Of a DNA stretch of 58,791 bases, positions 1 to 58,791 are shown in pieces. Under the pieces are notes generated by a model. That model had not been told where the DNA came from. It ran no database searches and saw nothing but the letters and a program-made list of their open reading frames with translations. This DNA comes from Candidatus Omnitrophota bacterium (lineage in GTDB: Bacteria; Omnitrophota; Gorgyraeia; JABMRN01; RBG-13-46-9): positions 866,245 to 925,035 of the forward strand of contig CP070780.1 of the NCBI GenBank assembly GCA_020346285.1. The letters run 5' to 3'. How positions within the stretch are numbered: the stretch's first letter is position 1; each line of letters starts with the position of its first letter. A program made the position numbers and the translations under genes.

Positions 1-1290
1 CGTATTACTGAAACAGCTACAGCTGGCGGTTATAGTGGCTTAGAGTTTTATGGCAGAGATGGAACTGCGGGGAATTTTGGAGGTGCAATATTTAGGGCAC
101 AGGATTCTGATGATATAAGTATTTGGACTGGTGATAATGTCTCATCTCCAAAGGTTACAGTTGAATACGACACAGGCAATGTCGGCATAGGGACGGCGGA
201 TCCTTCACAAAAACTAGATGTAACTCATGGTGCGGACGGGGTTGTTGATGGATTAAAGATTGGTGCAACAGGGGATTCTTATCCAGGAATATTTTTTGGA
301 AGAACAGCTGGAAGCGCTTGGACAAATAGAGCATGGTTATTTACTTTAGGGACTGATGGTGCATATATCCTTCAAGACGAAACAGCTAACAAGAATAGAT
401 TTGCTATTACAACGGATGGAGATTTTCATTTTAGTGAGGCATATCTTGCAGCTGGAAGTGATGATATCATGACTATTACAAACTCTAGTAGATTAGTTAA
501 GATAGGAAAGGGAGCAGATAATCCATCTTTATCGGCTGGAACTTCATTATATGTAACAAGAGATGGAAATACTAACGCAGTAATTCGTAATTCAACAGAT
601 GATGTAGAAATTGGTTTTGGTGCTTGGACTGTTGCATTTTTTGGAACAAGAACTAATGATGATATATACTTTCAAACAAACGCGCTTAATCGCATGGTTT
701 TGGACGCTTCAGGCAACCTCGGCATCGGGACGGACGGGCCGGACGGGAAGTTAGAAGTTAATATGGGGACAAGCGGAGAGGTAAGATTGTCTTACAACGA
801 CGCTGATGGAAGCGCTACTGACTATACAAAGTTTGAAGTAGGAAGCGACGGGGAATATACAATAACTACTGTTGACAGCGATGGCGCGGCAGGACATGTT
901 GCCTTAATGCCGGACGGCAACGTCGGCATCGGCACAACGGACCCTGCCCAAGCATTGCATGTAGTCGGCGGTTTCTCTAATACTCCAGATGAAATAACTG
1001 CAACAGATGGAGGTGTGGCAGCTTCTATAGCGACAATAAATACGGAAGTCACAACCAATGGCGATAGTGATTTAGATAATGTAACTTTAGCGAATGGGAC
1101 AAGCGGTCAGATAAAGCATATCTATTGTGTAGTGGAGGGTAACGCAGGTGATACTTGGAAGATAACCCCTGCTACTATGTGTGGAGGAACACAGATAACC
1201 TTTGCTACTGTAGGAGAGGGTTGCACATTAGTCTATGCAGATAGCGAAGGTTGGGTAGTTGTTGCGAACAATGGAGGGACGATTTCGTAA
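1..1290 (+). CDS. GNVGIGT-repeat fibre-like protein, 5' truncated by window edge
   Basis: Frame 1 is open from the first base to a TAA at 1288-1290, giving 429 visible residues, so the true start lies upstream of the window. It carries spaced copies of a GNVGIGT-type motif followed by a P-x-x-x-L-x-V tail (around bases 172-220, 709-765 and 913-970). This motif is known from phage tail-fibre-like and large bacterial surface proteins. The last 100 residues are Gly/Thr/Val-rich and resemble the beta-rich C-terminal module of phage structural proteins; no S74 chaperone domain is seen. Function is probably a surface or secreted filament; the specific role is unknown. A secreted Ig-like protein and a pseudopilin follow. 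Confidence 0.75.
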   Translation, partial: RITETATAGGYSGLEFYGRDGTAGNFGGAIFRAQDSDDISIWTGDNVSSPKVTVEYDTGNVGIGTADPSQKLDVTHGADGVVDGLKIGATGDSYPGIFFGRTAGSAWTNRAWLFTLGTDGAYILQDETANKNRFAITTDGDFHFSEAYLAAGSDDIMTITNSSRLVKIGKGADNPSLSAGTSLYVTRDGNTNAVIRNSTDDVEIGFGAWTVAFFGTRTNDDIYFQTNALNRMVLDASGNLGIGTDGPDGKLEVNMGTSGEVRLSYNDADGSATDYTKFEVGSDGEYTITTVDSDGAAGHVALMPDGNVGIGTTDPAQALHVVGGFSNTPDEITATDGGVAASIATINTEVTTNGDSDLDNVTLANGTSGQIKHIYCVVEGNAGDTWKITPATMCGGTQITFATVGEGCTLVYADSEGWVVVANNGGTIS

Positions 1291-1353
1291 CAGGTCTCGA
1301 ATTTTTGTATTACCCTTGAAATTACAAATATTCGGACTTTTGCTGGAGTTTAT

Positions 1354-1369
1354 CCCCGCGAAAGCGGGG
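1354..1369. repeat. Small hairpin repeat (CCCCGC-GAAA-GCGGGG)
   Basis: A perfect 6-bp stem closed by a GAAA tetraloop lies in the 130-base gap between the fibre-like gene and the Ig-like gene, followed by GGGAATGACA. The same GC stem type appears inside leuS (CCCCGC-AAA-GCGGGG), so this looks like a dispersed repeat rather than a terminator; there is no T-run after it. Confidence 0.6.
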
Positions 1370-1419
1370 CGGGAATGACAGACTTGGAAATGACAGTAGA
1401 AATAAGGGGTAAATAAGGG

Positions 1420-3816
1420 ATGAGATTGCTTCGGCCGCTTGGTGGCCTCGCAATGACGGGATGGCGCCTATGGCGTCTCGCAATGACGTGCGTTATCAGT
1501 ATCCTCGTGGTATTTCCTGCCTGCTGGCAGGCAGGCGTGTCCGAGGCGGCTGTGGTCGACACTTACTACGACGACTTTGATGACCGCCAGGCCGATGCCA
1601 CCATTGACGGAGTTGACCACTGGAGCGTGGACAAGGGCAATACCAACTACGCCGTAACGCAAGAGACGACGACTTTAACAGGTACAGGTAATGCCATTGA
1701 ACTGACTGGCGACGAGACCTCGGTTAATGTTTCACGGACAAAGGTCATAGGCGACCTTTCTCCCTGCTGGGTTGAGTATTACGTGCGGCCGGGAGTCGGG
1801 AACCAGACGCAGGATATTCCGGCGGGTAAGGCGGCTGCTGTTACGTTTGACCACACAGGAAAAATTCTTGCCGCAGATGGCTCCTCATGGATGGATACAG
1901 AAAAAACATTTACAGCCGACAGCTGGTATAGGGTTTTATTGAAACTGGATTTTTCAAAGCACCTTTACGACATATATATTTTTCCGGCAAGCGTTCCCCG
2001 GGAAAAGTTTATTCCTGCTAAAGAAAACCTCCGTTTTATAGATACCTCGATTAATTCTTTGGGTGGGCTTGGATTTGAGGGTGTTTATAATGCCACACAA
2101 GATGAGAGCGACGACAGCTATATAGACAACTTGCTGGTTAACTTTGTAAGACGGCTCGAAATAATTACCTCTGTCCGGGCTTTAACCAAAGGCGAAATTT
2201 CGCAGCCGATAATCGTTCAATTGCAAAATGAGGTTTCAGCGCCGCAGACTGCCTGGGAGGATATAACCTTAGAGTTACGCTCGGAATCAGAAAATGGAGA
2301 ATTTTCTTTAGATAAAGATGATTGGCAGCCTATCGAGCAGATAATTATTCCCGAAGGAAATTTCCAGGGCGAATTTTATTATAAAGATACCGAAGTCGGT
2401 AGTCCTATCATATCTGTTAAGGAGTATCCGGACAGGGGTTGGGAAACCGGCCTTCAGAAGCAAAAGATTGTAAGCGAGCTCACTTATTTTGACGTCTCTT
2501 TAATGACTCCACAGATAGCAGGTGAATATTTCGAGATGAAAATTACAGCCAAGGATGAAGACGGTGAGGCAAGCAAAGGTTATGACGGCACAATCGAGCT
2601 GCGCGCTAAGTATGTTTCTCCCGAGACAGGCACTATGAATATTATTACCCCCTCACCCTTCCCTCTCCCCTTTGGGGAGAGGGCTAGGCCTGCCCCGCGC
2701 AACGACATGGGGGTAAGGGGTTTCAAAGAAGGGGTGTTAGAGCTGGAAGCCATGTATCCTGACTGTGGCTATATTGAGATTGAAGTGATAGACATAGAAG
2801 ACCCGGATAAAACCGGAATTTCAGGAGAAACTTTATTTATACCTGCAAGCTTCGGCGTAACCCCTTTAGAGGAAGTACAGATAGTAAGTAAACCCTTTAC
2901 GTTGGAGGTTACATCTTTTAATGCGCAAAAAGACGTAACCCCGAATTATGAGGGACCCTGCGAATTGACCGGACTACATATTTTGCCCGAACATGTTTTA
3001 AAAGCCGTAATGTCGCCCAACCAGCTTGATGAGAAAGATTTTGACGGAGGCCGCGCCGAGCTTGAAGTTACTTATAACCGATGGGGCGAGCTCAAAATCA
3101 AAGCTCAAGACAGTGCCCACCCTTCTCGGATGGGTTTAAGTGAGATTGTTAAATTTCACCCTGAAAGCATTAAGGTTGAAGTAAAACCTCCACCCGGCGA
3201 GCGAATCTTTTTCTATACAGGCGAAGAAATCGAAATCACCGTATCGCTATTGGATGAAGCCGGAGAGCCGGTAGTAAACTATTTAGGCAGCATTGCAATA
3301 GACGCAAGTCCCGAATTGGCCCTATTGCCTGCTTATCAGTTTACAGAAAGCGATGAAGGCACTCATGCATTTGTCGTTGCATGCGATTCGTCGGACGAAT
3401 ATTTTGTTACCGTAGAAGAAAAGAGCGCCGGAATAAGCGCAGAAAGCCCGCCTATAAAGGTAAAACAGGCTACAATAGTAGTTATACCTAAAGAAAGCCC
3501 TACGGGGACCGCAGAGGTTACCATCATAATAACCGACGAAGAGGGTAATATTATCACTTCAGAGAGTGACATGTTAGTATGGGTAAGTTTGGAGGAAGAA
3601 TTTCCGAATGACAGCGCTTTATCTACCGCAATTTTACGGCCGGTTATATTTCATAACGGCGTTTCAAGGATTATAATTACCGATCCGGAGGCCGAGGTAG
3701 TTACGGTAACGCCGAGGTCCGAATATGAATTTAAGATTAAGCAGGGCACTGTGACATTCGGCCGAATTGCGAAAAAGGGCATTGGTACTTTATTATGGAG
3801 AGAGCTGAAAGAATAG
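1420..3816 (+). CDS. Secreted protein with ConA-like and Ig-like repeats
   Basis: 798 residues from ATG 1420. The first 45 residues form an Arg-rich n-region and a hydrophobic stretch ending near VSEA, consistent with Sec export. Residues of about 45-245 look like a concanavalin/LamG-type beta domain (YYDDF start, YIDNLLV end). The rest is several Ig/invasin-like beta modules with recurring FTLEV and FEMKI strands. The N-terminal coding sequence is built from palindromic repeats (1422-1487, 1516-1535), so the start is uncertain; ATG 1483 is an alternative, and neither has a strong ribosome binding site. A further repeat is read through at about 2641-2710. The end overlaps the pseudopilin gene by 22 bases. 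Function unknown; probably a surface or adhesive protein. Confidence 0.65.
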   Translation: MRLLRPLGGLAMTGWRLWRLAMTCVISILVVFPACWQAGVSEAAVVDTYYDDFDDRQADATIDGVDHWSVDKGNTNYAVTQETTTLTGTGNAIELTGDETSVNVSRTKVIGDLSPCWVEYYVRPGVGNQTQDIPAGKAAAVTFDHTGKILAADGSSWMDTEKTFTADSWYRVLLKLDFSKHLYDIYIFPASVPREKFIPAKENLRFIDTSINSLGGLGFEGVYNATQDESDDSYIDNLLVNFVRRLEIITSVRALTKGEISQPIIVQLQNEVSAPQTAWEDITLELRSESENGEFSLDKDDWQPIEQIIIPEGNFQGEFYYKDTEVGSPIISVKEYPDRGWETGLQKQKIVSELTYFDVSLMTPQIAGEYFEMKITAKDEDGEASKGYDGTIELRAKYVSPETGTMNIITPSPFPLPFGERARPAPRNDMGVRGFKEGVLELEAMYPDCGYIEIEVIDIEDPDKTGISGETLFIPASFGVTPLEEVQIVSKPFTLEVTSFNAQKDVTPNYEGPCELTGLHILPEHVLKAVMSPNQLDEKDFDGGRAELEVTYNRWGELKIKAQDSAHPSRMGLSEIVKFHPESIKVEVKPPPGERIFFYTGEEIEITVSLLDEAGEPVVNYLGSIAIDASPELALLPAYQFTESDEGTHAFVVACDSSDEYFVTVEEKSAGISAESPPIKVKQATIVVIPKESPTGTAEVTIIITDEEGNIITSESDMLVWVSLEEEFPNDSALSTAILRPVIFHNGVSRIIITDPEAEVVTVTPRSEYEFKIKQGTVTFGRIAKKGIGTLLWRELKE
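1422..1487. repeat. Two adjacent CAATGAC-ended REP-like repeats inside a coding start
   Basis: Copy 1 (1422-1457) runs from GAGATTGCTTCGG to CTCGCAATGAC; copy 2 (1458-1487) is GGGATGGCG...CTCGCAATGAC. Both belong to the TCATTGCGAG / CGAAGCAATC family also found at 22201, 24244 and 30119. They are translated as the first 22 residues of the Ig-like protein. Confidence 0.75.
1516..1535. repeat. CCTGCCTG inverted repeat in coding sequence
   Basis: CCTGCCTG-CTGG-CAGGCAGG, an 8-bp stem with a 4-base loop, lies within the signal-peptide region of the Ig-like protein and is read in frame. Confidence 0.5.
2661..2683. repeat. CCCTCTCCCC inverted repeat read in frame
   Basis: CCCTCTCCCC-TTT-GGGGAGAGGG is a perfect 10-bp stem. 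It sits inside a low-complexity segment (about 2641-2720) that encodes a Pro/Arg-rich loop between two Ig-like modules. The composition differs sharply from the surrounding gene, which suggests an inserted dispersed repeat. Confidence 0.65.
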
Positions 3817-5009
3817 AAGCGTTTACGCTGATAGAGCTTTTGGTATCGATAGCCGTGGCTGTTATAATAGCCGGGGTGGTATATTTCAGTTTAAGCACGG
3901 CTTTAGAGAGCTGGAAATATGTCAAAGACCAGCTTGCTTTGCAGAAGGTGTTGAATGAGGTGGCGGAAGAGATAGCAGACGGAACTATTACCAGTTTTGG
4001 ATTGAAAGACAGCCTGGAGATTTTACAGGCAGGCAGGTCGGGTATAGAATTTGTGCCTCCCTGGACAGACGATACGCATAGCGTAACGGAACCGAATTTC
4101 ATATATACGCTGAATAGCAGGATTAAACCCGGCACAGGCGTTCCGATTGCGGAAGTAAGATTGCTTGAACCGGATGAATATAGTTGTGTACCTATAGCTG
4201 TAGTTAAAGAGGGAGAGTCGGTGCATTCAAGAGTAAGATTGATGCAAGTTGTTCCGCGTGGCCGAGACCTCGGTTTTTCATATCATCCTGACGCAAAGAC
4301 AAACCCGGATGTAGTTAAATATATATGGTGGGATTCCGAAGATAAAGAGGTTTTTTCTGAATACAAAGGCAACTTTTCCAGTATTTCCAAGAATCCTTTC
4401 GGCATAAAAATAACCGGGATGGAGTTAAGATATTATGACAAGGCAAATAATCTTATTACTGAATCCGAATGGGTGGATAAAAATAATTTAAATCTCATTA
4501 CGGGAATAGAATTTCTTATAGAAGCGTCTCTGGGGCAATACAAAAAGAACGGCTTGAGCTTCGTCAACTTACGCAATGCTCCTATGCAGTCGGGCTATTT
4601 TCCTCTTTCCGAGGGAATGAGCATACCGATTCCGGATAGTTACGGCATACACGCGCTTGCTTTAAAAAATATAAACGGTGTATCTAATGAAGATATTTTA
4701 CAATTAAAGGCAGTGCCGGAATCGGGCAAGGACTGGAGAATAAAAATAGTTTTTGGCAAGGTAGGTTCGGCTGAACCTAAAATCGAGCGCTATGTTGTCG
4801 AATATCCGCCCGGGCACGTAGTATTTACTGAATATCCCAAAACAGGAGTCGGTTGCGGGCTCAATCTTCTTATGCTCGGTTCTAACGGCAGATATGATTA
4901 TGACTATGACGGCGAAGATGTCGAAGATATCGTTGTATTAGAGGATGATGTTTTACTCGAAGTCGAAAGAATGGACGTGGAAGGAGCCGGGCTCTTTGTG
5001 CGACCTTAA
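3795..5009 (+). CDS. Type II secretion/type IV pilus pseudopilin-like protein
   Basis: 404 residues. The N-terminus has a class III prepilin signal: a short charged leader, then A-FTLIELLVS with the conserved Glu at +5 of the mature protein, followed by a hydrophobic helix to about residue 35. The residue before the cleavage site is Ala instead of the usual Gly. The long C-terminal part is beta-rich and resembles PulJ/GspJ-type minor pseudopilins in layout, although it is much larger than GspJ (about 200 residues). It overlaps the preceding Ig-like gene by 22 bases and the next small exported protein by about 65 bases, so the three are probably one transcript. Likely a minor component of a secretion or pilus filament. 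Confidence 0.7.
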   Translation: MERAERIEAFTLIELLVSIAVAVIIAGVVYFSLSTALESWKYVKDQLALQKVLNEVAEEIADGTITSFGLKDSLEILQAGRSGIEFVPPWTDDTHSVTEPNFIYTLNSRIKPGTGVPIAEVRLLEPDEYSCVPIAVVKEGESVHSRVRLMQVVPRGRDLGFSYHPDAKTNPDVVKYIWWDSEDKEVFSEYKGNFSSISKNPFGIKITGMELRYYDKANNLITESEWVDKNNLNLITGIEFLIEASLGQYKKNGLSFVNLRNAPMQSGYFPLSEGMSIPIPDSYGIHALALKNINGVSNEDILQLKAVPESGKDWRIKIVFGKVGSAEPKIERYVVEYPPGHVVFTEYPKTGVGCGLNLLMLGSNGRYDYDYDGEDVEDIVVLEDDVLLEVERMDVEGAGLFVRP

Positions 5010-5430
5010 ATTCTTATCATTATTAATGGCTATCCTGTTAGTAGCCACCCCACTATTGGCAGAGGACCGAACGTGGTCAGGCGGGGGTGACGGCACGAGC
5101 TGGTCGGATAAAGAGAACTGGTTTCCCGAAGAAGTACCCACATTGGAAGGCGATGTTACCATAGATGATGAGGACGCATCCCCTGTATGCGACGAAACCT
5201 TTAGCGCAAAATCGATTATAATCGGCGGGCAGGAAACTTCCAGGCTGACAGTAGAGAAATTTATTTATGGCCAGATTAAACCGTCATCAACATCGGATAC
5301 GGCTATATCAAACCGTAAAGGAGGGACCCTTTTATTAAAAGGAGCAGGAATAATAACGGTTCACGGTAAATACGAGGATTCCGAACCTGCCCTTACATCC
5401 GAACCAAGTTTTCTGTTTTGGATTGAGTGA
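4945..5430 (+). CDS. Small exported beta-domain protein (G8-like)
   Basis: 161 residues from the first ATG. A hydrophobic segment near residues 22-40 (LSLLMAILLVATPLLA) with an ALA-like cleavage context is followed by a W-x-G-G-G-x-G-T-S-W-S-x-x-x-N-W pattern. That pattern is typical of G8-like and related secreted beta-domain starts. The first ATG lies inside the pseudopilin gene and has no good ribosome binding site; ATG 5026 would leave too short a signal peptide, so the start is unsure. Role unknown; it ends the surface-protein cluster. Confidence 0.5.
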   Translation: MMFYSKSKEWTWKEPGSLCDLKFLSLLMAILLVATPLLAEDRTWSGGGDGTSWSDKENWFPEEVPTLEGDVTIDDEDASPVCDETFSAKSIIIGGQETSRLTVEKFIYGQIKPSSTSDTAISNRKGGTLLLKGAGIITVHGKYEDSEPALTSEPSFLFWIE

Positions 5431-5437
5431 AACACGC

Positions 5438-5466
5438 TTGAACTTTGGGTATCGGTATATTACGAT
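5438..5466 (+). promoter_or_regulatory. Candidate sigma-70 promoter for the GYD gene
   Basis: TTGAAC, a 17-base spacer, then TACGAT, about 60 bases before the GYD start codon in the only intergenic gap of this region. Confidence 0.45.
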
Positions 5467-5526
5467 ATAGAAACAAAAATTTCACAAAAATAACTCACAA
5501 AGAAACACATAAGGAGGTGAAGGAAC

Positions 5527-5802
5527 ATGGCGAAGTTTTTGATGTTAGGTAAATATTCGTTAGAGGCGGTTAAGGGAATCACGCCATCGCGCACGGAGAA
5601 GGTAATCGATATTATTAAAAAATCCAACGGCTCGGTAGATTCGATGTATGCGTTATTAGGCAATTACGACCTGGCTTTTTTAGTGGATTTCCCCGGCAGT
5701 TCCGAGGCGATGAAGGCCTCGATAGCGATTACAAAATTGACAGGCATTGGATTTACTACTTCTCCCGCCGTAACCGTAAAAGAATTTGATAAAATAGTGT
5801 GA
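5527..5802 (+). CDS. GYD domain-containing protein
   Basis: 91 residues, the usual length of the GYD family (small alpha/beta ferredoxin-like fold). The family signature appears as L-G-N-Y-D near residue 46, where N replaces the usual first G-Y context. An AAGGAGGTG ribosome binding site sits 7-8 bases before the ATG. GYD proteins have no established biochemical role. It is 31 bases upstream of the thymidylate-synthase-like gene and probably co-transcribed with it, driven by the promoter at 5438. Confidence 0.75.
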   Translation: MAKFLMLGKYSLEAVKGITPSRTEKVIDIIKKSNGSVDSMYALLGNYDLAFLVDFPGSSEAMKASIAITKLTGIGFTTSPAVTVKEFDKIV

Positions 5803-5833
5803 ATATGTTACAATATGCCGGGTAAGAAAAAGT

Positions 5834-6607
5834 ATGGGCGAGAAAATAAGGGAAAGAGGGCTAAATCCCGTTTATATAGAGGCCTTTGATTTAGACGATG
5901 CGTGGTTTCGGTGCCTTGCAGGAATTCTGGAACACGGATATGTTTATAAGATCGACCGCGGAAGTTATGCGGGACAGCATCGTCTTGAATTCGACTTTGT
6001 TACGGTGCGCGTCAAAAATCCCAGCCACCAGATAATTCCTATTGTACCCGAGGGCTCCGGAATACCCGCTCCCACAAATATGGATTATATAAAGCAATAT
6101 CTGCAATATCTTCTCACGAGCTCTAAAACCGAAACGGAAGATTATACATATGGCGAGCGCCTTGTAGACCCAAAGATAAAGATTGAGGAAGAGCGCGACG
6201 GCAAAAAAATGCAGAGAGAAATGCCTCTTCAGTGCAACCAGATAGAGGAGGTTATAAAGATTTATAAGACCGAAGGATTCGGAACCAACCAGGCAGTTAT
6301 GGAAATAGGAATGCCGTCCGACCTGAAGCTTGCGGACCCGCCGTGTTTACGCCTTATAGATACGCGTGTTCGCTACGGAAAATTACATTTCTTTTTGTAT
6401 TTTCGCTCCTGGGACCTCTGGGGCGGTTTTCCTTCAAACCTCGGAGGGCTTGAACTTGTAAAACAATACATGTCCGATGAGATAGGCGTGGGAAACGGGG
6501 AGATTATCGCCTGCTCCAAGGGGCTGCATCTTTATGAATACGCCTGGGAGCTCGCCAAACAAAGAACCCATAAATTAGACATGGAAATAAAATCAGCAAA
6601 GGATTAA
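5834..6607 (+). CDS. Thymidylate synthase/dCMP hydroxymethylase family protein
   Basis: 257 residues. The catalytic region is clear: Pro-Pro-Cys with Cys171, then the RSWDLWGG motif (Arg191, Ser192, Asp194) and FPSN with Asn202. These correspond to the nucleophile, phosphate-binding and pyrimidine-binding residues of ThyA. The N-terminal half is divergent and resembles the archaeal-type, shorter thymidylate synthases more than E. coli ThyA. Expected reaction: reductive methylation of dUMP with methylene-tetrahydrofolate, or hydroxymethylation of dCMP; the sequence alone does not settle which. It lies directly upstream of a B12-binding radical SAM gene (1-base gap). No other thymidylate synthase is in the window. 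Confidence 0.7.
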   Translation: MGEKIRERGLNPVYIEAFDLDDAWFRCLAGILEHGYVYKIDRGSYAGQHRLEFDFVTVRVKNPSHQIIPIVPEGSGIPAPTNMDYIKQYLQYLLTSSKTETEDYTYGERLVDPKIKIEEERDGKKMQREMPLQCNQIEEVIKIYKTEGFGTNQAVMEIGMPSDLKLADPPCLRLIDTRVRYGKLHFFLYFRSWDLWGGFPSNLGGLELVKQYMSDEIGVGNGEIIACSKGLHLYEYAWELAKQRTHKLDMEIKSAKD

Positions 6608-6608
6608 A

Positions 6609-8051
6609 ATGAAATATAATCACGCCTTATTTTTAAGCCCGTACATAGAAAAGACGGCGACAAGTTTCATGGGGCTTTTCCCGCCCACAGGGCTTGAATA
6701 TGTCGCCACGAGCGCCAGGGATTGCGTGGACAAGCTGTCTCTCATTGACCTGAGGTACAAAAAGGACCTGTGTGATCCCGGGAAGTTAATAGATTTTATA
6801 CGCAGGGAAAAAATAGATATTATATGCGTCGGTATTACGTGGAACCGCCAATATGAAGAAATCTGCGAGTTTCTCAACCTCATGCCGGATGATATGCCGC
6901 TTGTCGTAGGCGGGTATAAAGCAACGGAGCGGGTTGAAGAAATTTTTGAAAAATGCCCAAAGGTAGATATTATTATAAGAGGCGAGGGAGAGCAAACAAT
7001 AAAAGAAGTCCTAAGAGATATGTCTCCGGAAGATATACTGGGTATTTCTTACAAAAAGAACGGCAGCGTGGTCCATAACGCGAATAGGCCTTTACCCGAC
7101 GTAAACGAGATAGCTTCCCCTGACCGCAAACTCCGGCAGAATGATTACCGGATGCTCCTGGGAGGTATTAACGTGCTGGACATAACCTTTGACACGGTTC
7201 TGAGCTCCAGGGGCTGTCCTTTCACCTGTAAGTTCTGCACATTCAGCCTGAACCCCCTGGGACAGAAAAGGAATTACTCGGTGCGTAACGTCAAGTCGGT
7301 TGTCGACGAAATAGAAGGCATAGAAGCAAATCTGATACTTTTCAGTGACGACAACTTCGCCACCGACGCAAAGCGGGCGGAGGAAATCTGCGATTTAATA
7401 ATAGAACGCAAAATAAAAAAGCGCTTTACAGCGCAGGTCCGCGTCGATATAGCAAAATACCCGCGCCTTCTCGACAAAATGGTCAAGGCAGGATTCAAGT
7501 TGCTCTTGATAGGCGTAGAATCCCCGCACGACTGGATATTGAAGCAGTTTAATAAAGGTTTCAATTCGGCCATAGTAAGGAAATATTTTACGGTGCTACG
7601 AAAATACCCCATTTTTTATCACGGGTACTTTATTTACGGCAATATAGGCGAGACCGAGAAGGAGATGCTGTGCATATCGCCGTTCGCTAAGGAGCTGGGT
7701 ATCGATACAATTAGCTTCCTTAAATTGAGGATGGAGAAATTTTCACCGCTTAAGGAAATTGCCGAGAAAACACCCGGCTACCATATTACTGATAGGGGCG
7801 AGGTTTATTCCGACAAATATAGCCACGCCACGCTGAAAAAAATAGGAAAGAAAATAAAATTTTCTTTCTATACGCCGCTCAAGCTGTTGAAAATAGTAAA
7901 GAAATTCCTTATAATAGATTTTTTTAGTTTTAGGGAAATCATGTCATTCGTGCTTGTTTCACCATTATTATTAAAGACCATCATAGCCAGAGAAATACAA
8001 AAAGGGCGTTTGAGTGATTCCCTGAAGCGTATATTTATAAAAAATACCTGA
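6609..8051 (+). CDS. B12-binding domain radical SAM protein
   Basis: 480 residues. The N-terminal part (about 1-150) fits a cobalamin-binding domain with alternating strands (IDIICVGITWN, PLVVGGYKAT, DIIIRGEGEQT). The radical SAM cluster motif is SSRGCPFTCKFC, with Cys203, Cys207 and Cys210 in CxxxCxxC spacing. A TIM-barrel core follows to about residue 390 and a basic C-terminal tail after it. This layout is shared by B12-dependent methyltransferases and enzymes of lipid, hopanoid or cofactor modification; the substrate cannot be told. It starts 1 base after the thymidylate-synthase-like gene, with AAGGA as the ribosome binding site. Confidence 0.8.
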   Translation: MKYNHALFLSPYIEKTATSFMGLFPPTGLEYVATSARDCVDKLSLIDLRYKKDLCDPGKLIDFIRREKIDIICVGITWNRQYEEICEFLNLMPDDMPLVVGGYKATERVEEIFEKCPKVDIIIRGEGEQTIKEVLRDMSPEDILGISYKKNGSVVHNANRPLPDVNEIASPDRKLRQNDYRMLLGGINVLDITFDTVLSSRGCPFTCKFCTFSLNPLGQKRNYSVRNVKSVVDEIEGIEANLILFSDDNFATDAKRAEEICDLIIERKIKKRFTAQVRVDIAKYPRLLDKMVKAGFKLLLIGVESPHDWILKQFNKGFNSAIVRKYFTVLRKYPIFYHGYFIYGNIGETEKEMLCISPFAKELGIDTISFLKLRMEKFSPLKEIAEKTPGYHITDRGEVYSDKYSHATLKKIGKKIKFSFYTPLKLLKIVKKFLIIDFFSFREIMSFVLVSPLLLKTIIAREIQKGRLSDSLKRIFIKNT

Positions 8052-8070
8052 CCGTTCCCGCTTAAGCCCT

Positions 8071-8817
8071 CTACTTATTGCCTGATTTTTCGTAAGCCTC
8101 TTCAGCTTTTATAGCGCCGGTCTCTGAAATAATCGTATCTATTCTCTCGTCTATATAAGGATGAGTGCGGAGGATATCTATATTTTCGAAAATAGTTGAA
8201 GCTCCGGCTCTTCTTTCTTCTTTTTTTAGTTTGTTCAGCAGCGTGACAGCCGCAAGCGGGTCATAGCCCGCCCGGTAACAATACCGGGTTCCTAATCTAT
8301 CCGCTTCGTATTCATCCTGAAGCGTATATCCTCTTTGAATTATGCCATACGAGATGTTGACAATTTTGTGAATGTCTCTTCTGGATTTCTGTTTTCTCAA
8401 GACAAAAGTGTCCAGCAAACCAAAACTGAAAGAAAAAGTCCTATCCTGTTCAAGTCTTTTTGCGAGGTGCTTTGCCGATACATGGCCAATTTCGTGAGCA
8501 ATGATTGCGGCAAGCTCGTCATCGGTTTCGGCTTTATCCATGGCTCCTTTGTATATATAAATATATCCACCGAATGTCGCAAAGCCATTTATTTCGTCCC
8601 TGTCAATAATTGTGAAGGTATAGTTTATATCCTTCCTGTCACATACACCTGCGAGATTATAACCGACTCGCATTATTCGTTTTTCATATTCCATGTCCCT
8701 GTAAATAGGCATTCCCCGCTCTATAGAAGCTGCTATTTGCCTTCCAAGTTCGGCCTCTTCTTGTGCGCTTACCGTAAAGAGAGCGAACAGCATAATAATA
8801 CAGGATAATTTTTTCAT
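8071..8817 (-). CDS. M48-family metalloprotease, exported
   Basis: 248 residues from the preferred ATG at 8817, which begins a clean signal peptide (MKKLSCIIMLFALFTVSA|QE); an upstream ATG would add 19 residues before it. The zinc motif HEIGH lies at His108-His112, and the third ligand region is EYEADRLG, as in M48 (BepA/Oma1-like) peptidases. Family members degrade or refold outer-membrane and lipoprotein substrates in the periplasm. There is no long C-terminal TPR region as in BepA. It is convergent with the radical SAM gene (20-base gap) and divergent from the RibD-like gene. Confidence 0.82.
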   Translation of the reverse strand: MKKLSCIIMLFALFTVSAQEEAELGRQIAASIERGMPIYRDMEYEKRIMRVGYNLAGVCDRKDINYTFTIIDRDEINGFATFGGYIYIYKGAMDKAETDDELAAIIAHEIGHVSAKHLAKRLEQDRTFSFSFGLLDTFVLRKQKSRRDIHKIVNISYGIIQRGYTLQDEYEADRLGTRYCYRAGYDPLAAVTLLNKLKKEERRAGASTIFENIDILRTHPYIDERIDTIISETGAIKAEEAYEKSGNK

Positions 8818-8845
8818 TACAATATTCTTCGCCTGCATATAGAAG

Positions 8846-8874
8846 ATTTTAACGGAAAAAACGGAAAAAAGCAA
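8846..8874 (-). promoter_or_regulatory. Candidate promoter for the M48 protease
   Basis: On the minus strand: TTGCTT, 17-base spacer, TAAAAT, about 29 bases before the preferred start codon. Confidence 0.45.
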
Positions 8875-8887
8875 GTTTGGAATTTGC

Positions 8888-8916
8888 TTGATTTATGACG
8901 GGTTATGGCGTAAGAT
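8888..8916 (+). promoter_or_regulatory. Candidate promoter for the RibD-like gene
   Basis: TTGATT, 17-base spacer, TAAGAT; it lies back to back with the M48 promoter, 18 bases before the ATG at 8935. Confidence 0.4.
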
Positions 8917-8934
8917 GAAATCAGGACTTCCGAA

Positions 8935-9594
8935 ATGAAAAGGCCTTATATAACGCTAAAATTTGCCCAAACGCTGGATGGCAGGATTGCTGCCCAAGAC
9001 GGCTCTTCCAAGTGGATAAGCGGCCCGGAAAGCCGAAAGTTTAGCCACAAATTGCGGGCTGAAAACGACGGTATTTTAGTCGGCGTTCAAACAATCCTGG
9101 CAGATAATCCTTCTTTAACTGTTCGCCTTGTAAAAGGTAGAAACCCCGCAAGAATCGTTATTGATCCAAGGCTGCGCATTCCGCTTGCCGCCCGAATTAT
9201 GAAAGATACAAAAACCGCAAAGACAATTATCATTACTACGCCAACTTCCCCCGCAAGAAAAAAAGAACGGCTTAAAAGCCGAGGCGTTGAATTCATTGTC
9301 TTGCCGGCTTCAAAAGGCGGCAATATTGACTTGAGAAAAATTATCCGTATACTCTATAAAAAGGGTATAAAAAGAATACTTGTCGAAGGCGGAAGCCGGG
9401 TTATCACCTCTTTTTTAAAAACAGGATTAACAGATATGATTATCACGGTTCTATCGCCCAGGATTTTGGGCAAAGGTATAGAAACCGTCGGTGACCTGGG
9501 TATTCGTAATATAAAAGGGGCCCTGAAGTTACGATTGAAGGCCCTAAAGCAGCTTGGAGAAGATATAATATATATCGCTTATATATCAAGATGA
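8935..9594 (+). CDS. RibD C-terminal-type pyrimidine reductase
   Basis: 219 residues matching the reductase half of RibD: start TLKFAQTLDGRIA, then KWISGPESR, a conserved GVQTILADNPSLTVR segment, and VEGGSRVITSFL near residue 145. The family reduces the ribosylaminopyrimidine intermediate of riboflavin synthesis with NADPH. The N-terminal deaminase domain of bifunctional RibD is absent, so the deamination must be done elsewhere, or the protein is a diverged reductase of another pathway. No other riboflavin genes are in the window. The end overlaps the next pseudopilin gene by 4 bases (ATGA). Confidence 0.8.
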   Translation: MKRPYITLKFAQTLDGRIAAQDGSSKWISGPESRKFSHKLRAENDGILVGVQTILADNPSLTVRLVKGRNPARIVIDPRLRIPLAARIMKDTKTAKTIIITTPTSPARKKERLKSRGVEFIVLPASKGGNIDLRKIIRILYKKGIKRILVEGGSRVITSFLKTGLTDMIITVLSPRILGKGIETVGDLGIRNIKGALKLRLKALKQLGEDIIYIAYISR

Positions 9595-9631
9595 ACAGAG
9601 GACTTAGTATCAAGACGAACAGAGGACTTAC
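9584..9631 (+). repeat. 24-bp tandem duplication at a gene junction
   Basis: Two copies of a 24-base unit (9584-9607 and 9608-9631; 22 of 24 bases identical) span the RibD stop and the pseudopilin start. The unit is TATCAAG-A(T/C)GAACAGAGGACTTA plus one variable base. Only the first copy has the ATG; the second has ACG. It adds an 8-residue repeat (NRGLSIKT/NRGLTFFE) to the prepilin leader. Confidence 0.85.
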
Positions 9632-9986
9632 TTTTTTTGAGTTACTGATAGTCGTTGCTATTATCGGGTTTATAACGATGATAGCCATGCCCAATTATTT
9701 GGAATCGCGGAGGAAAGCGACGGCAAATACATGCATCAGTAATCAAAAATTAATATATACCGCCGCAACAATGTATATGCTGGCAGAATCCGATTCTTTG
9801 GTTTCGATGGGGCACAAGGAAAGATTAGATGCCCTGCTCGATAGGGGATACCTCAAAGGCAATAAATGGCCTGAATGTCCGTCAGGTGGCATTAAGGATT
9901 ACAATGATTACACTATAATATTTTCGGGTGATATCGTCGAAGATGTAGAATGCGACCGCGACCCCACCGGACACGTATGGCCTTAA
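9591..9986 (+). CDS. Prepilin-like protein with N-terminal methylation motif
   Basis: 131 residues. Class III signal NRG-LTFFELLIVVAIIGF with Glu at mature position 5 and a hydrophobic helix to about residue 35, then NYLESRRKATANTCISN as in GspG/PilA-like pseudopilins. The C-terminal part has a Cys pair (about residues 103 and 123) that could form a disulfide loop. It resembles short PilE/GspG-like proteins common as solitary genes in this kind of genome. It overlaps the RibD-like gene by 4 bases and the extended reading of the next gene. Confidence 0.78.
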   Translation: MNRGLSIKTNRGLTFFELLIVVAIIGFITMIAMPNYLESRRKATANTCISNQKLIYTAATMYMLAESDSLVSMGHKERLDALLDRGYLKGNKWPECPSGGIKDYNDYTIIFSGDIVEDVECDRDPTGHVWP

Positions 9987-10042
9987 AAGAAAGCAGGCAA
10001 CGGCAAAAATGTTGTCCGCCGACTACTATTGCGAGAAAATCC

Positions 10043-10576
10043 ATGAAAAAAATATTATTTATTGCGTATATAGTATTTCTGTTTTTTGGTTGCCTTGTTC
10101 AGGGAGGTGAGCTTATGGCGCTTGAGATTAAAAGCCCGGCTTTTAAAAACGGCGAGCCTATTCCATTGAAATATACGGGTAAGGGTGAAGATATTTCACC
10201 GCCCATTATGTGGTCGGATGTTCCGGAAGGAACGAAGAGTTTCGCCCTTATTTCCGATGACCCTGATGCCCCGATGGGTACATGGGTTCATTGGGTCTTA
10301 TACGACATCCCTCGTGACAGAAGAAGCCTTCCGCAGGGCGTGAAGAAAGACAGGGTATTAGACGACGGTTCAAAACAGGGCACGACAGATTTTGGCAGGG
10401 TTGGGTACGGGGGGCCATATCCGCCGCCGGGACTTGAGCACAGGTATTTTTTCAAACTCTATGCGCTTGATGCCAAATTAGATTTAAAACCGGCCCTTAC
10501 TAAAAAAGCGCTTTTAAACGCGATAGAAGGGCACGTTATCGAAAAAGCCGAGTTTATAGGAACATTTAAAAGATAA
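10043..10576 (+). CDS. YbhB/YbcL (PEBP) family protein
   Basis: 177 residues from ATG 10043. The PEBP core is clear: Y-T-G-x-G-x-D-I-S-P-P-I-W-like start, DDPDAPMGTWVHWVLYDIP, then YGGPYPPPGLEHRYFFKLYALD. These are the phosphatidylethanolamine-binding-protein hallmarks. From ATG 10043 the protein has a hydrophobic leader ending in LFFGC, a possible lipobox. A second ATG at 10115 has a near-perfect GGGAGGTGA ribosome binding site 4 bases upstream and would give a 153-residue cytoplasmic form, the usual bacterial size. Which start is used, or both, decides the location. Function in bacteria is unsettled. Confidence 0.82.
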   Translation: MKKILFIAYIVFLFFGCLVQGGELMALEIKSPAFKNGEPIPLKYTGKGEDISPPIMWSDVPEGTKSFALISDDPDAPMGTWVHWVLYDIPRDRRSLPQGVKKDRVLDDGSKQGTTDFGRVGYGGPYPPPGLEHRYFFKLYALDAKLDLKPALTKKALLNAIEGHVIEKAEFIGTFKR

Positions 10577-10624
10577 TCTTTCAACTGCATATGTTAATCT
10601 ACGCGGTTGAACGAAGGGTAATAT

Positions 10625-11260
10625 GTGAAGGCGGCAAAAGAAAGAATAGGGCGGATTATAAGGATACTTCGAAAGGCCTACCCAAAATCAAAAACAGCGC
10701 TTCGAAACAGGTCTCCTTTTGAACTTCTTGTTTCTACCATTCTTTCGGCGCAGTGTACGGATGAGCGCGTTAATAAAATAACGCCGGGGCTCTTTAAAAA
10801 ATATAAAAATCCCCGCGATTTCGCGCGCGTAAAACAAGCTGTCTTAGAAAAGAAAATACGCTCTACCGGTTTTTATAAAAATAAAGCGAAGAATATCATA
10901 GCGGCATCGAAGAAGATTGTCGGAGAGTTCGGCAGCGAGGTCCCTGACCGGATGGATAAACTTATCTCTCTTCCGGGCGTAGCGCGGAAAACGGCCAATA
11001 TCGTGCTTTCAAGTTCGTTCCGTAAGGCGGAAGGCATAGCGGTTGATACACACGTAAAGCGGCTTTCGGGGAGAATCGGTTTAAGCAGGCAAAAAGACCC
11101 CAATAAAATCGAAAAAGACCTTATGGAGATAGTTCCCCGCAAAGACTGGCTCGATTTCAGCTATTTGCTGGTTGACCATGGCCGCAAAATATGCATGGCG
11201 AGAAAGCCATTATGCCCCGAATGCGTTATAAAACACTTATGTCCGTCGGCGAGAATTTGA
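10625..11260 (+). CDS. nth: Endonuclease III
   Basis: 211 residues from a GTG start. The HhH motif LPGVARKTA carries the catalytic Lys122, and the catalytic Asp141 is in VDTHVKRLS. The iron-sulfur cluster ligands Cys190, Cys197, Cys200 and Cys206 show the C-x6-C-x2-C-x5-C spacing of Nth. It removes oxidised pyrimidines from DNA and nicks the abasic site (base excision repair). Length matches the family. It is followed 1 base later by the AmrS gene. Confidence 0.95.
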   Translation: MKAAKERIGRIIRILRKAYPKSKTALRNRSPFELLVSTILSAQCTDERVNKITPGLFKKYKNPRDFARVKQAVLEKKIRSTGFYKNKAKNIIAASKKIVGEFGSEVPDRMDKLISLPGVARKTANIVLSSSFRKAEGIAVDTHVKRLSGRIGLSRQKDPNKIEKDLMEIVPRKDWLDFSYLLVDHGRKICMARKPLCPECVIKHLCPSARI

Positions 11261-11261
11261 G

Positions 11262-12281
11262 ATGAAAAAGGAAGCAATGCTTTACGAAAAATTGAAAGAC
11301 AACAGGGTCCACTGTCTCCTGTGCGCCCACTCTTGTAAAATTGCCGATTCGAAATATGGATTCTGCGGCGTGCGCAAGAATGAAAGAGGCGTATTATACA
11401 CGCATGTTTATGGAAAGGTAATTGCCTCTCACGTAGATCCGATTGAAAAGAAACCTTTATATCATTTCTTTCCGGGCACAAAGGCCTATTCCATTGCGAC
11501 TATCGGATGCAATTTCCGGTGCCCGTTTTGCCAGAACTGGCAGATATCACAGGCCTCAGAAAGAAACGGCAATTCCAATGGCTACGAACTGAAACCCGAA
11601 GAGGTTGTAAGAGAGGCGAAAAAATACGGATGCAAAAGCATATCTTATACCTATACGGAACCGACTATATTTTTTGAATACGCATATGATACGGCAAAAA
11701 TTGCCAGGGAAGAAAACCTTTATAACACGTTTGTGACAAACGGATACATGACAAAGGGCGCCCTCGATACGATAAAGCCGAATCTCGACGCATGCAATGT
11801 AGACCTTAAATCTTTTAGCGATGAGACTTATAAAAATGTATGTAAAGGCAGCTTGAAACCCGTTCTCGAGTCCATTCGCCATATGAAAAAGATAGGTATA
11901 TGGGTTGAGGTTACAACACTTGTCGTTCCCGGAATGAACGATAGCGATAAAGAACTTAAGAGCATCGCCCGATTTATTGCTGATACAGGAAAAGATATTC
12001 CCTGGCACATAAGCCGCTTTCATCCCGATTATAAATTTACCGAGGCAAAACCAACCCCTTTAGCTACTCTCGAAAAAGCCGAATCTATCGGAAAGAAAGC
12101 AGGATTAAAATATGTATATCTAGGTAATGTTGCCGCGGAAGGCAATACCTATTGCGCAACATGCAAAAAACTTCTCGTTGGAAGGGCAGGATACGCGATT
12201 TCAAAGAATAATATAAGAAATGGCAAGTGTTCCGGGTGTAATGCGCCGGTAGAAGGGATATGGGGGACGGGCTATGCGTGA
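11262..12281 (+). CDS. amrS: AmmeMemoRadiSam-type radical SAM enzyme (AmrS)
   Basis: 339 residues. The N-terminus has a Cys-rich segment (Cys18, Cys21, Cys25, Cys35) typical of the PflA/AmrS branch. The radical SAM motif GCNFRCPFCQNWQIS has Cys83, Cys87 and Cys90. YTYTEPTIFFEYAYD and the WHISRFHPDYK segment are strongly characteristic of AmrS, and a C-terminal zinc-ribbon-like pair CATC...CSGC follows. The partners AmrA (AMMECR1) and AmrB (Memo) are not in this window. The reaction of the system is not established. It overlaps the following antiporter gene by 8 bases. Confidence 0.9.
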   Translation: MKKEAMLYEKLKDNRVHCLLCAHSCKIADSKYGFCGVRKNERGVLYTHVYGKVIASHVDPIEKKPLYHFFPGTKAYSIATIGCNFRCPFCQNWQISQASERNGNSNGYELKPEEVVREAKKYGCKSISYTYTEPTIFFEYAYDTAKIAREENLYNTFVTNGYMTKGALDTIKPNLDACNVDLKSFSDETYKNVCKGSLKPVLESIRHMKKIGIWVEVTTLVVPGMNDSDKELKSIARFIADTGKDIPWHISRFHPDYKFTEAKPTPLATLEKAESIGKKAGLKYVYLGNVAAEGNTYCATCKKLLVGRAGYAISKNNIRNGKCSGCNAPVEGIWGTGYA

Positions 12282-13275
12282 ACTTTGGGTTTTATCGAAA
12301 TTCATTATATGCGCAAGTATTATCTTTTTTGCCGGAAAACGCGTAGCTAAATACGCGGATGTTATAGCTGAAAAAACCGGGTTTAGCCGGCTTTGGATTG
12401 GCATGGTTTTCGTGGCGGCGGTAACAAGTCTTCCCGAACTTTTTACCGGTGTCGGCAGCGTGGTTTTTGTAGACGCGCCAGACCTGACAGTCGGGAACCT
12501 CTTAGGAGCGAATTCCTATAATCTCTTAAATATAGGGCTTCTCGATTTATTGCATCGGGGAGGGCCGTTATTAAGCATGATAAGTTCAGGTCAGCTTATA
12601 GTGGCTATCTTTAGCATAGTTCCCGTTATATTGGCGGGCGTAGCGATTGCATTATCGGAAAACGGAATTTCAGCCTGGAGTATAGGCAACATAGGAATAT
12701 TCAGCATAGCTATTTTTGTATCCTACTGCATTGCGACAAGGGTTATATATAAGTTTGAGAAACCAAAAAGTAAAAACCTGAAAGCCGAAACCAAGTATGA
12801 CGCAATTCCTCTCAAGAAAGCATATACTTACGGCCTAACAGCTGCGGCAATTATTATTGCAAGCGGCGTTTGGCTTGCCTATGTAGGAAAGGATTTATCC
12901 GAGGCCTTGCGTTTAAGCCAGAGTTTTACGGGGAACCTGTTTATAGGTTTTGTTACGACACTACCGGAAATCACGGTATCCATAGCCGCCTTATTTATAG
13001 GAGCGAAAGAAATAGCCGTGGCCAATATGCTCGGCAGCAATTTATTTAACATGACAATTGTTTTTGCCGACGATATTTTATATCAGAAAGCGCCCATACT
13101 TCAGGTTGTATCACCGGGCCATCTGCGGTCGGCATGCATGGTAATAGCTATGACTGTTCTCGTTATCGTCGCAATGGCAACCAAGCCAAAGCGCAAATTT
13201 TTTAATATAAGCTGGTATGTGCCCGTGCTTTTTATTCTTTTTTTGCTGGGAGCATATATGAATTTTAATAGGTAA
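12274..13275 (+). CDS. CaCA-family sodium/calcium antiporter
   Basis: 333 residues, about ten hydrophobic helices. Two inverted Na_Ca_ex repeats carry the acidic alpha motifs: G-x-x-FVAAVTSLPELFTG (near residue 45-60) and GNLFIGFVTTLPEITVS (near 220-240), each followed by a GNLLGAN/ANMLGSN motif. This is the YrbG-like bacterial branch of cation:proton or sodium/calcium exchangers in the inner membrane. The ion cannot be told. Translationally coupled to amrS by overlap. Confidence 0.88.
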   Translation: MRELWVLSKFIICASIIFFAGKRVAKYADVIAEKTGFSRLWIGMVFVAAVTSLPELFTGVGSVVFVDAPDLTVGNLLGANSYNLLNIGLLDLLHRGGPLLSMISSGQLIVAIFSIVPVILAGVAIALSENGISAWSIGNIGIFSIAIFVSYCIATRVIYKFEKPKSKNLKAETKYDAIPLKKAYTYGLTAAAIIIASGVWLAYVGKDLSEALRLSQSFTGNLFIGFVTTLPEITVSIAALFIGAKEIAVANMLGSNLFNMTIVFADDILYQKAPILQVVSPGHLRSACMVIAMTVLVIVAMATKPKRKFFNISWYVPVLFILFLLGAYMNFNR

Positions 13276-13315
13276 TGTCCCTCGCTCCGTACCATACGGT
13301 GTGGAACCCGGGACA
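13276..13315 (+). terminator. Hairpin followed by T-run after the antiporter gene
   Basis: Outer stem TGTCCC (13276-13281) with GGGACA (13310-13315), inner stem CCGTA (13287-13291) with TACGG (13295-13299), then ATTTTT. It could end the amrS-antiporter transcript, or be another dispersed repeat; the stem is imperfect. Confidence 0.45.
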
Positions 13316-13338
13316 ATTTTTCTGGCGAAAAACTGGAG

Positions 13339-13761
13339 GTGAAAATGAATTTAAATATTATTATTTTAAGGCTTTTTATAGCGGTGGTGTGCGGAGCCGT
13401 TATCGGGCTGGAACGCGAAATGCGGGATAAGGCAGCGGGCTTGAGGACGCATATTTTAGTTTGCCTGGGAGCCTGCCTTTTTGGTATGTTGGGCCTGGCA
13501 TTGGTTGCGGAATACAGGAATGCCGATATGTTAAGGCTTGCCCAGGGGCTTCTCATAGGCATAGGTTTTTTAGGTGCCGGCGTTATAGTGAGAGAGGGGG
13601 CCTCTATAAAAGGTTTGACTACCGCGGCCGGTATCTGGGTTATGGGGGCAATCGGCCTGGCCGTAGGCGTAGGTTATTATCACATTGCGCTTATCGGAAC
13701 CATATTCGGCTTTCTCACAATAACTTTATTTTCCAGAGTGGAAGGAGTGCTTAAGAAATGA
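13339..13761 (+). CDS. MgtC/SapB-family membrane protein, short form
   Basis: 140 residues with four hydrophobic helices. It starts with RLFIAVVCGAVIGLERE, continues with KAAGLRTHILVCLGACLFGM and has the RLAQGLLIGIGFLGAGVIVREG block, which together define the MgtC family. The C-terminal soluble domain of full MgtC (about 90 residues) is missing, as in many SapB-like proteins. Known relatives influence magnesium limitation and F-ATPase; the role here is not determined. AACTGGAGGTG provides a strong ribosome binding site, and the end overlaps the HAD gene by 4 bases. Confidence 0.88.
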   Translation: MKMNLNIIILRLFIAVVCGAVIGLEREMRDKAAGLRTHILVCLGACLFGMLGLALVAEYRNADMLRLAQGLLIGIGFLGAGVIVREGASIKGLTTAAGIWVMGAIGLAVGVGYYHIALIGTIFGFLTITLFSRVEGVLKK

Positions 13762-14411
13762 ATTTTAAGGGCGCTATCTTTGATTTGGACGGCGTCATTG
13801 TCGATACCGTGCCGTTGCATTTCGAGGCCTGGAAGAGAATGTTTTCCGAATACGGTAAAAATTTTACATTTGACGACTATAAGGTTAAGGTAGACGGTAT
13901 CCCGCGGCTTGACGGCGCAAGGGCTATCCTTACCGATTTAAACGGAGAAGAGCTTCAAAAAGCCGCTTCTAAAAAACAGGGGTATTATCTTGAATTGATC
14001 GATAAAGTCAAAATCAAAATTTACTACTCTACGCTGGATTTGGTAAAGGAACTGAAACAAAATGGCATAAAGGTTGCCGCCGCCTCCTCAAGCAGAAATT
14101 GCAGGCTTATATTAGAGAGAACCAATCTCGCCGGGCTGTTTGATGCTATTGTCGGCGGCAGTGATTTTAAAAAAGGTAAACCGGATCCGGAAATATTTTT
14201 GTTATCCGCTTCCAATCTTGGCCTTTCCGCCGATGAGGTAATAGTTTTTGAAGACGCGATACTCGGTGTCGAAGCAGCAAAAAACGGCCGGATGCTTTGT
14301 GTGGGTATTGCCAGGGAAGGGGACCTCCGCCTTTTAAAAAAAGCAGATATCGTGGTTAAAGATTTAAGCGAAGTTGATTATGCAAAACTGAAAGGTCTTT
14401 TTAAAACATGA
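13758..14411 (+). CDS. HAD-family beta-phosphoglucomutase-like hydrolase
   Basis: 217 residues. Motif I is FDLDGVIVDT (Asp nucleophile and general acid), a cap domain follows, then motif II AASSSR, motif III lysine in KKGKPDPEIF, and motif IV VIVFEDAILGVEAA. This order and the cap type match beta-phosphoglucomutase, which converts beta-glucose 1-phosphate into glucose 6-phosphate. The gene overlaps the GH65 phosphorylase gene by 4 bases. Since inverting GH65 disaccharide phosphorylases release beta-glucose 1-phosphate, the pair makes biochemical sense. Confidence 0.88.
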   Translation: MNFKGAIFDLDGVIVDTVPLHFEAWKRMFSEYGKNFTFDDYKVKVDGIPRLDGARAILTDLNGEELQKAASKKQGYYLELIDKVKIKIYYSTLDLVKELKQNGIKVAAASSSRNCRLILERTNLAGLFDAIVGGSDFKKGKPDPEIFLLSASNLGLSADEVIVFEDAILGVEAAKNGRMLCVGIAREGDLRLLKKADIVVKDLSEVDYAKLKGLFKT

Positions 14412-16711
14412 AAGGCAAATTTTCTAAATATCTATCAAAGGAAGAATGGCTCATTACCGATAAAGGGTGGTCGAAAGACGAATTATCGGTGAAGGAAAGT
14501 TTATTTACTTTAGGAAACGGCTATATCGGCTCAAGAGGTATTTATGAGGAGATACCCGATGGCACAGAGCCGGGCACATATATCGCAGGCGTTTACGATG
14601 CCGCTGCATCTATGGTGCCGGAACTGGTCAACGCGCCTAACCCTATCGATTTTCGTATTATCGTAGAAGGCGAGAAATTAGACATTGGGAGAATGGATAT
14701 CCTGGAGAGCGAAAGAATATTGGATTTGGGAAAGGGCCTTCTTGTAAGGAAGACATTATTTTCCGATACAAAGGGCAGGAGATTTTTATATCAATCGCTT
14801 CGTTTTTTTAGCCTTCGCGATAAGCGTATCGGGGCGATGCAAATCTGTCTTAAGGCGCTGGATAAGCCCGCCAGGATTATCATTCAGGATACGGTAGATG
14901 ATTCTGTGACAAATATCGGAAGTATCCTGGAAGGAAGAAAACGCCACACTCAACTGGTGGATGTCTCTCCCATAAGAGACATGAATTATTTATGCGTCAA
15001 AACATTTACAAGGAAAATCTGGCTGGCTTACACTTCGTTCCTTGCAGTCGCAAGAGCCGGGGGACATCCGGTGGGCACTTTAAATAAAATATTTAATATG
15101 TTGTTGAAAAAAGGCGAAATGGCATGCTTTACAAAAATTTTCTCCATACATACCTCGAAGGATTTTTCGGCCAGGCGCTTGAAAAAAATTGCCATAAAAG
15201 AATTGCACAGAGCAAAAGAGCTCGGATTTGACGGGCTTTTAAAAAGACACATAGCGGCATGGCAACGAAAATGGGAGGCGAGAGAAGTAAAAATAGACGG
15301 AGACAGGGAAGCCCAGAAGGCATTGTGCTTTAACATATATCATCTTTTAATCTCGGGAAAAGAAGGCGACGATAATGTAAGCATAGGCGCAAGGACGTTA
15401 AGCGGAAACGGTTATCATGGACATATTTTTTGGGATACGGAAATTTTTATTCTCCCGTTTTTCATATATGCCGATCCGAAAATTGCGCGGAATTTATTAA
15501 TGTATAGATTCCACCGTCTTAACGAAGCGCGAAGAATTGCCGGAGAAAAAGGCTACAAGGGAGTGCTTTTTCCGTGGGAATCCGCCGATACGGGTAAAGA
15601 GACGACCCCGGCTTATTCAAAGCATTTAGACGGCTCAATTATAGAAATTCACACTATGGATATGGAACACCACATAGTTTCTGACGTCGCTTACGGGGTT
15701 TGTCACTATTTTAGCGCCACCGGCGACAATGAATTTATGCTTAAGGCAGGATTGGAAATTTTATTTGAGACAGCCCGGTTCTGGGCAAGCCGCGCGACAT
15801 ATAATAAAAAAACAAAAAAATTTGAGATAAAGAAGGTAATCGGCCCCGATGAATTCCATGAAGATGTCAATAATAACGCGTATACCAACAGGATGGCTGC
15901 GTGGAATCTTTATAAAACAAAAGAATTTTATAAATATTTTGATAAAAAATATCCACGTTTTTTGCGAAAAATAGAAAGAAAGATATCGCTTAAATCCGAG
16001 GAAATCGAGCAATGGGCGCATATCGCAGACAGGATAAAAATTCCTTTCTCAAAATCAAAAGGCATTATCGAGGAATTTGACGGGTATCTAAGAAAAAAAG
16101 ACGTTCTTTTAAAAACTTTAAATCATTACTTCATGCCCGTTCTCCCGGCAGATATCTCGTTAAAAGATGTAGGAAAAACACAAATTGTAAAACAAGCGGA
16201 TATTATTATGCTGATGTATTTGCTTCCGGAAGAATTTACGAAGGATATAAGATTAAAGAGCTACTTATATTACGTAAAACGAACGCTGCATAAATCTTCT
16301 CTTAGCCCAAGCATCTATTCGATACTGGCTTGCGAGGTCGGCGATGTTACAAGAGGATATTTATATTTTCTTTTCTCTCTCTACGCTGATTTGAAAAATA
16401 GATATGGCAATACAAGAGAAGGCATTCATGCTGCATCACTCGGCGGCACATGGCAGGCAGTGATAATGGGTTTTTCGGGTTTTCGAAATATGGAAGGCCT
16501 TCCGTCTTTTGAGCCACGGCTGCCCGGCCACTGGCGGAACATAAAATTCTGCCTTAAGTGGAAGAATTCTTTGTTAAGGATTTCGGTCAGTAATAAAAAA
16601 ATTAAATTTTTCGCGGCTTCAAAAAGGAAAAAGGGCTCTATCCTGGTTAAGTGTTTTAATTCCGTTTATAAGGTCCCGTTTAATAAAAATTATATAATAT
16701 ATAAAAAATAA
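14408..16711 (+). CDS. Glycoside hydrolase family 65 disaccharide phosphorylase
   Basis: 767 residues, full length for GH65. The N-terminal beta-sandwich starts with KESLFTLGNGYIGSRG; the (alpha/alpha)6 barrel has GYHGHIFWDTEIFILPFF. The catalytic acid is Glu482 in KVIGPDEFHEDVNNNAYTN. Phosphate-binding residues lie near the HAASLGGTW motif (about residue 680). Members split maltose, trehalose, kojibiose or nigerose with phosphate; the substrate cannot be read from sequence. Together with the upstream beta-phosphoglucomutase it would feed glucose 6-phosphate into glycolysis. Confidence 0.9.
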   Translation: MKGKFSKYLSKEEWLITDKGWSKDELSVKESLFTLGNGYIGSRGIYEEIPDGTEPGTYIAGVYDAAASMVPELVNAPNPIDFRIIVEGEKLDIGRMDILESERILDLGKGLLVRKTLFSDTKGRRFLYQSLRFFSLRDKRIGAMQICLKALDKPARIIIQDTVDDSVTNIGSILEGRKRHTQLVDVSPIRDMNYLCVKTFTRKIWLAYTSFLAVARAGGHPVGTLNKIFNMLLKKGEMACFTKIFSIHTSKDFSARRLKKIAIKELHRAKELGFDGLLKRHIAAWQRKWEAREVKIDGDREAQKALCFNIYHLLISGKEGDDNVSIGARTLSGNGYHGHIFWDTEIFILPFFIYADPKIARNLLMYRFHRLNEARRIAGEKGYKGVLFPWESADTGKETTPAYSKHLDGSIIEIHTMDMEHHIVSDVAYGVCHYFSATGDNEFMLKAGLEILFETARFWASRATYNKKTKKFEIKKVIGPDEFHEDVNNNAYTNRMAAWNLYKTKEFYKYFDKKYPRFLRKIERKISLKSEEIEQWAHIADRIKIPFSKSKGIIEEFDGYLRKKDVLLKTLNHYFMPVLPADISLKDVGKTQIVKQADIIMLMYLLPEEFTKDIRLKSYLYYVKRTLHKSSLSPSIYSILACEVGDVTRGYLYFLFSLYADLKNRYGNTREGIHAASLGGTWQAVIMGFSGFRNMEGLPSFEPRLPGHWRNIKFCLKWKNSLLRISVSNKKIKFFAASKRKKGSILVKCFNSVYKVPFNKNYIIYKK

Positions 16712-16725
16712 AAAAAGGGGGATTT

Positions 16726-17106
16726 ATGGCTTATGTAAGAGATATTATGAAAAAAGAAATTATTGTCGCTAAAATTCATGATCGCATCCAACAGATCAGT
16801 AAAATTCTTACGGAAAAAAAGATAAGTAATATACCCATTATAAATGAAAAAAATGAACTTGTCGGTATTGTTTCCGAACAGGATATTATAAGAATAATGA
16901 ATTCAGAAAATTTTATGAACATGACCGCCAAGGATATTATGACAAAAAATGTTTTATCGGTAAAAGAAAATGACCCCCTTGAATATGTCTCAAAAATATT
17001 TACGGAAAAACCCTTCAGGCGCCTACCCGTCATCCGGGATAAAAAAGTAGTGGGCGTTATCACGCGGGAAGATATAATAAGTAGTTTTATGAGCGATTAT
17101 TATTGA
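16726..17106 (+). CDS. Tandem CBS-domain protein
   Basis: 126 residues forming a CBS pair (Bateman module): V-R-D-I-M-K-K-E at the start of the first and A-K-D-I-M-T-K-N at the start of the second, each ending in VGIVSEQDI / VGVITREDI. CBS pairs bind adenine nucleotides and regulate partners. No catalytic domain is attached. GGGGG seven bases upstream of the ATG serves as ribosome binding site. Located 14 bases after the GH65 gene, so probably in its transcript. Confidence 0.88.
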   Translation: MAYVRDIMKKEIIVAKIHDRIQQISKILTEKKISNIPIINEKNELVGIVSEQDIIRIMNSENFMNMTAKDIMTKNVLSVKENDPLEYVSKIFTEKPFRRLPVIRDKKVVGVITREDIISSFMSDYY

Positions 17107-17115
17107 TAAAAAATC

Positions 17116-17143
17116 TTTACTTTTTTTTGTAGTATGATATACT
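17116..17143 (+). promoter_or_regulatory. Possible promoter for the small membrane protein
   Basis: TTTACT, 16-base spacer, TATACT, immediately after the CBS gene and about 20 bases before ATG 17164. Confidence 0.35.
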
Positions 17144-17163
17144 AACCAAAAAGGAGAATGGAA

Positions 17164-17358
17164 ATGGGAAAATTCATGGGTATCACGATAGGCGCTATCT
17201 TTGCGTTTATAGGATTAGTTTTGCTCATAGCGTGGTGGTATGAATTTTTGTTCGTTTTAAGAGGCGCTGTCCCGGCCATTCTTATACTCGGCGGCGTCGT
17301 CGCACTTTTTGCGGGAATTAGCGAGCTCAAAGATACGCTGAAAAGCAAAAAGGAATAA
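17164..17358 (+). CDS. Small two-helix membrane protein
   Basis: 64 residues with two hydrophobic helices (about 6-24 and 32-52) and a charged Lys-rich tail. ATG 17164 is preferred because AAGGAG lies 8 bases before it; the ATG at 17158 is too close to that site. No family recognised. It resembles small inner-membrane proteins of unknown function common near stress genes. Confidence 0.6.
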   Translation: MGKFMGITIGAIFAFIGLVLLIAWWYEFLFVLRGAVPAILILGGVVALFAGISELKDTLKSKKE

Positions 17359-17441
17359 TCCCCCTTTTTCCCTCATATAATAAATACACAATAGATAGTA
17401 TCTCCACGTCAAAAATAATACCACATATTGTAGATTTCACC

Positions 17442-17470
17442 TTGACAATCCCTGCCTTGTATGATATATT
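17442..17470 (+). promoter_or_regulatory. Sigma-70 type promoter for nrdJ
   Basis: TTGACA, 17-base spacer, TATATT. It leaves an untranslated leader of about 125 bases before the nrdJ start. Confidence 0.65.
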
Positions 17471-17484
17471 TGCTTTGTTGTTTT

Positions 17485-17557
17485 CCCGTATGAAATTCCT
17501 CCACATGAATTTCTACGGGATCCCGAAGAACTTCTAAAGAAGTTTCTACATTCGGGA
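17485..17557 (+). promoter_or_regulatory. Two-hairpin leader upstream of nrdJ
   Basis: Hairpin 1: CCCGTA (17485-17490) with TACGGG (17514-17519), extended inward by an imperfect GAAATT/AATTTC pair. Hairpin 2: TCCCGAA (17521-17527) with TTCGGGA (17551-17557), continuing as a 7-bp inner stem (17528-17534 with 17539-17545) around a TAAA loop. A T-rich stretch follows. It could be an attenuator or a pair of dispersed repeats. None of the conserved cobalamin-riboswitch core is visible. Confidence 0.5.
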
Positions 17558-17601
17558 TAATCTTTTATTGTTTCATTTTTTAACCACAGGAGCGTCAAAA
17601 A

Positions 17602-19863
17602 ATGGATAACAGTTCGGTAAATTTGTCGGAAAATGCAATAAAGGTTTTACGCAAAAGATATCTTGCGAAAGACGAAAAGGGCCGGGTTATTGAAACGCCC
17701 GAAAAAATGTTTCGCCGCGTCGCAAGAAACATTGCGGAGGCGGATAAATTATATAAGCACACCAAAAACGCAAAAGAAACCGAAGAAAAATTCTATAAAA
17801 TAATGACAAATTTGGAATTTCTTCCCAATTCCCCTACCCTTATGAACGCGGGCCGGGAACTTCAGCAATTAAGCGCCTGTTTTGTTTTAAGCATAGATGA
17901 TTCGATGGAATCAATATTTGAAACAATAAAAAATACGGCTATAATTCATAAAACCGGAGGCGGGACAGGATTTTCTTTTTCGCGGTTGCGTCCCAAAAAT
18001 AGCCAGGTACGTTCAACGGGAGGCATAGCCAGCGGCCCTGTTTCATTTTTAAAAGTTTTTGATGCCGCAACCCAGGCTGTGAAACAGGGAGGAACCCGTC
18101 GGGGCGCTAATATGGGAATTTTGCGAATCGACCATCCGGATATTTTAGAATTCATAACTTGCAAGGAGAACGATAAAGCAATTACCAATTTCAATATTTC
18201 CGTAGGCATTACCGAAGATTTTATGAAGAAGGCGGATGCAGGTGAAGATTATGACCTGATAGACCCTCGCACTAAAAAAGCAACCGGGAAACTAAACGCC
18301 AAAGAAGTTTTCAATCTCATAGTGAAAATGGCCTGGAAAAACGGAGAGCCGGGGATAATATTTTTGGATAGATTAAATAGAGACAATCCTACGCCGAAGG
18401 TAGGAGAGATTGAGTCAACCAATCCCTGCGGTGAACAGCCGATTTTACCATATGAGAGTTGCGATCTCGGTAGTATTAATTTATCCAAAATGGTCAGAAA
18501 TGATAAAATTGATTGGGATAAACTCGCCGGCACGGTGGAGACCGCGGTTCATTTTCTTGATAATGTTATCGATATGAATAAATATCCTTTGCCAAAAATA
18601 GAGGAGATGACCAAAGGAAATAGAAAGATAGGCCTGGGCATAATGGGCTTTGCCGATATGCTGATCAAGCTGGGCATTCCTTACGATTCGGAAGACGGTG
18701 TAGCCGTTGCCGATAAAGTGATGTCTTTTATATTGGCCGAGGCAAGAAAGGCCTCTATTAGACTTGCTGAAACCAGAGGCCTATTTCCTAATTTTAAGGA
18801 CAGTATATACGATAAACCGGGTGGCCCAAAATTAAGAAATGCGACGACGACTACTATAGCGCCGACGGGAACGCTTAGCATTATCGGCGGCTGTTCCGGC
18901 GGGATTGAGCCTCTTTTTGCCATCGTATATTATAAAGAGGTAATGGATAAGGAGAAGCTCCCCGAAATTAACGAGGCCTTTAAAGAAATAGCGAAAAAAA
19001 GAGGATTCTGGAGCGAAAAACTTTTAAAAAAGATTGCCAAAGCCGGCAGCATACAGAAGATTCAGGGGATTCCCGACGATATAAAAAGAATCTTTGTTAC
19101 TTCCCACGATATCGCTCCCGAATGGCATATAAAAATCCAGGCCGCATTCCAGCAGTATACGGATAACGCCGTTTCTAAAACAATAAATTTTGCCCATGAA
19201 GCCGGGATAGAGGATATAAAAAAGACGTATCGCCTCGCCCATCAACTTGGCTGTAAAGGCGTTACCGTTTACAGGGATAAGTCGAGAGAAGAACAGGTAT
19301 TGAATATAGAAGCCAAAGAAGCAATAAAAATAGAAGAAAAAGTAGCTATCTCAAAGATTGTTCCCCGGCCCCGCCCCAGCGTTACCTACGGGACAACCAC
19401 GAAAATTGCCACGGGATGCGGGAATCTCTATGTTACTATCAATGAAGACGAGGAAGGCTTGCCTTTTGAGGTATTTATGCAGATGGGTAAGGCAGGCGGT
19501 TGCGCGATGAGCCAGCTCGAAGCTATCGGAAGGCTCCTGTCTCTGGCGCTCCGGAGCGGGATAGAGTTCGATTCTATCATTGAGCAATTGAGGGGGATAA
19601 GATGCCCCTCGCCAAGCTGGGAAAAAGGCGGCAGGATATTTTCCTGTAGCGACGCCATTGCGCGCGTTCTGGAAAGAAGGCTGGTTAAAAGAAAGAAAAA
19701 TCGCGTATCGGAAAAAAATTCAATTTCAGAAAATACCAATGTGGCATTAATGACAAAAAAGAAAACAGGGAATATCGTGGGCGTATGCCCTGATTGCGGC
19801 GGCGCGCTATGGCATATCGAGGGTTGTATGAGCTGTAAAGCGTGCGGATATTCGAAGTGCTGA
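17602..19863 (+). CDS. nrdJ: Adenosylcobalamin-dependent ribonucleotide reductase (class II)
   Basis: 753 residues. It begins with [14 protein letters not shown] and [14 protein letters not shown], and has [15 protein letters not shown]. The catalytic loop [21 protein letters not shown] puts Cys276 and Glu278 at the radical site. A C-terminal TSCPD-like region is followed by a zinc-ribbon-like tail, [21 protein letters not shown], which supplies the reducing cysteines. It converts ribonucleotides to deoxyribonucleotides using coenzyme B12, independent of oxygen. AGGAG precedes the ATG, and the stop overlaps the next ATG by 1 base (TGATG). Confidence 0.95.
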
Positions 19864-21146
19864 TGGCGAAAAAACTGTTATATGTAGTTCTTGATGGGCT
19901 CGGCGATAGGCCTATAAAAGCATTGGGCGGTAAAACGCCGCTTGAGGCAGCCGAAACACCCCGAATGGACGGGCTTGCCAAAGACGCAAAGCTGGGATAT
20001 GTCTATACCGTAGGAGAAAATATAGCGCCTGAATCCGACGTTGCCGTCATAAGTATTTTAGGATACGAAGCCGATAAATTCTACACGGGACGCGGCCCGC
20101 TGGAGAGTTACGCGGAAGGCCTCGAGGTAAGAGACGGTGATTTAGCTTACAGGGTTAATTTTGCTACGAAAGAAGTTAATTCGCGTAAGATTATCGACAG
20201 AAGAGTCGGGAGAAACCTGACGACCGGAGAGGCCTCTTCTTTGGCAAAAGAGGTTAACAAAAAAGTCAAGTTGAACGGAGCCGGTTTTGTTTTTAAGAAT
20301 ACCATCGGGCATAGAGGCGTTTTGGTTATACGAAAGAACGAGGGCAGGCTTTGCGCCGAGGTAACAAATACAGACCCGGCCTACGAGAGAGAGGGCGTTT
20401 ACGGAGTAGCAAAAGCGGTTTTCGAAAAAGTTATCCAGGTTGCCCGGCCGACCGAAGAATTTAAAAATTCTATCGAAGCCGGGGAAGCGGCACGCCTTAC
20501 AAATGAATTTGTGGAAGAGTCAAGCAAGGTGCTGGAAAATTCCGAGGTCAATAAAAAACGGAAAGCCGAACATAAACTTCCTGCAAATCTTATTCTTACA
20601 AGAGACGGCGGGGACAGGCTCCCCGAGTTTCCGCAAATCAGCGAACTTTTCAATCTTAAAATAGGATGTTTCGTGGAAATGCCTGTCGAAAAAGGAATTG
20701 CTCTTTTGACGGGGATGGAAATAGTAAAACTCCCTCTTCCTACAAAGGACCTTAAAAAGGATTACATCCTTCGCGCCCGAAAGGTGCAAAGCGCGATGAA
20801 GGCCTACGACGGTTTGTATATACACATAAAAGGCCCCGATGAGCCGGCGCACGACGGCAATTATCAAAAGAAAAAAGAATCCATCGAATTAATCGATAAA
20901 TATTTTTTCGGGGAACTCTTATCCGGGATAGATTTGAATAATGTTATTATAGCTGTCACGGCTGACCATTCAACCCCCTCGGAGATGAAAGCCCATTCGG
21001 GCGACCCCGTCCCTCTCATGGTTAGCGGAAAAGGTTTTGCGCCCGACGGTTTGAATGCTTTTTCCGAGAAGGAAGCCATAAAGGGAAGCTTAGGTCTTTT
21101 AAAAGGGCACGAACTTATGAAGCTTTTCATAAGTTTCCTCGGTTAA
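19863..21146 (+). CDS. apgM: 2,3-bisphosphoglycerate-independent phosphoglycerate mutase (ApgM type)
   Basis: 427 residues from ATG 19863, which overlaps the nrdJ stop. An upstream ATG at 19842 would add 7 residues within nrdJ. It begins KKLLYVVLDGLGDRPI (metal-binding Asp) and has the ESDVAVISILGYE nucleophile region. It ends with the DEPAHDGN and TADHSTPSEMKAHSGDPVPLM metal motifs of the archaeal-type enzyme in the alkaline phosphatase superfamily. It interconverts 3- and 2-phosphoglycerate in glycolysis. Confidence 0.92.
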   Translation: MAKKLLYVVLDGLGDRPIKALGGKTPLEAAETPRMDGLAKDAKLGYVYTVGENIAPESDVAVISILGYEADKFYTGRGPLESYAEGLEVRDGDLAYRVNFATKEVNSRKIIDRRVGRNLTTGEASSLAKEVNKKVKLNGAGFVFKNTIGHRGVLVIRKNEGRLCAEVTNTDPAYEREGVYGVAKAVFEKVIQVARPTEEFKNSIEAGEAARLTNEFVEESSKVLENSEVNKKRKAEHKLPANLILTRDGGDRLPEFPQISELFNLKIGCFVEMPVEKGIALLTGMEIVKLPLPTKDLKKDYILRARKVQSAMKAYDGLYIHIKGPDEPAHDGNYQKKKESIELIDKYFFGELLSGIDLNNVIIAVTADHSTPSEMKAHSGDPVPLMVSGKGFAPDGLNAFSEKEAIKGSLGLLKGHELMKLFISFLG

Positions 21147-21149
21147 ATA

Positions 21150-22169
21150 ATGAAAATAGCGATAGTAGGCTTTCCCGGATGCGGTAAGTCAACCTGTTTC
21201 AAGGCCATTACCCAGAAGACAAAAAACGAGACAGATTCCCTTGATCCCACCAAGCCGCATCTCGGGACCGTAAAAATCCTCGACCAGAGGCTGGAAAGAC
21301 TGGAAACCTTTTTTAATCCCAAAAAACTCACATACGCGGAAATAGTCTTTGAAGATTTACCCGGCTTTCACATACATCAAATAAAAGAAGTGGAAGCCCT
21401 CATGGAAGTTTTAGGGATATTTTCAGGGTCACGCGACCCCGTCAAGGATATAGAAGATATGGATGTCGAATTTATGCTTGCCGATTTAAGCGTTATCGAC
21501 AATCGGCTTCCGGCGCTGGATAAGGAATTAAAGCAGGATAATCGCAGGGAAAAAATTCTTGAACGCGAGACATTGTTAAAATGCAAGAAAGTCCTGGAGA
21601 AGAATACGCCGCTGGGTAATTTAGTGTTGACAGCCGACCAAGAAAAGGTAATTCGCGGATTTCAATTTTTAAGCAGAAAACCCTTATTTATTCTCGGCAA
21701 CATAGATGAGAATCGGCCTGCGGATGACACCGTAAAAAAAATGGAGGATTATTGTAAGAAAAGAAACGTTAAATGCGCGGAATTCCCGGCTAAACTTGAG
21801 GCCGAAATCGCTGATTTAGAGGAATCCGAGAGGGCAGCTTTTTTGAAAGAGCTGGGCATTAGCCAGGCGGCAAGGGATAGGGTAATAAAACTTGCTTATG
21901 ACGCGTTGGGATATATAACATTTTTCACGGTTAAGGGAAGCCAGACAAAGGCCTGGCCCGTAAAAAACGGCACGACTGCGATAGAGGCGGCGGGAAAGAT
22001 TCATTCCGATATACAGAAAGGGTTTATAAAGGCAGAGACGATAAATTTCGACGATTTGATAGCGTGCGGCTCGATGCAGGGCGCCAGAAAAAAAGCCTTG
22101 TTGAAATTAGAAGGAAAAGAGTATAGAATAAAGGATGGGGATATCATAGATTTTAGGTTTAGCGTGTGA
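21150..22169 (+). CDS. YchF-like P-loop NTPase with TGS-type domain
   Basis: 339 residues. Walker A is GFPGCGKST (residues 7-15), with FEDLPGF as the switch II region and LGNIDEN in place of the GTPase NKxD motif, as in YchF proteins that prefer ATP. The C-terminal 85 residues form a TGS-like/DUF933 domain (FFTVKGSQTKAW...GDIIDFRF). It is related to but shorter and more divergent than housekeeping YchF, so it may be a paralogue. YchF relatives bind ribosomes. It lies 3 bases after the phosphoglycerate mutase gene. Confidence 0.85.
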   Translation: MKIAIVGFPGCGKSTCFKAITQKTKNETDSLDPTKPHLGTVKILDQRLERLETFFNPKKLTYAEIVFEDLPGFHIHQIKEVEALMEVLGIFSGSRDPVKDIEDMDVEFMLADLSVIDNRLPALDKELKQDNRREKILERETLLKCKKVLEKNTPLGNLVLTADQEKVIRGFQFLSRKPLFILGNIDENRPADDTVKKMEDYCKKRNVKCAEFPAKLEAEIADLEESERAAFLKELGISQAARDRVIKLAYDALGYITFFTVKGSQTKAWPVKNGTTAIEAAGKIHSDIQKGFIKAETINFDDLIACGSMQGARKKALLKLEGKEYRIKDGDIIDFRFSV

Positions 22170-22200
22170 ATGCACAGATTAGCACAGATGGCAAGAAAGT

Positions 22201-22240
22201 TGTCATTGCGAGGAGGCACGAAGTGCCGACGAAGCAATCT
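22201..22240. repeat. TCATTGCGAG-family REP carrying a ribosome binding site and GTG
   Basis: TGTCATTGCGAG...GGCAC-GAA-GTGCC...CGAAGCAATCT: the hallmark ends with a GGCAC/GTGCC stem. It is flanked by two imperfect 18-base direct repeats (CACAGATTAGCACAGATG before, CGCAGATTAGCGCAGATT after). Within it GAGGAGG (22210-22216) lies 6 bases before GTG 22223, the probable start of the lipoprotein. Confidence 0.8.
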
Positions 22241-22741
22241 CATAATCGCAGATTAGCGCAGATTTTATTAGTTATAATCCTATTCGTTTCCCTTTCGGGA
22301 TGCGGGCATGTAAGCGAAGGCACATTAAGCGAAATCCTGGAAAGGGACCCTTCATTTAAAAAAGTTCTGGAGGCAAAAAAGCGTTTAAATACAAAAATTT
22401 TAGCTTTGGAAAATAAAAAACAAAGCCTCGACGCGCAAATCGCGCTTTTAAAACAAGAGGCAAATCCGGACATAGAAATGCTGCAGGCAAAATTGGAAAG
22501 TGTACGTTCCGAATACAAATTGAATGAGCGAGAACTCAAGGATTCTATATCCAGTTTAAAGAATATCCGTCGGCTCCTGGAGAGAAAAAGTAAACTCCTG
22601 TTAACAGGCGACGAAATTTCTGTCTGGAACAAAAGAATCGGTGATTTAGAAAAGAAAATAAATTCCCTCCATAACGAGCTCGACAGGTTAAAAAGCCAAA
22701 CCCGCCTTATAAAGACCGAAATCAAAATCCTCAAACAATAA
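22223..22741 (+). CDS. Coiled-coil lipoprotein
   Basis: 172 residues from GTG 22223. The start is chosen because GAGGAGG sits 6 bases upstream and the product then opens with a short basic region, a hydrophobic stretch and the lipobox SLSGC, so it should be lipidated. A longer reading from GTG 22166 (overlapping the previous stop) would add 19 repeat-derived residues. The rest is almost entirely charged heptad coiled coil (about 45-172). No enzymatic motif; perhaps a periplasmic structural protein. It sits between the YchF-like gene and folC. Confidence 0.7.
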   Translation: MPTKQSHNRRLAQILLVIILFVSLSGCGHVSEGTLSEILERDPSFKKVLEAKKRLNTKILALENKKQSLDAQIALLKQEANPDIEMLQAKLESVRSEYKLNERELKDSISSLKNIRRLLERKSKLLLTGDEISVWNKRIGDLEKKINSLHNELDRLKSQTRLIKTEIKILKQ

Positions 22742-22746
22742 GAGAC

Positions 22747-24063
22747 ATGAATTACAGGGAAGCGCTTCAATATTTAGATTCATTTATAGACTATGAGAAG
22801 ATAGGATATAAAAACCGGGAATCATTCTCTCTTTCGAGAATGCGTTGCCTGGCGCAGATTTTCGACAATCCTCAAAACAGCTTTCCCGCTATTCACATCG
22901 CCGGTACAAAAGGCAAAGGCTCAATAGTGGCTTTTATATCTAATATATTGAAAGAGGCGGGTTTTACCGTCGGGGTTTATACCTCACCTCACCTTACGGA
23001 TGCCCGTGAAAGGATAAAGATTAATAATGAGATAATAGCAGAAGCTGAGCTTGCTTTTTACGCAGGCGAGATAAAAAGAAAGCTTGATGGAAAAAAGCAC
23101 GGATTCTCGCCGACATTTTTCGAAATTTATACGGTTCTGGCTTTTAATTATTTTAAAGCAAAAAAAATAAATTACGGCGTAATAGAAGCGGGATTGGGCG
23201 GCCGATTAGACGCAACCAATATTATTAAACCTCTGGTTTCACTTATTTCGCCGATAAGTTACGACCACACCCATATTTTAGGGGAATCCCTTAAAAAAAT
23301 AGCCATTGAAAAAAGCGGCATCATAAAAAAAGGATGCGTTTCAATAAGTGCCCCGCAGGAAAATAGTGTTCTCGAGGTAATTCGGGAAAAGTGCAAATCC
23401 CTGGATGTCGAATTTATTTTAGTCGGAAAGAATATAAGATTCTGCGAAATCACGCACGATTCCGAAAAGGAGATATTTGACCTTAAAGGGGCTCTCGGAA
23501 ATTATGAAAATTGCCAAAGCCGCCTTCTCGGCCGGCATCAGATAATAAATGCCGCTTGCGCGGCAGGGATAGCCGAGAGCCTGGCCAAAAGAGGCGTAAA
23601 AATATCGGATGAAAGTATAAAAAAAGGCATAGAGATAACCGAGAATCCGGGCAGATGCGAAGTAATAGCGAGGAACCCTTATATTATTCTTGACGGCGCT
23701 CAAAATAGAGCGAGCGCAAACGCCCTGAAAGAGACCATCAGGAGGAACTTTGATTATAAAAAACTTATCCTCATACTGGGTGCCTCGAAGAAAAAAGACA
23801 TAAAAGGAATAGTAGAAGAGCTCTCATCTTTATCGGATATGCTTATTCTAACAAAGGCAAATATCGAGCGCCGGGAAGAGCCGCGCGTCATTGCGGGATT
23901 TATAAAAGAAAAAGATGTAATTTTAACAGATTCGGTTACGGAGGCGCTCCGGAGAGCCCGGGCCCTGGCGAGCGTCGAAGATATGATATTGATTACAGGG
24001 TCATTTTTTGTTATCGGCGAAGCAAAGAAGGTTAAATTTGAGGAAGAGAAACTTAGCATATAA
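22747..24063 (+). CDS. folC: Folylpolyglutamate/dihydrofolate synthase
   Basis: 438 residues. The P-loop is HIAGTKGKGSI near residue 50-60, with YTSPHLTDARERI, VIEAGLGGRLDATNI and SYDHTHILGESLKKIAIEKSGIIK, all hallmarks of FolC. The C-terminal Rossmann domain has ILDGAQN. It adds glutamates to folates, needed by the thymidylate-synthase-like enzyme and for formyl-tRNA. It overlaps the start of mnmE by 26 bases. Confidence 0.95.
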   Translation: MNYREALQYLDSFIDYEKIGYKNRESFSLSRMRCLAQIFDNPQNSFPAIHIAGTKGKGSIVAFISNILKEAGFTVGVYTSPHLTDARERIKINNEIIAEAELAFYAGEIKRKLDGKKHGFSPTFFEIYTVLAFNYFKAKKINYGVIEAGLGGRLDATNIIKPLVSLISPISYDHTHILGESLKKIAIEKSGIIKKGCVSISAPQENSVLEVIREKCKSLDVEFILVGKNIRFCEITHDSEKEIFDLKGALGNYENCQSRLLGRHQIINAACAAGIAESLAKRGVKISDESIKKGIEITENPGRCEVIARNPYIILDGAQNRASANALKETIRRNFDYKKLILILGASKKKDIKGIVEELSSLSDMLILTKANIERREEPRVIAGFIKEKDVILTDSVTEALRRARALASVEDMILITGSFFVIGEAKKVKFEEEKLSI

Positions 24064-25555
24064 CACGGACGATACAATTGTCGCTGTTTCGACGCCTCTC
24101 GGCGAAGGCGGAATCGGGATAGTGCGTTTGAGCGGAAGAAAGGCGCTTTCGATAGCGGATAAAATATTTGCGTCGAAAGATAAGTCCAAACCTTCGGAAT
24201 TTAAAACATATACCACGCATTACGGATATATTATTCGTCATGCGTCATTGCGAGCCCCGACGAAGTCGGGGCGAAACAATCCCATTGAGATTGCCTCGTC
24301 GCCTTCGGCTCCTCGCAATGACAGGAACAGGTATGCCGAAATCATTGACGAAGTCATCCTTACCGTTATGCGCGCTCCAAAAAGTTACACAACCGAAGAC
24401 GTGGTAGAGATAAACTGCCACGGCGGCATTGTTCCCCTGAGAAGGGTTCTGGATTTAACGTTAAGCCACGGTGCAAGGCTTGCCCAACCGGGCGAATTTA
24501 CAAAAAGGGCGTTTATAAACGGCAGAATCGACCTGACGCAGGCAGAAGCGGTTCTTGATATTATCCGGTCCAGGACAGACAGTTTCATGAAAGTAGCCCT
24601 TGGGCACTTGGAAGGAGGGCTTTCTAATAAAATACGCAGCTTGAAAGAGAAATTATTAGATATCCTTAGTGAATTGGAAGCCAGGATCGATTTTTCGGAA
24701 GATGATATAGAGCTTATGCCAAAAGAGGATTTATCTAAAAAGTTAGATATTTCTTCTGTGGAAATAAAAAAGCTTATCGATGACGCATGGAAAGGAATGA
24801 TTTTGAAAGAAGGTATAATGTGCGTTATATGCGGAAAACCAAATGCGGGGAAATCCTCGTTAATGAATACTCTTTTGAGAAGAAGCAGGGTTATCGTTAC
24901 CCCTGTTCCGGGCACAACCCGCGACGCTATCGAAGAGGAGATAAACCTGAAAGGCATACCTATAAGGGTTGTTGATACCGCCGGCATCTCGGAAGCGAGA
25001 GATATTGTAGAGAAGCACGGAATACGCAAGTCCAAATCTTATATAAAACTGGCCGACATTATCTTATTCGTGCTTGACTTGAGTAAACGGTGGTCAAGGA
25101 TGGATGAGAAGATTTTTAACGACATAAAAAGCAGAAAATTTATAATAATTGCCAATAAAAGCGACCTGCCGGTAAAACTCGATTTGAATAAAGTAAAGAA
25201 AATGTTAAACTCAAAGCCGGGAAAGCCGGAAGACGAGATAATAGAGATTTCCATGCTACGGAAAAGGAACCTGGACAGGGTGGAGGACGCGATACTGAAG
25301 AAGATCTGGCACGGCGAAATCCCGCATCCGGAAGGGGCTTTCGTAACCAATTTAAGGCACAGGAAAGATTTGGAAGCCGCGCATAAGTGTATAAGGGAAG
25401 CCATAAAGGCCTTAGAAAAAAAATCTACCGTTTTCCCGGAAATAGTCGCTTCCGAAGTGAAGGAGGCGGTGTTTTTTTTGAATTCCATTTTAGGGGACGC
25501 GATAGAGCCGGATATCCTGGACAGGATATTTTCAAAATTCTGCATAGGGAAATAA
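24038..25555 (+). CDS. mnmE: tRNA modification GTPase MnmE, with repeat-encoded insert
   Basis: 505 residues from a TTG at 24038, preferred because AGAAGG lies 6 bases before it; the first in-frame start codon is TTG 24008. The N-terminal domain starts DTIVAVSTPLGEGGIGIVRLSG, the G domain has GKPNAGKSSL (Walker A), DTAGI and NKSD, and the C-terminus is the invariant FCIGK. It modifies wobble uridines of tRNA with MnmG. Between GYII (about residue 69) and IDEVILTVMRAP there is a 30-residue insert encoded by two palindromic repeats (24244-24323), absent from normal MnmE. Confidence 0.95.
   Translation: MRKRNLAYNTDDTIVAVSTPLGEGGIGIVRLSGRKALSIADKIFASKDKSKPSEFKTYTTHYGYIIRHASLRAPTKSGRNNPIEIASSPSAPRNDRNRYAEIIDEVILTVMRAPKSYTTEDVVEINCHGGIVPLRRVLDLTLSHGARLAQPGEFTKRAFINGRIDLTQAEAVLDIIRSRTDSFMKVALGHLEGGLSNKIRSLKEKLLDILSELEARIDFSEDDIELMPKEDLSKKLDISSVEIKKLIDDAWKGMILKEGIMCVICGKPNAGKSSLMNTLLRRSRVIVTPVPGTTRDAIEEEINLKGIPIRVVDTAGISEARDIVEKHGIRKSKSYIKLADIILFVLDLSKRWSRMDEKIFNDIKSRKFIIIANKSDLPVKLDLNKVKKMLNSKPGKPEDEIIEISMLRKRNLDRVEDAILKKIWHGEIPHPEGAFVTNLRHRKDLEAAHKCIREAIKALEKKSTVFPEIVASEVKEAVFFLNSILGDAIEPDILDRIFSKFCIGK
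24244..24323. repeat. Inverted pair of REP repeats read in frame inside mnmE
   Basis: Copy 1 (24244-24283): GTCATTGCGAG-CCCCGAC-GAA-GTCGGGG-CGAAACAATCCC. Copy 2 in opposite orientation (24287-24323): GAGATTGCCTCG...GCC-TTC-GGC...CTCGCAATGACA. The reading frame stays open through both copies. Confidence 0.88.
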
Positions 25556-25589
25556 CCTGCCTTGCGCCCGTCCATCGGGGAAGAATGGG

Positions 25590-25618
25590 TTGCATTTAAT
25601 GCGGTTGTATAATATAAT
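25590..25618 (+). promoter_or_regulatory. Candidate promoter for the DUF212 gene
   Basis: TTGCAT, 17-base spacer, perfect TATAAT, 33 bases before ATG 25651. Confidence 0.6.
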
Positions 25619-25650
25619 AGCTATTTAATATTGCCATATAAGGATTGTTT

Positions 25651-26106
25651 ATGGAAACTACAAAAGACCTGTTTTTAGAACTTACGAGAAATAAGATTTT
25701 TTTCATTACCCTCTATACATGGCTTATTACCCAGACTATAAAGGTAATTATAGGCGTTATAAGGGAGAAAAAATTCAACTTCCGGTGGTTTGTGGGCACG
25801 GGCGGTATGCCGAGTTCCCATGCCGCGACCGTAAGCGCGCTAGCGACATGCATCGGGCTTTCGGTCGGATTTGATTCAGCAATATTTGTTCTTGCCCTGC
25901 TTTTTGCCATTATAGTAATATTTGACGCCCAGGGTGTCAGGCGCGCAACCGGCAAACAGGCGGAAATTTTGAACAAGATGCTTGATGATATTTACTGGAA
26001 GAAACACATCCAGGAAGACAGGTTAAAAGAGCTTTTAGGGCACACCCCTATTGAGGTTCTGGCAGGCATTGTATCGGGTATCACGATTGTGCTTTTACTC
26101 TGGTAG
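25651..26106 (+). CDS. Divergent PAP2 (DUF212) family membrane protein
   Basis: 151 residues from ATG 25651, with AAGGA 7 bases upstream; a TTG at 25645 is a weaker start. The core TGGMPSSHAATVSALATCIG is the phosphatase-like His motif of the DUF212/divergent PAP2 family, followed by DAQGVRRATGKQAEILN and a HTPIEVLAGIVSGI tail. About four hydrophobic helices. The substrate is unknown; relatives are thought to act on phospho- or pyrophospho-lipids. Confidence 0.88.
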   Translation: METTKDLFLELTRNKIFFITLYTWLITQTIKVIIGVIREKKFNFRWFVGTGGMPSSHAATVSALATCIGLSVGFDSAIFVLALLFAIIVIFDAQGVRRATGKQAEILNKMLDDIYWKKHIQEDRLKELLGHTPIEVLAGIVSGITIVLLLW

Positions 26107-26115
26107 TGTGCAAAA

Positions 26116-26940
26116 ATGAATAAAAAAGCTGCCGTAATTTTTCTTTCAATAGCCCTGGCAATAATTTTATTATCATCCATTGTGAGAAGTACCGCTTTAA
26201 AAAGAAGCCTGCGCCATATTGACAGGATTGATTCGGAGAATAAACAATCACTTTTGATTTTGGCCAAAAATTTTGAGGCGGGAAAAGATTACTTAAAAGC
26301 AAAGAAGGCGCTCGAAAAATTTATCGAAAACTCTCCCTATTCAAGTAAAACCGCAGAAATCCAGAAGGACATAGAAAATCTAAATATAAAAATTTTATTT
26401 TCCGATATTATGACAGATAATGACGTTTCCTACAAAATACAGCCGGGCGACACGCTTGCCAAAATTGCCTCCAAGTTTAACACCACGGTTGAATTGCTCA
26501 AGGAATCAAACAACCTTAGAAGCGACCTCATACTCCCGGGGAAGTTTTTGAAGGTCAACAGGGGAAAATTTAGCATTTTAGTCGATAAATCAAAGAATGA
26601 ATTAACCCTGAAAGAATCCGACAGCGAAATTGTAAAGACGTATCTCGTCTCTACGGGCGAGAATTTCAGCACGCCAATCGGAATATTTAAAATAGAAGAA
26701 AAACTCGTAAGCCCCGCATGGTACAGGGTCGGCGCTATTGTTGAACCCGATAGCCCGGAATATGAGCTGGGGTCGCGATGGATGGGGCTTTCGGTATCCG
26801 GATACGGCATCCATGGAACGAAGGAGGCGTCTTCTATCGGAAAATATATTACAAGGGGTTGCGTTAGAATGAGAAATGAAGACGTAGAGGAGCTCTACGC
26901 TATTGTCCCGGCCGGCACCGAGGTGGTGATTGTTGAATGA
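26116..26940 (+). CDS. LysM and L,D-transpeptidase (YkuD) protein
   Basis: 274 residues. An N-terminal membrane helix (about 5-25), a helical TPR-like segment, a LysM domain ([19 protein letters not shown]...LPGKFLKV, about 107-150), then a YkuD domain. The YkuD active site is HGTKE...[18 protein letters not shown] with the catalytic Cys near residue 252. Members form 3-3 cross-links in peptidoglycan or attach lipoproteins. The end overlaps accA by 4 bases. Confidence 0.92.
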
Positions 26941-27899
26941 ACGGATTAGATTTTGAAAAACCCATATCAGAGCTTGAAAAAAAGATAGAAGAACTTAAAG
27001 CGCTTACCACCAAAGAGGATATAGATTTATCCGGTGAAATAAAAAAACTCGAGGAGAGGCTTAAAAAAGCCAAAGGGGAGATATTTAAGAATCTTACTCC
27101 CTGGCAGCGGGTTCAGATAGCGCGTCATCCAAAAAGATTGTACACGCTGGATTACATAGATTTGATTATGACAGATTTTATAGAACTTCACGGCGACAGG
27201 CTTTACGGGGACGATAAAGCCATCGTGACGGGCATGGCGAAAATAGACAATAAAAGAATAGTTGTCATAGGGCACCAGAAAGGTAAAGATACAAAAGAGA
27301 ATCTTCTTCGTAATTTCGGAAGCGCCCATCCCGAAGGGTATAGAAAGGCAATGAGGGTGATGGAGTTGGCGGAGAAATTTAATTTGCCGATAGTTACCTT
27401 TATAGATACGCCCGGCGCCTACCCCGGCATCGGCGCTGAAGAAAGAGGACAGGCCGAGGCCATAGCAAAAAATCTTTTTAAAATGTGCATGCTGAAAACG
27501 CCCATTATCGTTTTTGTGATAGGCGAGGGCGGGTCGGGAGGCGCTTTAGGCATCGGCATCGGAGATAGGCTGTATGTGCTTGAATACGCGTATTATTCCG
27601 TTATTTCTCCGGAGGGATGCGCGGCCATTTTGTGGAAAGAACGCTCGAAGGCGCCGGAGGCCGCTGAAGCATTAAAACTTACGGGTAAGGATTTATGCGA
27701 GTTGGGCATAGTAGACGATATAATAAAAGAACCGCTGGGAGGGGCGCACAGGGACCCCCAACAGATGGCGCAAAACGTCAAAGCCGCGATTAAAAGAGAC
27801 TTGGGAATTCTGGACGGCGTAGATAGAAATAAACTTGTAGAAAAAAGATACGAGAAACTTAGAAAAATAGGTATTTTCGAAGAAGAAAAACCCGAGTAA
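26937..27899 (+). CDS. accA: Acetyl-CoA carboxylase carboxyltransferase alpha subunit
   Basis: 320 residues, the usual length. The N-terminal helical region is followed by the carboxyltransferase crotonase core: [76 protein letters not shown] and [12 protein letters not shown]. Together with AccD (not in the window) it transfers carboxyl from biotin to acetyl-CoA for fatty acid synthesis. Confidence 0.96.
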
Positions 27900-27938
27900 A
27901 AGGTAGGCGTTCGCTCGCTTCGACTCCCAAGTTAAAAG

Positions 27939-28022
27939 TGCCGAAGGAGGGAGTCGAACCCTCATGATCTTGCGATCAACGGCTGTTGAGGCCGCCGCGT
28001 CTGCCAGTTCCGCCACTTCGGC
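27939..28022 (-). tRNA. tRNA-Leu (anticodon CAA)
   Basis: 84 nucleotides with a 7-bp acceptor GCCGAAG/CTTCGGC, D-arm GCG...CGC, anticodon stem GCGGC/GCCGT with loop CTCAACA, a long variable arm TGATC-GCAA-GATCA and T-arm GAGGG-TTCGACT-CCCTC. The long variable arm and acceptor fit leucine. The first anticodon stem pair is G-U, and position 37 is C rather than the usual purine. CCA is not encoded. Confidence 0.88.
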
Positions 28023-28053
28023 GTATATATTTTTCTATATTATATCATAAATT

Positions 28054-28124
28054 GGGGCTGTGGTGAAGCGGGATCACACGACAATGGCATTGTCGTATCA
28101 CGGGTTCGATTCCCGTCAGCTCCA
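28054..28124 (+). tRNA. tRNA-Ala (anticodon GGC)
   Basis: Acceptor GGGGCTG/CAGCTCC includes the G3-U70 pair that marks alanine tRNAs. D-arm GTG...CAC, anticodon stem CGACA/TGTCG with loop ATGGCAT (anticodon 28086-28088), T-arm ACGGG-TTCGATT-CCCGT, discriminator A. CCA is not encoded. It is divergent from tRNA-Leu. Confidence 0.92.
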
Positions 28125-28157
28125 CTGCTATTTTTCTAAGAATTTATAAGGAAAGTA

Positions 28158-30665
28158 ATGCAGAAAGTAAAAAAGGCATATCCGTTCGACGAAATAGAGC
28201 CAAAATGGCAGAAATGCTGGATTAAAAATAGATTTTTCAAAGTTGACATAAAGGACTTCAGGAATAAATACTACTGCCTCGTTATGTTCCCGTATCCTTC
28301 CGCCAAGCTCCACGTCGGCCATGGCCGCAATTACATCATAGGCGATGTCGTGGCCCGCTACAAAATGATGCGCGGGTTTAATGTCCTCACCCCCATGGGA
28401 TGGGATGCCTTCGGCCTCCCGGCAGAAAATGCCGCGATAAAGGACAAAACACACCCGAAGAAACACACCTTTAACAATATTAAAACCATGAAATCACAGC
28501 TCAAGGAGTGGGGCGTCGGCTATGATTGGTCGAGAGAAATTACCTCGTGCCAGCCGGATTATTACAAGTGGACGCAATGGATTTTTTTGAAACTTTTCGA
28601 AAAAAAGCTCGCCTATAGAAAGAAGGCATTCGTCAACTGGTGCCCGTCCTGCGATACCACTCTCGCAAACGAACAGGTTATACAGGGAACATGCGAAAGG
28701 TGCAATACACCCGTTACGCAGAAAGACCTGGAACAGTGGTTTTTTAAGATAACCGACTATGCCGAGCGGCTATTAAGCGACATTAACAAGCTAAGGGACT
28801 GGCCGGAGAGAGTAAAAACAATGCAGAAGAACTGGATAGGCAAATCCCTCGGCGTAAATATCCGCTTTCCCGTCGTCGGAAGCGACAAGGTTTTAACCTG
28901 CTTTACAACAAGGGTTGACACTATATTTGGCGCGACATACATGGTGCTCGCGGCCGAGCACCCTCTCTTGGAAGAGCTTATGAAAAATGTTAAAAATAAA
29001 AATAAAATTCTTAAATTTGTAGAAAAGGTCAGAAACGAATCCAAAATAAAACGCAGCCAGGCCGACATCGAGAAAAAAGGTATTTTTACGGGCCGTTATG
29101 TCATAAATCCCATGAACAATAAAAAGATACCTCTCTGGGTAGCCAATTATGTTTTGATGGAATACGGAACAGGCGCTGTTATGGCTGTGCCCGCTCATGA
29201 CCAGAGGGATTTTGAGTTTGCCAAAAAATACAGGCTTCCGATAGACGTAGTCATAGTTCCCGTCCCGGAATTCGAAACATTCCAGTTGTACACGGAAACC
29301 ATTTTCCTGGCCCATGCTCTCGAAGGCGACGGGATAATGGTTAATTCCGGCCAATTTAACGGCTTGCCCAGCAGGAAGGCCGTGAAAAGAATAGCTGACT
29401 TTATGCAAAAAAACGGGATAGGGCATAGAACTATTCAATACAAGTTAAGAGACTGGCTGATTTCCAGGCAGAGGTATTGGGGCGCGCCGATTCCCATTCT
29501 CTATTGCAACAGGTGCGGCACAGTGCCTGTGCCGGAGAAGGACTTACCGGTTATCTTACCGACGGGCCTCAAGTCTAACCCCCGTGGCGAGAACCCATTA
29601 AAGGATTCGAAAAACTTTGTTAATGCTACCTGCCCTAAATGCAAAGGAAATGCCAGAAGAGAAATAGACACGATGGATACATTTGTGGATTCGAGCTGGT
29701 ATTTTTTAAGGTATATATCTTCCCAGTTAAACGATAAGCCGTTTGAAAAAGAAGACGTTGACAAATGGCTTCCCGTTGATCAATATATCGGAGGCGTCGA
29801 ACACGCGATCCTCCATCTTTTATATTCAAGATTTATAACAAAAGTATTATTTGATTCCGGTTTTATAAGTTTTGACGAACCGTTTAAAAACCTGTTTACA
29901 CAGGGCATGATTATAAAAAATGGCGCGAAGATGTCCAAATCCAAGGGCAATGTCGTGAGCCCGGATGAATTGATAAAAAAATACGGGACTGATACGGTAA
30001 GGCTTTATACTTTATTCATGGGGCCTCCGGAGAAAGACGCCGAATGGTCTGACCGCGGAGTAGAAGGCGCCTACAGGTTTTTGGGAAGGGTATGGAGGCT
30101 GGTTGAGAGGATTACCGTGTCATTGCTGGCCCCGCAAAGCGGGGCGAAGCAATCCCAGGGCGGGATTAATGATAGCTTGAAGAGAAAAACACATCAGACG
30201 ATAAAGAAGGTAACAGATGATTTAGAGAAGGGGTTTCACTTTAACACCGCGATAAGTGCCGTAATGGAATTAGTTAACGAAATGTATATCGCTATAGAGA
30301 AAAAGGAAATTAGGCGCGATATTTTAAAAGAAGCCATAAAGATAGTTATAGTGCTGCTTTCACCCTTTGTTCCTCATATAGCAGAGGAATTGTGGGAAAA
30401 ATTAGGGGGAAAATCAAGCGTGTTAAAACAAAATTGGCCTGAATTTGAGCAACAGTTTTTGGCAGAAGAAACCCATACCATTCCTGTTCAAATAAACGGT
30501 AGACTTCGTTCAAAAGTAAATGTTCCTTTTGGCATAGACAAGGAGGCCCTGAAAGAAAAAGTCCTGTCGGATGAAAAAACGCGAAATTACCTCAAGAACC
30601 TCGCCGTCGAACGCTGGATTATCATCCCGAATAAACTTGTCAATATCGTCTCCGCAAACAAGTGA
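28158..30665 (+). CDS. leuS: Leucyl-tRNA synthetase, with repeat-encoded insert
   Basis: 835 residues. The class I signature is [13 protein letters not shown] (HIGH-like) near residue 50 and KMSKSKGN near residue 597. A zinc-knuckle-like CPSC...CERC is at about 175-190, and the editing domain with [19 protein letters not shown] lies about 255-400. It charges tRNA-Leu, one of which is encoded just upstream. Between VERITV (about residue 653) and the conserved [13 protein letters not shown] helix lies an insert encoded by a REP palindrome (30119-30157). The end overlaps comEA by 4 bases. Confidence 0.96.
30119..30157. repeat. REP repeat read in frame inside leuS
   Basis: GTCATTGCTGG-CCCCGC-AAA-GCGGGG-CGAAGCAATCCCA: family ends TCATTGC and CGAAGCAATC around a perfect 6-bp GC stem. 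It encodes about 13 residues in the anticodon-binding region, between two conserved helices. Confidence 0.85.
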
Positions 30666-31003
30666 TTAGATTTACAAAAGAGGAAAGGATAATCCTTTTA
30701 TTTCTGCTTGCCGCGCTTTTTGTGGGCACAGCCGTCACTTACCATAAAAAATTAAATCCCGGTTACTTGCAATCTATTGAGTTCGACGAGAAAAAAATAC
30801 AAGAATTCAAAAAAATCAATATAAACAAAGCAGGCAGTAAAGAACTTCTAAAAATAAGAGGCATCGGCCCCGTATTGGCCGAACGTATTATTTCTTACAG
30901 GGAAAAATACGGCCATTTCAGGGAAGCGGAGGATATTAAAAAAGTAAAAGGTATAGGAGATAAAACTTTTGAGAAAATAAAAAAAGAAATAATATTGGAA
31001 TGA
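30662..31003 (+). CDS. comEA: ComEA-like helix-hairpin-helix protein
   Basis: 113 residues from GTG. One N-terminal membrane helix (about 11-27), then two HhH motifs: [18 protein letters not shown] and [16 protein letters not shown]. This matches ComEA, the membrane-anchored DNA receptor of competence. It lacks the SLBB domain of longer ComEA. It overlaps leuS and comEC by 4 bases each, so the three are co-transcribed. Confidence 0.88.
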
Positions 31004-32517
31004 AAAATTATTACATCCTGCTTATAAGCATCGTCTTTATATGCGGACTCATTTTAACCTCTTTAGGTATTTTCGCATTTTTGAAGCCCCAAATTCTCAC
31101 TATTTTTATTATTGCCCTCTTTGCGCTCCTTATTTTATTTTTGAAAAGAAATACCTTATTTGTTATTTCCTTTTTTCTCCTGGTATTTCTTCTCGGCATA
31201 ATTCGCTATAATGCCTTTAATGTAATAGACAAAAAGCATATCAAAAATTATATCCGCCATTCGGAAAAAACCATCCTCGTGCAGGGCAGGATTATAAAAA
31301 ATCCGATAGAAAGCGGGAAAAAGGCAACTTTTATATTAAAGGCCGATTCGATAGAGTCGGAGGGAAAGCGCCGCGATACAAGCGGTTTGACGCTCGTAAA
31401 TCTATTCGAGAGAAAGACCGTTTTTAGATACGGCGATATTGTGCTCCTGGAGGGCTTTTTGCGGCAGCCGTTTTCTTATAATAAACAATCTAATTTCGAT
31501 TACAGAAAGTATCTGGCAAATAAAAGGATTTATTCCATCTTGAATGTAAAAAAGGGTTTCTTCGTGAAGAAGATAGGCGAGGATAGAAAGCTTACCACAA
31601 GATTCAGGCGAATTATTTATTCCCTTGGGTCGAAATTCACCTCTCATATCGAAACCTATCTTACCCCGCCTTACAGCTCGATACTTACAGCCATTTTATT
31701 GGGCAGAAGGCAGAAGATTCCGCAGGCCCTGAATAGTTTATTTGCCAGGACAGGGACGTTCCATATCCTGGCAATAAGCGGATTGCATGTAGGGATTATA
31801 TATTTTGCGTTAAAGGTCGTCTTAAAGATTTTCAGGGTTCAAAGAAATCTCTCGATTATTTTATCCGTCTTATTTTTAGCATGTTTTGCGATATTGACAG
31901 GCGCAAGGCCTTCTATATTAAGGGCTACGACAATGTTTTCCATTTTGGCTTTTGGCGAAATTCTGAAAAGAAAAATAAGTATTTTTAATTTGATAGGGCT
32001 TTCGGGTTTCATAATTCTTATGATGAACCCTAATCAGGTTTTCGACACAGGTTTTATACTTTCATATACGGCGGTCCTGTCTATTATTTACATCTCGCCT
32101 GTTTTTTACAAAATTTTTCATGTCGGGAATAAATTAAATTTCAAATATTACTTATTAACATCGGTCTCGGTTTCCCTGGCCGCATGGGTGGGGCTTTTCC
32201 CGTTGGTAGCTTATTATTTCGGCCTGATATCGCCCGTAGCTGTGGCCGCTAATCTGGTTGTAATTCCATTACTTCTTATGATAATGGGGTCGGGAATTTT
32301 ATTTCTTTCATTGGGATTTTTATCGAGGTTTCTGGCTACCGTTTTCTCTCAGAGTATATGGTTTTTTCTTGTTGCCCTGGTAAATAGCATAAGGTTTTTG
32401 AAGAATATTCCCTTGAGTTACCTCCAGATAAGGCCACCGTATATTCATAGCGTGATATTATATTATATAATCCTGTCCTCCGGCCTTGTATATTTGAGAT
32501 CCCGAAAGCCCCTCTAA
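31000..32517 (+). CDS. comEC: ComEC/Rec2 DNA-uptake channel, without the hydrolase domain
   Basis: 505 residues. An N-terminal helix cluster, an OB-like DUF4131 region (about 80-190), then the competence domain with LLGRRQKIPQALNSLFARTGTFHILAISGLHVGI and about ten membrane helices. It ends at the last helix; the C-terminal metallo-beta-lactamase-like domain present in many ComEC proteins is missing. It should carry one DNA strand across the inner membrane during transformation. It follows comEA directly. Confidence 0.92.
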   Translation: MKNYYILLISIVFICGLILTSLGIFAFLKPQILTIFIIALFALLILFLKRNTLFVISFFLLVFLLGIIRYNAFNVIDKKHIKNYIRHSEKTILVQGRIIKNPIESGKKATFILKADSIESEGKRRDTSGLTLVNLFERKTVFRYGDIVLLEGFLRQPFSYNKQSNFDYRKYLANKRIYSILNVKKGFFVKKIGEDRKLTTRFRRIIYSLGSKFTSHIETYLTPPYSSILTAILLGRRQKIPQALNSLFARTGTFHILAISGLHVGIIYFALKVVLKIFRVQRNLSIILSVLFLACFAILTGARPSILRATTMFSILAFGEILKRKISIFNLIGLSGFIILMMNPNQVFDTGFILSYTAVLSIIYISPVFYKIFHVGNKLNFKYYLLTSVSVSLAAWVGLFPLVAYYFGLISPVAVAANLVVIPLLLMIMGSGILFLSLGFLSRFLATVFSQSIWFFLVALVNSIRFLKNIPLSYLQIRPPYIHSVILYYIILSSGLVYLRSRKPL

Positions 32518-32539
32518 AACAAACTTTTTTATTTTTAAC

Positions 32540-32568
32540 TTGACACTACATAAAATATATGCTACAAT
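32540..32568 (+). promoter_or_regulatory. Sigma-70 promoter upstream of PilZ gene
   Basis: TTGACA, 17-base spacer, TACAAT, giving a leader of about 90 bases before the ATG at 32667. Confidence 0.65.
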
Positions 32569-32602
32569 TACTTCAGGACGAATATTGTAGAAAGAAAATT
32601 AT

Positions 32603-32653
32603 TCTGCTTTTGGCAGAGCCCGTAGAAATTCATCCGGACAGGCACCATACGGG
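32603..32653 (+). promoter_or_regulatory. Structured leader of the PilZ gene
   Basis: Two stems: TCTGC-TTTTG-GCAGA (32603-32617), then CCCGTA (32619-32624) with TACGGG (32648-32653) enclosing a 23-base loop that contains TCCGGA. It ends 13 bases before the ATG, beside the AAAGG ribosome binding site. No match to the conserved core of the known cyclic-di-GMP riboswitches is recognised. Confidence 0.45.
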
Positions 32654-32666
32654 AAAAAGGTAACAT

Positions 32667-33032
32667 ATGCCTGACTCTAACTTTGAGGAAAAGAGACGGT
32701 TCCCCAGGGTTGAAAGCCGTTTTCCCTTAAAGTATAAAGACCTGAAGAAAACGGATGAAGAATCTAGGGGGAGTATCTCGAAAAATCTATCGGAAAACGG
32801 CGTGAGATTTAGAAGCGATAGATTCATATCTCTGGCCTGTCGTCTGGTTATCGAGATGAACTTTCCCGCCTTGTCGAAACCCGTAAAGGCTATTTCCAAA
32901 GTAGCATGGATAAGGAAATTGCCGGTAGGCGATGACTATGAAGTAGGAAATCAGTTTCTCGAAATCGCCAAAGAAGACAAAAATATCATCCAGAGCTTTG
33001 TAAAGACAGAGTTCAGAATACCTTCACTTTAA
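32667..33032 (+). CDS. PilZ-domain protein
   Basis: 121 residues. The c-di-GMP-binding motifs are present: RRFPR (about 10-14, RxxxR type) and NLSENGVRF (about 45-53, the D/N-x-S-x-x-G motif). A single PilZ domain fills the protein, so it is a stand-alone receptor. It has its own promoter and a structured leader. A second PilZ gene is at 48925. Confidence 0.9.
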   Translation: MPDSNFEEKRRFPRVESRFPLKYKDLKKTDEESRGSISKNLSENGVRFRSDRFISLACRLVIEMNFPALSKPVKAISKVAWIRKLPVGDDYEVGNQFLEIAKEDKNIIQSFVKTEFRIPSL

Positions 33033-33170
33033 AAACCGCGTTTTTTTGACTTTTCCACCTTTGTCCCCTTCTAAATTGTCCTAATAGACTTTTGAAATTA
33101 TTAAAAAATTTTCAATAATTAGATAGTATACGGTTATATCAGTATATGGATCGGGGCATTTCGAACGGAG

Positions 33171-33199
33171 TTGACAAGAAAAAGCTACTGTGATATATT
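33171..33199 (+). promoter_or_regulatory. Promoter of the BamD-LptE operon
   Basis: TTGACA, 17-base spacer, TATATT. The -10 ends 13 bases before ATG 33213, so the mRNA leader would be only about 7 bases. Confidence 0.65.
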
Positions 33200-33212
33200 A
33201 GGTTGTCTAATC

Positions 33213-34175
33213 ATGAAAAAATCTTTTTTTATATTATGTATCATATTATATTGCCTTAATTCCTGTAATGAGGCATCTGCCTTCTGGATATGGACACCGA
33301 AATCAAAGAAGCTCGTTAACCCAAAATACGCCTCTAAAGATACCCCCGAACAACAATTCGAATGGGCGATGCATTTTTTTGATAAGAAAGAATATAAACG
33401 AGCGGCCGAAGAATTTACTCGCCTGGTAGCCCATTTTAAAGATTCTGATTTGGCTCCGGAGGCCCAATATTATGCGGGCCGGTCATATGAGGAGGCAAAC
33501 AAATTCTATCCTGCTTTTGACGCTTATCAGAAAACAATCGAAGTTTACCCATTCACAAAGAGGATAGACGAGATTATAGAGCGGCAATATAATCTTGGAA
33601 ATACACTTTACAGGAAATACGGCGGCATATTTATGGGCAAGGAAATAATGACCGATTTAGAGAGGGCAATAGAGATATTCCGGACGGTAAGGAAAAACGC
33701 GCCTTTTGGAGAATACGCGGATCAAGCTCAATTCATGATAGCCCAGTGCTACAAAAAATCCGAGCAGTATGACGAGGCTAAAGAGGCCTTTCAGGAATTA
33801 ATCGATGAATACCCCCACAGCATACTGGCCGATAAGGCAGAATATGAGGCGGCTCAATGCACATATCTGGCCAGCTTAAACCCGGATTACGACCAGGAGT
33901 TAACCGAAGACGCTATTAAGGAATTTAAAAAAATAGCTAAAAGCAAAGAAAATTCTCATGCCTCGAAAGAAGCCGAAGATGCGCTCTTTTTACTGGAGGA
34001 TAAAAAAGCGCAGAGCCTCTTTAATATAGCAAAATTTTATGAGAAACAAAAACACTATAGAAGCGCCCGGATATACTACGAAGAGGTGCTGGAAGAGTAT
34101 TCCTGGAGCTCTTTTGCTAAACTGGCCCGCGAGAGATTAAAGGATATCGCTAAATTAACGGAACAAGAGGAATAA
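33213..34175 (+). CDS. bamD: BamD-like outer membrane assembly lipoprotein
   Basis: 320 residues from ATG 33213; an earlier ATG at 33171 lies in the promoter. The signal peptide ends in a lipobox-like CLNSC. The mature protein is a series of TPR-type helices (EQQFEWAMHFFDKKEYKRAAEEFTRLVAHF, APEAQYYAGRSYEE, then further repeats). It is longer than E. coli BamD (245 residues), with extra repeats at the C-terminus. BamD works with BamA to insert outer-membrane beta barrels. The LptE-like gene follows after 1 base. Confidence 0.8.
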   Translation: MKKSFFILCIILYCLNSCNEASAFWIWTPKSKKLVNPKYASKDTPEQQFEWAMHFFDKKEYKRAAEEFTRLVAHFKDSDLAPEAQYYAGRSYEEANKFYPAFDAYQKTIEVYPFTKRIDEIIERQYNLGNTLYRKYGGIFMGKEIMTDLERAIEIFRTVRKNAPFGEYADQAQFMIAQCYKKSEQYDEAKEAFQELIDEYPHSILADKAEYEAAQCTYLASLNPDYDQELTEDAIKEFKKIAKSKENSHASKEAEDALFLLEDKKAQSLFNIAKFYEKQKHYRSARIYYEEVLEEYSWSSFAKLARERLKDIAKLTEQEE

Positions 34176-34176
34176 A

Positions 34177-34713
34177 ATGAAGAGAAATTTATTTTTTATA
34201 GTGCTTATATTTATCATTTTATGCGGCTGTGGCTATACCGCAGGCTCGCTTCTGCCATCCGGCGAATCTTCGCTGCATGTCGATAATTTCGTTAATAAAA
34301 TAGACATAACTACGGAAGTTTCCGAAAAGAAAGTATATTATGCCTATGGACCCGGTATGGAGACCGATATCACGCGCGAAGTTATCGATAAATTCATAGT
34401 TGACGGAAACTATGAGTTAAAAGGGATTAAAGCAGCCAACTTTCTGCTGAAGGGCCAGCTTATAGATTTCCGAAGAGAGCCCCTCCGCTATGATGCAAAT
34501 GATAATGTCGTGGAATACAGGCTTAGCGTTGTCGTGGATATCGAACTCCATGACCTTAAAGAAGGAAAAATTGTTTGGCGCGAAAAGAATTTTGCGGGCG
34601 AGAGCACTTATCGCACGACGGGTCAATTTGCCAAATCGGAAAGCGTGGCTATGACCGCCGCCATAAGCGATCTGGCACGCCGTATTGTAGAGCGCACGGT
34701 AGAGAACTGGTAA
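34177..34713 (+). CDS. lptE: LptE-like LPS-assembly lipoprotein
   Basis: 178 residues. A signal peptide ends in LCGCGYTAG, the CGY start typical of LptE. The mature part follows the family pattern: VDNFVNKI, ETDITREVIDKF, ANFLLKGQLIDF, YRLSVVVDIELHDLKEGKIVW. LptE is the lipoprotein plug of the LPS transporter LptD at the outer membrane, which supports a diderm cell with LPS. Located in a BamD-LptE-HolA run, a common gene order. Confidence 0.85.
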   Translation: MKRNLFFIVLIFIILCGCGYTAGSLLPSGESSLHVDNFVNKIDITTEVSEKKVYYAYGPGMETDITREVIDKFIVDGNYELKGIKAANFLLKGQLIDFRREPLRYDANDNVVEYRLSVVVDIELHDLKEGKIVWREKNFAGESTYRTTGQFAKSESVAMTAAISDLARRIVERTVENW

Positions 34714-34720
34714 TGCCCGG

Positions 34721-35548
34721 ATGAACTACCTACTCACAGGGCCGGAAGAATATCTAAAACACCAATTCGTCGAGAAATTAAAAAAATCAATTCTAAATAA
34801 CGATAAAAATCTTACTCTCGATTTCGAAATTTTTCGAGGGGGCGAGAAAGATTTTACCAGGATATCGGATTCCTTCAATACCATACCTTTTACCTCGAAT
34901 AAGAGATTAGTTGTCATAAAAGATATTGACAGGTTACGCCTTAAAGAAAAAAAATTAATTTTAAAATATTTAAAATCCCCCGTAGATTCGACAGTACTTG
35001 TCCTGGAGAGTTCGTCAGATAATTTTGATAAACCCTTAAAAGAAATCGCCGGGTTTACAAAACTCGTAAGATGCAATAGATTAAAAGACCGGGAGCGGGA
35101 TTGGTGGATAAAAAAAGAATTTGCCGGCCGAGGCAAGAAAATTTCCCCGGCGTTGGCAAGCCTTGTGCGGGAGCTTCTCGGAGACGATTTATTCTTGTTA
35201 AAAAATGAGATAGAGAAGATAGCGTCTTTTCTCGGGGATGAGAATGAAGTTACCGAGCGCCATATAGAGACGGTTTTAGGAAAAGTTGCCAAAAAAAGCG
35301 CATTTGACCTTGTGAATTTTATTCTGGAAAACCGCCCTGATAAGGCCCTTTATCTTGTAGATAGCTTATTAGTAAAAGAAAAACCTCACCAGATACTAAA
35401 TCTCCTTGCCTGGCAGTTCAGAAAAAATAGGAATTCGCGCGCGCTTGAAATTATCCTCGAAGCCGATTTTTTCATAAAAAGCGGAAAAATCGATATGAGG
35501 CATGCCCTGGAACGCGTTCTGGTTCTTCTTTGCCGGGGAAGGGCTTGA
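34721..35548 (+). CDS. holA: DNA polymerase III delta subunit, shortened C-terminal domain
   Basis: 275 residues, shorter than the usual 320-340. The N-terminal P-loop-less AAA domain is intact: NYLLTGPEEYLKHQFVEKL, then NTIPFTSNKRLVVIKDID, and the delta-specific FDLVNFILENRPDKALYLVDSLL. In the C-terminal collar, QFRK is followed at once by ALEIILEADFFIKSGKID. About 50 residues that normally lie between these two helices are missing. The protein loads the sliding clamp with DnaX and HolB. A palindromic repeat begins 2 bases after the stop. Confidence 0.85.
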   Translation: MNYLLTGPEEYLKHQFVEKLKKSILNNDKNLTLDFEIFRGGEKDFTRISDSFNTIPFTSNKRLVVIKDIDRLRLKEKKLILKYLKSPVDSTVLVLESSSDNFDKPLKEIAGFTKLVRCNRLKDRERDWWIKKEFAGRGKKISPALASLVRELLGDDLFLLKNEIEKIASFLGDENEVTERHIETVLGKVAKKSAFDLVNFILENRPDKALYLVDSLLVKEKPHQILNLLAWQFRKNRNSRALEIILEADFFIKSGKIDMRHALERVLVLLCRGRA

Positions 35549-35549
35549 T

Positions 35550-35577
35550 AGTAGGGGAGGTTTAAACCTCTCCTACT
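35550..35577. repeat. GTAGGGG-type palindrome between holA and rpsT
   Basis: A 28-bp palindrome with arms AGTAGGGGAGGTTT and AAACCTCTCCTACT, one mismatch. A perfect 26-bp version is at 56919. The rpsT stop codon (35573-35575) lies inside it. Confidence 0.88.
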
Positions 35578-35839
35578 TGCTATGGCGGAGTAGAAGCTTT
35601 GAAAGACGCGAGATTTTCCGGGAAGCGGTATTTTTATGCATTATGCCTTTTGCTACCGCTTTATTTAATTTAGAAGAAACCACTCGCAGGTATTCTTTCG
35701 CTTGATTAATTTTTTTCTCCGATAAGAGAAGATTGAATTTTTTTATCAATGTCTTTACTTCGGAGGAGATTCCGATATTCCTGAGGTGTCTTTTTTTTGC
35801 TTTTCTTAGTTCTTTATAAGCTGATCTTTTCTGTGGCAT
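35573..35839 (-). CDS. rpsT: 30S ribosomal protein S20
   Basis: 88 residues from ATG 35839. It begins MPQKRSAYKELRKAKKRHLRN and is Lys/Arg-rich throughout with helical heptads, matching S20 in length and composition. The open frame extends upstream into murJ, but the start is fixed by the S20 N-terminus and the promoter just before it. It is divergent from murJ with only 28 bases between start codons, and its stop codon lies in a palindromic repeat. No Shine-Dalgarno is seen; the transcript may be leaderless. Confidence 0.88.
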   Translation of the reverse strand: MPQKRSAYKELRKAKKRHLRNIGISSEVKTLIKKFNLLLSEKKINQAKEYLRVVSSKLNKAVAKGIMHKNTASRKISRLSKLLLRHSK

Positions 35840-35845
35840 ATTATT

Positions 35846-35874
35846 CTTATAACATAAGGAAGAAATTTTGTCAA
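35846..35874 (-). promoter_or_regulatory. Promoter of rpsT, overlapping the murJ start
   Basis: Minus strand: TTGACA, 17-base spacer, TATAAG, then AATAAT and the rpsT ATG. The -35 box overlaps the murJ TTG start codon, and the expected transcription start falls on or next to the rpsT ATG. Confidence 0.7.
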
Positions 35875-37424
35875 ATAAAAGATTAATTAAATCTACTGGT
35901 TTAATCAGCTTTGCAACATGCTGTAGCAGGGTTTTTGGTTTTGCAAGAGATATACTGATAGCAAATTTTTTTGGAACTACTATATTTGCGCAAGCCTTTG
36001 TAGTCGCTTTCAGAATACCCAATCTCCTGAGAGACCTTATCGGTGAGGGGGCAGCCAATGCCGCCTTTGTGCCTGTTTTAACGGAATATTACACTACACG
36101 TTCAAAAGAAGATTTCTGGCGACTGGCAAAAAATCTTCTATACATTCTCGTTATCACTCTTTTTGTCATTTCGTTATGCGGAATTTTACTCGCCCCCGCT
36201 ATAGTGCGATTGATAGCGCCCGGCTTTATTGAAGATACCGCCAAGCTCGCGATAACCATAGAGCTTACTCGCATTATATTTCCCTTTATCTTTCTTATCG
36301 GACTGGTGGCTTATGGTATGGGTGTTTTAAATTCGCTTGACCATTTTGCCAGCCCTGCCTTTGGCCCGGTTTTATTGAATATCTCAATGATATTATTTCT
36401 TATATATGTATGCCCTAAAATAGGGATTAAAGGCCTTGCTTTGGCGGTTTTGGTGGGAGGGGCGCTTCAGGTCGCTTTGATAGGGACGGTTCTTTATAGA
36501 AAGGGATTGCGTTTTTTGCCGCCTACCTTCTTTTTTCATCCCGCCATAAAGAGAATATGGCGCCTTCTTGTGCCGCGCTTTTTTGGCTCGGCAGTATATC
36601 AATTAAGCGTTATCGTGGATAATATTTTTTCCACATTTGGGTGGATTGTGGGCGTGGGCGCGCCGGCCGCTTTGTGGTATTCTTATCGGCTTTTTCATCT
36701 TCCTTTGGCTATATTTGGCATCGCGCTGGCTACCGTAGCCCTTCCTAAAATGAGTAAAGAGGTAGCCAGAAAAGATATTTCTGCCCTTAAAGATACAATT
36801 AGCTTTTCTATGAGGAGCGTTCTCCTGGTGCTGATTCCCGCCGGTATCGGCCTTGCCACGCTTGGAAGGCCTATTATAAGGATACTTTTTGAAAGGGGGG
36901 AATTTACTCCATATTCGACTTTAATTACAGACAATGCCCTTTTCTTTTATTCTTTTGGCCTTTTTGCCTGCGGGGGCATAAAAATACTTGTAAATGCCTT
37001 CTTTTCTTTAGGGGATACGCGGACGCCGGTAAAGGTGGCCAGCGTTTCATTTTTTGTAAATCTTGTGTTGAATTTTGTATTAATGTGGCCGCTTAAAATA
37101 GGGGGATTGGCGCTGGCGACATCGATTGCCGCAACATCTAATTTTATAATGTTATACATATTGCTTACGAGAAAAATCGGAGATATAGGCACGCGAAGAA
37201 TCTTGAATTCATTCGGCCGCATTATAATGGCAAGCGCTATTATGGGTATTTTCTCTTATGCCGCGGCCGGCATGCTCCTAAGGCTGGATAAAGGAATTCT
37301 TATAAATTTTGCAGGTCTTTTAGCTGTTGTATTTCTTAGCGCGGCAATTTATATTCTTTCAAGTTTAGCCCTGGGCATCGGTGAAGTAAAGGCATTCGTG
37401 AGATGGATATTGAAAAAAGACTGA
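35868..37424 (+). CDS. murJ: Lipid II flippase MurJ
   Basis: 518 residues from TTG 35868, with AAGGA 7 bases upstream. Fourteen hydrophobic helices. Hallmarks: SRVFGFARDILIANFFG, FRIPNLLRDLIGEGAANAAFVPVLTEY and ILFERGEFTP. It flips lipid II to the periplasm for peptidoglycan synthesis. The end overlaps the uvrC-ogt gene by 22 bases. Confidence 0.95.
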   Translation: MSNKRLIKSTGLISFATCCSRVFGFARDILIANFFGTTIFAQAFVVAFRIPNLLRDLIGEGAANAAFVPVLTEYYTTRSKEDFWRLAKNLLYILVITLFVISLCGILLAPAIVRLIAPGFIEDTAKLAITIELTRIIFPFIFLIGLVAYGMGVLNSLDHFASPAFGPVLLNISMILFLIYVCPKIGIKGLALAVLVGGALQVALIGTVLYRKGLRFLPPTFFFHPAIKRIWRLLVPRFFGSAVYQLSVIVDNIFSTFGWIVGVGAPAALWYSYRLFHLPLAIFGIALATVALPKMSKEVARKDISALKDTISFSMRSVLLVLIPAGIGLATLGRPIIRILFERGEFTPYSTLITDNALFFYSFGLFACGGIKILVNAFFSLGDTRTPVKVASVSFFVNLVLNFVLMWPLKIGGLALATSIAATSNFIMLYILLTRKIGDIGTRRILNSFGRIIMASAIMGIFSYAAAGMLLRLDKGILINFAGLLAVVFLSAAIYILSSLALGIGEVKAFVRWILKKD

Positions 37425-38941
37425 AAAAAATTCCGACCTCACCCGGAGTTTACCTCTTTTTAGGCAAGAATAAAGAAGTGCTCTATATAGGAAAGGCCTC
37501 AAATTTAAAGAAGAGAATAAATAGTTATTTTCAAAAAAAATACCGCCCCCCAAGGACGGAATCCTTGGTTTCCCGGATACGGGATTTGGATTATATTCCG
37601 ACATCCTCAACCGCCGAGGCATTGATTTACGAAGCCAATCTTATTAAACAAAAAAAGCCGAAGTATAACGTTGAATTAAAAGACGATAAGTCGTATCCGT
37701 TTTTGAAATTAACTATAACCGAGAAATTTCCGCGGCTTTTTATAACCAGGCAGAGGAAAAAGGACCGTTCTTTATATTACGGCCCCTACACGAATGTCAA
37801 GCTTTTGAAAAAAGCGCTTTCTGTAATAAGAAGCACTTTTCTTTTAAGGTCGTGCAAGAGGATGCCTAAAAAGCCGTGCCTCAAGGCGCATATAAAACAG
37901 TGCGTTTCTCCCTGTAACGGAAGCATAACCGAAGAGAAGTATAAAAAAATAGCCGATGATGCAAGGCTCTTTTTAGAGGGCAGGAAGAAAGACCTTCTAA
38001 AGAGGCTTTCGGATAGGATGAAGAAAGCTTCCAAAAATTTAGATTATGAAAAAGCCATTGCCTTGAGGGACGAGATCGAAGCGTTAAGCGCGATGTGGAA
38101 AGGCAGGAGGCCGCCCCCGCCCTTAAATAGAGAAATCAGCCGGTTAAAGGATGTTTTGGGCCTTCGGGTTTTACCGGCGCGCATCGAGGCCTTTGACATA
38201 TCCGACATATCCGGAAAAGAGGCAGTGGGCTCTATGGTGAGTTTTTTTAGCGGCAGGCCGCAGAAAGACGAGTATAGAAGGTTCAGGATAAAGAACGTAA
38301 CGGGAATTGACGATTATGCATGCTTAAGAGAAGTTATCAGGAGGAGATATGCCCGCCTCTTGAAGGAAGAAGCCAGATTGCCGGACCTTATATTAATAGA
38401 CGGAGGGAGGGGCCATCTAAATGTGGCAAGGGATGAACTGGATAAAATAGGGCCTGTAAAGATCCCCGTTATAAGCATAGCCAAGGAGAAAGAATATATA
38501 TATGTAGACGGGAAAAAACCTCCTCTGGTATTGCCGCGAAGTTCACCGGCGCTTAAGCTAATCATGCGAATCAGAGACGAAGCGCACCGCTTCGCGATTT
38601 CCTACCACAAACTCTTGAGAAGCAAGTCGCTCTTTAACGATAAGAAACATGCCCCGCCCACCGTGCGCGCATGGGCGGGGTTGACCCCATTCCAGAGGCG
38701 GGTTTACAGGGCGGTTTCCTCTATTCCGCCGGGTGAAGTTCGTTCGTATAAATGGGTCGCAGAGAAAATCGGCGCCCCCCGCGCATATCGGGCCGTAGGC
38801 CACGCGCTTAAAAAGAATCCATATGTCGGCATAATTCCCTGTCACAGGGTTATAAAAAGTAACGGCTCTTTAGGCGGGTTTTCAAAAGGAAAAAGCCGGA
38901 AGAGAGGCCTTCTGAAACGGGAAGGCCTTGACGTTGGATAG
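37403..38941 (+). CDS. uvrC: UvrC fused to O6-alkylguanine DNA alkyltransferase
   Basis: 512 residues. The N-terminal GIY-YIG nuclease (about 12-90: GVYLF...VLYIGKA) is followed by a Cys-rich region, a UVR helix pair (about 200-230), and the RNase H-like nuclease with Asp265, Asp333 and His395 matching the catalytic D-D-H set. The spacer domain between UVR and RNase H (about 100 residues) is missing. After RSK (about residue 410) the usual C-terminal tandem HhH domain is replaced by an Ogt/MGMT DNA-binding domain: TPFQRRVYRAVSSIPPGEVRSY and a PCHR active site with Cys480. A palindrome (38652-38680) lies at the junction. It probably makes the incisions of nucleotide excision repair and may also recognise alkylguanine. 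Confidence 0.93.
   Translation: MDIEKRLKKIPTSPGVYLFLGKNKEVLYIGKASNLKKRINSYFQKKYRPPRTESLVSRIRDLDYIPTSSTAEALIYEANLIKQKKPKYNVELKDDKSYPFLKLTITEKFPRLFITRQRKKDRSLYYGPYTNVKLLKKALSVIRSTFLLRSCKRMPKKPCLKAHIKQCVSPCNGSITEEKYKKIADDARLFLEGRKKDLLKRLSDRMKKASKNLDYEKAIALRDEIEALSAMWKGRRPPPPLNREISRLKDVLGLRVLPARIEAFDISDISGKEAVGSMVSFFSGRPQKDEYRRFRIKNVTGIDDYACLREVIRRRYARLLKEEARLPDLILIDGGRGHLNVARDELDKIGPVKIPVISIAKEKEYIYVDGKKPPLVLPRSSPALKLIMRIRDEAHRFAISYHKLLRSKSLFNDKKHAPPTVRAWAGLTPFQRRVYRAVSSIPPGEVRSYKWVAEKIGAPRAYRAVGHALKKNPYVGIIPCHRVIKSNGSLGGFSKGKSRKRGLLKREGLDVG
38652..38680. repeat. Palindrome at the UvrC/Ogt domain junction
   Basis: CCCCGCCCA (38652-38660) pairs with TGGGCGGGG (38672-38680) around an 11-base GC-rich loop. 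It encodes the linker APPTVRAWAG between the two domains. Confidence 0.7.
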
Positions 38942-38956
38942 TATATTGGGTATAAT
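38928..38956 (+). promoter_or_regulatory. Strong sigma-70 promoter of prfB
   Basis: TTGACG, 17-base spacer, perfect TATAAT, straddling the end of uvrC-ogt. Confidence 0.75.
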
Positions 38957-38960
38957 GAAT

Positions 38961-39033
38961 GAAGCGTTTGCAATTTCTCGTTCAACCTGTACCCGCAAGG
39001 GGTACAGGTTGAAATAGAAGCCGCAAACGCTTC
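38961..39033 (+). promoter_or_regulatory. Long nested hairpin in the prfB leader
   Basis: Outer stem GAAGCGTTTGC (38961-38971) with GCAAACGCTTC (39023-39033), 11 perfect pairs. Inner stem TTCAACCTGTACCC (38981-38994) with GGGTACAGGTTGAA (39000-39013), 14 perfect pairs around a 5-base loop. It starts at about the expected transcription start and ends 14 bases before the prfB ATG. Confidence 0.85.
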
Positions 39034-39047
39034 AAGAAGAGGTAAAT

Positions 39048-40146
39048 ATGTTAGAAGATATAAAGTTAGAATTGGAGAAGTTGGAAAAGAGGCTTAACAC
39101 CTTGGGAGGCTATCTTTGACGTAAGAGACTGCCAGAAGAAGATAGAGAAAATAGAAAAAGATATATCAAAAGAGAATTTTTGGAAGAACAGAGAAAAAGC
39201 AAATCAGTCCCTCAAGGAATTAAAGTATTTAAAACAATCTATTGAGCCTTTTGTCAAAAGCTCTTTCGCCCTCAATGAGATAAAAGAGCTGCTCACCATA
39301 ACCGAAGAGGGAGACGCCTCTTCATTGTCTCACCTTAAAGAAGAATTGCGAAATCTAAAAAAAGAAATAGACAATTTCGAATTTAAAAGTCTTTTAAACA
39401 AGGAAGAGGACGGGTTAAGCGCCATAGTAAGCATTAACGCGGGCGCCGGCGGCACCGAATCCTGCGACTGGGTCGGGATGTTATACAGGATGTATAACAG
39501 GTGGGCAGATAAGAAAAAATACGCAATACATAGAATCGACTATTTACCGGGTGAGGAAGCCGGCATAAAGAATGTGACTTTCATCGTAAAAGGGCAATTT
39601 GCCTATGGTTATTTGAAATCCGAAAGCGGCGTTCACAGGCTGGTAAGAATTTCGCCCTTCGACGCCAACAAAAGGCGGCATACCTCTTTTGCTTCCGTGG
39701 ATGTCATCCCGGAAATAGACGAAAATATAAAGATAGACATTAAGGAATCGGATTTAAAGATAGATACTTTCAGGGCAGGCGGCAAAGGGGGCCAGCACGT
39801 TAATGTTACCGATTCAGCCGTTAGAATAACGCACGTTCCCACTAAGATCGTGGTGCAATGCCAGAATGAACGTTCTCAGTATAAAAACAAACAGACCGCA
39901 ATGAAGGTCCTGAAATCCCGTCTTTACGAGCGAGAATTGGAAGTGAAAAAAGCCGAGCTTGCCAAGCAGTATGAAAAGAAAAAACCCATCGAATGGGGTA
40001 GCCAGATACGCTCTTATGTCCTGCACCCCTATTCATTGATTAAGGACCACAGGACCGGTTTTGAAATGCGGAATGCGCAGGCTGTTTTAAACGGTAGCTT
40101 GGACGGATTCATAGAAGCATATCTGAAAAAGATGAGAAAAAGATGA
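39048..40146 (+). CDS. prfB: Peptide chain release factor 2 (programmed +1 frameshift)
   Basis: The gene starts at ATG 39048, reads 23 sense codons to CTT, meets an in-frame TGA (39117-39119), and continues after a +1 shift at GAC 39118 to the stop at 40146. The full product is about 365 residues, normal for RF2. The shifted frame holds the helical N-terminal domain, the tripeptide anticodon SPF (in [13 protein letters not shown]), and the catalytic GGQ ([10 protein letters not shown]). It ends translation at UGA and UAA. The end overlaps secA by 4 bases (ATGA). Confidence 0.95.
39105..39120 (+). other. prfB: Programmed frameshift site of prfB
   Basis: GGAGGC-TAT-CTT-TGA-C: a Shine-Dalgarno-like GGAGG just upstream of the slippery CTT-TGA-C, the classical RF2 autoregulatory site. 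When RF2 is scarce, the ribosome slips onto the +1 frame. Confidence 0.97.
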
Positions 40147-43100
40147 AATTTATTTTAGATAAGATTATAGGTTCGCAAAACAAGAGAGAACTGGCAAGGT
40201 TAAAACCTCTCGTGGATAAGATAAATAGCCTGGAGGCCGATATCTCACGCATTTCGGATGAAGAGCTCCGCGGCAAAACAGATAAGTTCAGGGAGCATAT
40301 AAAAAAACAGAGAGAAAAAATACGGCCTGAATTGGAAGAGCTTGAAAAGAAATTGGAAGAGGCGTCTTTTCCCCAGGAGAAGGACAAGCTGAAACGAAAG
40401 CTTAAAATTTTAAAGAACGGGGTTTTTGACGATATTTTGCCGGAGGCATTCGCTGTCGTAAGAGAGGTAGCCCGCCGCGTGCTGAACATGAGGCACTTTG
40501 ACGTTCAGCTTATGGGCGGAATTGTTATACATGAAGGGAAGATTGCCGAGATGGCAACAGGGGAAGGCAAAACCCTTGTCGCAACCCTGCCGACATACCT
40601 TAATGCCCTTGCCGGCGAAGGCGTGCATATCATTACCGTTAACGACTATTTAGCCAAACGCGACAGGATTTGGATGGGGCCTATTTATGAATTTTTAGGG
40701 TTATCTGTCGGCGTAATTCAGCATGACATGTCCCCGGAAGAGAGAAAGAAGGCATATAATTCGGATATTACTTATGGAACCAACAATGAATTTGGGTTTG
40801 ATTATTTACGTGATAATATGGTTATCCATAATGAGGACATCGTCCAGAGAGGTTTCAATTTTGCCATTGTTGATGAGGTGGATAGCATTCTCATAGATGA
40901 ATCGAGGACACCTTTAATTATATCCGGCCCTACCGAGAGCACTAACGTCACTTATGTTGAGATGAAACCCGTCGTTGATTATATCTCAAAATTGCAAAAA
41001 CGCCTCGCCGGCGAACTTCTTATGAAACTTAAAAAGGTAATAGATGCCACAGACCAGGCCGAAGAAGCCGAACGGCTTCTTTACCTTATACATAAAGGTT
41101 CGCCAAAGATGAGAGAATTCCTGGACCTTGTTCTGAAAAATACAAAGGTTAAAGTGTTATTTGATAAAGCGATAAATTATTACGACAGCAAGTTGATGGA
41201 AAATGAAAGGGCATCTCTTTTAGAAAACCTGTACTTTATATTCGATGAGAAGACAAGGGAAGTTACGTTCACTTCAAAGGGCGAAGACATCATGCGCCAG
41301 AAATTTAACGTGGAATTTATAATCGAAGACCTCGAGACAAAACTTTCGGAAATCGCAAAAAATGTTGACCTGACGGATGAACAGAAGATTGTCAAAGAGA
41401 GCGAGATTACCGCGGCATATCTCGAACAACAAAAGCGCGTTGACAGCATAAAGCAGCTTTTGAAAGCATATATTTTGTTCCAGAAAGACGTAAATTACGT
41501 CGTTCACGAAAACAAGGTTATAATTGTTGACGAGTTTACGGGCCGAATGATGCCCGGCAGGCGTTTCTCCGAAGGTATACACGAGGCAATCGAGGCCAAG
41601 GAAGGGGTAGAGGTCCAGAAGGAATCCCAGACACTCGCTACCATTACGCTTCAGAATTTTTTCAGAATGTACGGGAAGATTTCCGGCATGACAGGGACAG
41701 CGGCTACCGAGGCCGGCGAATTTGAAAAGATATACGACCTTGCGGTCGTGGTTATACCTACGAACAGGCCTTTGCGCAGAACTAATTTCGGTGACGTCAT
41801 ATACAAGACAGAGAACGAAAAATTCAACGCCCTCTGTAATGAGGTAGATACCTTGCATAAAGAGGGAAGGCCCGTTCTTGTGGGCACGATTTCCATTGAG
41901 AAGTCCGAAACTTTAAGCAGGCTCCTGAAAAAACGAAATATCCCTCACTATATCCTCAACGCTAAATATCATGAGATGGAGGCGCATATAATCGCACAAG
42001 CGGGAAGGTGGAAAGCTGTTACGATTGCGACGAATATGGCGGGCCGCGGAACCGATATTCTTTTAGGCGGGAATCCGGAATATCTGGCAGATGACGCCAC
42101 CCGTAAACTTTCGATTGAATCGAAAACTGAACGGGACAGGGCCATGAGTAAATATCTTGAGGAATATAAACAAAAAACGGATGATGAACACGGCCGCGTT
42201 GTGGAGCTCGGCGGCCTTCATGTGATAGGGACAGAGCGCCATGAAGCGAGAAGAATAGATAATCAGCTGAGGGGAAGAGCCGGCAGGCAGGGTGACCCGG
42301 GTTCATCGAGATTCTACCTCTCCCTGGAAGACGACCTGATGAGAATATTCGGTTCCGACAGGATAAAAATGATTATGGAACGTCTCGGCATGGAAGAGGG
42401 CCAGGAAATACAGCACGCGCTTGTTACCCGGGCCATAAGAACGGCACAGAAAAGAGTTGAAACGCAGAATTTTGAAATAAGAAAGCACCTGCTTAAATAC
42501 GACAATATTATGAACCAGCAGAGAGAATTGATATATGCGAGAAGAAGAAATATCATTTTGCAGGATGACCTGAAGGAAGAAGTTTTTAATATATTGGGAG
42601 CTATTTTAGACGATTGGCTGGTGGATTGGCAGAACGAAGAAGAATTTCTCGAAAGATTCTGCAGGAAATTGAGGCTTAAATTCTTATTAAACTTTCATAC
42701 GCGCGATTTTTTAGATATTTCTAAAGATGAGATAATTTCAAAAATCCTGGAGCTCTCAAAATCTCATTACGCGAAAAAAGAGGGAATACTGGGTTTTGAC
42801 CGAACAAGAAATTTAGAAAGAATGATTATGCTGGGGGTAATAGATTCGAATTGGAAGGATTACCTCTTCAGTATGGACGAATTGCGGGAAGGCATAATGT
42901 GGCGCTCGTATGGCCAAAAAGACCCGCTGGTGGAATATCAACACGAGGCATTTGCGATGTTCACCGACCTTGTCAGGACGATTGACGAGGGGATAGTCGA
43001 AAGGCTTTTTAAAACATTTGCCGTGGAAGAGAGATTTGTTCAAGGCATATTTAAAAAAGAAGAAGAAACTTTTGTGCATGAACAATATTCTGCCCTGCAG

Positions 43101-43307
43101 GCGGGTCCCGAGAAAAAAGAAATGCTCCCGCCTTCGGCGGGATCCCGGAGAACTTCACCCGGAGAAACTCCATTCGGGGCGCAGCCAATGCCGGATACAA
43201 GGCCGTCCCGGGAGACGACGTATAGAAGAGAAAACGTTAAAGTCGGCAGGAATGAGCCCTGCCCCTGTGGAAGCGGGCTTAAATACAAAAAATGTTGTGG
43301 AAAATAA
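40143..43307 (+). CDS. secA: Preprotein translocase ATPase SecA
   Basis: 1054 residues. Walker A is [14 protein letters not shown] (about 137-146), with [11 protein letters not shown] as the DEAD-like Walker B. The crosslinking domain holds an extra helical segment of about 130 residues (roughly 285-420), as seen in some SecA proteins. The helical scaffold and wing are followed by a C-terminal zinc-binding tail [18 protein letters not shown]. It drives protein export through SecYEG. The tail linker contains a small CCCGCC-TTC-GGCGGG hairpin. The start overlaps prfB by 4 bases and the end overlaps lnt. Confidence 0.97.
43127..43141. repeat. Small hairpin in the secA linker
   Basis: CCCGCC-TTC-GGCGGG, a 6-bp stem with a 3-base loop, coding for PPSAG in the flexible linker before the zinc tail. 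Confidence 0.5.
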
Positions 43308-45337
43308 TCTTTTCGGCGTTCCTTTTAATCCTGGCTTACCCGAATTTTAATTTAGAATACTTAGCGTGGATTGCGCTTATTCCTCTATTCTTTGCCCTTG
43401 AGAACAAGAATATAAAACAAAGGTTTGTTGCGGGATATATATTTGGAGTCATATTTTTTTCAGGTATTTTGTACTGGCTTACAAACGTAACTGTTCCCGG
43501 CACAATTATATTGATACTTTTGCTTTCGTTAGCCCCCGCGATTTTTTGCCTGCTCTATGCTACGCGCCGGGCCTCTTCGCTATATGCTATAATTTTTGTT
43601 CCTTCCGCCTGGGTCCTTACCGAAAACCTGCGCGCGCATCTTTTTACGGGATTTCCCTGGGCATTATTGGCGCATTCCCAGAGTTTGAATCTTCCCGTAA
43701 TACAGATAGCGGATATCACGGGCGCTTACGGTGTTTCGTTTTTGATTGTTCTTGTAAATTTTGGCGTGTATCTGGCATTAAAAAAGACGCCTAAAAGATT
43801 TTATATCTTATTTTTTATATTTATTTTGTTTAGCTTGACGTGGACATATGGCCAGAATAGAATCAACTATGTTTACCCTGCCCGCGGACTCAAGGTTTCG
43901 GTTATACAGGGAAATATCCCGCAACATATAAAGTGGGACCCGTCGTATAAAAAATTTATTATCGATAAATATTGCGCTCTTACCAAAGAATCCCTGAAAG
44001 AAAACCCGGACCTTGTAATCTGGCCGGAGACAGCTGTGCCGGGTTATTTAGAAGAGCCTTACCTGAAGCGTCAGGTGCTCGATCTCGCGAAGTCCGGAAA
44101 TACGCATCTTTTGGTAGGCACGCTTAGAGAAGAAGGCTACGAATTTTTTAACAGCGCTACGCTTATATCCGATAAAGGAGAGGTCTTGCAAAATTACGAC
44201 AAGATTCATCTTGTCCCGTTCGGCGAGTTTGTCCCTTTCGAAAAGCTCCTTTTTCCGATGCGCGCGTTTATCGACAAACCCATCGGCGATTTTGACAGGG
44301 GCTCGGAGTTCACGGTATTCAAGGCCGTATTTAGCGATGTTATTCCCAGCCCCCGGAACATTCAGAAAACTACCCGGTTCCATAGCTTTTCGGCTCTTAT
44401 ATGTTTTGAAGACATTTTTCCCGGCCTCTCAAGGCATTTGGTCAAAAAGGGCGCAAGGTTTTTAGTAAATATAACAAATGATGCGTGGTTCGGGAAGACC
44501 GCTGCCCCGTACCAGCATGCGCAGGGTTCTATTTTCAGAGCGGTTGAAAATCGTACGCCTGTTGTCCGTGCCGCAAATACAGGGCTTTCATGTATAATAG
44601 ACCATAAAGGAAAGATTTTAAAATCTGTTAGAACGGGAAAAGGCCAGATTTTCGTAGAGGGATATGTAGCAGGAATGATAATGCCCACTTTTACAAAAAC
44701 ATTTTACACGCGCTTCGGCGATGTGTTCAGCTGGCTTTGTATCGTTTTGGTTTTGTTTGGCCTTGTGCGGCGATCGCCGAAACCTGTCCAGATCCTGATT
44801 TTGGCGTTAATTCTTACCCATGCTTCCTCTGTTTACGGCGAAGATGAAATCCATTATAGGGAAAAATTTAAATTCGGCTTTCCTTTCGGCAAAAAATACA
44901 ATTATGACAATATACTTGTGACAAGAGTCATCGATGGCGATACCATAGAATTGCAAAATCGGGAAAGGGTAAGGCTTATAGGGATAGATACTCCCGAAGT
45001 GCGGTTCAACCCTAAACTCAAACGAGACGCAAAACGCACAAAAAAAGAGTATGAGGCTATAATCGCAATGGGGAAAATTGCCGCGGAGTTTACAAAAAAT
45101 CTTGTAGAAGGAAAAAAGGTAAAACTTGAATTTGATATTGAGAAAAAGGATAGATACGGAAGGCTGCTTGCTTATGTCTACCTGGCTGACGGCAGGATGC
45201 TCAATGCCGAACTCGTTAAAGAGGGATATGCAAATGTTTATACCTTTCCTCCGAACGTGAAGTATGTCGATATGTTTTTGGAGTTGCAGCGGGAAGCAAG
45301 AGAAAATAATAGGGGATTGTGGGATGAGAATGGTTGA
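43292..45337 (+). CDS. lnt: Apolipoprotein N-acyltransferase fused to a staphylococcal-type nuclease
   Basis: 681 residues. The N-terminal 500 residues are Lnt: six or seven membrane helices (about 1-190), then a nitrilase-like domain with the catalytic triad Glu246 ([10 protein letters not shown]), Lys304 ([14 protein letters not shown]) and Cys371 ([10 protein letters not shown]). It adds the third acyl chain to lipoproteins. After a final helix (about 470-490) and a second hydrophobic stretch ending HASSVYGED, a TNase/SNase domain follows (about 540-680). It carries [23 protein letters not shown] and [12 protein letters not shown] with the Arg and Glu residues of the active site. The nuclease should sit in the periplasm. 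Confidence 0.93.
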
Positions 45338-45362
45338 CATTCTTCCCTTTATACAGTAAACT
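45334..45362 (+). promoter_or_regulatory. Promoter of the GGDEF-PilZ operon
   Basis: TTGACA (overlapping the lnt stop codon), 17-base spacer, TAAACT, 33 bases before the ATG. Confidence 0.55.
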
Positions 45363-45395
45363 TTATTAAATAACATAGATAGCAAAAGGATAATT

Positions 45396-48300
45396 ATGCC
45401 TGACATACCCAGTATAGATTATAAAAAACTGCCACTTTCTTTAATAGACGACCTTACCCAACTGTGCAATCGCCGCTTCATTTACAATAACATGCCCGAC
45501 ATTATTGCCCAAGACAAAACCGCAGCCGGAAAAGCTTCCCTGTTAATGATAGATGTCGATAACTTTAAAAATATAAACGATACTTTCGGGCATCTGGCAG
45601 GGGATAAAGTGCTGGTTGAGTTAGCTAAAAGATTGGATAAATACGTTTCTAAAAAGGGCATTGTAGCCAGATATGCTGGGGACGAATTTGTAATTTTGTT
45701 TCCCGGCCAGGATGAAAAGCAAGCTTATAAACTTGGCGAGGCAATGTTACAAGACATATCAGGATTGGAATGGCCGATAAAAGACAAAAATTTCGAAGGA
45801 TTAGGCCTGAGCATAGGTGTTGCCGCTTATCCGGCAGACAGCGCTTCCCTGATAGATTTGATAAGATGCGCGGATGAGGCCTTATACGCCGCTAAAAACA
45901 CCGGTAAAAATAGAATTTTAGTTTATAAATCTATCGACAAGGAGATAAAAGACCGTATCAGATTAAGGCAGGTGTTTCTGAGGCCGCCTTTCATAGACCG
46001 CGAAAAGGAACTCGAAGGCCTTAAGAAAGATTACAAAACTTCTCAGGCAGGCAAGAGAAAAGCTTTACTGGTAGAGGGGGAATCCGGCATCGGGAAGACC
46101 AGGCTCCTGGAGGAATTTTCCGTCTCAGCCGAAAGACAGGATACGTTTTTGTTATTCCGTAAGTTAGGGCAGAGAGGTGAAGGCGGGCCTCTCGCAGGGT
46201 TGGCAAAATTACTTCACCTGGTGGTAAATTCGTTCGGCCTTAATAAATTCGGAGCCATTCTTTCCGAGCTTAAAGATTCAGAACTCGCAGAGGTTTTATA
46301 TATATATCCGATGTTTAAAAAGCTTGCCAAGGATGTGTCTCCCGCAACAAAACCGGAAGGAAGAGCGGCTGATCTTTTTTCCGGTCTATGCAAGATAATG
46401 CTTAAGGTTACTCGTGAAAAAACCCTCGTTTTAATTGTCGATAACCTCCATTACGCAAATCAGCTTACTTTACAATTTTTCTCGGTACTACTTGGAATCT
46501 CCAAATTGAATAAATTCCTTTTTATAGGAACATACGATAAAAAAGCCATAGAAAAGACGCTAAGGGATTTTTTGGCCAAAGGCCTTTTCACGACTATAAA
46601 GCTCGAGCCCCTGGCAAAAGATGAGGTAACCCAACTGATTGAATCAATTTTTCCGGGTATTAAGCCCGAGCCTAAGCTGGTTGAAAATCTATACAAGGCA
46701 AGTAAAGGGAATCCGCTTTTGCTGGGCGAAATATTAAAAACCCTGGTTGAAAACGGCAGCATGCAATATAAAAATAAACAGTGGCAATCGAAGGCTATCG
46801 GAGCCGGCGATATTCCGGCTTCTTTACGCGATACCGTTGAACCCAGGATTGATAGATTAGATGATGAAACAAAAGAAATGCTTTCCTATGTAGCGGTTAT
46901 GGGCGGAAAGGTCGAGCTGGATATTCTAAAAAAATTCAGCGGCTACAATGAAGGGCGCCTATTTGAGCTATTAGACCGTGCCATAAACGCCGGCGTAATA
47001 AAATTGTCGGATTTAAAAAGCTATGATTCAGTGTCTTTTCAGGCCGGCCCGGCCAGGGAAACACTGGCTAAGATGATTCCTGCCCAGAAAGCTGCGGGTT
47101 TAAATCAAAGACTTGCTGAACTTATCAAAGACCATTATAAAGATGAGCTTCCGGTCCAGCTTGATCGCTTAATTCGACATTTCGAGCTGGGCATGGACAA
47201 AGCTACCGCTTTGAAATATAAAAATATAGCTCGCGAGATAGGCCAGAGCTTTGCTTTATCCAAGAGGGTGAGGAGCCTTTTAGAAAAAATAGAAAGGCAG
47301 GAAGAAATACCGGTAAGTATTGAAGAGCTGCTGGAAAGGCCGCTTAGCGAGGCAAGCGCTAAAATTATCAAGGATGTGGTATCTGCCGTTAGAGCGGCTA
47401 TCGTGGGGGCGTTGCTTTATCCCGCCGGCAATAAAATGCGTTCGGATTTACAGGATAAAGCTTATGAAATGATTCTCGACGTCCTTCGCAAGGACCCTAC
47501 CCTAACATTCACCGACGCAGAAGATAAATTATTAATAAATGGCAGCGAGCCGAAACAATGGGATACAAAAAGCGCCATTGGTTTTGCCTTTATCAGCCTG
47601 ATGAGAGATTATAATATTAGCAGTATAACCTTTAAGCATGGATTAGGAAAACAAGAATTTACATATTTTTTACATTGTATTGCGACCCCCGAAGAAGAAG
47701 TCAAAAACCAGGGAGGGCTTGTAGCGCTGTTTGAAAAAGGAAGTATCGCGCATATAAAAGTTGACGAAGTAAAATATGAAAAGCTCTCAAAGCTAACGGA
47801 AAGGGCCATTGGAATCAAAGGAATTAAGCAGCAAGAAACATTTTCGACAAGCCAGTTATCGAAGGGTAATTTGCTGGACATGCCTGTCGAACAGTATTTC
47901 GATCCAAAAATATTGGGTAAACTCGATCTTATAATCGAAGCATTTCTCTTGAATAAAAAAGATGCCAAGGTTGAAAAAATAACTAATAAATTATCGGAAA
48001 ATCTGGATACCACAGACGCCGCGGATAAAACAACGATTGCCGAAGGAGCTGTTCAACTTAGCAAATCCCTTCTTAAATATGAGAAGTTCCATCTTTTAGA
48101 AACATTGACAGGTTCGTTAATCAATAGATCTCGTAGAGCCAAGCAACCTAAAGAATTTGCAGAGCTTTCTGCAGGGCTTCAAATGATAGCCAATCGTCTC
48201 ATAGGTAAAGAAAACTTCGGCCAGGCGAGAACAATTATCAAGCACTTTAAAGAACAGATTGAGCCCGATTCGGCTTACACCGAACAGCAGAAAAAAGTCG

Positions 48301-48920
48301 TAGAGGAAGAATTCCAGAAGATCGCGCATCCCAAGGTAACCGAGGCTTTAGTAAATGCTCTTAAGCAAAAACTGGATTCCAGCAGTTACAGAAATATCAC
48401 AGAAATCCTGGCAGAACTCGGCGGATACGCCTTGAATTCCCTGCTTAAACTTTTAACCGAAGAAGAAGCCCCTAAAAAAGACGCGTTTGATCTTTATGTT
48501 ATGCGGCACTCGGTCGCCACGATACTGAAAAAAATAGGCCAGCCGGCAAAAGATGCTTTGAAAGAAATGCTGTCTGATAATCGCCCTTATGTTGTAAAAA
48601 ATGTCATAGAAGTGCTCGGCTACATCGGTGGCGAAGATGTGGTGAAAATATTAGCGCCTTGTTTCCAGGGCACTTCCACCCAAGTACGAATGCAATGCGT
48701 TCTCTCGCTGAAGAAAATCCACACGAAAGAAGCTCTAAAAAGCCTGCTTGAATTGCTGAAAGACAGCGATGGGAGTATAAGACAAGCAGCGAGCCTGGCA
48801 ATAGCGGAAATAGCCGACCCATCTTTTGAAAAGGAACTGGCGCCTCTTTTGGCAAACAGGTCAACAAAAAGCATAGCGGAAAAAACAATTCAGAAAATAC
48901 GGGCAAAAAAGAAAAAATAA
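45396..48920 (+). CDS. GGDEF-STAND ATPase-HEAT repeat signalling protein
   Basis: 1174 residues. A GGDEF domain (about 10-175) has the active-type signature RYAGDEF (A94-F98) and DVDNFKNINDTFGH upstream; no RxxD inhibitory site is seen before it. A P-loop ATPase of the AAA_16/STAND type follows, with Walker A GESGIGKT near 227-234 and Walker B VLIVDNLHYAN near 345. Then come winged-helix-like and long helical regions (about 480-1000) of no recognised family. At the end are four or five HEAT-type repeats (about 1030-1170, for example DNRPYVVKNVIEVLGYIGGEDVV). It presumably makes c-di-GMP under control of the ATPase and HEAT parts. A PilZ gene follows after 4 bases. The architecture is not one I recognise. 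Confidence 0.85.
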   Translation: MPDIPSIDYKKLPLSLIDDLTQLCNRRFIYNNMPDIIAQDKTAAGKASLLMIDVDNFKNINDTFGHLAGDKVLVELAKRLDKYVSKKGIVARYAGDEFVILFPGQDEKQAYKLGEAMLQDISGLEWPIKDKNFEGLGLSIGVAAYPADSASLIDLIRCADEALYAAKNTGKNRILVYKSIDKEIKDRIRLRQVFLRPPFIDREKELEGLKKDYKTSQAGKRKALLVEGESGIGKTRLLEEFSVSAERQDTFLLFRKLGQRGEGGPLAGLAKLLHLVVNSFGLNKFGAILSELKDSELAEVLYIYPMFKKLAKDVSPATKPEGRAADLFSGLCKIMLKVTREKTLVLIVDNLHYANQLTLQFFSVLLGISKLNKFLFIGTYDKKAIEKTLRDFLAKGLFTTIKLEPLAKDEVTQLIESIFPGIKPEPKLVENLYKASKGNPLLLGEILKTLVENGSMQYKNKQWQSKAIGAGDIPASLRDTVEPRIDRLDDETKEMLSYVAVMGGKVELDILKKFSGYNEGRLFELLDRAINAGVIKLSDLKSYDSVSFQAGPARETLAKMIPAQKAAGLNQRLAELIKDHYKDELPVQLDRLIRHFELGMDKATALKYKNIAREIGQSFALSKRVRSLLEKIERQEEIPVSIEELLERPLSEASAKIIKDVVSAVRAAIVGALLYPAGNKMRSDLQDKAYEMILDVLRKDPTLTFTDAEDKLLINGSEPKQWDTKSAIGFAFISLMRDYNISSITFKHGLGKQEFTYFLHCIATPEEEVKNQGGLVALFEKGSIAHIKVDEVKYEKLSKLTERAIGIKGIKQQETFSTSQLSKGNLLDMPVEQYFDPKILGKLDLIIEAFLLNKKDAKVEKITNKLSENLDTTDAADKTTIAEGAVQLSKSLLKYEKFHLLETLTGSLINRSRRAKQPKEFAELSAGLQMIANRLIGKENFGQARTIIKHFKEQIEPDSAYTEQQKKVVEEEFQKIAHPKVTEALVNALKQKLDSSSYRNITEILAELGGYALNSLLKLLTEEEAPKKDAFDLYVMRHSVATILKKIGQPAKDALKEMLSDNRPYVVKNVIEVLGYIGGEDVVKILAPCFQGTSTQVRMQCVLSLKKIHTKEALKSLLELLKDSDGSIRQAASLAIAEIADPSFEKELAPLLANRSTKSIAEKTIQKIRAKKKK

Positions 48921-48924
48921 TCAG

Positions 48925-49320
48925 ATGAGAAAAATTGAATATATAGGCCCGGAAAGAAGAAAATACTTAAGGTTCCCCCGCCGCTGTGTTGTAAAATATG
49001 CAAAATTGTCAAAGAGTAACTTAAGGCCTCTTGTCAACCTGACAATAAAATCCTATACGAAGGAAATAAGCGGCGCAGGAATCAAATTTATTGCGCGCAA
49101 AAAGATGTCGATACATACAATTATAGAATTTCAGTTTAACATTCCTGAGATTAATAGGCCCATAAATGGTCTCGGCGAAGTGGTTAGAGTTAAAGTAAGA
49201 CCGGGTGGAAGGTCTTATAATGTGGCCATGAAGTTTATCTGGATGCAGAAAAAGAATATCGACTTAATCGATGGTTACATACGGAAAAAAAGGATACAAC
49301 AAGTTATGAAAAAACTCTGA
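48925..49320 (+). CDS. PilZ-domain protein
   Basis: 131 residues with a c-di-GMP-binding arginine motif (RRKYLR near residue 11-16) and EISGAGIKF near residue 46-54. Glu replaces the usual Asp/Asn at the start of the second motif. Single-domain receptor, co-transcribed with the GGDEF protein (4-base gap), so it is the obvious first partner. A 30-bp palindrome follows 3 bases after the stop. Confidence 0.85.
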   Translation: MRKIEYIGPERRKYLRFPRRCVVKYAKLSKSNLRPLVNLTIKSYTKEISGAGIKFIARKKMSIHTIIEFQFNIPEINRPINGLGEVVRVKVRPGGRSYNVAMKFIWMQKKNIDLIDGYIRKKRIQQVMKKL

Positions 49321-49323
49321 TCA

Positions 49324-49353
49324 CAGTAGGTCACCCTTAAGGGTGACCTACTG
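49324..49353. repeat. GTAGGTCACCC palindrome, solo copy
   Basis: Perfect 30-bp palindrome with arms CAGTAGGTCACCCTT and AAGGGTGACCTACTG. The same core flanks the transposase at 52430 and 52984, about 3 kb downstream. No T-run follows. Confidence 0.92.
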
Positions 49354-49463
49354 GGGCATTTGTCAAACCCTGGTCTGTCCCTCCCCTTTCTAAAGTTCGA
49401 GCAAACCCGTATAAATTTCCATAAAATACCGTTACATATTTGTTACATTTCTTTTACTTTGCC

Positions 49464-49492
49464 GTGACAACTGATTTTACGTTTTGTGATAT
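49464..49492 (+). promoter_or_regulatory. Possible promoter of the exported aldolase-like gene
   Basis: GTGACA, 17-base spacer, TGATAT, overlapping a TATACT that could serve as an alternative -10. The rest of the gap 49354-49558 holds no gene or clear structure. Confidence 0.35.
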
Positions 49493-49558
49493 ACTTTGTC
49501 TTAAGTTTTTGGAGAATTTTTTAAAAACAAAAAATGGAATTTAAAAAAGGAGGGGAAA

Positions 49559-52399
49559 ATGAAAAAAATAATATCTCTGGTTGTTATTTTTTGTTTTTTT
49601 ATAAGTAATGTTAGTTTCGCAATTAACCTCCCATTAGATAATACCTCTAATAATAACGGAACAAATCTCGCAGTCCCTTCATTACTCAAGAATATTTTAG
49701 ATAAAACCGGAGCAATTAATGAGGCGGAAAATATTAAACTCTGGCTTGCGGCGTGCTTACGGAGTATAGCGGCCGAAGGATTCGATTTTAAAACAGCGAC
49801 ACCCGAAGAAATCCGCGATCGTCTCAAAGAATTGGGCGAGCCGAGAAATGCGGAGATATTCCATCCAAAAGAGACTCAATTTTTTGTTCATGAGGCCACA
49901 ATAGAGGGTGACCGCGTGCGAGTAACAGCCCGAGTAAAAAGGGATAACTCTTTAAGGACTTATAATATCACTTTTTCCGGCCCGGAAACTATATACGTAA
50001 ACCTAAAGAGAGATTCAAAAGACAGCATTCCATCCAAGGGTATTTTTGAAGATATGGAATCTCTTGTGGAATTCTTAAGAGGGATAGTGGAATTTGATGT
50101 CAAAGGAACGGTAAAACTTATTGAAGGCGAAGAAGATGCCTTCATAGAAAGATTACCCGTTTTGGTTTACAACATCTCGGTTAATCCGGAAGATTCTATC
50201 AGAGACGCGATAGAATGGATGATTTTGGAATTAGGCCCCCAGCTTCCTGTAAATAGTGCTATTCCTGCTTCAACGCAAAAACTCTATAGAACAATAGGAA
50301 GGGAGTACTACAAGAAATCGGCCATTCTGAAAATAAACCAAAGGGCGTTGATACCATATCTCTATCGAATAATGCTTAAGGTGATGAGAGAGCATAATGT
50401 GGCAATGATAAGCCAGATTGCCATATCCGAAGCCATATATATTGTTGGCGGCGATGCTAAGAAATCCCCGGCTATTAATATAGCTCAGGCTATATTGGCG
50501 GGAAGAACAAGTCGCGAAGGGGCTACACCTGTTTTCAATTCAAGGGATCATCTGCAGGTAGATAAAAAACTTTACGACAAAAATTCTGCAATGGCTTTAA
50601 GAAATAGGGCAGATACAATCCGGGAGGATATTCTCGAAGACAAAATATATAGCGTAGATTTGGATACGTCTACCATAGCCCGGACCCCTGATGAGATGCC
50701 CGGTTCCGTTGCAGAACAGCAAAGGCCCAATTTTGAGACAGCCGTTAAGTACACCATTTTTGTCAGGTTGTTGGAGAAAATATACGGTTTGCCGGGTATT
50801 GCCCTTAATGGCGAAGTAGGCGAAGTAGGAACAGAAGAGGTAACGCCTGAAGAACTAAGAGCGTATTTAACAGGTTACAAGCTTACGCTAGGCAAATTTA
50901 TGAACTTCAGTCCAAAACAAAAATTAGAATGGATTGAAAACAATAATTACATCTTCTGGTTTAGCGAAGAAGAAATGGCTAAAATAAAAGAAATCGTACA
51001 AGATAAAGCAATGCATTTTGATGGCCTTGAGGCAATGAGCTGCCAGGTTGGCACGGCACACGGAGGAGTAAAGGTACCCGGTAGGCCGTGGGAGCGAACC
51101 AGTGAAAGGGTAGTAAACATGGAACGGCTCGAGGAACTGGCCGATATATGCCGGAGTTTTGGATTGGCCGGACTTATACTGCACGGCGCGTCCAGTATTT
51201 CCGAAGATGAACTTAAAGAAGCTGTAGAAAGAGGAGCAATCGCGGTTCACCTTGCTACTTATATTCATGATAGAATCTTTAGCCATCCGGAATTCCCGAC
51301 AAAGCTGATATCAAAGCTGTTTAAACTTATAAAAGAAAGGAATAAAAAACTCTATGACACCCCGATAGATAAACATACCCAGCATATTACAATAGGTGAT
51401 ATAATACAGGAAATACAAGGAACCATTGAAATTGAAAAACCGCTTAGCGAGGAACAGCGGCAGCAAGTAGCCTGGATTGTCCACCAGGCCAGAGGGAAGG
51501 GCGTATCAAAAGAACAACATGATAAAGGAGAAGGCCTATGGTCATTTATCGACCTTGAGCAAGATATGCTGGATTTACCGAAGGAGACGCTTGCCGAGCT
51601 TAACAAGGTAGTTGAGGAGCAGATTCTGCGCTATGTCGAGCTATTGAACGCCAAAGGCACAGGCGATATAATAAAAGATATGGAATTTCCGACACCGCCT
51701 CCTGCGCCCATGCCGGAGCCGTTAAAGGACCACATAGCCGATCCCCCCGACGCCGAGCCTTCATCGGAAATAAATAAGATGAAAACCACTGCAACTCGAG
51801 TCGGCTTGGAGATTCCCACCCATTTAAATACGAGATATACCCTCCTACTCGCTACGGAATTTTTTGCGGATAGCAAAGAATTTAAAAAACATGAAACCGA
51901 ATTTAGAGACAGATTCAATCTCGGAACGGTGGGTGGAAGAACAGCCGAACAATTTATTGATAATGTACTGGCAAAAGCTAGAGGAATCGAACATAGAACA
52001 GTGGTCCTTCTTCCTGACAGAATATCCCGTAGGTGGCTCGAGAGACTTACAGCCGTAGGGATAAGGTTTATCAGAACAGATGTTGAAGATCTCGTAGAGG
52101 CAAGAGTTAACAAAGATGTAAATAGAACAACGTTTCAATTAAATACCTACGCTACTATGTTGCTTATACGCCATATAGATAGAAGCATAGGCAGAGAATC
52201 CCCATTATATCGTATTTTAAGTTTCTATATAAAATCACACTTTAAATTAGACAGTAATGTTGAAATTGAAGATTACATCCAAGCTATTATTACCGGTAAT
52301 ATAGCCATATTAATTAGAGGATATCTATCTTACAGGCCTGCCAAACCGTATCAGGCACCGGACTACGAAAAAATTGCTGCAGCATTAATCTCAGCGTAA
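49559..52399 (+). CDS. Exported protein with class II aldolase-like domain
   Basis: 946 residues with a clear Sec signal peptide (MKKIISLVVIFCFFISNVSFA|INL) and a strong GGAGGGG ribosome binding site. Residues about 355-580 resemble class II fructose-bisphosphate/tagatose aldolase: GEVGEVGTEEV (Glu422), CQVGTAHGGVK (His501) and GLILHGASSISEDELKEA (His542), which match three metal or active-site positions. The LDH motif expected in the barrel start reads SVDLDTST (365-372), so that zinc His is replaced. The N-terminal 350 residues and C-terminal 350 residues are not recognised; a Pro-rich linker (about 710-740) separates the last domain. Such an enzyme domain outside the cytoplasm is unexpected; catalysis is doubtful. 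Confidence 0.75.
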   Translation: MKKIISLVVIFCFFISNVSFAINLPLDNTSNNNGTNLAVPSLLKNILDKTGAINEAENIKLWLAACLRSIAAEGFDFKTATPEEIRDRLKELGEPRNAEIFHPKETQFFVHEATIEGDRVRVTARVKRDNSLRTYNITFSGPETIYVNLKRDSKDSIPSKGIFEDMESLVEFLRGIVEFDVKGTVKLIEGEEDAFIERLPVLVYNISVNPEDSIRDAIEWMILELGPQLPVNSAIPASTQKLYRTIGREYYKKSAILKINQRALIPYLYRIMLKVMREHNVAMISQIAISEAIYIVGGDAKKSPAINIAQAILAGRTSREGATPVFNSRDHLQVDKKLYDKNSAMALRNRADTIREDILEDKIYSVDLDTSTIARTPDEMPGSVAEQQRPNFETAVKYTIFVRLLEKIYGLPGIALNGEVGEVGTEEVTPEELRAYLTGYKLTLGKFMNFSPKQKLEWIENNNYIFWFSEEEMAKIKEIVQDKAMHFDGLEAMSCQVGTAHGGVKVPGRPWERTSERVVNMERLEELADICRSFGLAGLILHGASSISEDELKEAVERGAIAVHLATYIHDRIFSHPEFPTKLISKLFKLIKERNKKLYDTPIDKHTQHITIGDIIQEIQGTIEIEKPLSEEQRQQVAWIVHQARGKGVSKEQHDKGEGLWSFIDLEQDMLDLPKETLAELNKVVEEQILRYVELLNAKGTGDIIKDMEFPTPPPAPMPEPLKDHIADPPDAEPSSEINKMKTTATRVGLEIPTHLNTRYTLLLATEFFADSKEFKKHETEFRDRFNLGTVGGRTAEQFIDNVLAKARGIEHRTVVLLPDRISRRWLERLTAVGIRFIRTDVEDLVEARVNKDVNRTTFQLNTYATMLLIRHIDRSIGRESPLYRILSFYIKSHFKLDSNVEIEDYIQAIITGNIAILIRGYLSYRPAKPYQAPDYEKIAAALISA

Positions 52400-52433
52400 T
52401 ATATTTTCACATTAGGCGTAATATATTTTCACA
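52394..52433 (+). repeat. 22-bp tandem duplication across a stop codon
   Basis: GCGTAATATATTTTCACA occurs at 52394-52411 and again at 52416-52433. The first copy includes the TAA of the aldolase-like gene; the second runs into the left palindrome of the transposase element. Confidence 0.85.
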
Positions 52434-52467
52434 GAGTAGGTCACCCTTAAGGGTGACCTACTCTGTG
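52430..52467. repeat. 38-bp palindrome, left of the transposase
   Basis: Perfect palindrome with arms CACAGAGTAGGTCACCCTT and AAGGGTGACCTACTCTGTG. Confidence 0.95.
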
Positions 52468-52473
52468 GATAAG

Positions 52474-52959
52474 TTAAGATATATCTATCGGATCAATTTT
52501 TAAAAGGCAAGTTTTACCGTTAAAATAATGTTGATAGCTAGAGTATACAAATTTATCTATGTCAGCCACAATGCCATGCTTCAAAGGGTTGTTGTGAATA
52601 TACTCGATTTTGCTTATCAGCATGCCCTCATTCCGGATTCCTTCATCATAAAACCGCTTCTGCCATATGTGGCCGGTTGAATCATACATTTTGTTAAATC
52701 TCCTAGAAAAATTACCTTTTATCATTAGCATTATATAGGACAGATTGTATTTGCCGAAAGGTTGAATAATAAAATGAATATGTTCAGATAATATACAGAA
52801 TGCGAATATTCTATAATCCAACGACAATTTAAGATATTCAATGGTTAAAAGAAAAAGGTTAACCGCTTTTTCTTCCGCAAAAACCGCTTTTCTTTTATAT
52901 GTAACACTTGTTACGAAATAAGCCATACCTGGCTCGAAGTATCTTCTGATATTACCCAT
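52474..52959 (-). CDS. REP-associated tyrosine transposase (Y1 family)
   Basis: 161 residues, the usual RAYT size. Family hallmarks: RRYFEPGMAYFVTSVTYKR at the start, the metal-binding HIHFII (about 68-73), IWQKRFYDEGIRNE, and YIHNNPLKHGIV with the catalytic Tyr region. These single-copy enzymes are related to the IS200/IS605 transposase and act on REP palindromes as single-stranded DNA. The gene lies between two matching palindromes, and its stop codon is in the left repeat unit. It appears intact. Confidence 0.93.
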   Translation of the reverse strand: MGNIRRYFEPGMAYFVTSVTYKRKAVFAEEKAVNLFLLTIEYLKLSLDYRIFAFCILSEHIHFIIQPFGKYNLSYIMLMIKGNFSRRFNKMYDSTGHIWQKRFYDEGIRNEGMLISKIEYIHNNPLKHGIVADIDKFVYSSYQHYFNGKTCLLKIDPIDIS

Positions 52960-52983
52960 GTTTACCTCAGCTTGTAATTTTAC

Positions 52984-53011
52984 AGTAGGTCACCCTTAAG
53001 GGTGACCTACT
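52984..53011. repeat. 28-bp palindrome, right of the transposase
   Basis: Arms AGTAGGTCACCCTT and AAGGGTGACCTACT, then TCTGTGGATAAGTT exactly as after the left copy. It ends 23 bases from the yifB stop. Confidence 0.93.
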
Positions 53012-53034
53012 CTGTGGATAAGTTTGCTTTTTGT

Positions 53035-54573
53035 CTACATCATCCAAAAGTCTCTATCCAAACTCCTGTACGATATTGCCTCGCTGATATGCGAGGCTTC
53101 GATGGTTTCCTTTTCTTCGAGATCCGCTATTGTACGCGCTACCTTTAATATCTTGTCATATGCCCTTGCGGATATACCGAGCTCCAGGATTGCCATCTTG
53201 AGGAGTTCCTCGCCTTCTTTATCAAGGATGCAATACTTTTCTAACTCTTTGGATTCGAGGCGGGCATTAAAAACAATCGAATCGGATTTATAACGCTTTT
53301 CCTGAATCTTTCTTGCCTTATTTACACGCTTACGTATAACTTCTGATGTCTCGCCCTTTCTGCTTTTTTCAGAGAGCTGGTCATAATTTAACCGTGGGAC
53401 GTTTAGATGTATATCTATTCTATCTAATAACGGTCCCGAAATCTTGCTTAAATACCGCTGTATCTGATACGGCGTGCAGTGGCACTCCTTCTTGGGGTCA
53501 GTGAAGTAACCGCAGGGGCAAGGGTTTAGAGCCGCTATAAGCATGAAACGGCAGGGATATATATTGCTCCCTTTAACTCGCGAGATTCTTATTTTCCCAT
53601 CTTCTATCGGCTGGCGAAGTAACTCTAATACATTCCTCTTGAATTCGGGGAGTTCGTCTAAAAATAAGACGCCGTTGTGCGCAAGACTTATCTCTCCGGG
53701 CATTGGATTTGTCCCGCCTCCGGCAAGCGCAGCGTCAGAAATCGTATGATGCGGGTTTCTGAAAGGCCTGTTCAGGATAAGGCCTTTATTCGGTGAAAGT
53801 AGGCCGGCAACACTATGTATTTTTGATGTTTCCAAGATTTCTTCGACAGTCATCTCAGAAAGTATAGTCGGAACCCTTTTTGCCAACATACTTTTCCCTG
53901 AGCCGGGAGGGCCGATTAGAAGAGCGTTATGACCGCCCGAGGAGGCAACCTCAAGTCCTCTTTTTACGTGTTCCTGGCCTTTAACATCAGTGAAGTCCCT
54001 CCGGTATTTACTTTTGTATTTTATTTTAAGGCGGGTATTCCTGTTCTGCGGTTTCATATCTGATCTATTATTTAAGAAGTTTACTCCTTCATTTAAACTT
54101 TCAATAGTATAAATTTTTATGCCATTTACATTCGATACCTCTATCAGGTTCTTTTTTGGCAGGATAAGATTTTGAATCCCTTTTTCTTTTAATCCGATAG
54201 AAATAGGCAAAGCCCCTTTTATCTCTTTAAGCCTTCCGTCAAGCGATAATTCGCCGCAGATTGCAAATTCCAATAGCCTGTTTTGATTTATAATACCCAC
54301 CGCGCAGAGCAAAGAGAGGGCAATGGGCAGGTCAAAACCGGAACCCTCTTTTCTGATGTTGGCAGGCGCAAGATTTACGGTTATTTTTCCGTCGGGAAAG
54401 CGGTATCCCGAGTTTTTTATGGCGAATTTTATTCTATCCCTGGATTCCCTTATCGCGGTATCCGGAAGGCCTATGATGTTAAACGCCGGCAGGCCCTGCG
54501 CTATATCGGACTCTACATCCACTTTATAAGCGTCTATACCTATTACGGTACACGATAATGATTTTGCAATCAT
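53035..54573 (-). CDS. YifB/ComM-type magnesium chelatase-like AAA ATPase
   Basis: 512 residues. An N-terminal Lon-protease-like S5 domain (GLPAFNIIGLPDTAIRESRDRIKFAI), then AAA core with Walker A GPPGSGKSMLAKRVP, NPMPGEISLAHNGVLFLDELPEF (Walker B) and a C-terminal Mg_chelatase_C domain (SARAYDKILKVARTIADL). ComM homologues are helicases that promote branch migration in natural transformation, which fits comEA and comEC elsewhere in the window. AAGGAGA precedes the start. It is last in the spoVG-yraN-yifB run. Confidence 0.92.
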   Translation of the reverse strand: MIAKSLSCTVIGIDAYKVDVESDIAQGLPAFNIIGLPDTAIRESRDRIKFAIKNSGYRFPDGKITVNLAPANIRKEGSGFDLPIALSLLCAVGIINQNRLLEFAICGELSLDGRLKEIKGALPISIGLKEKGIQNLILPKKNLIEVSNVNGIKIYTIESLNEGVNFLNNRSDMKPQNRNTRLKIKYKSKYRRDFTDVKGQEHVKRGLEVASSGGHNALLIGPPGSGKSMLAKRVPTILSEMTVEEILETSKIHSVAGLLSPNKGLILNRPFRNPHHTISDAALAGGGTNPMPGEISLAHNGVLFLDELPEFKRNVLELLRQPIEDGKIRISRVKGSNIYPCRFMLIAALNPCPCGYFTDPKKECHCTPYQIQRYLSKISGPLLDRIDIHLNVPRLNYDQLSEKSRKGETSEVIRKRVNKARKIQEKRYKSDSIVFNARLESKELEKYCILDKEGEELLKMAILELGISARAYDKILKVARTIADLEEKETIEASHISEAISYRSLDRDFWMM

Positions 54574-54593
54574 GATTTTCTCCTTTCTACTTC

Positions 54594-54657
54594 GCTGAAT
54601 ATTTACATATTCAGCTTCGTAGCAATTGCTTCGAAGCCAAATACGTAAGTATTTGGC
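54594..54657. repeat. Two adjacent hairpins between yraN and yifB
   Basis: GCTGAATAT-TTAC-ATATTCAGC (54594-54615) and GCCAAATAC-GTAA-GTATTTGGC (54636-54657), both perfect 9-bp stems with 4-base loops and both bordered by TTCG or CGAAG. Probably a pair of dispersed palindromes; a role in transcript processing is possible. Confidence 0.75.
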
Positions 54658-54666
54658 GAAGAAGAA

Positions 54667-55038
54667 TTATTTTTCTATAGCATTTTTGAAATGCTCGATT
54701 TTCTGCGCGAATCCCGAGAATTCATCAAGCTCGATAGAAACAACATCTACGCGCCAACGCATGTTTAACATATTTTTCATCTTTAGATAGCACAAAGCAC
54801 AGTGTATGAGTTTTTTCTTCTTTTTACCTGTTATGGAAAGGTACGGCGGGCCGAAGGATTTGCTTTTGCGTGTTTTTACCTCGACAAACACAATAAAGTA
54901 TTTTTTCCTTGCAACAATATCTAGTTCACCGACAAACGTTCTGACGTTTCTCGCGATTATCTTATAGCCCTTGCGGGCAAGAAACCGCGCCGCGATATCT
55001 TCGCCTTGTTTCCCCAGGACGCGGTTTCTGTAACCCAT
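54667..55038 (-). CDS. YraN family (UPF0102) protein
   Basis: 123 residues. It starts NRVLGKQGEDIAARFLARKGYKIIARNVRTFVGELDIVARK and has FVEVKTRKSKSFG, the restriction-endonuclease-like fold motif (E-D-ExK) of this family. Role unproven; probably DNA processing or recombination. It starts 7 bases after spoVG. Confidence 0.93.
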   Translation of the reverse strand: MGYRNRVLGKQGEDIAARFLARKGYKIIARNVRTFVGELDIVARKKYFIVFVEVKTRKSKSFGPPYLSITGKKKKKLIHCALCYLKMKNMLNMRWRVDVVSIELDEFSGFAQKIEHFKNAIEK

Positions 55039-55045
55039 TTTTTAC

Positions 55046-55315
55046 TTACTCCGATTGCTGGTAGGCCTCGAGAATGACTTCTTTTAAGTATTCCGCTATT
55101 TCCTTCGTAGCAGGCGTAAACACGTTGAACCACTTGCCTTGCTTGCTTTGCTGTTGTGGCATACCGATGAAAATACCCTTTTCGCCTTCCACGATTTTAA
55201 AGCCCCTTACTAAAAATAGGTCCCCAAAAAGAAGGTCGCAAAAGGCCTTCACCTTGCTCTCGTTTTCCAGCCGGGTGATCCTGTCAACTTTTACATTGAG
55301 AACTTCACTTACCAT
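55046..55315 (-). CDS. spoVG: SpoVG family protein
   Basis: 89 residues from ATG 55315, chosen because GGAGGAGA lies about 5 bases upstream; an in-frame ATG 21 bases earlier is less likely. The family pattern is clear: VKVDRI start, VKAFCDLLFGDLFLVRGFKIVEGEKGIFIGMPQ, then FNVFTPATKEIAEYLKEVILEAYQ. SpoVG is a small RNA/DNA-binding regulator. Its upstream region carries the same block as the anti-sigma gene (55350-55386), which suggests control by the neighbouring sigma factor. Confidence 0.95.
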   Translation of the reverse strand: MVSEVLNVKVDRITRLENESKVKAFCDLLFGDLFLVRGFKIVEGEKGIFIGMPQQQSKQGKWFNVFTPATKEIAEYLKEVILEAYQQSE

Positions 55316-55349
55316 TTTCTCTCCTCCTTTCCTCATTTCACTCCCTCTT

Positions 55350-55386
55350 CATATATAAGACAACGAAAATGTGATTTTGCTGCATT
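55350..55386 (-). promoter_or_regulatory. Candidate ECF-type promoter of spoVG
   Basis: Minus strand: AATGCAGCAAA, an 11-base spacer including ATTTT, then GTTGTCT followed by TATATATG. The same boxes with the same spacing are found at 55943-55980. Confidence 0.6.
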
Positions 55387-55412
55387 ATTTTTTAAGATTT
55401 TTTATTTTGCAT

Positions 55413-55455
55413 AAAAAGAACCGTTCCTGCATCACGCAAGGCGCAGGAACGGTTC
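55413..55455 (-). terminator. Rho-independent terminator of the sigma/anti-sigma operon
   Basis: Perfect 13-bp stem GAACCGTTCCTGC (55418-55430) with GCAGGAACGGTTC (55443-55455). On the minus strand TTTTT follows at 55417-55413. It lies 28 bases after the anti-sigma stop. Confidence 0.9.
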
Positions 55456-55482
55456 CGTTCGGAAGGCGGGCAGGCTTAAGGG

Positions 55483-55938
55483 TTAAAGGTTTATTCTATC
55501 ATTCAGGGTTTTGAGGATTTTTGTAGCTTCTTTTTCGCCGCCTTTTTTCCAGGCGTCGTATATCATTATAAGGATACGCGCGTTTATGCTCTCGAATATC
55601 CACTTAGCCCCCATAAGTATCGTGGCAACTAAAAATTGTATGAAGTAACGGGGCACGAAGAACGAAAGTATAAAAGCTATAATAGCTCCGAATAGCCAGA
55701 GGTTTTTCTTCCACATCGATTTCATAAGTTTTACTCCTTGCCCGCCGCTATGCGGGCCTTTTTTTGTTTTGTTAAACTCTTCGACCGCCCCGTAGGCAAA
55801 TACAAGTTTTTCAAGGCAGCCGTTACAATCCTTCAAATGGTTTTCGATTTCTGCTTTCTTTTCCGGCGAAAGCATGCCGCTTAAATAGTCATTTAACTCA
55901 GTTTCCGGCAGACAAAGGCTCGTTTTTTGCATTTTCAC
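55483..55938 (-). CDS. Anti-sigma factor with zinc-finger domain
   Basis: 151 residues. The N-terminal zf-HC2 domain has Cys9, His34, Cys38 and Cys41 in the ZAS anti-sigma arrangement. Two hydrophobic segments follow (about 79-95 and 98-116), so it is anchored in the inner membrane, with a cytoplasmic sensor and sigma-binding domain. It lies 26 bases after its cognate sigma gene; a candidate promoter sits inside the sigma 3' end. Confidence 0.88.
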   Translation of the reverse strand: MKMQKTSLCLPETELNDYLSGMLSPEKKAEIENHLKDCNGCLEKLVFAYGAVEEFNKTKKGPHSGGQGVKLMKSMWKKNLWLFGAIIAFILSFFVPRYFIQFLVATILMGAKWIFESINARILIMIYDAWKKGGEKEATKILKTLNDRINL

Positions 55939-55942
55939 CCTC

Positions 55943-55980
55943 CATATATATAGACAACAAAAATCAGAATTTGCTGCATT
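55943..55980 (-). promoter_or_regulatory. Candidate ECF-type promoter of the anti-sigma gene
   Basis: Minus strand: AATGCAGCAAA, 11-base spacer with ATTTTT, then GTTGTCT and ATATATATGGAGGG. The -35-like box is made of the last codons of the sigma gene. Near-identical to the block before spoVG. Confidence 0.6.
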
Positions 55981-56536
55981 TTATTTTCTTTCTCATGCGC
56001 GTAATAGCGGATGAAACAGTGCCAAGCGGGATACCTATTATTTTCGATACATCCCTTAAATTCAATTCTTTTTTAAAGTAGAGCTTGAATATGAGTTTTT
56101 CCCTCGGCATTAAGAGGCGATAAAATTCTTTTATTTTTTTACCCATATTTTCAGTTTCGCCTGCTTTCCGGGCAATTTCTTTCGTGGGAAGCTTTTCGAA
56201 AAAGGAACCGTCGGACATCAATACTTCTTTCTGCCTCGCCTTCAAATGGTTAATGACGGCGTTTCTCGCTATTACCGCAAGCCAGTAGTCTATACATTCT
56301 TTGTTTTTTATCTCATTTAATTTGTTTTTGCGCCATAGGGAAACCAGTATATTCTGTCCTATATCTTTTATTTCATTTTCGGGCACCTGGCCTCCGGCGG
56401 AATATCTAAGTAGCGCTTTTCTTGCCGCAAATGTGATTAACGGCAACTTTCTTTTAACAAATTCAGCCCAGGCCAGTGGGTCTTTGGCGGTGCATTTGTC
56501 GATGAGAACCGAGATGGGCAGATTTTTATATTCCAT
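55964..56536 (-). CDS. ECF-like RNA polymerase sigma factor
   Basis: 190 residues. Region 2 includes ENEIKDIGQNILVSLWR and YWLAVIARNAVINHLKAR, and region 4 a helix-turn-helix ELNLRDVSKIIGIPLGTVSSAITRMRKKI. No region 1 or 3, as in ECF sigmas. The zinc anti-sigma gene follows, so it is probably held inactive at the membrane until a signal arrives. It likely drives the promoters at 55943 and 55350. Confidence 0.9.
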   Translation of the reverse strand: MEYKNLPISVLIDKCTAKDPLAWAEFVKRKLPLITFAARKALLRYSAGGQVPENEIKDIGQNILVSLWRKNKLNEIKNKECIDYWLAVIARNAVINHLKARQKEVLMSDGSFFEKLPTKEIARKAGETENMGKKIKEFYRLLMPREKLIFKLYFKKELNLRDVSKIIGIPLGTVSSAITRMRKKIKCSKF

Positions 56537-56573
56537 AAGAAGCTTATTTTACTCCGAAGTTGCGGCGGGCCGC

Positions 56574-57311
56574 CTAGGAGCTGTTTTTTACAGCGTCTTT
56601 TTGGGTTAAAAGCATTATATCTTTCGAGAGGATATAGTCAATCAGTTCCCTGAAAACATCTATGTGCATAAAGAACCTGTAAGGTTTTGGCCGGTGGAAG
56701 CTTTCGGTATTTTTCTCGCCCACAAGATGGAATACCATTATCAACCAGCACTTCTTTTTTTCGGCATAGTCAACCTGTTTTTTGAGATAGGAAAGAGAAT
56801 GTTTTTTCATGATGGCAAAACCAATGATTGAATAGGGATTTTTTACAGGGATTTTATTGAAATAAGGGGAATCAGCCGTGAATCTCGCAGATTTATAGTA
56901 AGGCCTTGCTTTTAATAAGTAGGGGAGGTTTAAACCTCCCCTACCGAGTTGATTTTTATTTATATAAGGAAAGACAAAAGAGTTAACCTTATTATGCAGT
57001 AGACCTTCGAGCTCTTTTTTAGATTCGACGATTTCAGAAATCATCTCATTTTTATCTTTTAAGCTCAATCGAGACAGATTCGGATGGGTGAGGGTGTGCG
57101 AAGCGATTTCATGCCCCCGCTTAAGATTGTCTTTTAGCTCTTCTAATCCGGCGAGCCGGCGATTTTCGAATCTCTTTCCTATAAAAGAGGCGGGTACTGC
57201 TATAGTAGATTTTATATTTAGCTTATCGAGGTATTTTATGGCATGTTTGTATGTATCTAAGTAAGCATCGTCAAAGGCAAGGGTGACGATGCCCTTCTTT
57301 CTTCGAGGCAT
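56574..57311 (-). CDS. Polysaccharide deacetylase, with palindrome-encoded insert
   Basis: 245 residues of the NodB type. Catalytic metal motif TLAFDDA (Asp14, Asp15), zinc ligands SHTLTHP (His72, His76), and SFVFPY further on. There is no signal peptide. Between FPY and ARPYYKSARFT a segment containing LGRGGLNLPYLL is encoded by a 26-bp palindrome (56919-56944), read in frame. Members remove N- or O-acetyl groups from chitin-like or peptidoglycan sugars; the target is unknown. Its promoter lies so close that the mRNA may lack a leader. Confidence 0.88.
   Translation of the reverse strand: MPRRKKGIVTLAFDDAYLDTYKHAIKYLDKLNIKSTIAVPASFIGKRFENRRLAGLEELKDNLKRGHEIASHTLTHPNLSRLSLKDKNEMISEIVESKKELEGLLHNKVNSFVFPYINKNQLGRGGLNLPYLLKARPYYKSARFTADSPYFNKIPVKNPYSIIGFAIMKKHSLSYLKKQVDYAEKKKCWLIMVFHLVGEKNTESFHRPKPYRFFMHIDVFRELIDYILSKDIMLLTQKDAVKNSS
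56919..56944. repeat. GTAGGGG palindrome inside the deacetylase gene
   Basis: Perfect 26-bp palindrome with arms GTAGGGGAGGTTT and AAACCTCCCCTAC. The reading frame continues through it. Confidence 0.93.
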
Positions 57312-57317
57312 GTTTCA

Positions 57318-57346
57318 AGTGTAATAGAAACATATAGTTGTGTCAA
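57318..57346 (-). promoter_or_regulatory. Promoter of the deacetylase gene
   Basis: Minus strand: TTGACA, 17-base spacer, TACACT. The -10 box ends 6 bases before the ATG. Confidence 0.6.
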
Positions 57347-57354
57347 TATAATTT

Positions 57355-57816
57355 TTATGGAGGGGTGAAGTAGTCTTGGGCAGGGCCGCCGTCGCCGGGA
57401 TCCTTTAACCACTGTTTTGTAACGTAATCGTAAGACCATGCCCAGGCATAATCTATATCTCTAAAAATAATGCGGTTAACGTTCCAGCCCGTAGTTGGGC
57501 CAATTACATATTGAAAAAAGCAGCTCTCATCCACTCGAATACCTAAATCTTGTTGAACCCGTGTGCTGCCAGCCGCATATCCATTACCCGCCTTCCCGTC
57601 TTCCCATGAATAAACAGGAATTCCTTGATAGGTTCCGCGTTCTACACGATAAGCCCTTTTAGCAGCGACAATCAGGTCGACTGTTGCGAATACCTCGGCA
57701 AACCTGGCTTTCCATATGTATGCCCGAAATATCGGAATCGAAATCACAGCCAAAATACCGACTATAATTATTACTACCAGTAATTCTACTAACGTAAAAC
57801 TCTTTTTTGTAAACAT
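57355..57816 (-). CDS. Type IV pilin-like protein, tandem copy 3
   Basis: 153 residues with MFTKKSFTLVELLVVIIIVGILAVISIPIF (class III signal with Glu at mature +5; the residue before the cleavage site is Ser, not Gly). The N-terminal 60 residues and the C-terminal GDGGPAQDYFTPP are nearly identical to copy 2, while the centre differs. An AAAGGA ribosome binding site precedes the start. Possibly a major or minor pilin of this cluster. Confidence 0.85.
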   Translation of the reverse strand: MFTKKSFTLVELLVVIIIVGILAVISIPIFRAYIWKARFAEVFATVDLIVAAKRAYRVERGTYQGIPVYSWEDGKAGNGYAAGSTRVQQDLGIRVDESCFFQYVIGPTTGWNVNRIIFRDIDYAWAWSYDYVTKQWLKDPGDGGPAQDYFTPP

Positions 57817-57854
57817 TTATTAAATCCTTTCCAAGGTGAAGCGTTCCCTTTTGC

Positions 57855-58322
57855 TTATGGAGGGGTGAAGTATTCTCGGGCAGGGCCGCCGTCGCCGGTA
57901 GTATATTTGTACCAGGTTTTATTCACGTAGTTGTATTGCCATGCCCAGCTATACGGTAGTTCCCTAAAGAAAATAGAAGTATTAGTTGGTTGAGTGTCGC
58001 GGGGATAAATAAGATATTGAAAAAAGCAGTTCTCATCTATTTTAATACCTAAATCTTGTTGGACGCGCGTGCTTCCCGTTGAAACTTCATCACCTGCCAT
58101 GCAATCAGCAAATGGATAAGGAGGAATTCCTTGATAAGTTCCGTGTTCTACACGATAAGCCCTTTTAGCAGCGACAATCAGGTCGACTGTTGCGAATACT
58201 TCGGCAAACCTGGCTTTCCATATGTATGCCCGAAATATCGGAATCGAAACCGCAGCTAAAATACCGACTATAATTATTACTACCAGTAATTCCACTAACG
58301 TAAAACTCTTTTTTGTAAGCAT
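57855..58322 (-). CDS. Type IV pilin-like protein, tandem copy 2
   Basis: 155 residues beginning MLTKKSFTLVELLVVIIIVGILAAVSIPIF and ending GDGGPAREYFTPP. Central region CFFQYLIYPRDTQPT differs from its neighbours. The N-terminal DNA (about 58150-58322) is nearly identical to that of copy 3. It follows a candidate promoter at 58344-58372. Confidence 0.88.
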   Translation of the reverse strand: MLTKKSFTLVELLVVIIIVGILAAVSIPIFRAYIWKARFAEVFATVDLIVAAKRAYRVEHGTYQGIPPYPFADCMAGDEVSTGSTRVQQDLGIKIDENCFFQYLIYPRDTQPTNTSIFFRELPYSWAWQYNYVNKTWYKYTTGDGGPAREYFTPP

Positions 58323-58343
58323 TTATTAAATCCTTTCACATAT

Positions 58344-58372
58344 AATATACTATAGAATTCATGGATTTGCAA
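58344..58372 (-). promoter_or_regulatory. Promoter of pilin copies 2 and 3
   Basis: Minus strand: TTGCAA, 17-base spacer, TATATT, 21 bases before the start of copy 2. Confidence 0.6.
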
Positions 58373-58386
58373 GGGACAAGACCAAT

Positions 58387-58409
58387 TGTTCGAGGTCGAA
58401 CCTCGAACA
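58387..58409. repeat. TGTTCGAGGT inverted repeat upstream of the pilin pair
   Basis: TGTTCGAGGT-CGA-ACCTCGAACA, a perfect 10-bp stem, in the 141-base gap between pilin copies 1 and 2; no T-run. Confidence 0.75.
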
Positions 58410-58463
58410 GTTAGAGATATGGTAATGGTAGAAGCAATGTTCTTTACAAAGAAACGCCCCCCT

Positions 58464-58790
58464 CTAAGATGGAGGGGTGAAGTATTCTCGGGCAGGGCCG
58501 CCGTCACCGAGGGCATATTCGTACCAAGTTTTAGTGGCGTAGTTGTAGTACCATGCCCAATCGTAGGGTAGTTTCTTAAAGAAGATAGTAGTAGCACCTG
58601 TATACTCGCTCGAGGGGTAAATAAGATATTGAAAAAAAGAATCCTCATCTACTTGAATACCTAAATCTTGTTGAACCAGAGTACTTCCGGCTGGAATTTC
58701 ATCGCCTGCCCGGCATTGGGCATACGGATAAGGAGGAATTCCTTGATAGGTTCCGTGCTCTACACGATAAGCCCTTTTAGCACTGACAAT
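58464..58790 (-). CDS. Type IV pilin-like protein, copy 1, 5' truncated by window edge
   Basis: 109 residues visible, ending GDGGPAREYFTPPS. It begins in the middle of the conserved IVSAKRAYRVEHGTYQGIPPYPYA segment, so the start lies beyond the window. Same plan as the other two copies, with a different centre (IYPSSEYTGATTIFF). Confidence 0.88.
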   Translation of the reverse strand: MVSAKRAYRVEHGTYQGIPPYPYAQCRAGDEIPAGSTLVQQDLGIQVDEDSFFQYLIYPSSEYTGATTIFFKKLPYDWAWYYNYATKTWYEYALGDGGPAREYFTPPS

Positions 58791-58791
58791 C

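Follow-up and report, generated by a model that had tools for sequence, protein, structure and literature searches.

One gene of an uncultivated Omnitrophota bacterium joins a UvrC nuclease to an O6-alkylguanine-DNA alkyltransferase (AGT, or Ogt) domain, and we consider, from its sequence, that the product is probably a bifunctional repair protein in which a suicide alkyltransferase is tethered to UvrC. The gene lies in a stretch of 58,791 nucleotides that was analyzed as a whole (hereafter, the window), and coordinates without another label refer to this window. The parts of the gene are as follows.

37403..38941, forward strand: uvrC-ogt fusion gene, one uninterrupted 512-codon frame (512 aa)
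37442..37669, forward strand: GIY-YIG nuclease domain, residues 14–89 (Pfam; GVY at 15, YIG at 28)
37853..37915, forward strand: Cys-rich region with C151, C159, C167, and C171 (conservation in relatives)
37988..38089, forward strand: UVR (UvrB-binding) motif, residues 196–229 (Pfam, 2.2e-09)
38150..38599, forward strand: RNase H-like nuclease domain, residues 250–399 (Pfam UvrC_RNaseH_dom, 1.7e-53; Foldseek, 2nrr and 3c65)
38639..38677, forward strand: linker, residues 413–425, at the site of the HhH pair in HhH-bearing relatives
38652..38680, forward strand: inverted repeat with perfect 9-bp arms within the linker, CCCCGCCCA-N11-TGGGCGGGG
38678..38926, forward strand: AGT/Ogt C-terminal domain, residues 426–508 (Pfam DNA_binding_1 at 429–508, 2.5e-31)
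38840-38842, forward strand: C480, the AGT nucleophile in the PCHR motif (sequence)

An earlier, sequence-only reading of this DNA had described one chain carrying UvrC and Ogt, and the single frame bears this out: the protein scored 433 bits against a cut-off of 285 with the uvrC model (TIGR00194) and 95 bits against a cut-off of 46 with the ogt model (TIGR00589). That reading had also claimed that both nuclease centers are kept, that the C-terminal HhH region is missing, and that the chain ends in an Ogt domain with an intact PCHR and a suicidal Cys480. Each of these features was recovered, i.e., the GIY-YIG domain was matched, the RNase H catalytic residues D265, D333, and H395 are in place and invariant among relatives, a Pfam search of the 512-aa protein matched no HhH model, and PCHR with Cys480 lies in the terminal domain. 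Y17, Y28, R38, E77, and N89 of the GIY-YIG domain are likewise invariant among relatives, as is C151, and C159, C167, and C171 are at least 90% conserved. The spacer between the nucleases, which had been described as lacking, is indeed short, but it is also short in the relatives sampled, whose UvrCs are ∼410–480 aa in all, vs. 574 positions in the TIGR00194 model; a short spacer is therefore no mark of the fusion. Compared with UvrC as modeled in TIGR00194, the fusion is alike in its GIY-YIG, Cys-rich, UVR, and RNase H domains with their catalytic residues, and differs in having no HhH pair, a very short spacer, and an added AGT domain. Its RNase H domain distinguishes it from Cho, which has a GIY-YIG domain without the RNase H part.

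In the AGT part, the Tyr, Arg finger, Asn, Cys, His, and Glu residues (Y25, R39, N48, C56, H57, and E83) were invariant across 33 AGT sequences, and the Cys-His-Glu catalytic triad with PCHR is complete. The counterpart of Tyr158 of human AGT is Phe (GGF), which speaks against the bifunctional reading, although many free relatives have Phe as well. The part thus resembles Ogt/AGT (PF01035, TIGR00589) in its C-terminal domain, PCHR, Arg finger, Tyr, Asn, and Glu, and differs in being joined to UvrC and in having no N-terminal domain, a domain found in most AGTs; only PF01035 was matched. Lack of the N-terminal domain does not preclude AGT activity, as AGT–endonuclease fusions illustrate (PMC10779285). 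Alkyltransferase-like proteins (ATLs) share the single AGT-type domain without an N-terminal domain and are linked to nucleotide excision repair (NER), but their active-site Cys is replaced by Trp or another residue, whereas the fusion retains Cys480 and the triad. Because all the conserved flipping and transfer residues are present, unlike in ATLs, ordinary suicide transfer is most likely; conservation of PCHR and Glu speaks for the usual transfer reaction over flagging of the ATL type. Judged from these residues, the alkyl-repair domain of the fusion probably still works.

The nearest precedent for the UvrC-AGT pair is the AGT-EndoV protein of Ferroplasma acidarmanus (PMC10779285), which likewise combines an AGT C-terminal domain with a repair endonuclease. 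That protein is archaeal and its nuclease is endonuclease V, whereas the nuclease of the Omnitrophota fusion is the dual nuclease of NER. Our search of the open literature turned up no description of a UvrC-AGT protein; subscription journals were mostly outside this search, so the absence carries little weight. UvrC/Cho variants are covered in a survey of GIY-YIG proteins from 2006, the text of which nowhere uses the word alkyltransferase (PMC1564403).

The structural comparisons agree with the domain assignments. Foldseek matched the UvrC halves to 2nrt, 3c65, and 1yd6, and the AGT part to 4wx9 and 1eh6; in a structure match with the OGT of M. tuberculosis, the AGT part was 53% identical over 81 columns. 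In the AlphaFold2 model each domain was confident and the linker was weak, with pLDDT < 50 at residues 416–419. The model from alignment A3 had a pLDDT of 89.3 and a pTM of 0.54, and that from alignment A4 had values of 79.2 and 0.43; in A3 the C-termini of the UvrCs were wrongly aligned to the AGT domain, and its model nonetheless scored above that from A4. Given the weak linker and the pTM of 0.54, the placement of the AGT domain relative to the nuclease is fixed by neither predicted model.

The source genome (G000) is a single contig of 1.43 Mb with one copy of UvrC and one AGT domain, that of the fusion itself. Three GIY-YIG matches were found, two of them in other frames of only 85 and 103 codons, and UvrA (1414.7 bits) and UvrB are both present. 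A second complete UvrC and Ogt beside a decaying fusion copy, which the earlier reading had raised against itself, was therefore ruled out. When related genomes were searched for the domain pair, homologous fusions were found in two other MAGs, 91% identical (G001) and 73% identical (G005), the contigs of which come from separate projects. All three carriers belong to one family of uncultivated Omnitrophota. Among the best ∼160 of 325 AGT matches in 384 Omnitrophota genomes, the fused frame occurred only in these three, and none of the three frames has a stop or frameshift between the domains. Between G000 and G001, dS was ∼0.36 in the UvrC part, and dN/dS was 0.13 in the UvrC part and 0.165 in the AGT part, values that place both halves under purifying selection. 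The linker showed no synonymous change in 10.7 sites, which is a weak signal.

We propose the following for the favored reading, in which the tethered alkyltransferase works beside UvrC. The N-terminal 410 residues would be the UvrC of the cell, incising on both sides (3' and 5') of lesions that UvrA/UvrB have marked, and the C-terminal 86 residues would be an autonomous O6-alkylguanine-DNA alkyltransferase that flips out the alkylated base and accepts its alkyl group at Cys480. Both parts would keep their ordinary activities, and any benefit would consist of a fixed 1:1 supply and a shared residence on DNA, to which the helix-turn-helix of the AGT may contribute affinity. The HhH region would have been lost by deletion in a lineage in which it was dispensable.

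The history of the locus was traced through its neighborhood, of which the flanking genes in the window are as follows.

35868..37424, forward strand: murJ, overlapping the uvrC start; conserved upstream neighbor
39048..40146, forward strand: prfB, downstream neighbor, with an in-frame TGA at 39117-39119 at a programmed frameshift site

The frameshift site is of the classical form (AGG...CTT TGA, window 39048-39125) and is also found in G003, a genome of the same family. Between uvrC-ogt and prfB, a large inverted repeat occupies window 38960-39034, with 35-nt arms that are 86% complementary and a 5-nt loop.

Across Omnitrophota, the string lptE-holA-murJ-uvrC-ogt-prfB-secA shows partial conservation; murJ is upstream of uvrC in 131 of 157 loci from all phyla examined, and the order murJ-uvrC-ogt is also present in Elusimicrobiota. 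We collected 135 non-identical unfused Omnitrophota loci, a sample biased towards good matches to the query, and in 99 of them a free AGT gene lies on the same strand within 300 bp downstream of uvrC. In the others it is further off (5 loci), absent from the stretch (28), or cut by a contig end (3). A less biased search of relatives gave uvrC and ogt within ∼600 bp in ∼33 of 42 unfused genomes that have both. In 54 of the 99 adjacent loci, the free AGT has a possible start no further downstream than the uvrC stop. The free AGTs have no N-terminal domain, with a median length of ∼95 aa by the shortest start, and PCHR is intact wherever the motif is clear of a contig end. Gene order thus indicates that the adjacency of uvrC and ogt is old. 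However, because the string includes unrelated genes, adjacency alone is no proof of a functional link.

On these sequences, two genes that had long been neighbors appear to have merged. The nearest unfused relatives (G002, G006, and G007, together with the fragment G004) have an HhH-bearing UvrC with ogt adjoining or overlapping, and for this reason the simplest and most likely route to the fused frame is a deletion that took away the HhH region together with the stop of uvrC and the start of ogt. LLRSK or LLRGK is the last conserved UvrC sequence in the fusions, and the AGT starts with LTPFQ after a further ∼5 to 18 residues. The 9-bp inverted repeat of the linker is kept in G001 and absent from G005, and since it occurs once in G000, we rejected the idea of a mobile repeat. 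The best tree separates G005 from G000 and G001, and a single fusion clade was not rejected (p-AU 0.365); one fusion event and two fit the tree alike and cannot be told apart. Two apparent fusions elsewhere were discarded: in G427 of Elusimicrobiota (reported open frame 572) a stop lies between the domains, and in G336 (reported frame 350) ogt merely overlaps uvrC.

A neutral merger, in which two independent repair enzymes were joined without further consequence and the linker and HhH loss drifted, is an unlikely account. As the old order murJ-uvrC-ogt-prfB-secA includes unrelated genes, little evidence for a benefit of joining the two activities can be drawn from either adjacency or fusion; furthermore, the linkers of G000 and G005 differ greatly and the HhH region has been lost repeatedly. 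In Elusimicrobiota, an HhH-less UvrC frame stays open into the coding sequence of a lytic transglycosylase (SLT) in two loci (L252:1164-3218 and L253:1234-3249), which indicates that joins between unrelated genes are possible; the SLT part has a signal-peptide-like stretch, and ogt comes next. Against drift, the fusion has stayed free of stops across the divergence of G000 and G001 and is present in G005, and the unchanged synonymous sites of the linker argue weakly in the same direction.

The sequence-only reading had gone further, with the AGT domain as a possible substitute for HhH binding that may redirect incision to O6-alkylguanine. This would make the AGT both the damage sensor and the DNA-binding part of a redirected excinuclease, holding the alkylguanine and guiding UvrC to it, in the way proposed for NER recruitment by ATLs, and we judge it improbable. 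The AGT does stand where HhH is missing and resembles ATLs in having no N-terminal domain, ATLs bind UvrA and UvrC (PMC10779285), and within the family HhH is lost with the fusion and retained in G002, G004, G006, and G007. However, the fusion, unlike ATLs, retains PCHR and the Glu of the triad, and G003, of the same family, has neither HhH nor ogt, with prfB directly after uvrC. Across the tree, HhH has also been lost irrespective of ogt. When the UvrCs of the 132 unfused Omnitrophota loci free of contig-end truncation were scored with an HMM built from HhH tails, 48 had HhH and 84 did not, and the UvrC tree of Omnitrophota loci requires at least 19 changes of state. UvrCs without HhH often have no adjoining ogt, and those with HhH often have one. 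The raw association of HhH loss with an adjoining ogt (Fisher p = 0.09) gave way to none over 12 phylogenetically independent pairs on starred branches (median p = 1), of which, on average, 1.0 differed in the same way, 1.2 in the opposite way, and 9.8 not at all; a link between the two was therefore rejected, and the claim of substitution is not supported.

These counts show that the HhH of UvrC is readily lost in Omnitrophota. In E. coli, 5' incision by UvrC requires HhH (PMC7835731). In H. pylori, by contrast, disruption of the single HhH left UV tolerance near wild type, with no marked rise in UV sensitivity, which also argues against the redirected excinuclease, and some Helicobacter UvrCs naturally lack the region (PMC9426483); an AGT domain is not described there. 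Given the frequent loss in Omnitrophota and the Helicobacter cases, the AGT is not needed to explain an HhH-less UvrC here.

It is also quite doubtful that the AGT domain acts as a built-in lesion recognizer that brings UvrC incision to O6-alkylguanines. If it did, the choice between reversal and excision would be made within one chain, and O6-alkylguanines too bulky for transfer could be targets. An internal start at codon 419, in the linker palindrome, that also yields a free AGT is very improbable: the codon is kept as a start (GTG in G000, ATG in G001), but no Shine-Dalgarno-like sequence precedes it in this C-rich stretch, and the G005 linker has no start codon. Finally, an assembly artefact or decaying copy has a negligible probability, for although all the sequences are from MAGs, three separate assemblies carry the fusion, and in the one-contig genome it is a stop-free single copy under purifying selection.

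ATLs point to cooperation between alkylguanine recognition and NER, and a natural UvrC-AGT chain bears on how they do so. The series of neighbors with or without HhH, ogt, and the fusion offers ready-made constructs for the effect of a tethered alkyltransferase on incision.

Other multidomain proteins were noticed in G000. Its UvrB (C1:39426-43061; L260:227-3862) carries a ∼550-aa intein that includes LAGLIDADG and HTH parts (Intein_splicing, 2.1e-16) and sits in the Walker A motif (GVTGSGK/TF). At window 43292-45337, an apolipoprotein N-acyltransferase (Lnt) has a C-terminal staphylococcal-nuclease domain (5.4e-25), and at window 45396-48920, GGDEF, AAA_16, and HEAT repeats are found on a single chain.

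Follow-up and report, generated by a model that had tools for sequence, protein, structure and literature searches.

Proteins in which a signal-producing enzyme and a STAND-type P-loop ATPase share one chain are known among class III cyclases, for example the TOMM kinase/cyclase fusions (TIGR03903). Human soluble adenylyl cyclase is another class III cyclase-STAND-type protein. The locus analysed here lies in a 58,791-nt stretch of DNA (the window) from a 1.43-Mb Omnitrophota genome, which consists of a single contig. It encodes a protein of 1174 aa with the domain order GGDEF, STAND-type P-loop ATPase, an unnamed domain (X), and HEAT repeats, and a PilZ ORF follows after 4 bases (Table 1). 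The STAND segment of about 400 aa, the matching order and the location of the signal enzyme on the same chain are shared with the class III cyclase-STAND proteins, and the STAND segment of TIGR03903 is the best family match of this part (E = 2e-32). However, the window protein has a GGDEF domain as its enzyme, the likely product being c-di-GMP, and the score of 112 bits, obtained from the STAND part alone, is far below the curated cut-off of 705.75 bits. We thus consider the window protein to be related in part to TIGR03903 and not to be a member. It would be a c-di-GMP counterpart of the cyclase-STAND proteins.

STAND proteins pass from a closed, ADP-bound form to ATP-bound multimers and carry an effector domain at one end (PMC6468293). 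With MalT and PH0952, which are described in the same source, the window protein has in common the P-loop core with Walker A, Walker B and a GxP-type motif, the N-terminal effector and the C-terminal repeats. It differs in that the effector is a GGDEF domain rather than a DNA-binding domain, and in that domain X is situated between core and repeats. There is a precedent for NTPase input into a diguanylate cyclase, as Escherichia coli DgcE is activated by the GTPase RdcA (PMC6510439). A P-loop NTPase controls the cyclase in the DgcE-RdcA/RdcB system and is predicted to do so in the window protein, but the E. coli components are separate proteins with a dynamin-like GTPase and docking via MASE1, whereas the window ATPase is fused to the cyclase in one chain. 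An AGDEF motif in an otherwise conserved GGDEF domain, as found here, occurs in Vibrio cholerae VCA0965, which was shown to be active (PMC3974145). VCA0965 has an RxxD I-site, which the window cyclase lacks, and is not known to carry a STAND ATPase or a HEAT region.

PilZ proteins and GGDEF-type proteins also occur together in one regulatory module of type IV pili, that of PilB, PilZ and FimX. FimX is a degenerate GGDEF-EAL receptor. In contrast to that module (PMC8389850), the GGDEF domain of the window protein looks competent, an EAL domain is absent, and the gene pair is located outside a pilus operon. MshEN receptors (PMC5013675) are of the type encoded beside 21 relatives of the window cyclase; the clade of the window protein has PilZ instead, and the MshEN proteins of the relatives are lone domains rather than fused to an ATPase. 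No description of the GGDEF-STAND-X-HEAT architecture was found in the openly licensed literature.

Table 1. Features of the two-gene locus; positions refer to the window and aa numbers to the respective protein.
Feature	Positions	Strand	Basis
Promoter-like TTGACA-17-TAAACT, in gap after preceding gene	45334..45362	+	10/12 consensus positions
GGDEF-STAND-X-HEAT protein, 1174 aa (putative STAND-switched diguanylate cyclase)	45396..48920	+	ORF call, Pfam, structure prediction
GGDEF domain, aa 16-173	45441..45914	+	Pfam E=2e-42; fold match to solved GGDEF domains
I-site position, SKKG in place of RxxD, aa 85-88	45648..45659	+	alignment
Active-site motif AGDEF, aa 94-98	45675..45689	+	alignment; AGDEF active in VCA0965 (PMC3974145)
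AAA_16/STAND nucleotide-binding domain, aa 199-373 (Walker A aa 228-235, Walker B around D349)	45990..46514	+	Pfam E=4e-15, motifs
GNP motif, aa 438-440, GxP-type expected of STAND ATPases	46707..46715	+	motif alignment
Unnamed domain X, aa ~655-795, conserved LYP and N(G) motifs	47358..47780	+	no Pfam family; confident model; no PDB fold match
Helical C-terminal region with HEAT repeats (Pfam HEAT_2 at aa 1093-1154)	47871..48917	+	HEAT_2 E=8e-17, structure prediction
PilZ-domain protein, 131 aa, partner gene	48925..49320	+	Pfam E=1e-6, above cut-off; kept in 6/6 clade genomes
PilZ RxxxR motif, RKYLR, aa 12-16	48958..48972	+	R12 and R16 invariant
PilZ second motif EISGAG; canonical (D/N)xSxxG	49063..49080	+	alignment
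13-bp perfect hairpin directly 3' of PilZ stop codon, possible transcript end	49324..49353	+	z -5.65

A sequence-only reading of this DNA had proposed the GGDEF-STAND-HEAT plan, a PilZ gene 4 bases downstream and a GGDEF domain devoid of an inhibitory site; the Pfam matches, the exact ORF coordinates and the residues at the I-site position bear all of this out (Table 1). The P-loop core has the Walker A sequence GESGIGKT, the Walker B sequence LVLIVDN and the GxP-type motif, and is followed by a predicted helical region, as expected for a STAND protein. Profile searching of this core against the PDB was uninformative. In the window protein and some of its relatives, the residue after the Walker B aspartate D349 is Asn, so ATP hydrolysis may be impaired or slow. 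By analogy with characterised STAND proteins, the window protein is expected to switch between oligomeric states driven by ATP and ADP.

In the GGDEF domain, AGDEF replaces the canonical GG(D/E)EF motif. Alanine at the first motif position characterises the family (27 of 31 alignment rows), and residues D53, N61, D62, D70, D96, E97, D160, and K167 do not vary in any family member in which they can be seen. These residues suggest that the 1174-aa protein makes c-di-GMP from GTP. RxxD inhibitory sites are common in diguanylate cyclases without being obligatory. RxxD is missing in all six PilZ-paired copies (the N-terminus of that from genome G158 being read on contig L104) and kept in 14 of the 19 MshEN-paired copies with a visible GGDEF domain. 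The association between I-site and receptor type has a Fisher p value of 0.003, which ignores common descent; it is therefore to be read as a correlation, perhaps reflecting one event.

The gene pair has the appearance of a transcription unit. The promoter-like match lies 5' of the cyclase gene, although matches of this type are not more numerous in the region than expected by chance and this one might have arisen by chance alone. The hairpin segment 3' of the PilZ gene (-26.9 kcal/mol) lacks a T tract and was missed by the terminator scan for this reason. The preceding gene codes for an lnt-nuclease fusion, and the PilZ gene is followed by a gap of 238 bases and then by an unrelated gene. Taken together with the ORF spacing, this makes it likely that the cyclase and PilZ genes are co-transcribed as a two-gene unit.

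When 384 Omnitrophota genomes were searched with the non-GGDEF part of the protein, 47 matched. About 35 proteins with the GGDEF-STAND-X-HEAT plan were collected, all from Omnitrophota and some truncated by contig ends. PilZ is encoded by the next gene in six of six genomes of the window clade, which belong to three families. In 21 relatives, the next gene codes for a lone MshEN protein (about 148-174 aa). MshEN is a c-di-GMP receptor unrelated to PilZ. An adjacent receptor is absent in four further relatives, and the contig ends beside the gene in another four. Binding of c-di-GMP by MshEN is established in other bacteria and for proteins other than these (PMC5013675). The MshEN-paired relatives had gone unnoticed in the sequence-only reading.

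Type IV pilus/type II secretion operons harbour the MshEN-paired copies, and these operons also contain PilB- and PilC-type genes, in some cases together with PilT-type genes. Adjacency to MshEN thus partly reflects membership in pilus operons, because these contain MshEN genes anyway. In eight of these operons, the ATPase encoded after the lone MshEN has about 410 aa and no MshEN domain of its own, as though the receptor had become detached from the ATPase. Five other operons carry a second lone MshEN gene elsewhere, and the cyclase-adjacent copy is therefore an extra one.

The PilZ-paired cyclases form one clade with moderate support (89/76) in a tree whose root is not fixed. A conserved wider operon was rejected because the genes flanking the pair differ among genomes; the exceptions are G029 and G158, which have a zinc-ribbon/mraZ/mraW context in common, and two genomes of the same genus, whose contexts also agree. 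A close-alignment scan of named genomes returned only four already known close relatives, which are Omnitrophota MAGs, as well as distant STAND proteins, among them a kinase-STAND-TPR protein. Among the matches listed from a tblastn search of plasmids, no clear GGDEF-STAND protein was present, and the annotation of the long matches is class III cyclase or AAA protein.

The PilZ partner scores 29.4 bits against a Pfam cut-off of 22.5 bits. In its second motif, the window protein has E for D/N; G029 has DISGAG, and three other partners have DICxxG or DVAAGG, with S replaced by C or A. Because of this departure from the consensus, c-di-GMP binding may be weak or lost. Binding by the partner PilZ protein is predicted from its motifs, and we regard it as the weakest link of the mechanism proposed below. 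The partners nevertheless form a subfamily of their own: PilZ proteins adjacent to a cyclase are 33-79% identical to that of the window, compared to 21-29% for PilZ paralogues from the same genome. With the window PilZ as query against 58 relatives, two cyclase-adjacent copies were found at 6e-66 and 4e-22, and all other matches were no better than 1.6e-13. In genomes without the pair, the subfamily does not stand out. The PilZ tree groups as expected, with weak support (53/38).

The genome of the window has a pilus operon of its own, which codes for a HAMP-GAF-GGDEF type protein, PilT, a lone MshEN, PilB, PilB, and PilC, in this order. The layout is that of relatives with a cyclase gene in the operon, but the GGDEF-STAND gene is absent. 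This fits relocation or replacement. The history is best read as a transition of the window clade from a circuit of pilus and MshEN to a PilZ receptor of its own. There is support for the pairing and for this history; the direction of the swap is read, with corresponding reserve, from the tree with its unfixed root. The data suggest that c-di-GMP circuits may be rewired by receptor swapping. This bears on the question of how signals are kept apart in cells that have numerous c-di-GMP enzymes and receptors. With one enzyme family, two unrelated receptors and a same-layout pilus operon devoid of the cyclase, specificity by pairing becomes testable by a receptor swap.

The sequence-only reading had coupled producer and receptor. 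This holds within the clade, where PilZ is always adjacent and its subfamily tracks the pair, but most relatives have a lone MshEN instead of PilZ. Cyclase plus PilZ is thus one arrangement of a wider theme, that of a cyclase with an adjacent c-di-GMP receptor. The coupling is genuine within its clade, and the pairing with another receptor in the wider family strengthens the idea of dedicated pairs while removing PilZ as its essential element. The further suggestion that the signal is local to a single PilZ effector is not supported by the genome as a whole, where about ten further GGDEF loci accompany 8 PilZ and 7 MshEN matches. Their number argues against assuming a private circuit, and private signalling from the cyclase to its PilZ could at most be presumed from the pairing. 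One of the other PilZ genes is encoded in the window itself (positions 32667-33032) and had been overlooked.

We consider it most probable (about 0.55) that the locus is a two-gene c-di-GMP unit, composed of a STAND-gated diguanylate cyclase and an adjacent PilZ receptor, from a family that otherwise resides mostly in pilus operons beside MshEN; the members of the window clade are situated outside these operons and have PilZ instead. An inducer or partner would dock on the X/HEAT region and open the STAND core, with ADP giving way to ATP. The open form would oligomerise and thereby bring the N-terminal GGDEF domains together as a c-di-GMP-making dimer, and the adjacent PilZ protein would read the product. 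ATP-gated multimerisation that pairs the GGDEF domains is proposed by analogy with STAND proteins and DgcE. As the I-site is missing, output would not be cut off there by product feedback, and the state of the ATPase would be the main control. That the HEAT or middle region senses a ligand, as had been suggested, is a guess.

Two other readings of the pair are unlikely in our opinion. The protein might be a nucleotide-sensing STAND scaffold that binds GTP or c-di-GMP as input through its GGDEF domain and gives its output through the ATPase/HEAT part, with PilZ as a partner subunit. GGDEF domains can serve as receptors, AGDEF replaces GGDEF in nearly all members, and a large C-terminal helical region is well suited for protein contacts. 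Catalytic and metal-binding residues would be dispensable in a domain that only binds, however, and these are all invariant; the I-site, which is the usual c-di-GMP site of non-catalytic GGDEF domains, is the very feature that the PilZ clade lacks, and AGDEF is active in VCA0965 (PMC3974145). We are similarly doubtful about an ordinary diguanylate cyclase with STAND input that delivers c-di-GMP to a common pool, with PilZ as a co-inherited neighbour. The many other PilZ and GGDEF loci of the genome would agree with this, as would the four relatives without an adjacent receptor and the restriction of the sampled PilZ pairing to one clade, which may reflect one event. It does not account well for a pair that persists in different chromosomal settings across three families, for a PilZ subfamily that tracks the pair, or for unrelated receptors that fill the same position in 21 relatives.

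The sequence-only reading had also drawn an analogy to defence NTPases. In favour of a conflict or defence system akin to STAND immune NTPases, with a nucleotide signal as its output, the protein carries a nucleotide cyclase in addition to a STAND ATPase and repeats, and described NTP-dependent conflict systems include nucleotide cyclases, though rarely GGDEF (PMC7159879). The distribution is patchy as well, with the non-GGDEF part in just 47 of the 384 genomes. PADLOC, however, returned only weak, generic HEAT/ATPase matches, with no system model that included partner genes; the relatives are located in pilus operons or by housekeeping genes rather than in defence islands, and no toxin-like effector adjoins. 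A defence function was thus rejected and we regard it as very improbable.

Returning to the preferred reading of a STAND-gated cyclase with an adjacent receptor, its presumed input side includes domain X, which was missed in the sequence-only reading. No Pfam family matched it, and PDB searches by sequence and by fold gave nothing credible (best fold E 0.36), although the model is confident (pLDDT 87.8, pTM 0.83; structure predictions were made for monomers only). It is present in 100 of 237 genomes of the phylum Omnitrophota, so that the locus reveals an unnamed, phylum-wide signalling domain with no known fold. At nine loci beyond the cyclase family, X caps either HD-domain proteins of about 450 aa, which adjoin X-HEAT proteins of 640-750 aa (four loci), or PAS-histidine kinases (five loci). 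As X occurs in HD, HEAT, and kinase contexts, the C-terminal half of the window protein is a separable module. We tentatively extend this to a modular Omnitrophota family in which one STAND-switched cyclase would serve different effectors by exchange of the adjacent receptor, MshEN in pilus machines and PilZ outside, and would lose product feedback afterwards; X and HEAT might then be a shared input for c-di-GMP synthesis, for HD-domain proteins that possibly degrade it, and for histidine kinases.

The X domain, the stretch between the STAND core and the HEAT region of the cyclase, is present in 100 of 237 Omnitrophota genomes, in proteins of the GGDEF-STAND, HD-domain, HEAT-only and PAS-histidine-kinase types. 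Neither Pfam nor a fold comparison with the PDB gave a match for it. Cell-shape and division genes are a repeated neighbourhood link: mreB lies directly downstream of a GGDEF-STAND relative and, as a separate case, of an X-domain histidine kinase, and mreC/mreD/PBP2/RodA or mraZ/mraW are found near other relatives.

At L042, L043, L098 (loci in other Omnitrophota genomes) and similar loci, a lone gene for the c-di-GMP receptor MshEN is located between the cyclase and a pilus/secretion ATPase which is devoid of an N-terminal MshEN domain. This layout looks as if the ATPase had lost its receptor by splitting.

Features in the window and in other Omnitrophota loci (L-numbers)
Feature	Position	Remark
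Second PilZ-domain ORF	32667-33032	121 aa
lnt fusion ORF	43292-45337	
X domain	47358-47780	~140 aa; motifs LYP...NG
946-aa protein	49559-52399	
Lone MshEN gene beside MshEN-less ATPase	L042:11369-13028, L043:7501-9166, L098:11581-13253	others alike
ORF with a start like that of the 946-aa protein	L113:2905-3690	
GGDEF-STAND relative, mreB downstream	L140:2443-7058	
X-domain histidine kinase, mreB downstream	L176:3099-7306	
Further X-domain loci	L173, L174, L175, L176, L177, L178, L179, L180, L181	

The second PilZ-domain ORF of the window shares only about 23% identity with the PilZ partner of the cyclase. Apolipoprotein N-acyltransferase (lnt) and a C-terminal staphylococcal-nuclease-like domain form a single fused ORF. 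The architecture of the 946-aa protein is odd: it appears to carry a signal peptide and matches class II fructose-bisphosphate aldolase only in part (aa 477-576). Its beginning resembles that of the L113 ORF.

Follow-up and report, generated by a model that had tools for sequence, protein, structure and literature searches.

A class II aldolase-like domain in a predicted exported protein of Candidatus Omnitrophota, and a set of exported-type proteins carrying central carbon enzymes

Glycolysis is textbook cytoplasmic metabolism, and a gene of a Candidatus Omnitrophota bacterium raises the question of what an aldolase barrel would be doing behind a signal peptide. The gene lies in a stretch of 58,791 nucleotides (the window, meaning the whole stretch analysed) from a 1.43 Mb genome contained in one contig, and it consists of an uninterrupted ORF of 946 aa (49559-52399, + strand), whose product is here called P0001. 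The following parts were distinguished:

49559..49621, + strand: predicted Sec signal peptide, residues 1-21 (MKKIISLVVIFCFFISNVSFA), with cleavage after S-F-A
49622..50098, + strand: N-cap module, residues 22-180, recognised by profile search and alignment
50099..51418, + strand: class II aldolase-like domain, residues about 181-620, recognised by Pfam PF01116 and alignments
51419..51763, + strand: linker, residues 621-735, Pro-rich near its end (FPTPPPAPMPEP)
51764..52396, + strand: C-cap module, residues 736-946, with the terminus DYEKIAAALISA

The N-terminus (MKKIISLVVIFCFFISNVSFA followed by INLP) has the composition of a Sec-type signal peptide, with n-, h- and c-regions and small residues at positions -3 and -1, as predicted for a Sec/SPase I substrate; signal peptides were scored with our own n/h/c-region rule, not with SignalP. 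The same layout recurred in the alignment on other N-cap proteins, and the cytoplasmic aldolases had no N-terminus of this kind.

An orthologue was found in a genome from another family of the same class (G091), where it is split by a contig break. The two proteins are about 65% identical (66% over residues 4-349 and 63% over residues 349-946), the linkers share 72% identity, and the predicted signal peptide of the orthologue, MKKIVSLVVAFCFLISNVSSA, is 77% identical to that of P0001. A preliminary description of the locus as encoding a 946-residue protein with a signal peptide was therefore borne out, the ORF being intact and the predicted Sec layout being kept in the orthologue. The Nei-Gojobori dN/dS ratio between both genes was 0.25 overall (0.23 for the aldolase domain, 0.27 for the N-cap and 0.36 for the C-cap) at a dS of about 0.9 and, by this measure, P0001 is under purifying selection along its whole length. 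A chance ORF or a fusion created by assembly error is ruled out by the orthologue, the dN/dS and the repeated occurrence of the architecture, in a genome that is a single contig (G000).

As regards the gene neighbourhood, this genome has two loci (48925-49320 in the window and L010:6323-6796) where a PilZ-like gene is found close to a gene for a capped exported protein, PilZ being confirmed by Pfam at the window locus only. In the window, the PilZ-like gene is preceded by a gene for a GGDEF-AAA-HEAT protein (45396-48920).

The barrel and its active site

PF01116 was the sole Pfam family above cut-off in P0001, matching residues 477-576 (E=2.6e-8; 34.1 bits, the gathering score being 25.5), and the best PDB profile match was 1gvf (AgaY/GatY). 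Scores stayed far below the NCBIfam equivalog cut-offs (27.2 vs 343.05 bits for TIGR01859 and 29.3 vs 215.6 for TIGR00167). GatZ/KbaZ (PF08013) gave no match in P0001 at the Pfam gathering score and was weak or borderline in relatives.

Each domain of P0001 was aligned separately, and the barrel was compared with a 442-aa paralogue from the same genome and 13 other sequences. Residues N260, S290, E291, D330, H331, E419, E422, H501, H542 and H564 are conserved, and six of them (D330, E419, E422, H501, H542 and H564) are invariant across all homologues covering those positions. Glu422, His501 and His542 had been named as aldolase motif residues from the letters of the sequence, and all three were found at those positions and align in every homologue that covers them. 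The same description had held that the metal His was missing from the motif read as LDH. This did not stand, since the sequence R-D330-H331-L-Q lies opposite Q-G-D-H-F-Q of the cytoplasmic paralogue, the metal Asp-His pair, and H331 aligns with the metal His. Altogether, the 13 chosen active-site positions were identical in P0001 and the paralogue (13/13) at an overall identity of 28%; the associated P of about 7e-8 derives from a naive per-site null in which the sites vary as much as the average column, and indicates direction only. The canonical phosphate-site Asn, which belongs to a K/V-N-x-A/D-T motif (KVNVAT in AgaY), is replaced by His in P0001 and in the whole 440-aa subfamily to which the paralogue belongs (VHLAT), which makes the substrate choice of P0001 uncertain. 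Judging from these alignments, the barrel of P0001 belongs among the class II aldolases, as a divergent member.

The paralogue (L012:4084-5412) lacks a signal peptide and adjoins a 6-phosphofructokinase gene (PfkA). Its 440-aa subfamily occurs in Omnitrophota and in many other phyla, with members mostly 46-87% identical to the paralogue. Among 29 genomes, 8 contained a canonical class II aldolase (>300 bits) and none of these 8 had a 440-aa cytoplasmic copy, while the genomes with a 440-aa copy had no canonical cytoplasmic aldolase. Given this mutual exclusion between cytoplasmic copies, the 440-aa enzyme is probably the glycolytic aldolase of the genomes carrying it, and the pattern suggests displacement of one type by the other. 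A canonical-type aldolase domain was also found in G194, within a large protein of 3194 aa.

In the tree, P0001 and its orthologue form a separate long branch, and an origin of P0001 as a recent duplicate of this genome's cytoplasmic aldolase received no support. The exported aldolase copies require about three state changes on this tree; capture of an aldolase into exported proteins may thus have happened more than once, a single origin also being conceivable. A related-locus search of genome contigs with P0001 as query returned no relative, and the same kind of search with the C-cap alignment yielded no conserved stretch. Related named contigs belong to Candidatus Omnitrophota. A genome of the same genus (G001) contains a 932-aa ORF with an open 5' end and the terminus FKRAA (L197:2064-4859, - strand), which carries a very divergent aldolase-like domain (RDHG, GTIHG, HGTSG) and is not a P0001 orthologue.

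Terminal modules shared with other enzyme-bearing proteins

No Pfam family exceeded its cut-off over residues 22-180 or 736-946. Nevertheless, the N-cap aligned with the N-termini of other exported-type proteins, and profile searches with both caps yielded matches in the own genome and in relatives. P0001 matches both profiles, being itself among the sequences from which they were built. The C-cap is 26-53% identical to the C-termini of other enzyme-bearing proteins of up to 3221 aa. In relatives, proteins with the same caps as P0001 contain a complete pyruvate phosphate dikinase (PPDK; L047), a ROK kinase with a 4-alpha-glucanotransferase (GH77; L049), transketolase, transaldolase and PFK (L086; 3221 aa), or alanine dehydrogenase (AlaDH), hexokinase and a canonical FBA (L089; 3194 aa). 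In G002, a C-cap comes after transketolase and transaldolase sequence (L046), and in G010 one comes after a dehydrogenase domain (L042). The earlier view of the flanks as unrecognised and perhaps new was thus right in that they have no Pfam family, but they are not one-off sequences: on these matches, they are N- and C-terminal modules common to a family of exported enzyme proteins.

Large ORFs of about 900-3200 aa with other caps, in most of which a signal peptide is recognisable, contain GAPDH, PGK, TIM, enolase, PGI and PPDK domains. One of them combines two GAPDH copies with PGK, enolase and aldolase (L082); others harbour GAPDH, PGK and TIM (L077 and L079), TIM, aldolase and enolase (L090), PGK with phosphoglucomutase (L078), or PGI (in G157). 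Many other enzyme types also show the export pattern. This set was gathered by targeted search in draft genomes, some with masked stretches, and its frequencies are not those of a survey.

Several further loci deserve mention on their own account. L074 (G012:C53) encodes three signal-peptide proteins side by side, all with a different cap: one has an aldolase, one TIM plus enolase, and one PGK plus PPDK; by domain content this is a lower-glycolysis cluster. Large proteins encoded at L064:1909-7605 (- strand), L064:2-1771, L071 and L065, some with signal peptides, contain proline dehydrogenase plus aldehyde dehydrogenase, ArgZ-like, radical SAM and glycogen synthase domains. In G098, a hexokinase domain (C5:54585-55160, L188; E=4e-61) sits inside a 32,526-aa open frame, which connects the giant ORFs of Omnitrophota with the exported enzyme pattern.

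In the genome of P0001 itself, one signal-peptide protein (L182:3109-7209, - strand; C1:992044-993651) contains tandem TIM domains, the second of which has the active-site N, K, H and E and is followed by a partial further start (IAANWK). A 1149-aa ORF of this genome (L181:3077-6523) includes a second enolase; its N-terminus, where a signal peptide would lie, is masked by N. Normal TIM and enolase copies are present in the same genome. More widely, the genomes with exported-type enzymes also contain cytoplasmic copies of normal size. Such copies of PGK, mostly in ORFs of about 400 aa, occurred in 140 of 147 genomes, and those of TIM and enolase in 95 and 88 of 99 genomes, respectively.

Active sites are largely preserved in the exported-type copies: 8-10 of 10 chosen positions in seven PGKs from large ORFs (28-43% identity), 10-11 of 11 in four enolases, 7/7, 7/7 and 5/7 in three TIMs, and 12-13 of 13 in four aldolases. 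Cysteine makes up 0.44% of the exported-type large proteins and 1.11% of cytosolic-type ORFs (p=4.7e-7), and the former have few or no later membrane segments. The catalytic Cys of GAPDH was present in all 5 proteins examined: two of the only 4 Cys of L082 (2991 aa) are the catalytic ones of its two GAPDH copies, and so is one of the 3 Cys of L187 (1839 aa). That Cys has been purged elsewhere and kept at the GAPDH catalytic position argues for a location outside the cytoplasm and also for catalysis.

These data bear on two alternative readings of P0001. The preliminary description had proposed that the barrel was reused for binding sugar phosphates or as a structural domain. Some exported copies do show residue drift (R66 to S in the PGK of L074, R40 to K in that of L079, and loss of one Glu in the L082 aldolase), which speaks for such reuse. 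However, P0001 has the full, conserved set of metal and catalytic residues, 13/13, and GAPDH keeps its catalytic Cys in Cys-purged proteins; moreover, an intact active site, an orthologue that retains the signal peptide and a dN/dS of about 0.25 make a dead, structural barrel improbable, and we consider non-catalytic reuse distinctly unlikely. In the second reading, the N-terminal helix would be a non-working signal and P0001 an additional aldolase in the cytoplasm, or anchored facing it. Its substrates are indeed cytoplasmic, and P0001 shows no Cys depletion relative to the paralogue (4/946 vs 2/437), a comparison that does not discriminate for P0001 alone. This second reading is nevertheless very improbable in view of the n/h/c layout and small -3/-1 residues conserved across N-cap proteins, the lack of such an N-terminus in cytoplasmic aldolases, and the Cys depletion and scarcity of later membrane segments in the group.

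A possible extracytoplasmic enzyme set

The explanation that we favour, with a probability just above one half, is that P0001 is a catalytically competent, Sec-exported aldolase belonging to a second, extracytoplasmic set of central carbon enzymes. P0001 would be exported through Sec, its signal peptide most likely being cleaved, and would act as a metal-dependent class II (ketose-bisphosphate) aldolase with its barrel held between the N- and C-terminal modules. The caps would probably hold or place it at the cell envelope or surface, where the barrel would reversibly split ketose bisphosphates released, for example, from prey or host cells. In its own genome, the second set would also comprise TIM and probably enolase, coexisting with the normal cytoplasmic set. 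The sequences directly show the intact active site, the purifying selection, the shared caps and the recurring pattern, whereas Sec export, enzymatic activity, cap function and substrate source are inferred.

Sugar phosphates, NAD and ATP are normally not available outside the cytoplasm, and this counts against the favoured explanation. An ATP/ADP translocase was absent from the P0001 genome and present in 6 of the 99 genomes of the class, leaving a nucleotide translocase unsupported as a co-occurring supplier of ATP. The supply of ATP and NAD would be settled if the enzymes acted in an intracellular membrane-bounded compartment, topologically equivalent to the periplasm, reached through Sec and glycosome-like. 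We know of no such compartment in these Omnitrophota. In PVC bacteria, signal peptides are over-represented among endomembrane-linked proteins (PMC4452313). The exported-type tails, several of them unrelated, end in Ala in 8 of 22 tail clusters as against 16 of 176 (p=0.0015); terminal Ala is possibly a sorting or processing mark, but as a C-terminal signal it is weak, and we regard the compartment as improbable.

Export might also serve another purpose, with P0001, active or at least folded, working as a factor in predation or host interaction and not in carbon metabolism. Such a role has been proposed for secreted GAPDH and PGK of Myxococcus xanthus, which inhibit E. coli prey in its growth (PMC10141889). 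Omnitrophota, with their giant surface ORFs, have been predicted to be predators or parasites (PMC10066038), and the breadth of enzyme types with the same export pattern would fit such a role. On its own, though, this role does not need every catalytic residue to be retained across several enzyme families, and in our analysis it is an unlikely account of the locus. As to physiological role, the data are compatible with metabolism, in the periplasm or at the surface, of sugar phosphates from lysed cells, as they are with action on prey and with an inner compartment.

Extending the favoured explanation of an exported, active aldolase, it is tentatively conceivable, though doubtful, that in many Omnitrophota a second glycolysis, complete or nearly so, operates outside the cytoplasm by means of dedicated multi-enzyme proteins that have signal peptides and intact active sites, with sugar phosphates and cofactors coming from prey or host or held in a sealed compartment.

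To our knowledge, an exported set of sugar-metabolism enzymes in the uncultured phylum Omnitrophota, often with several fused in one large protein, is undescribed, and the open-access literature yielded no account of glycolytic proteins with signal peptides in this phylum. It is this set, and not the single barrel, for which we have found no precedent. Exported glycolytic, pentose-phosphate and glycogen enzymes beside a cytoplasmic set would put central carbon chemistry outside the cytoplasm in a widespread phylum, and would bear on how ultrasmall, probably predatory bacteria feed. They would also supply content for part of the unexplained large ORFs of Omnitrophota.

Comparison with known systems

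P0001 shares the D-H, E, GT-HG and HGAS motifs with the class II ketose-bisphosphate aldolases AgaY/GatY (1gvf) and FbaA, and differs from them in its predicted export, its caps, a longer barrel that contains inserts, and VHLAT where they have VNVAT. Its nearest barrel relatives beyond the orthologue are the 440-aa aldolase-like enzymes of Omnitrophota and many other phyla, which have the same motif set and domain length but are cytoplasmic and lack caps, the own-genome copy being only 28% identical.

The giant ORFs of the Omnitrophota member Velamenicoccus archaeovorus have few annotated domains, with adhesins or polysaccharide-active parts (PMC10066038). Like the P0001 group, they come from Omnitrophota and are large proteins of the surface or exported kind; unlike it, they contain, as reported, no intact glycolytic enzymes. 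Secreted moonlighting enzymes, such as GAPDH and PGK of M. xanthus (PMC10141889), resemble the P0001 group in being glycolytic enzymes found outside the cytoplasm. The P0001 group is set apart from them by its multi-enzyme fusions. The secreted M. xanthus enzymes are presumably housekeeping enzymes without signal peptides, whereas those of the P0001 group are dedicated second copies that carry them.
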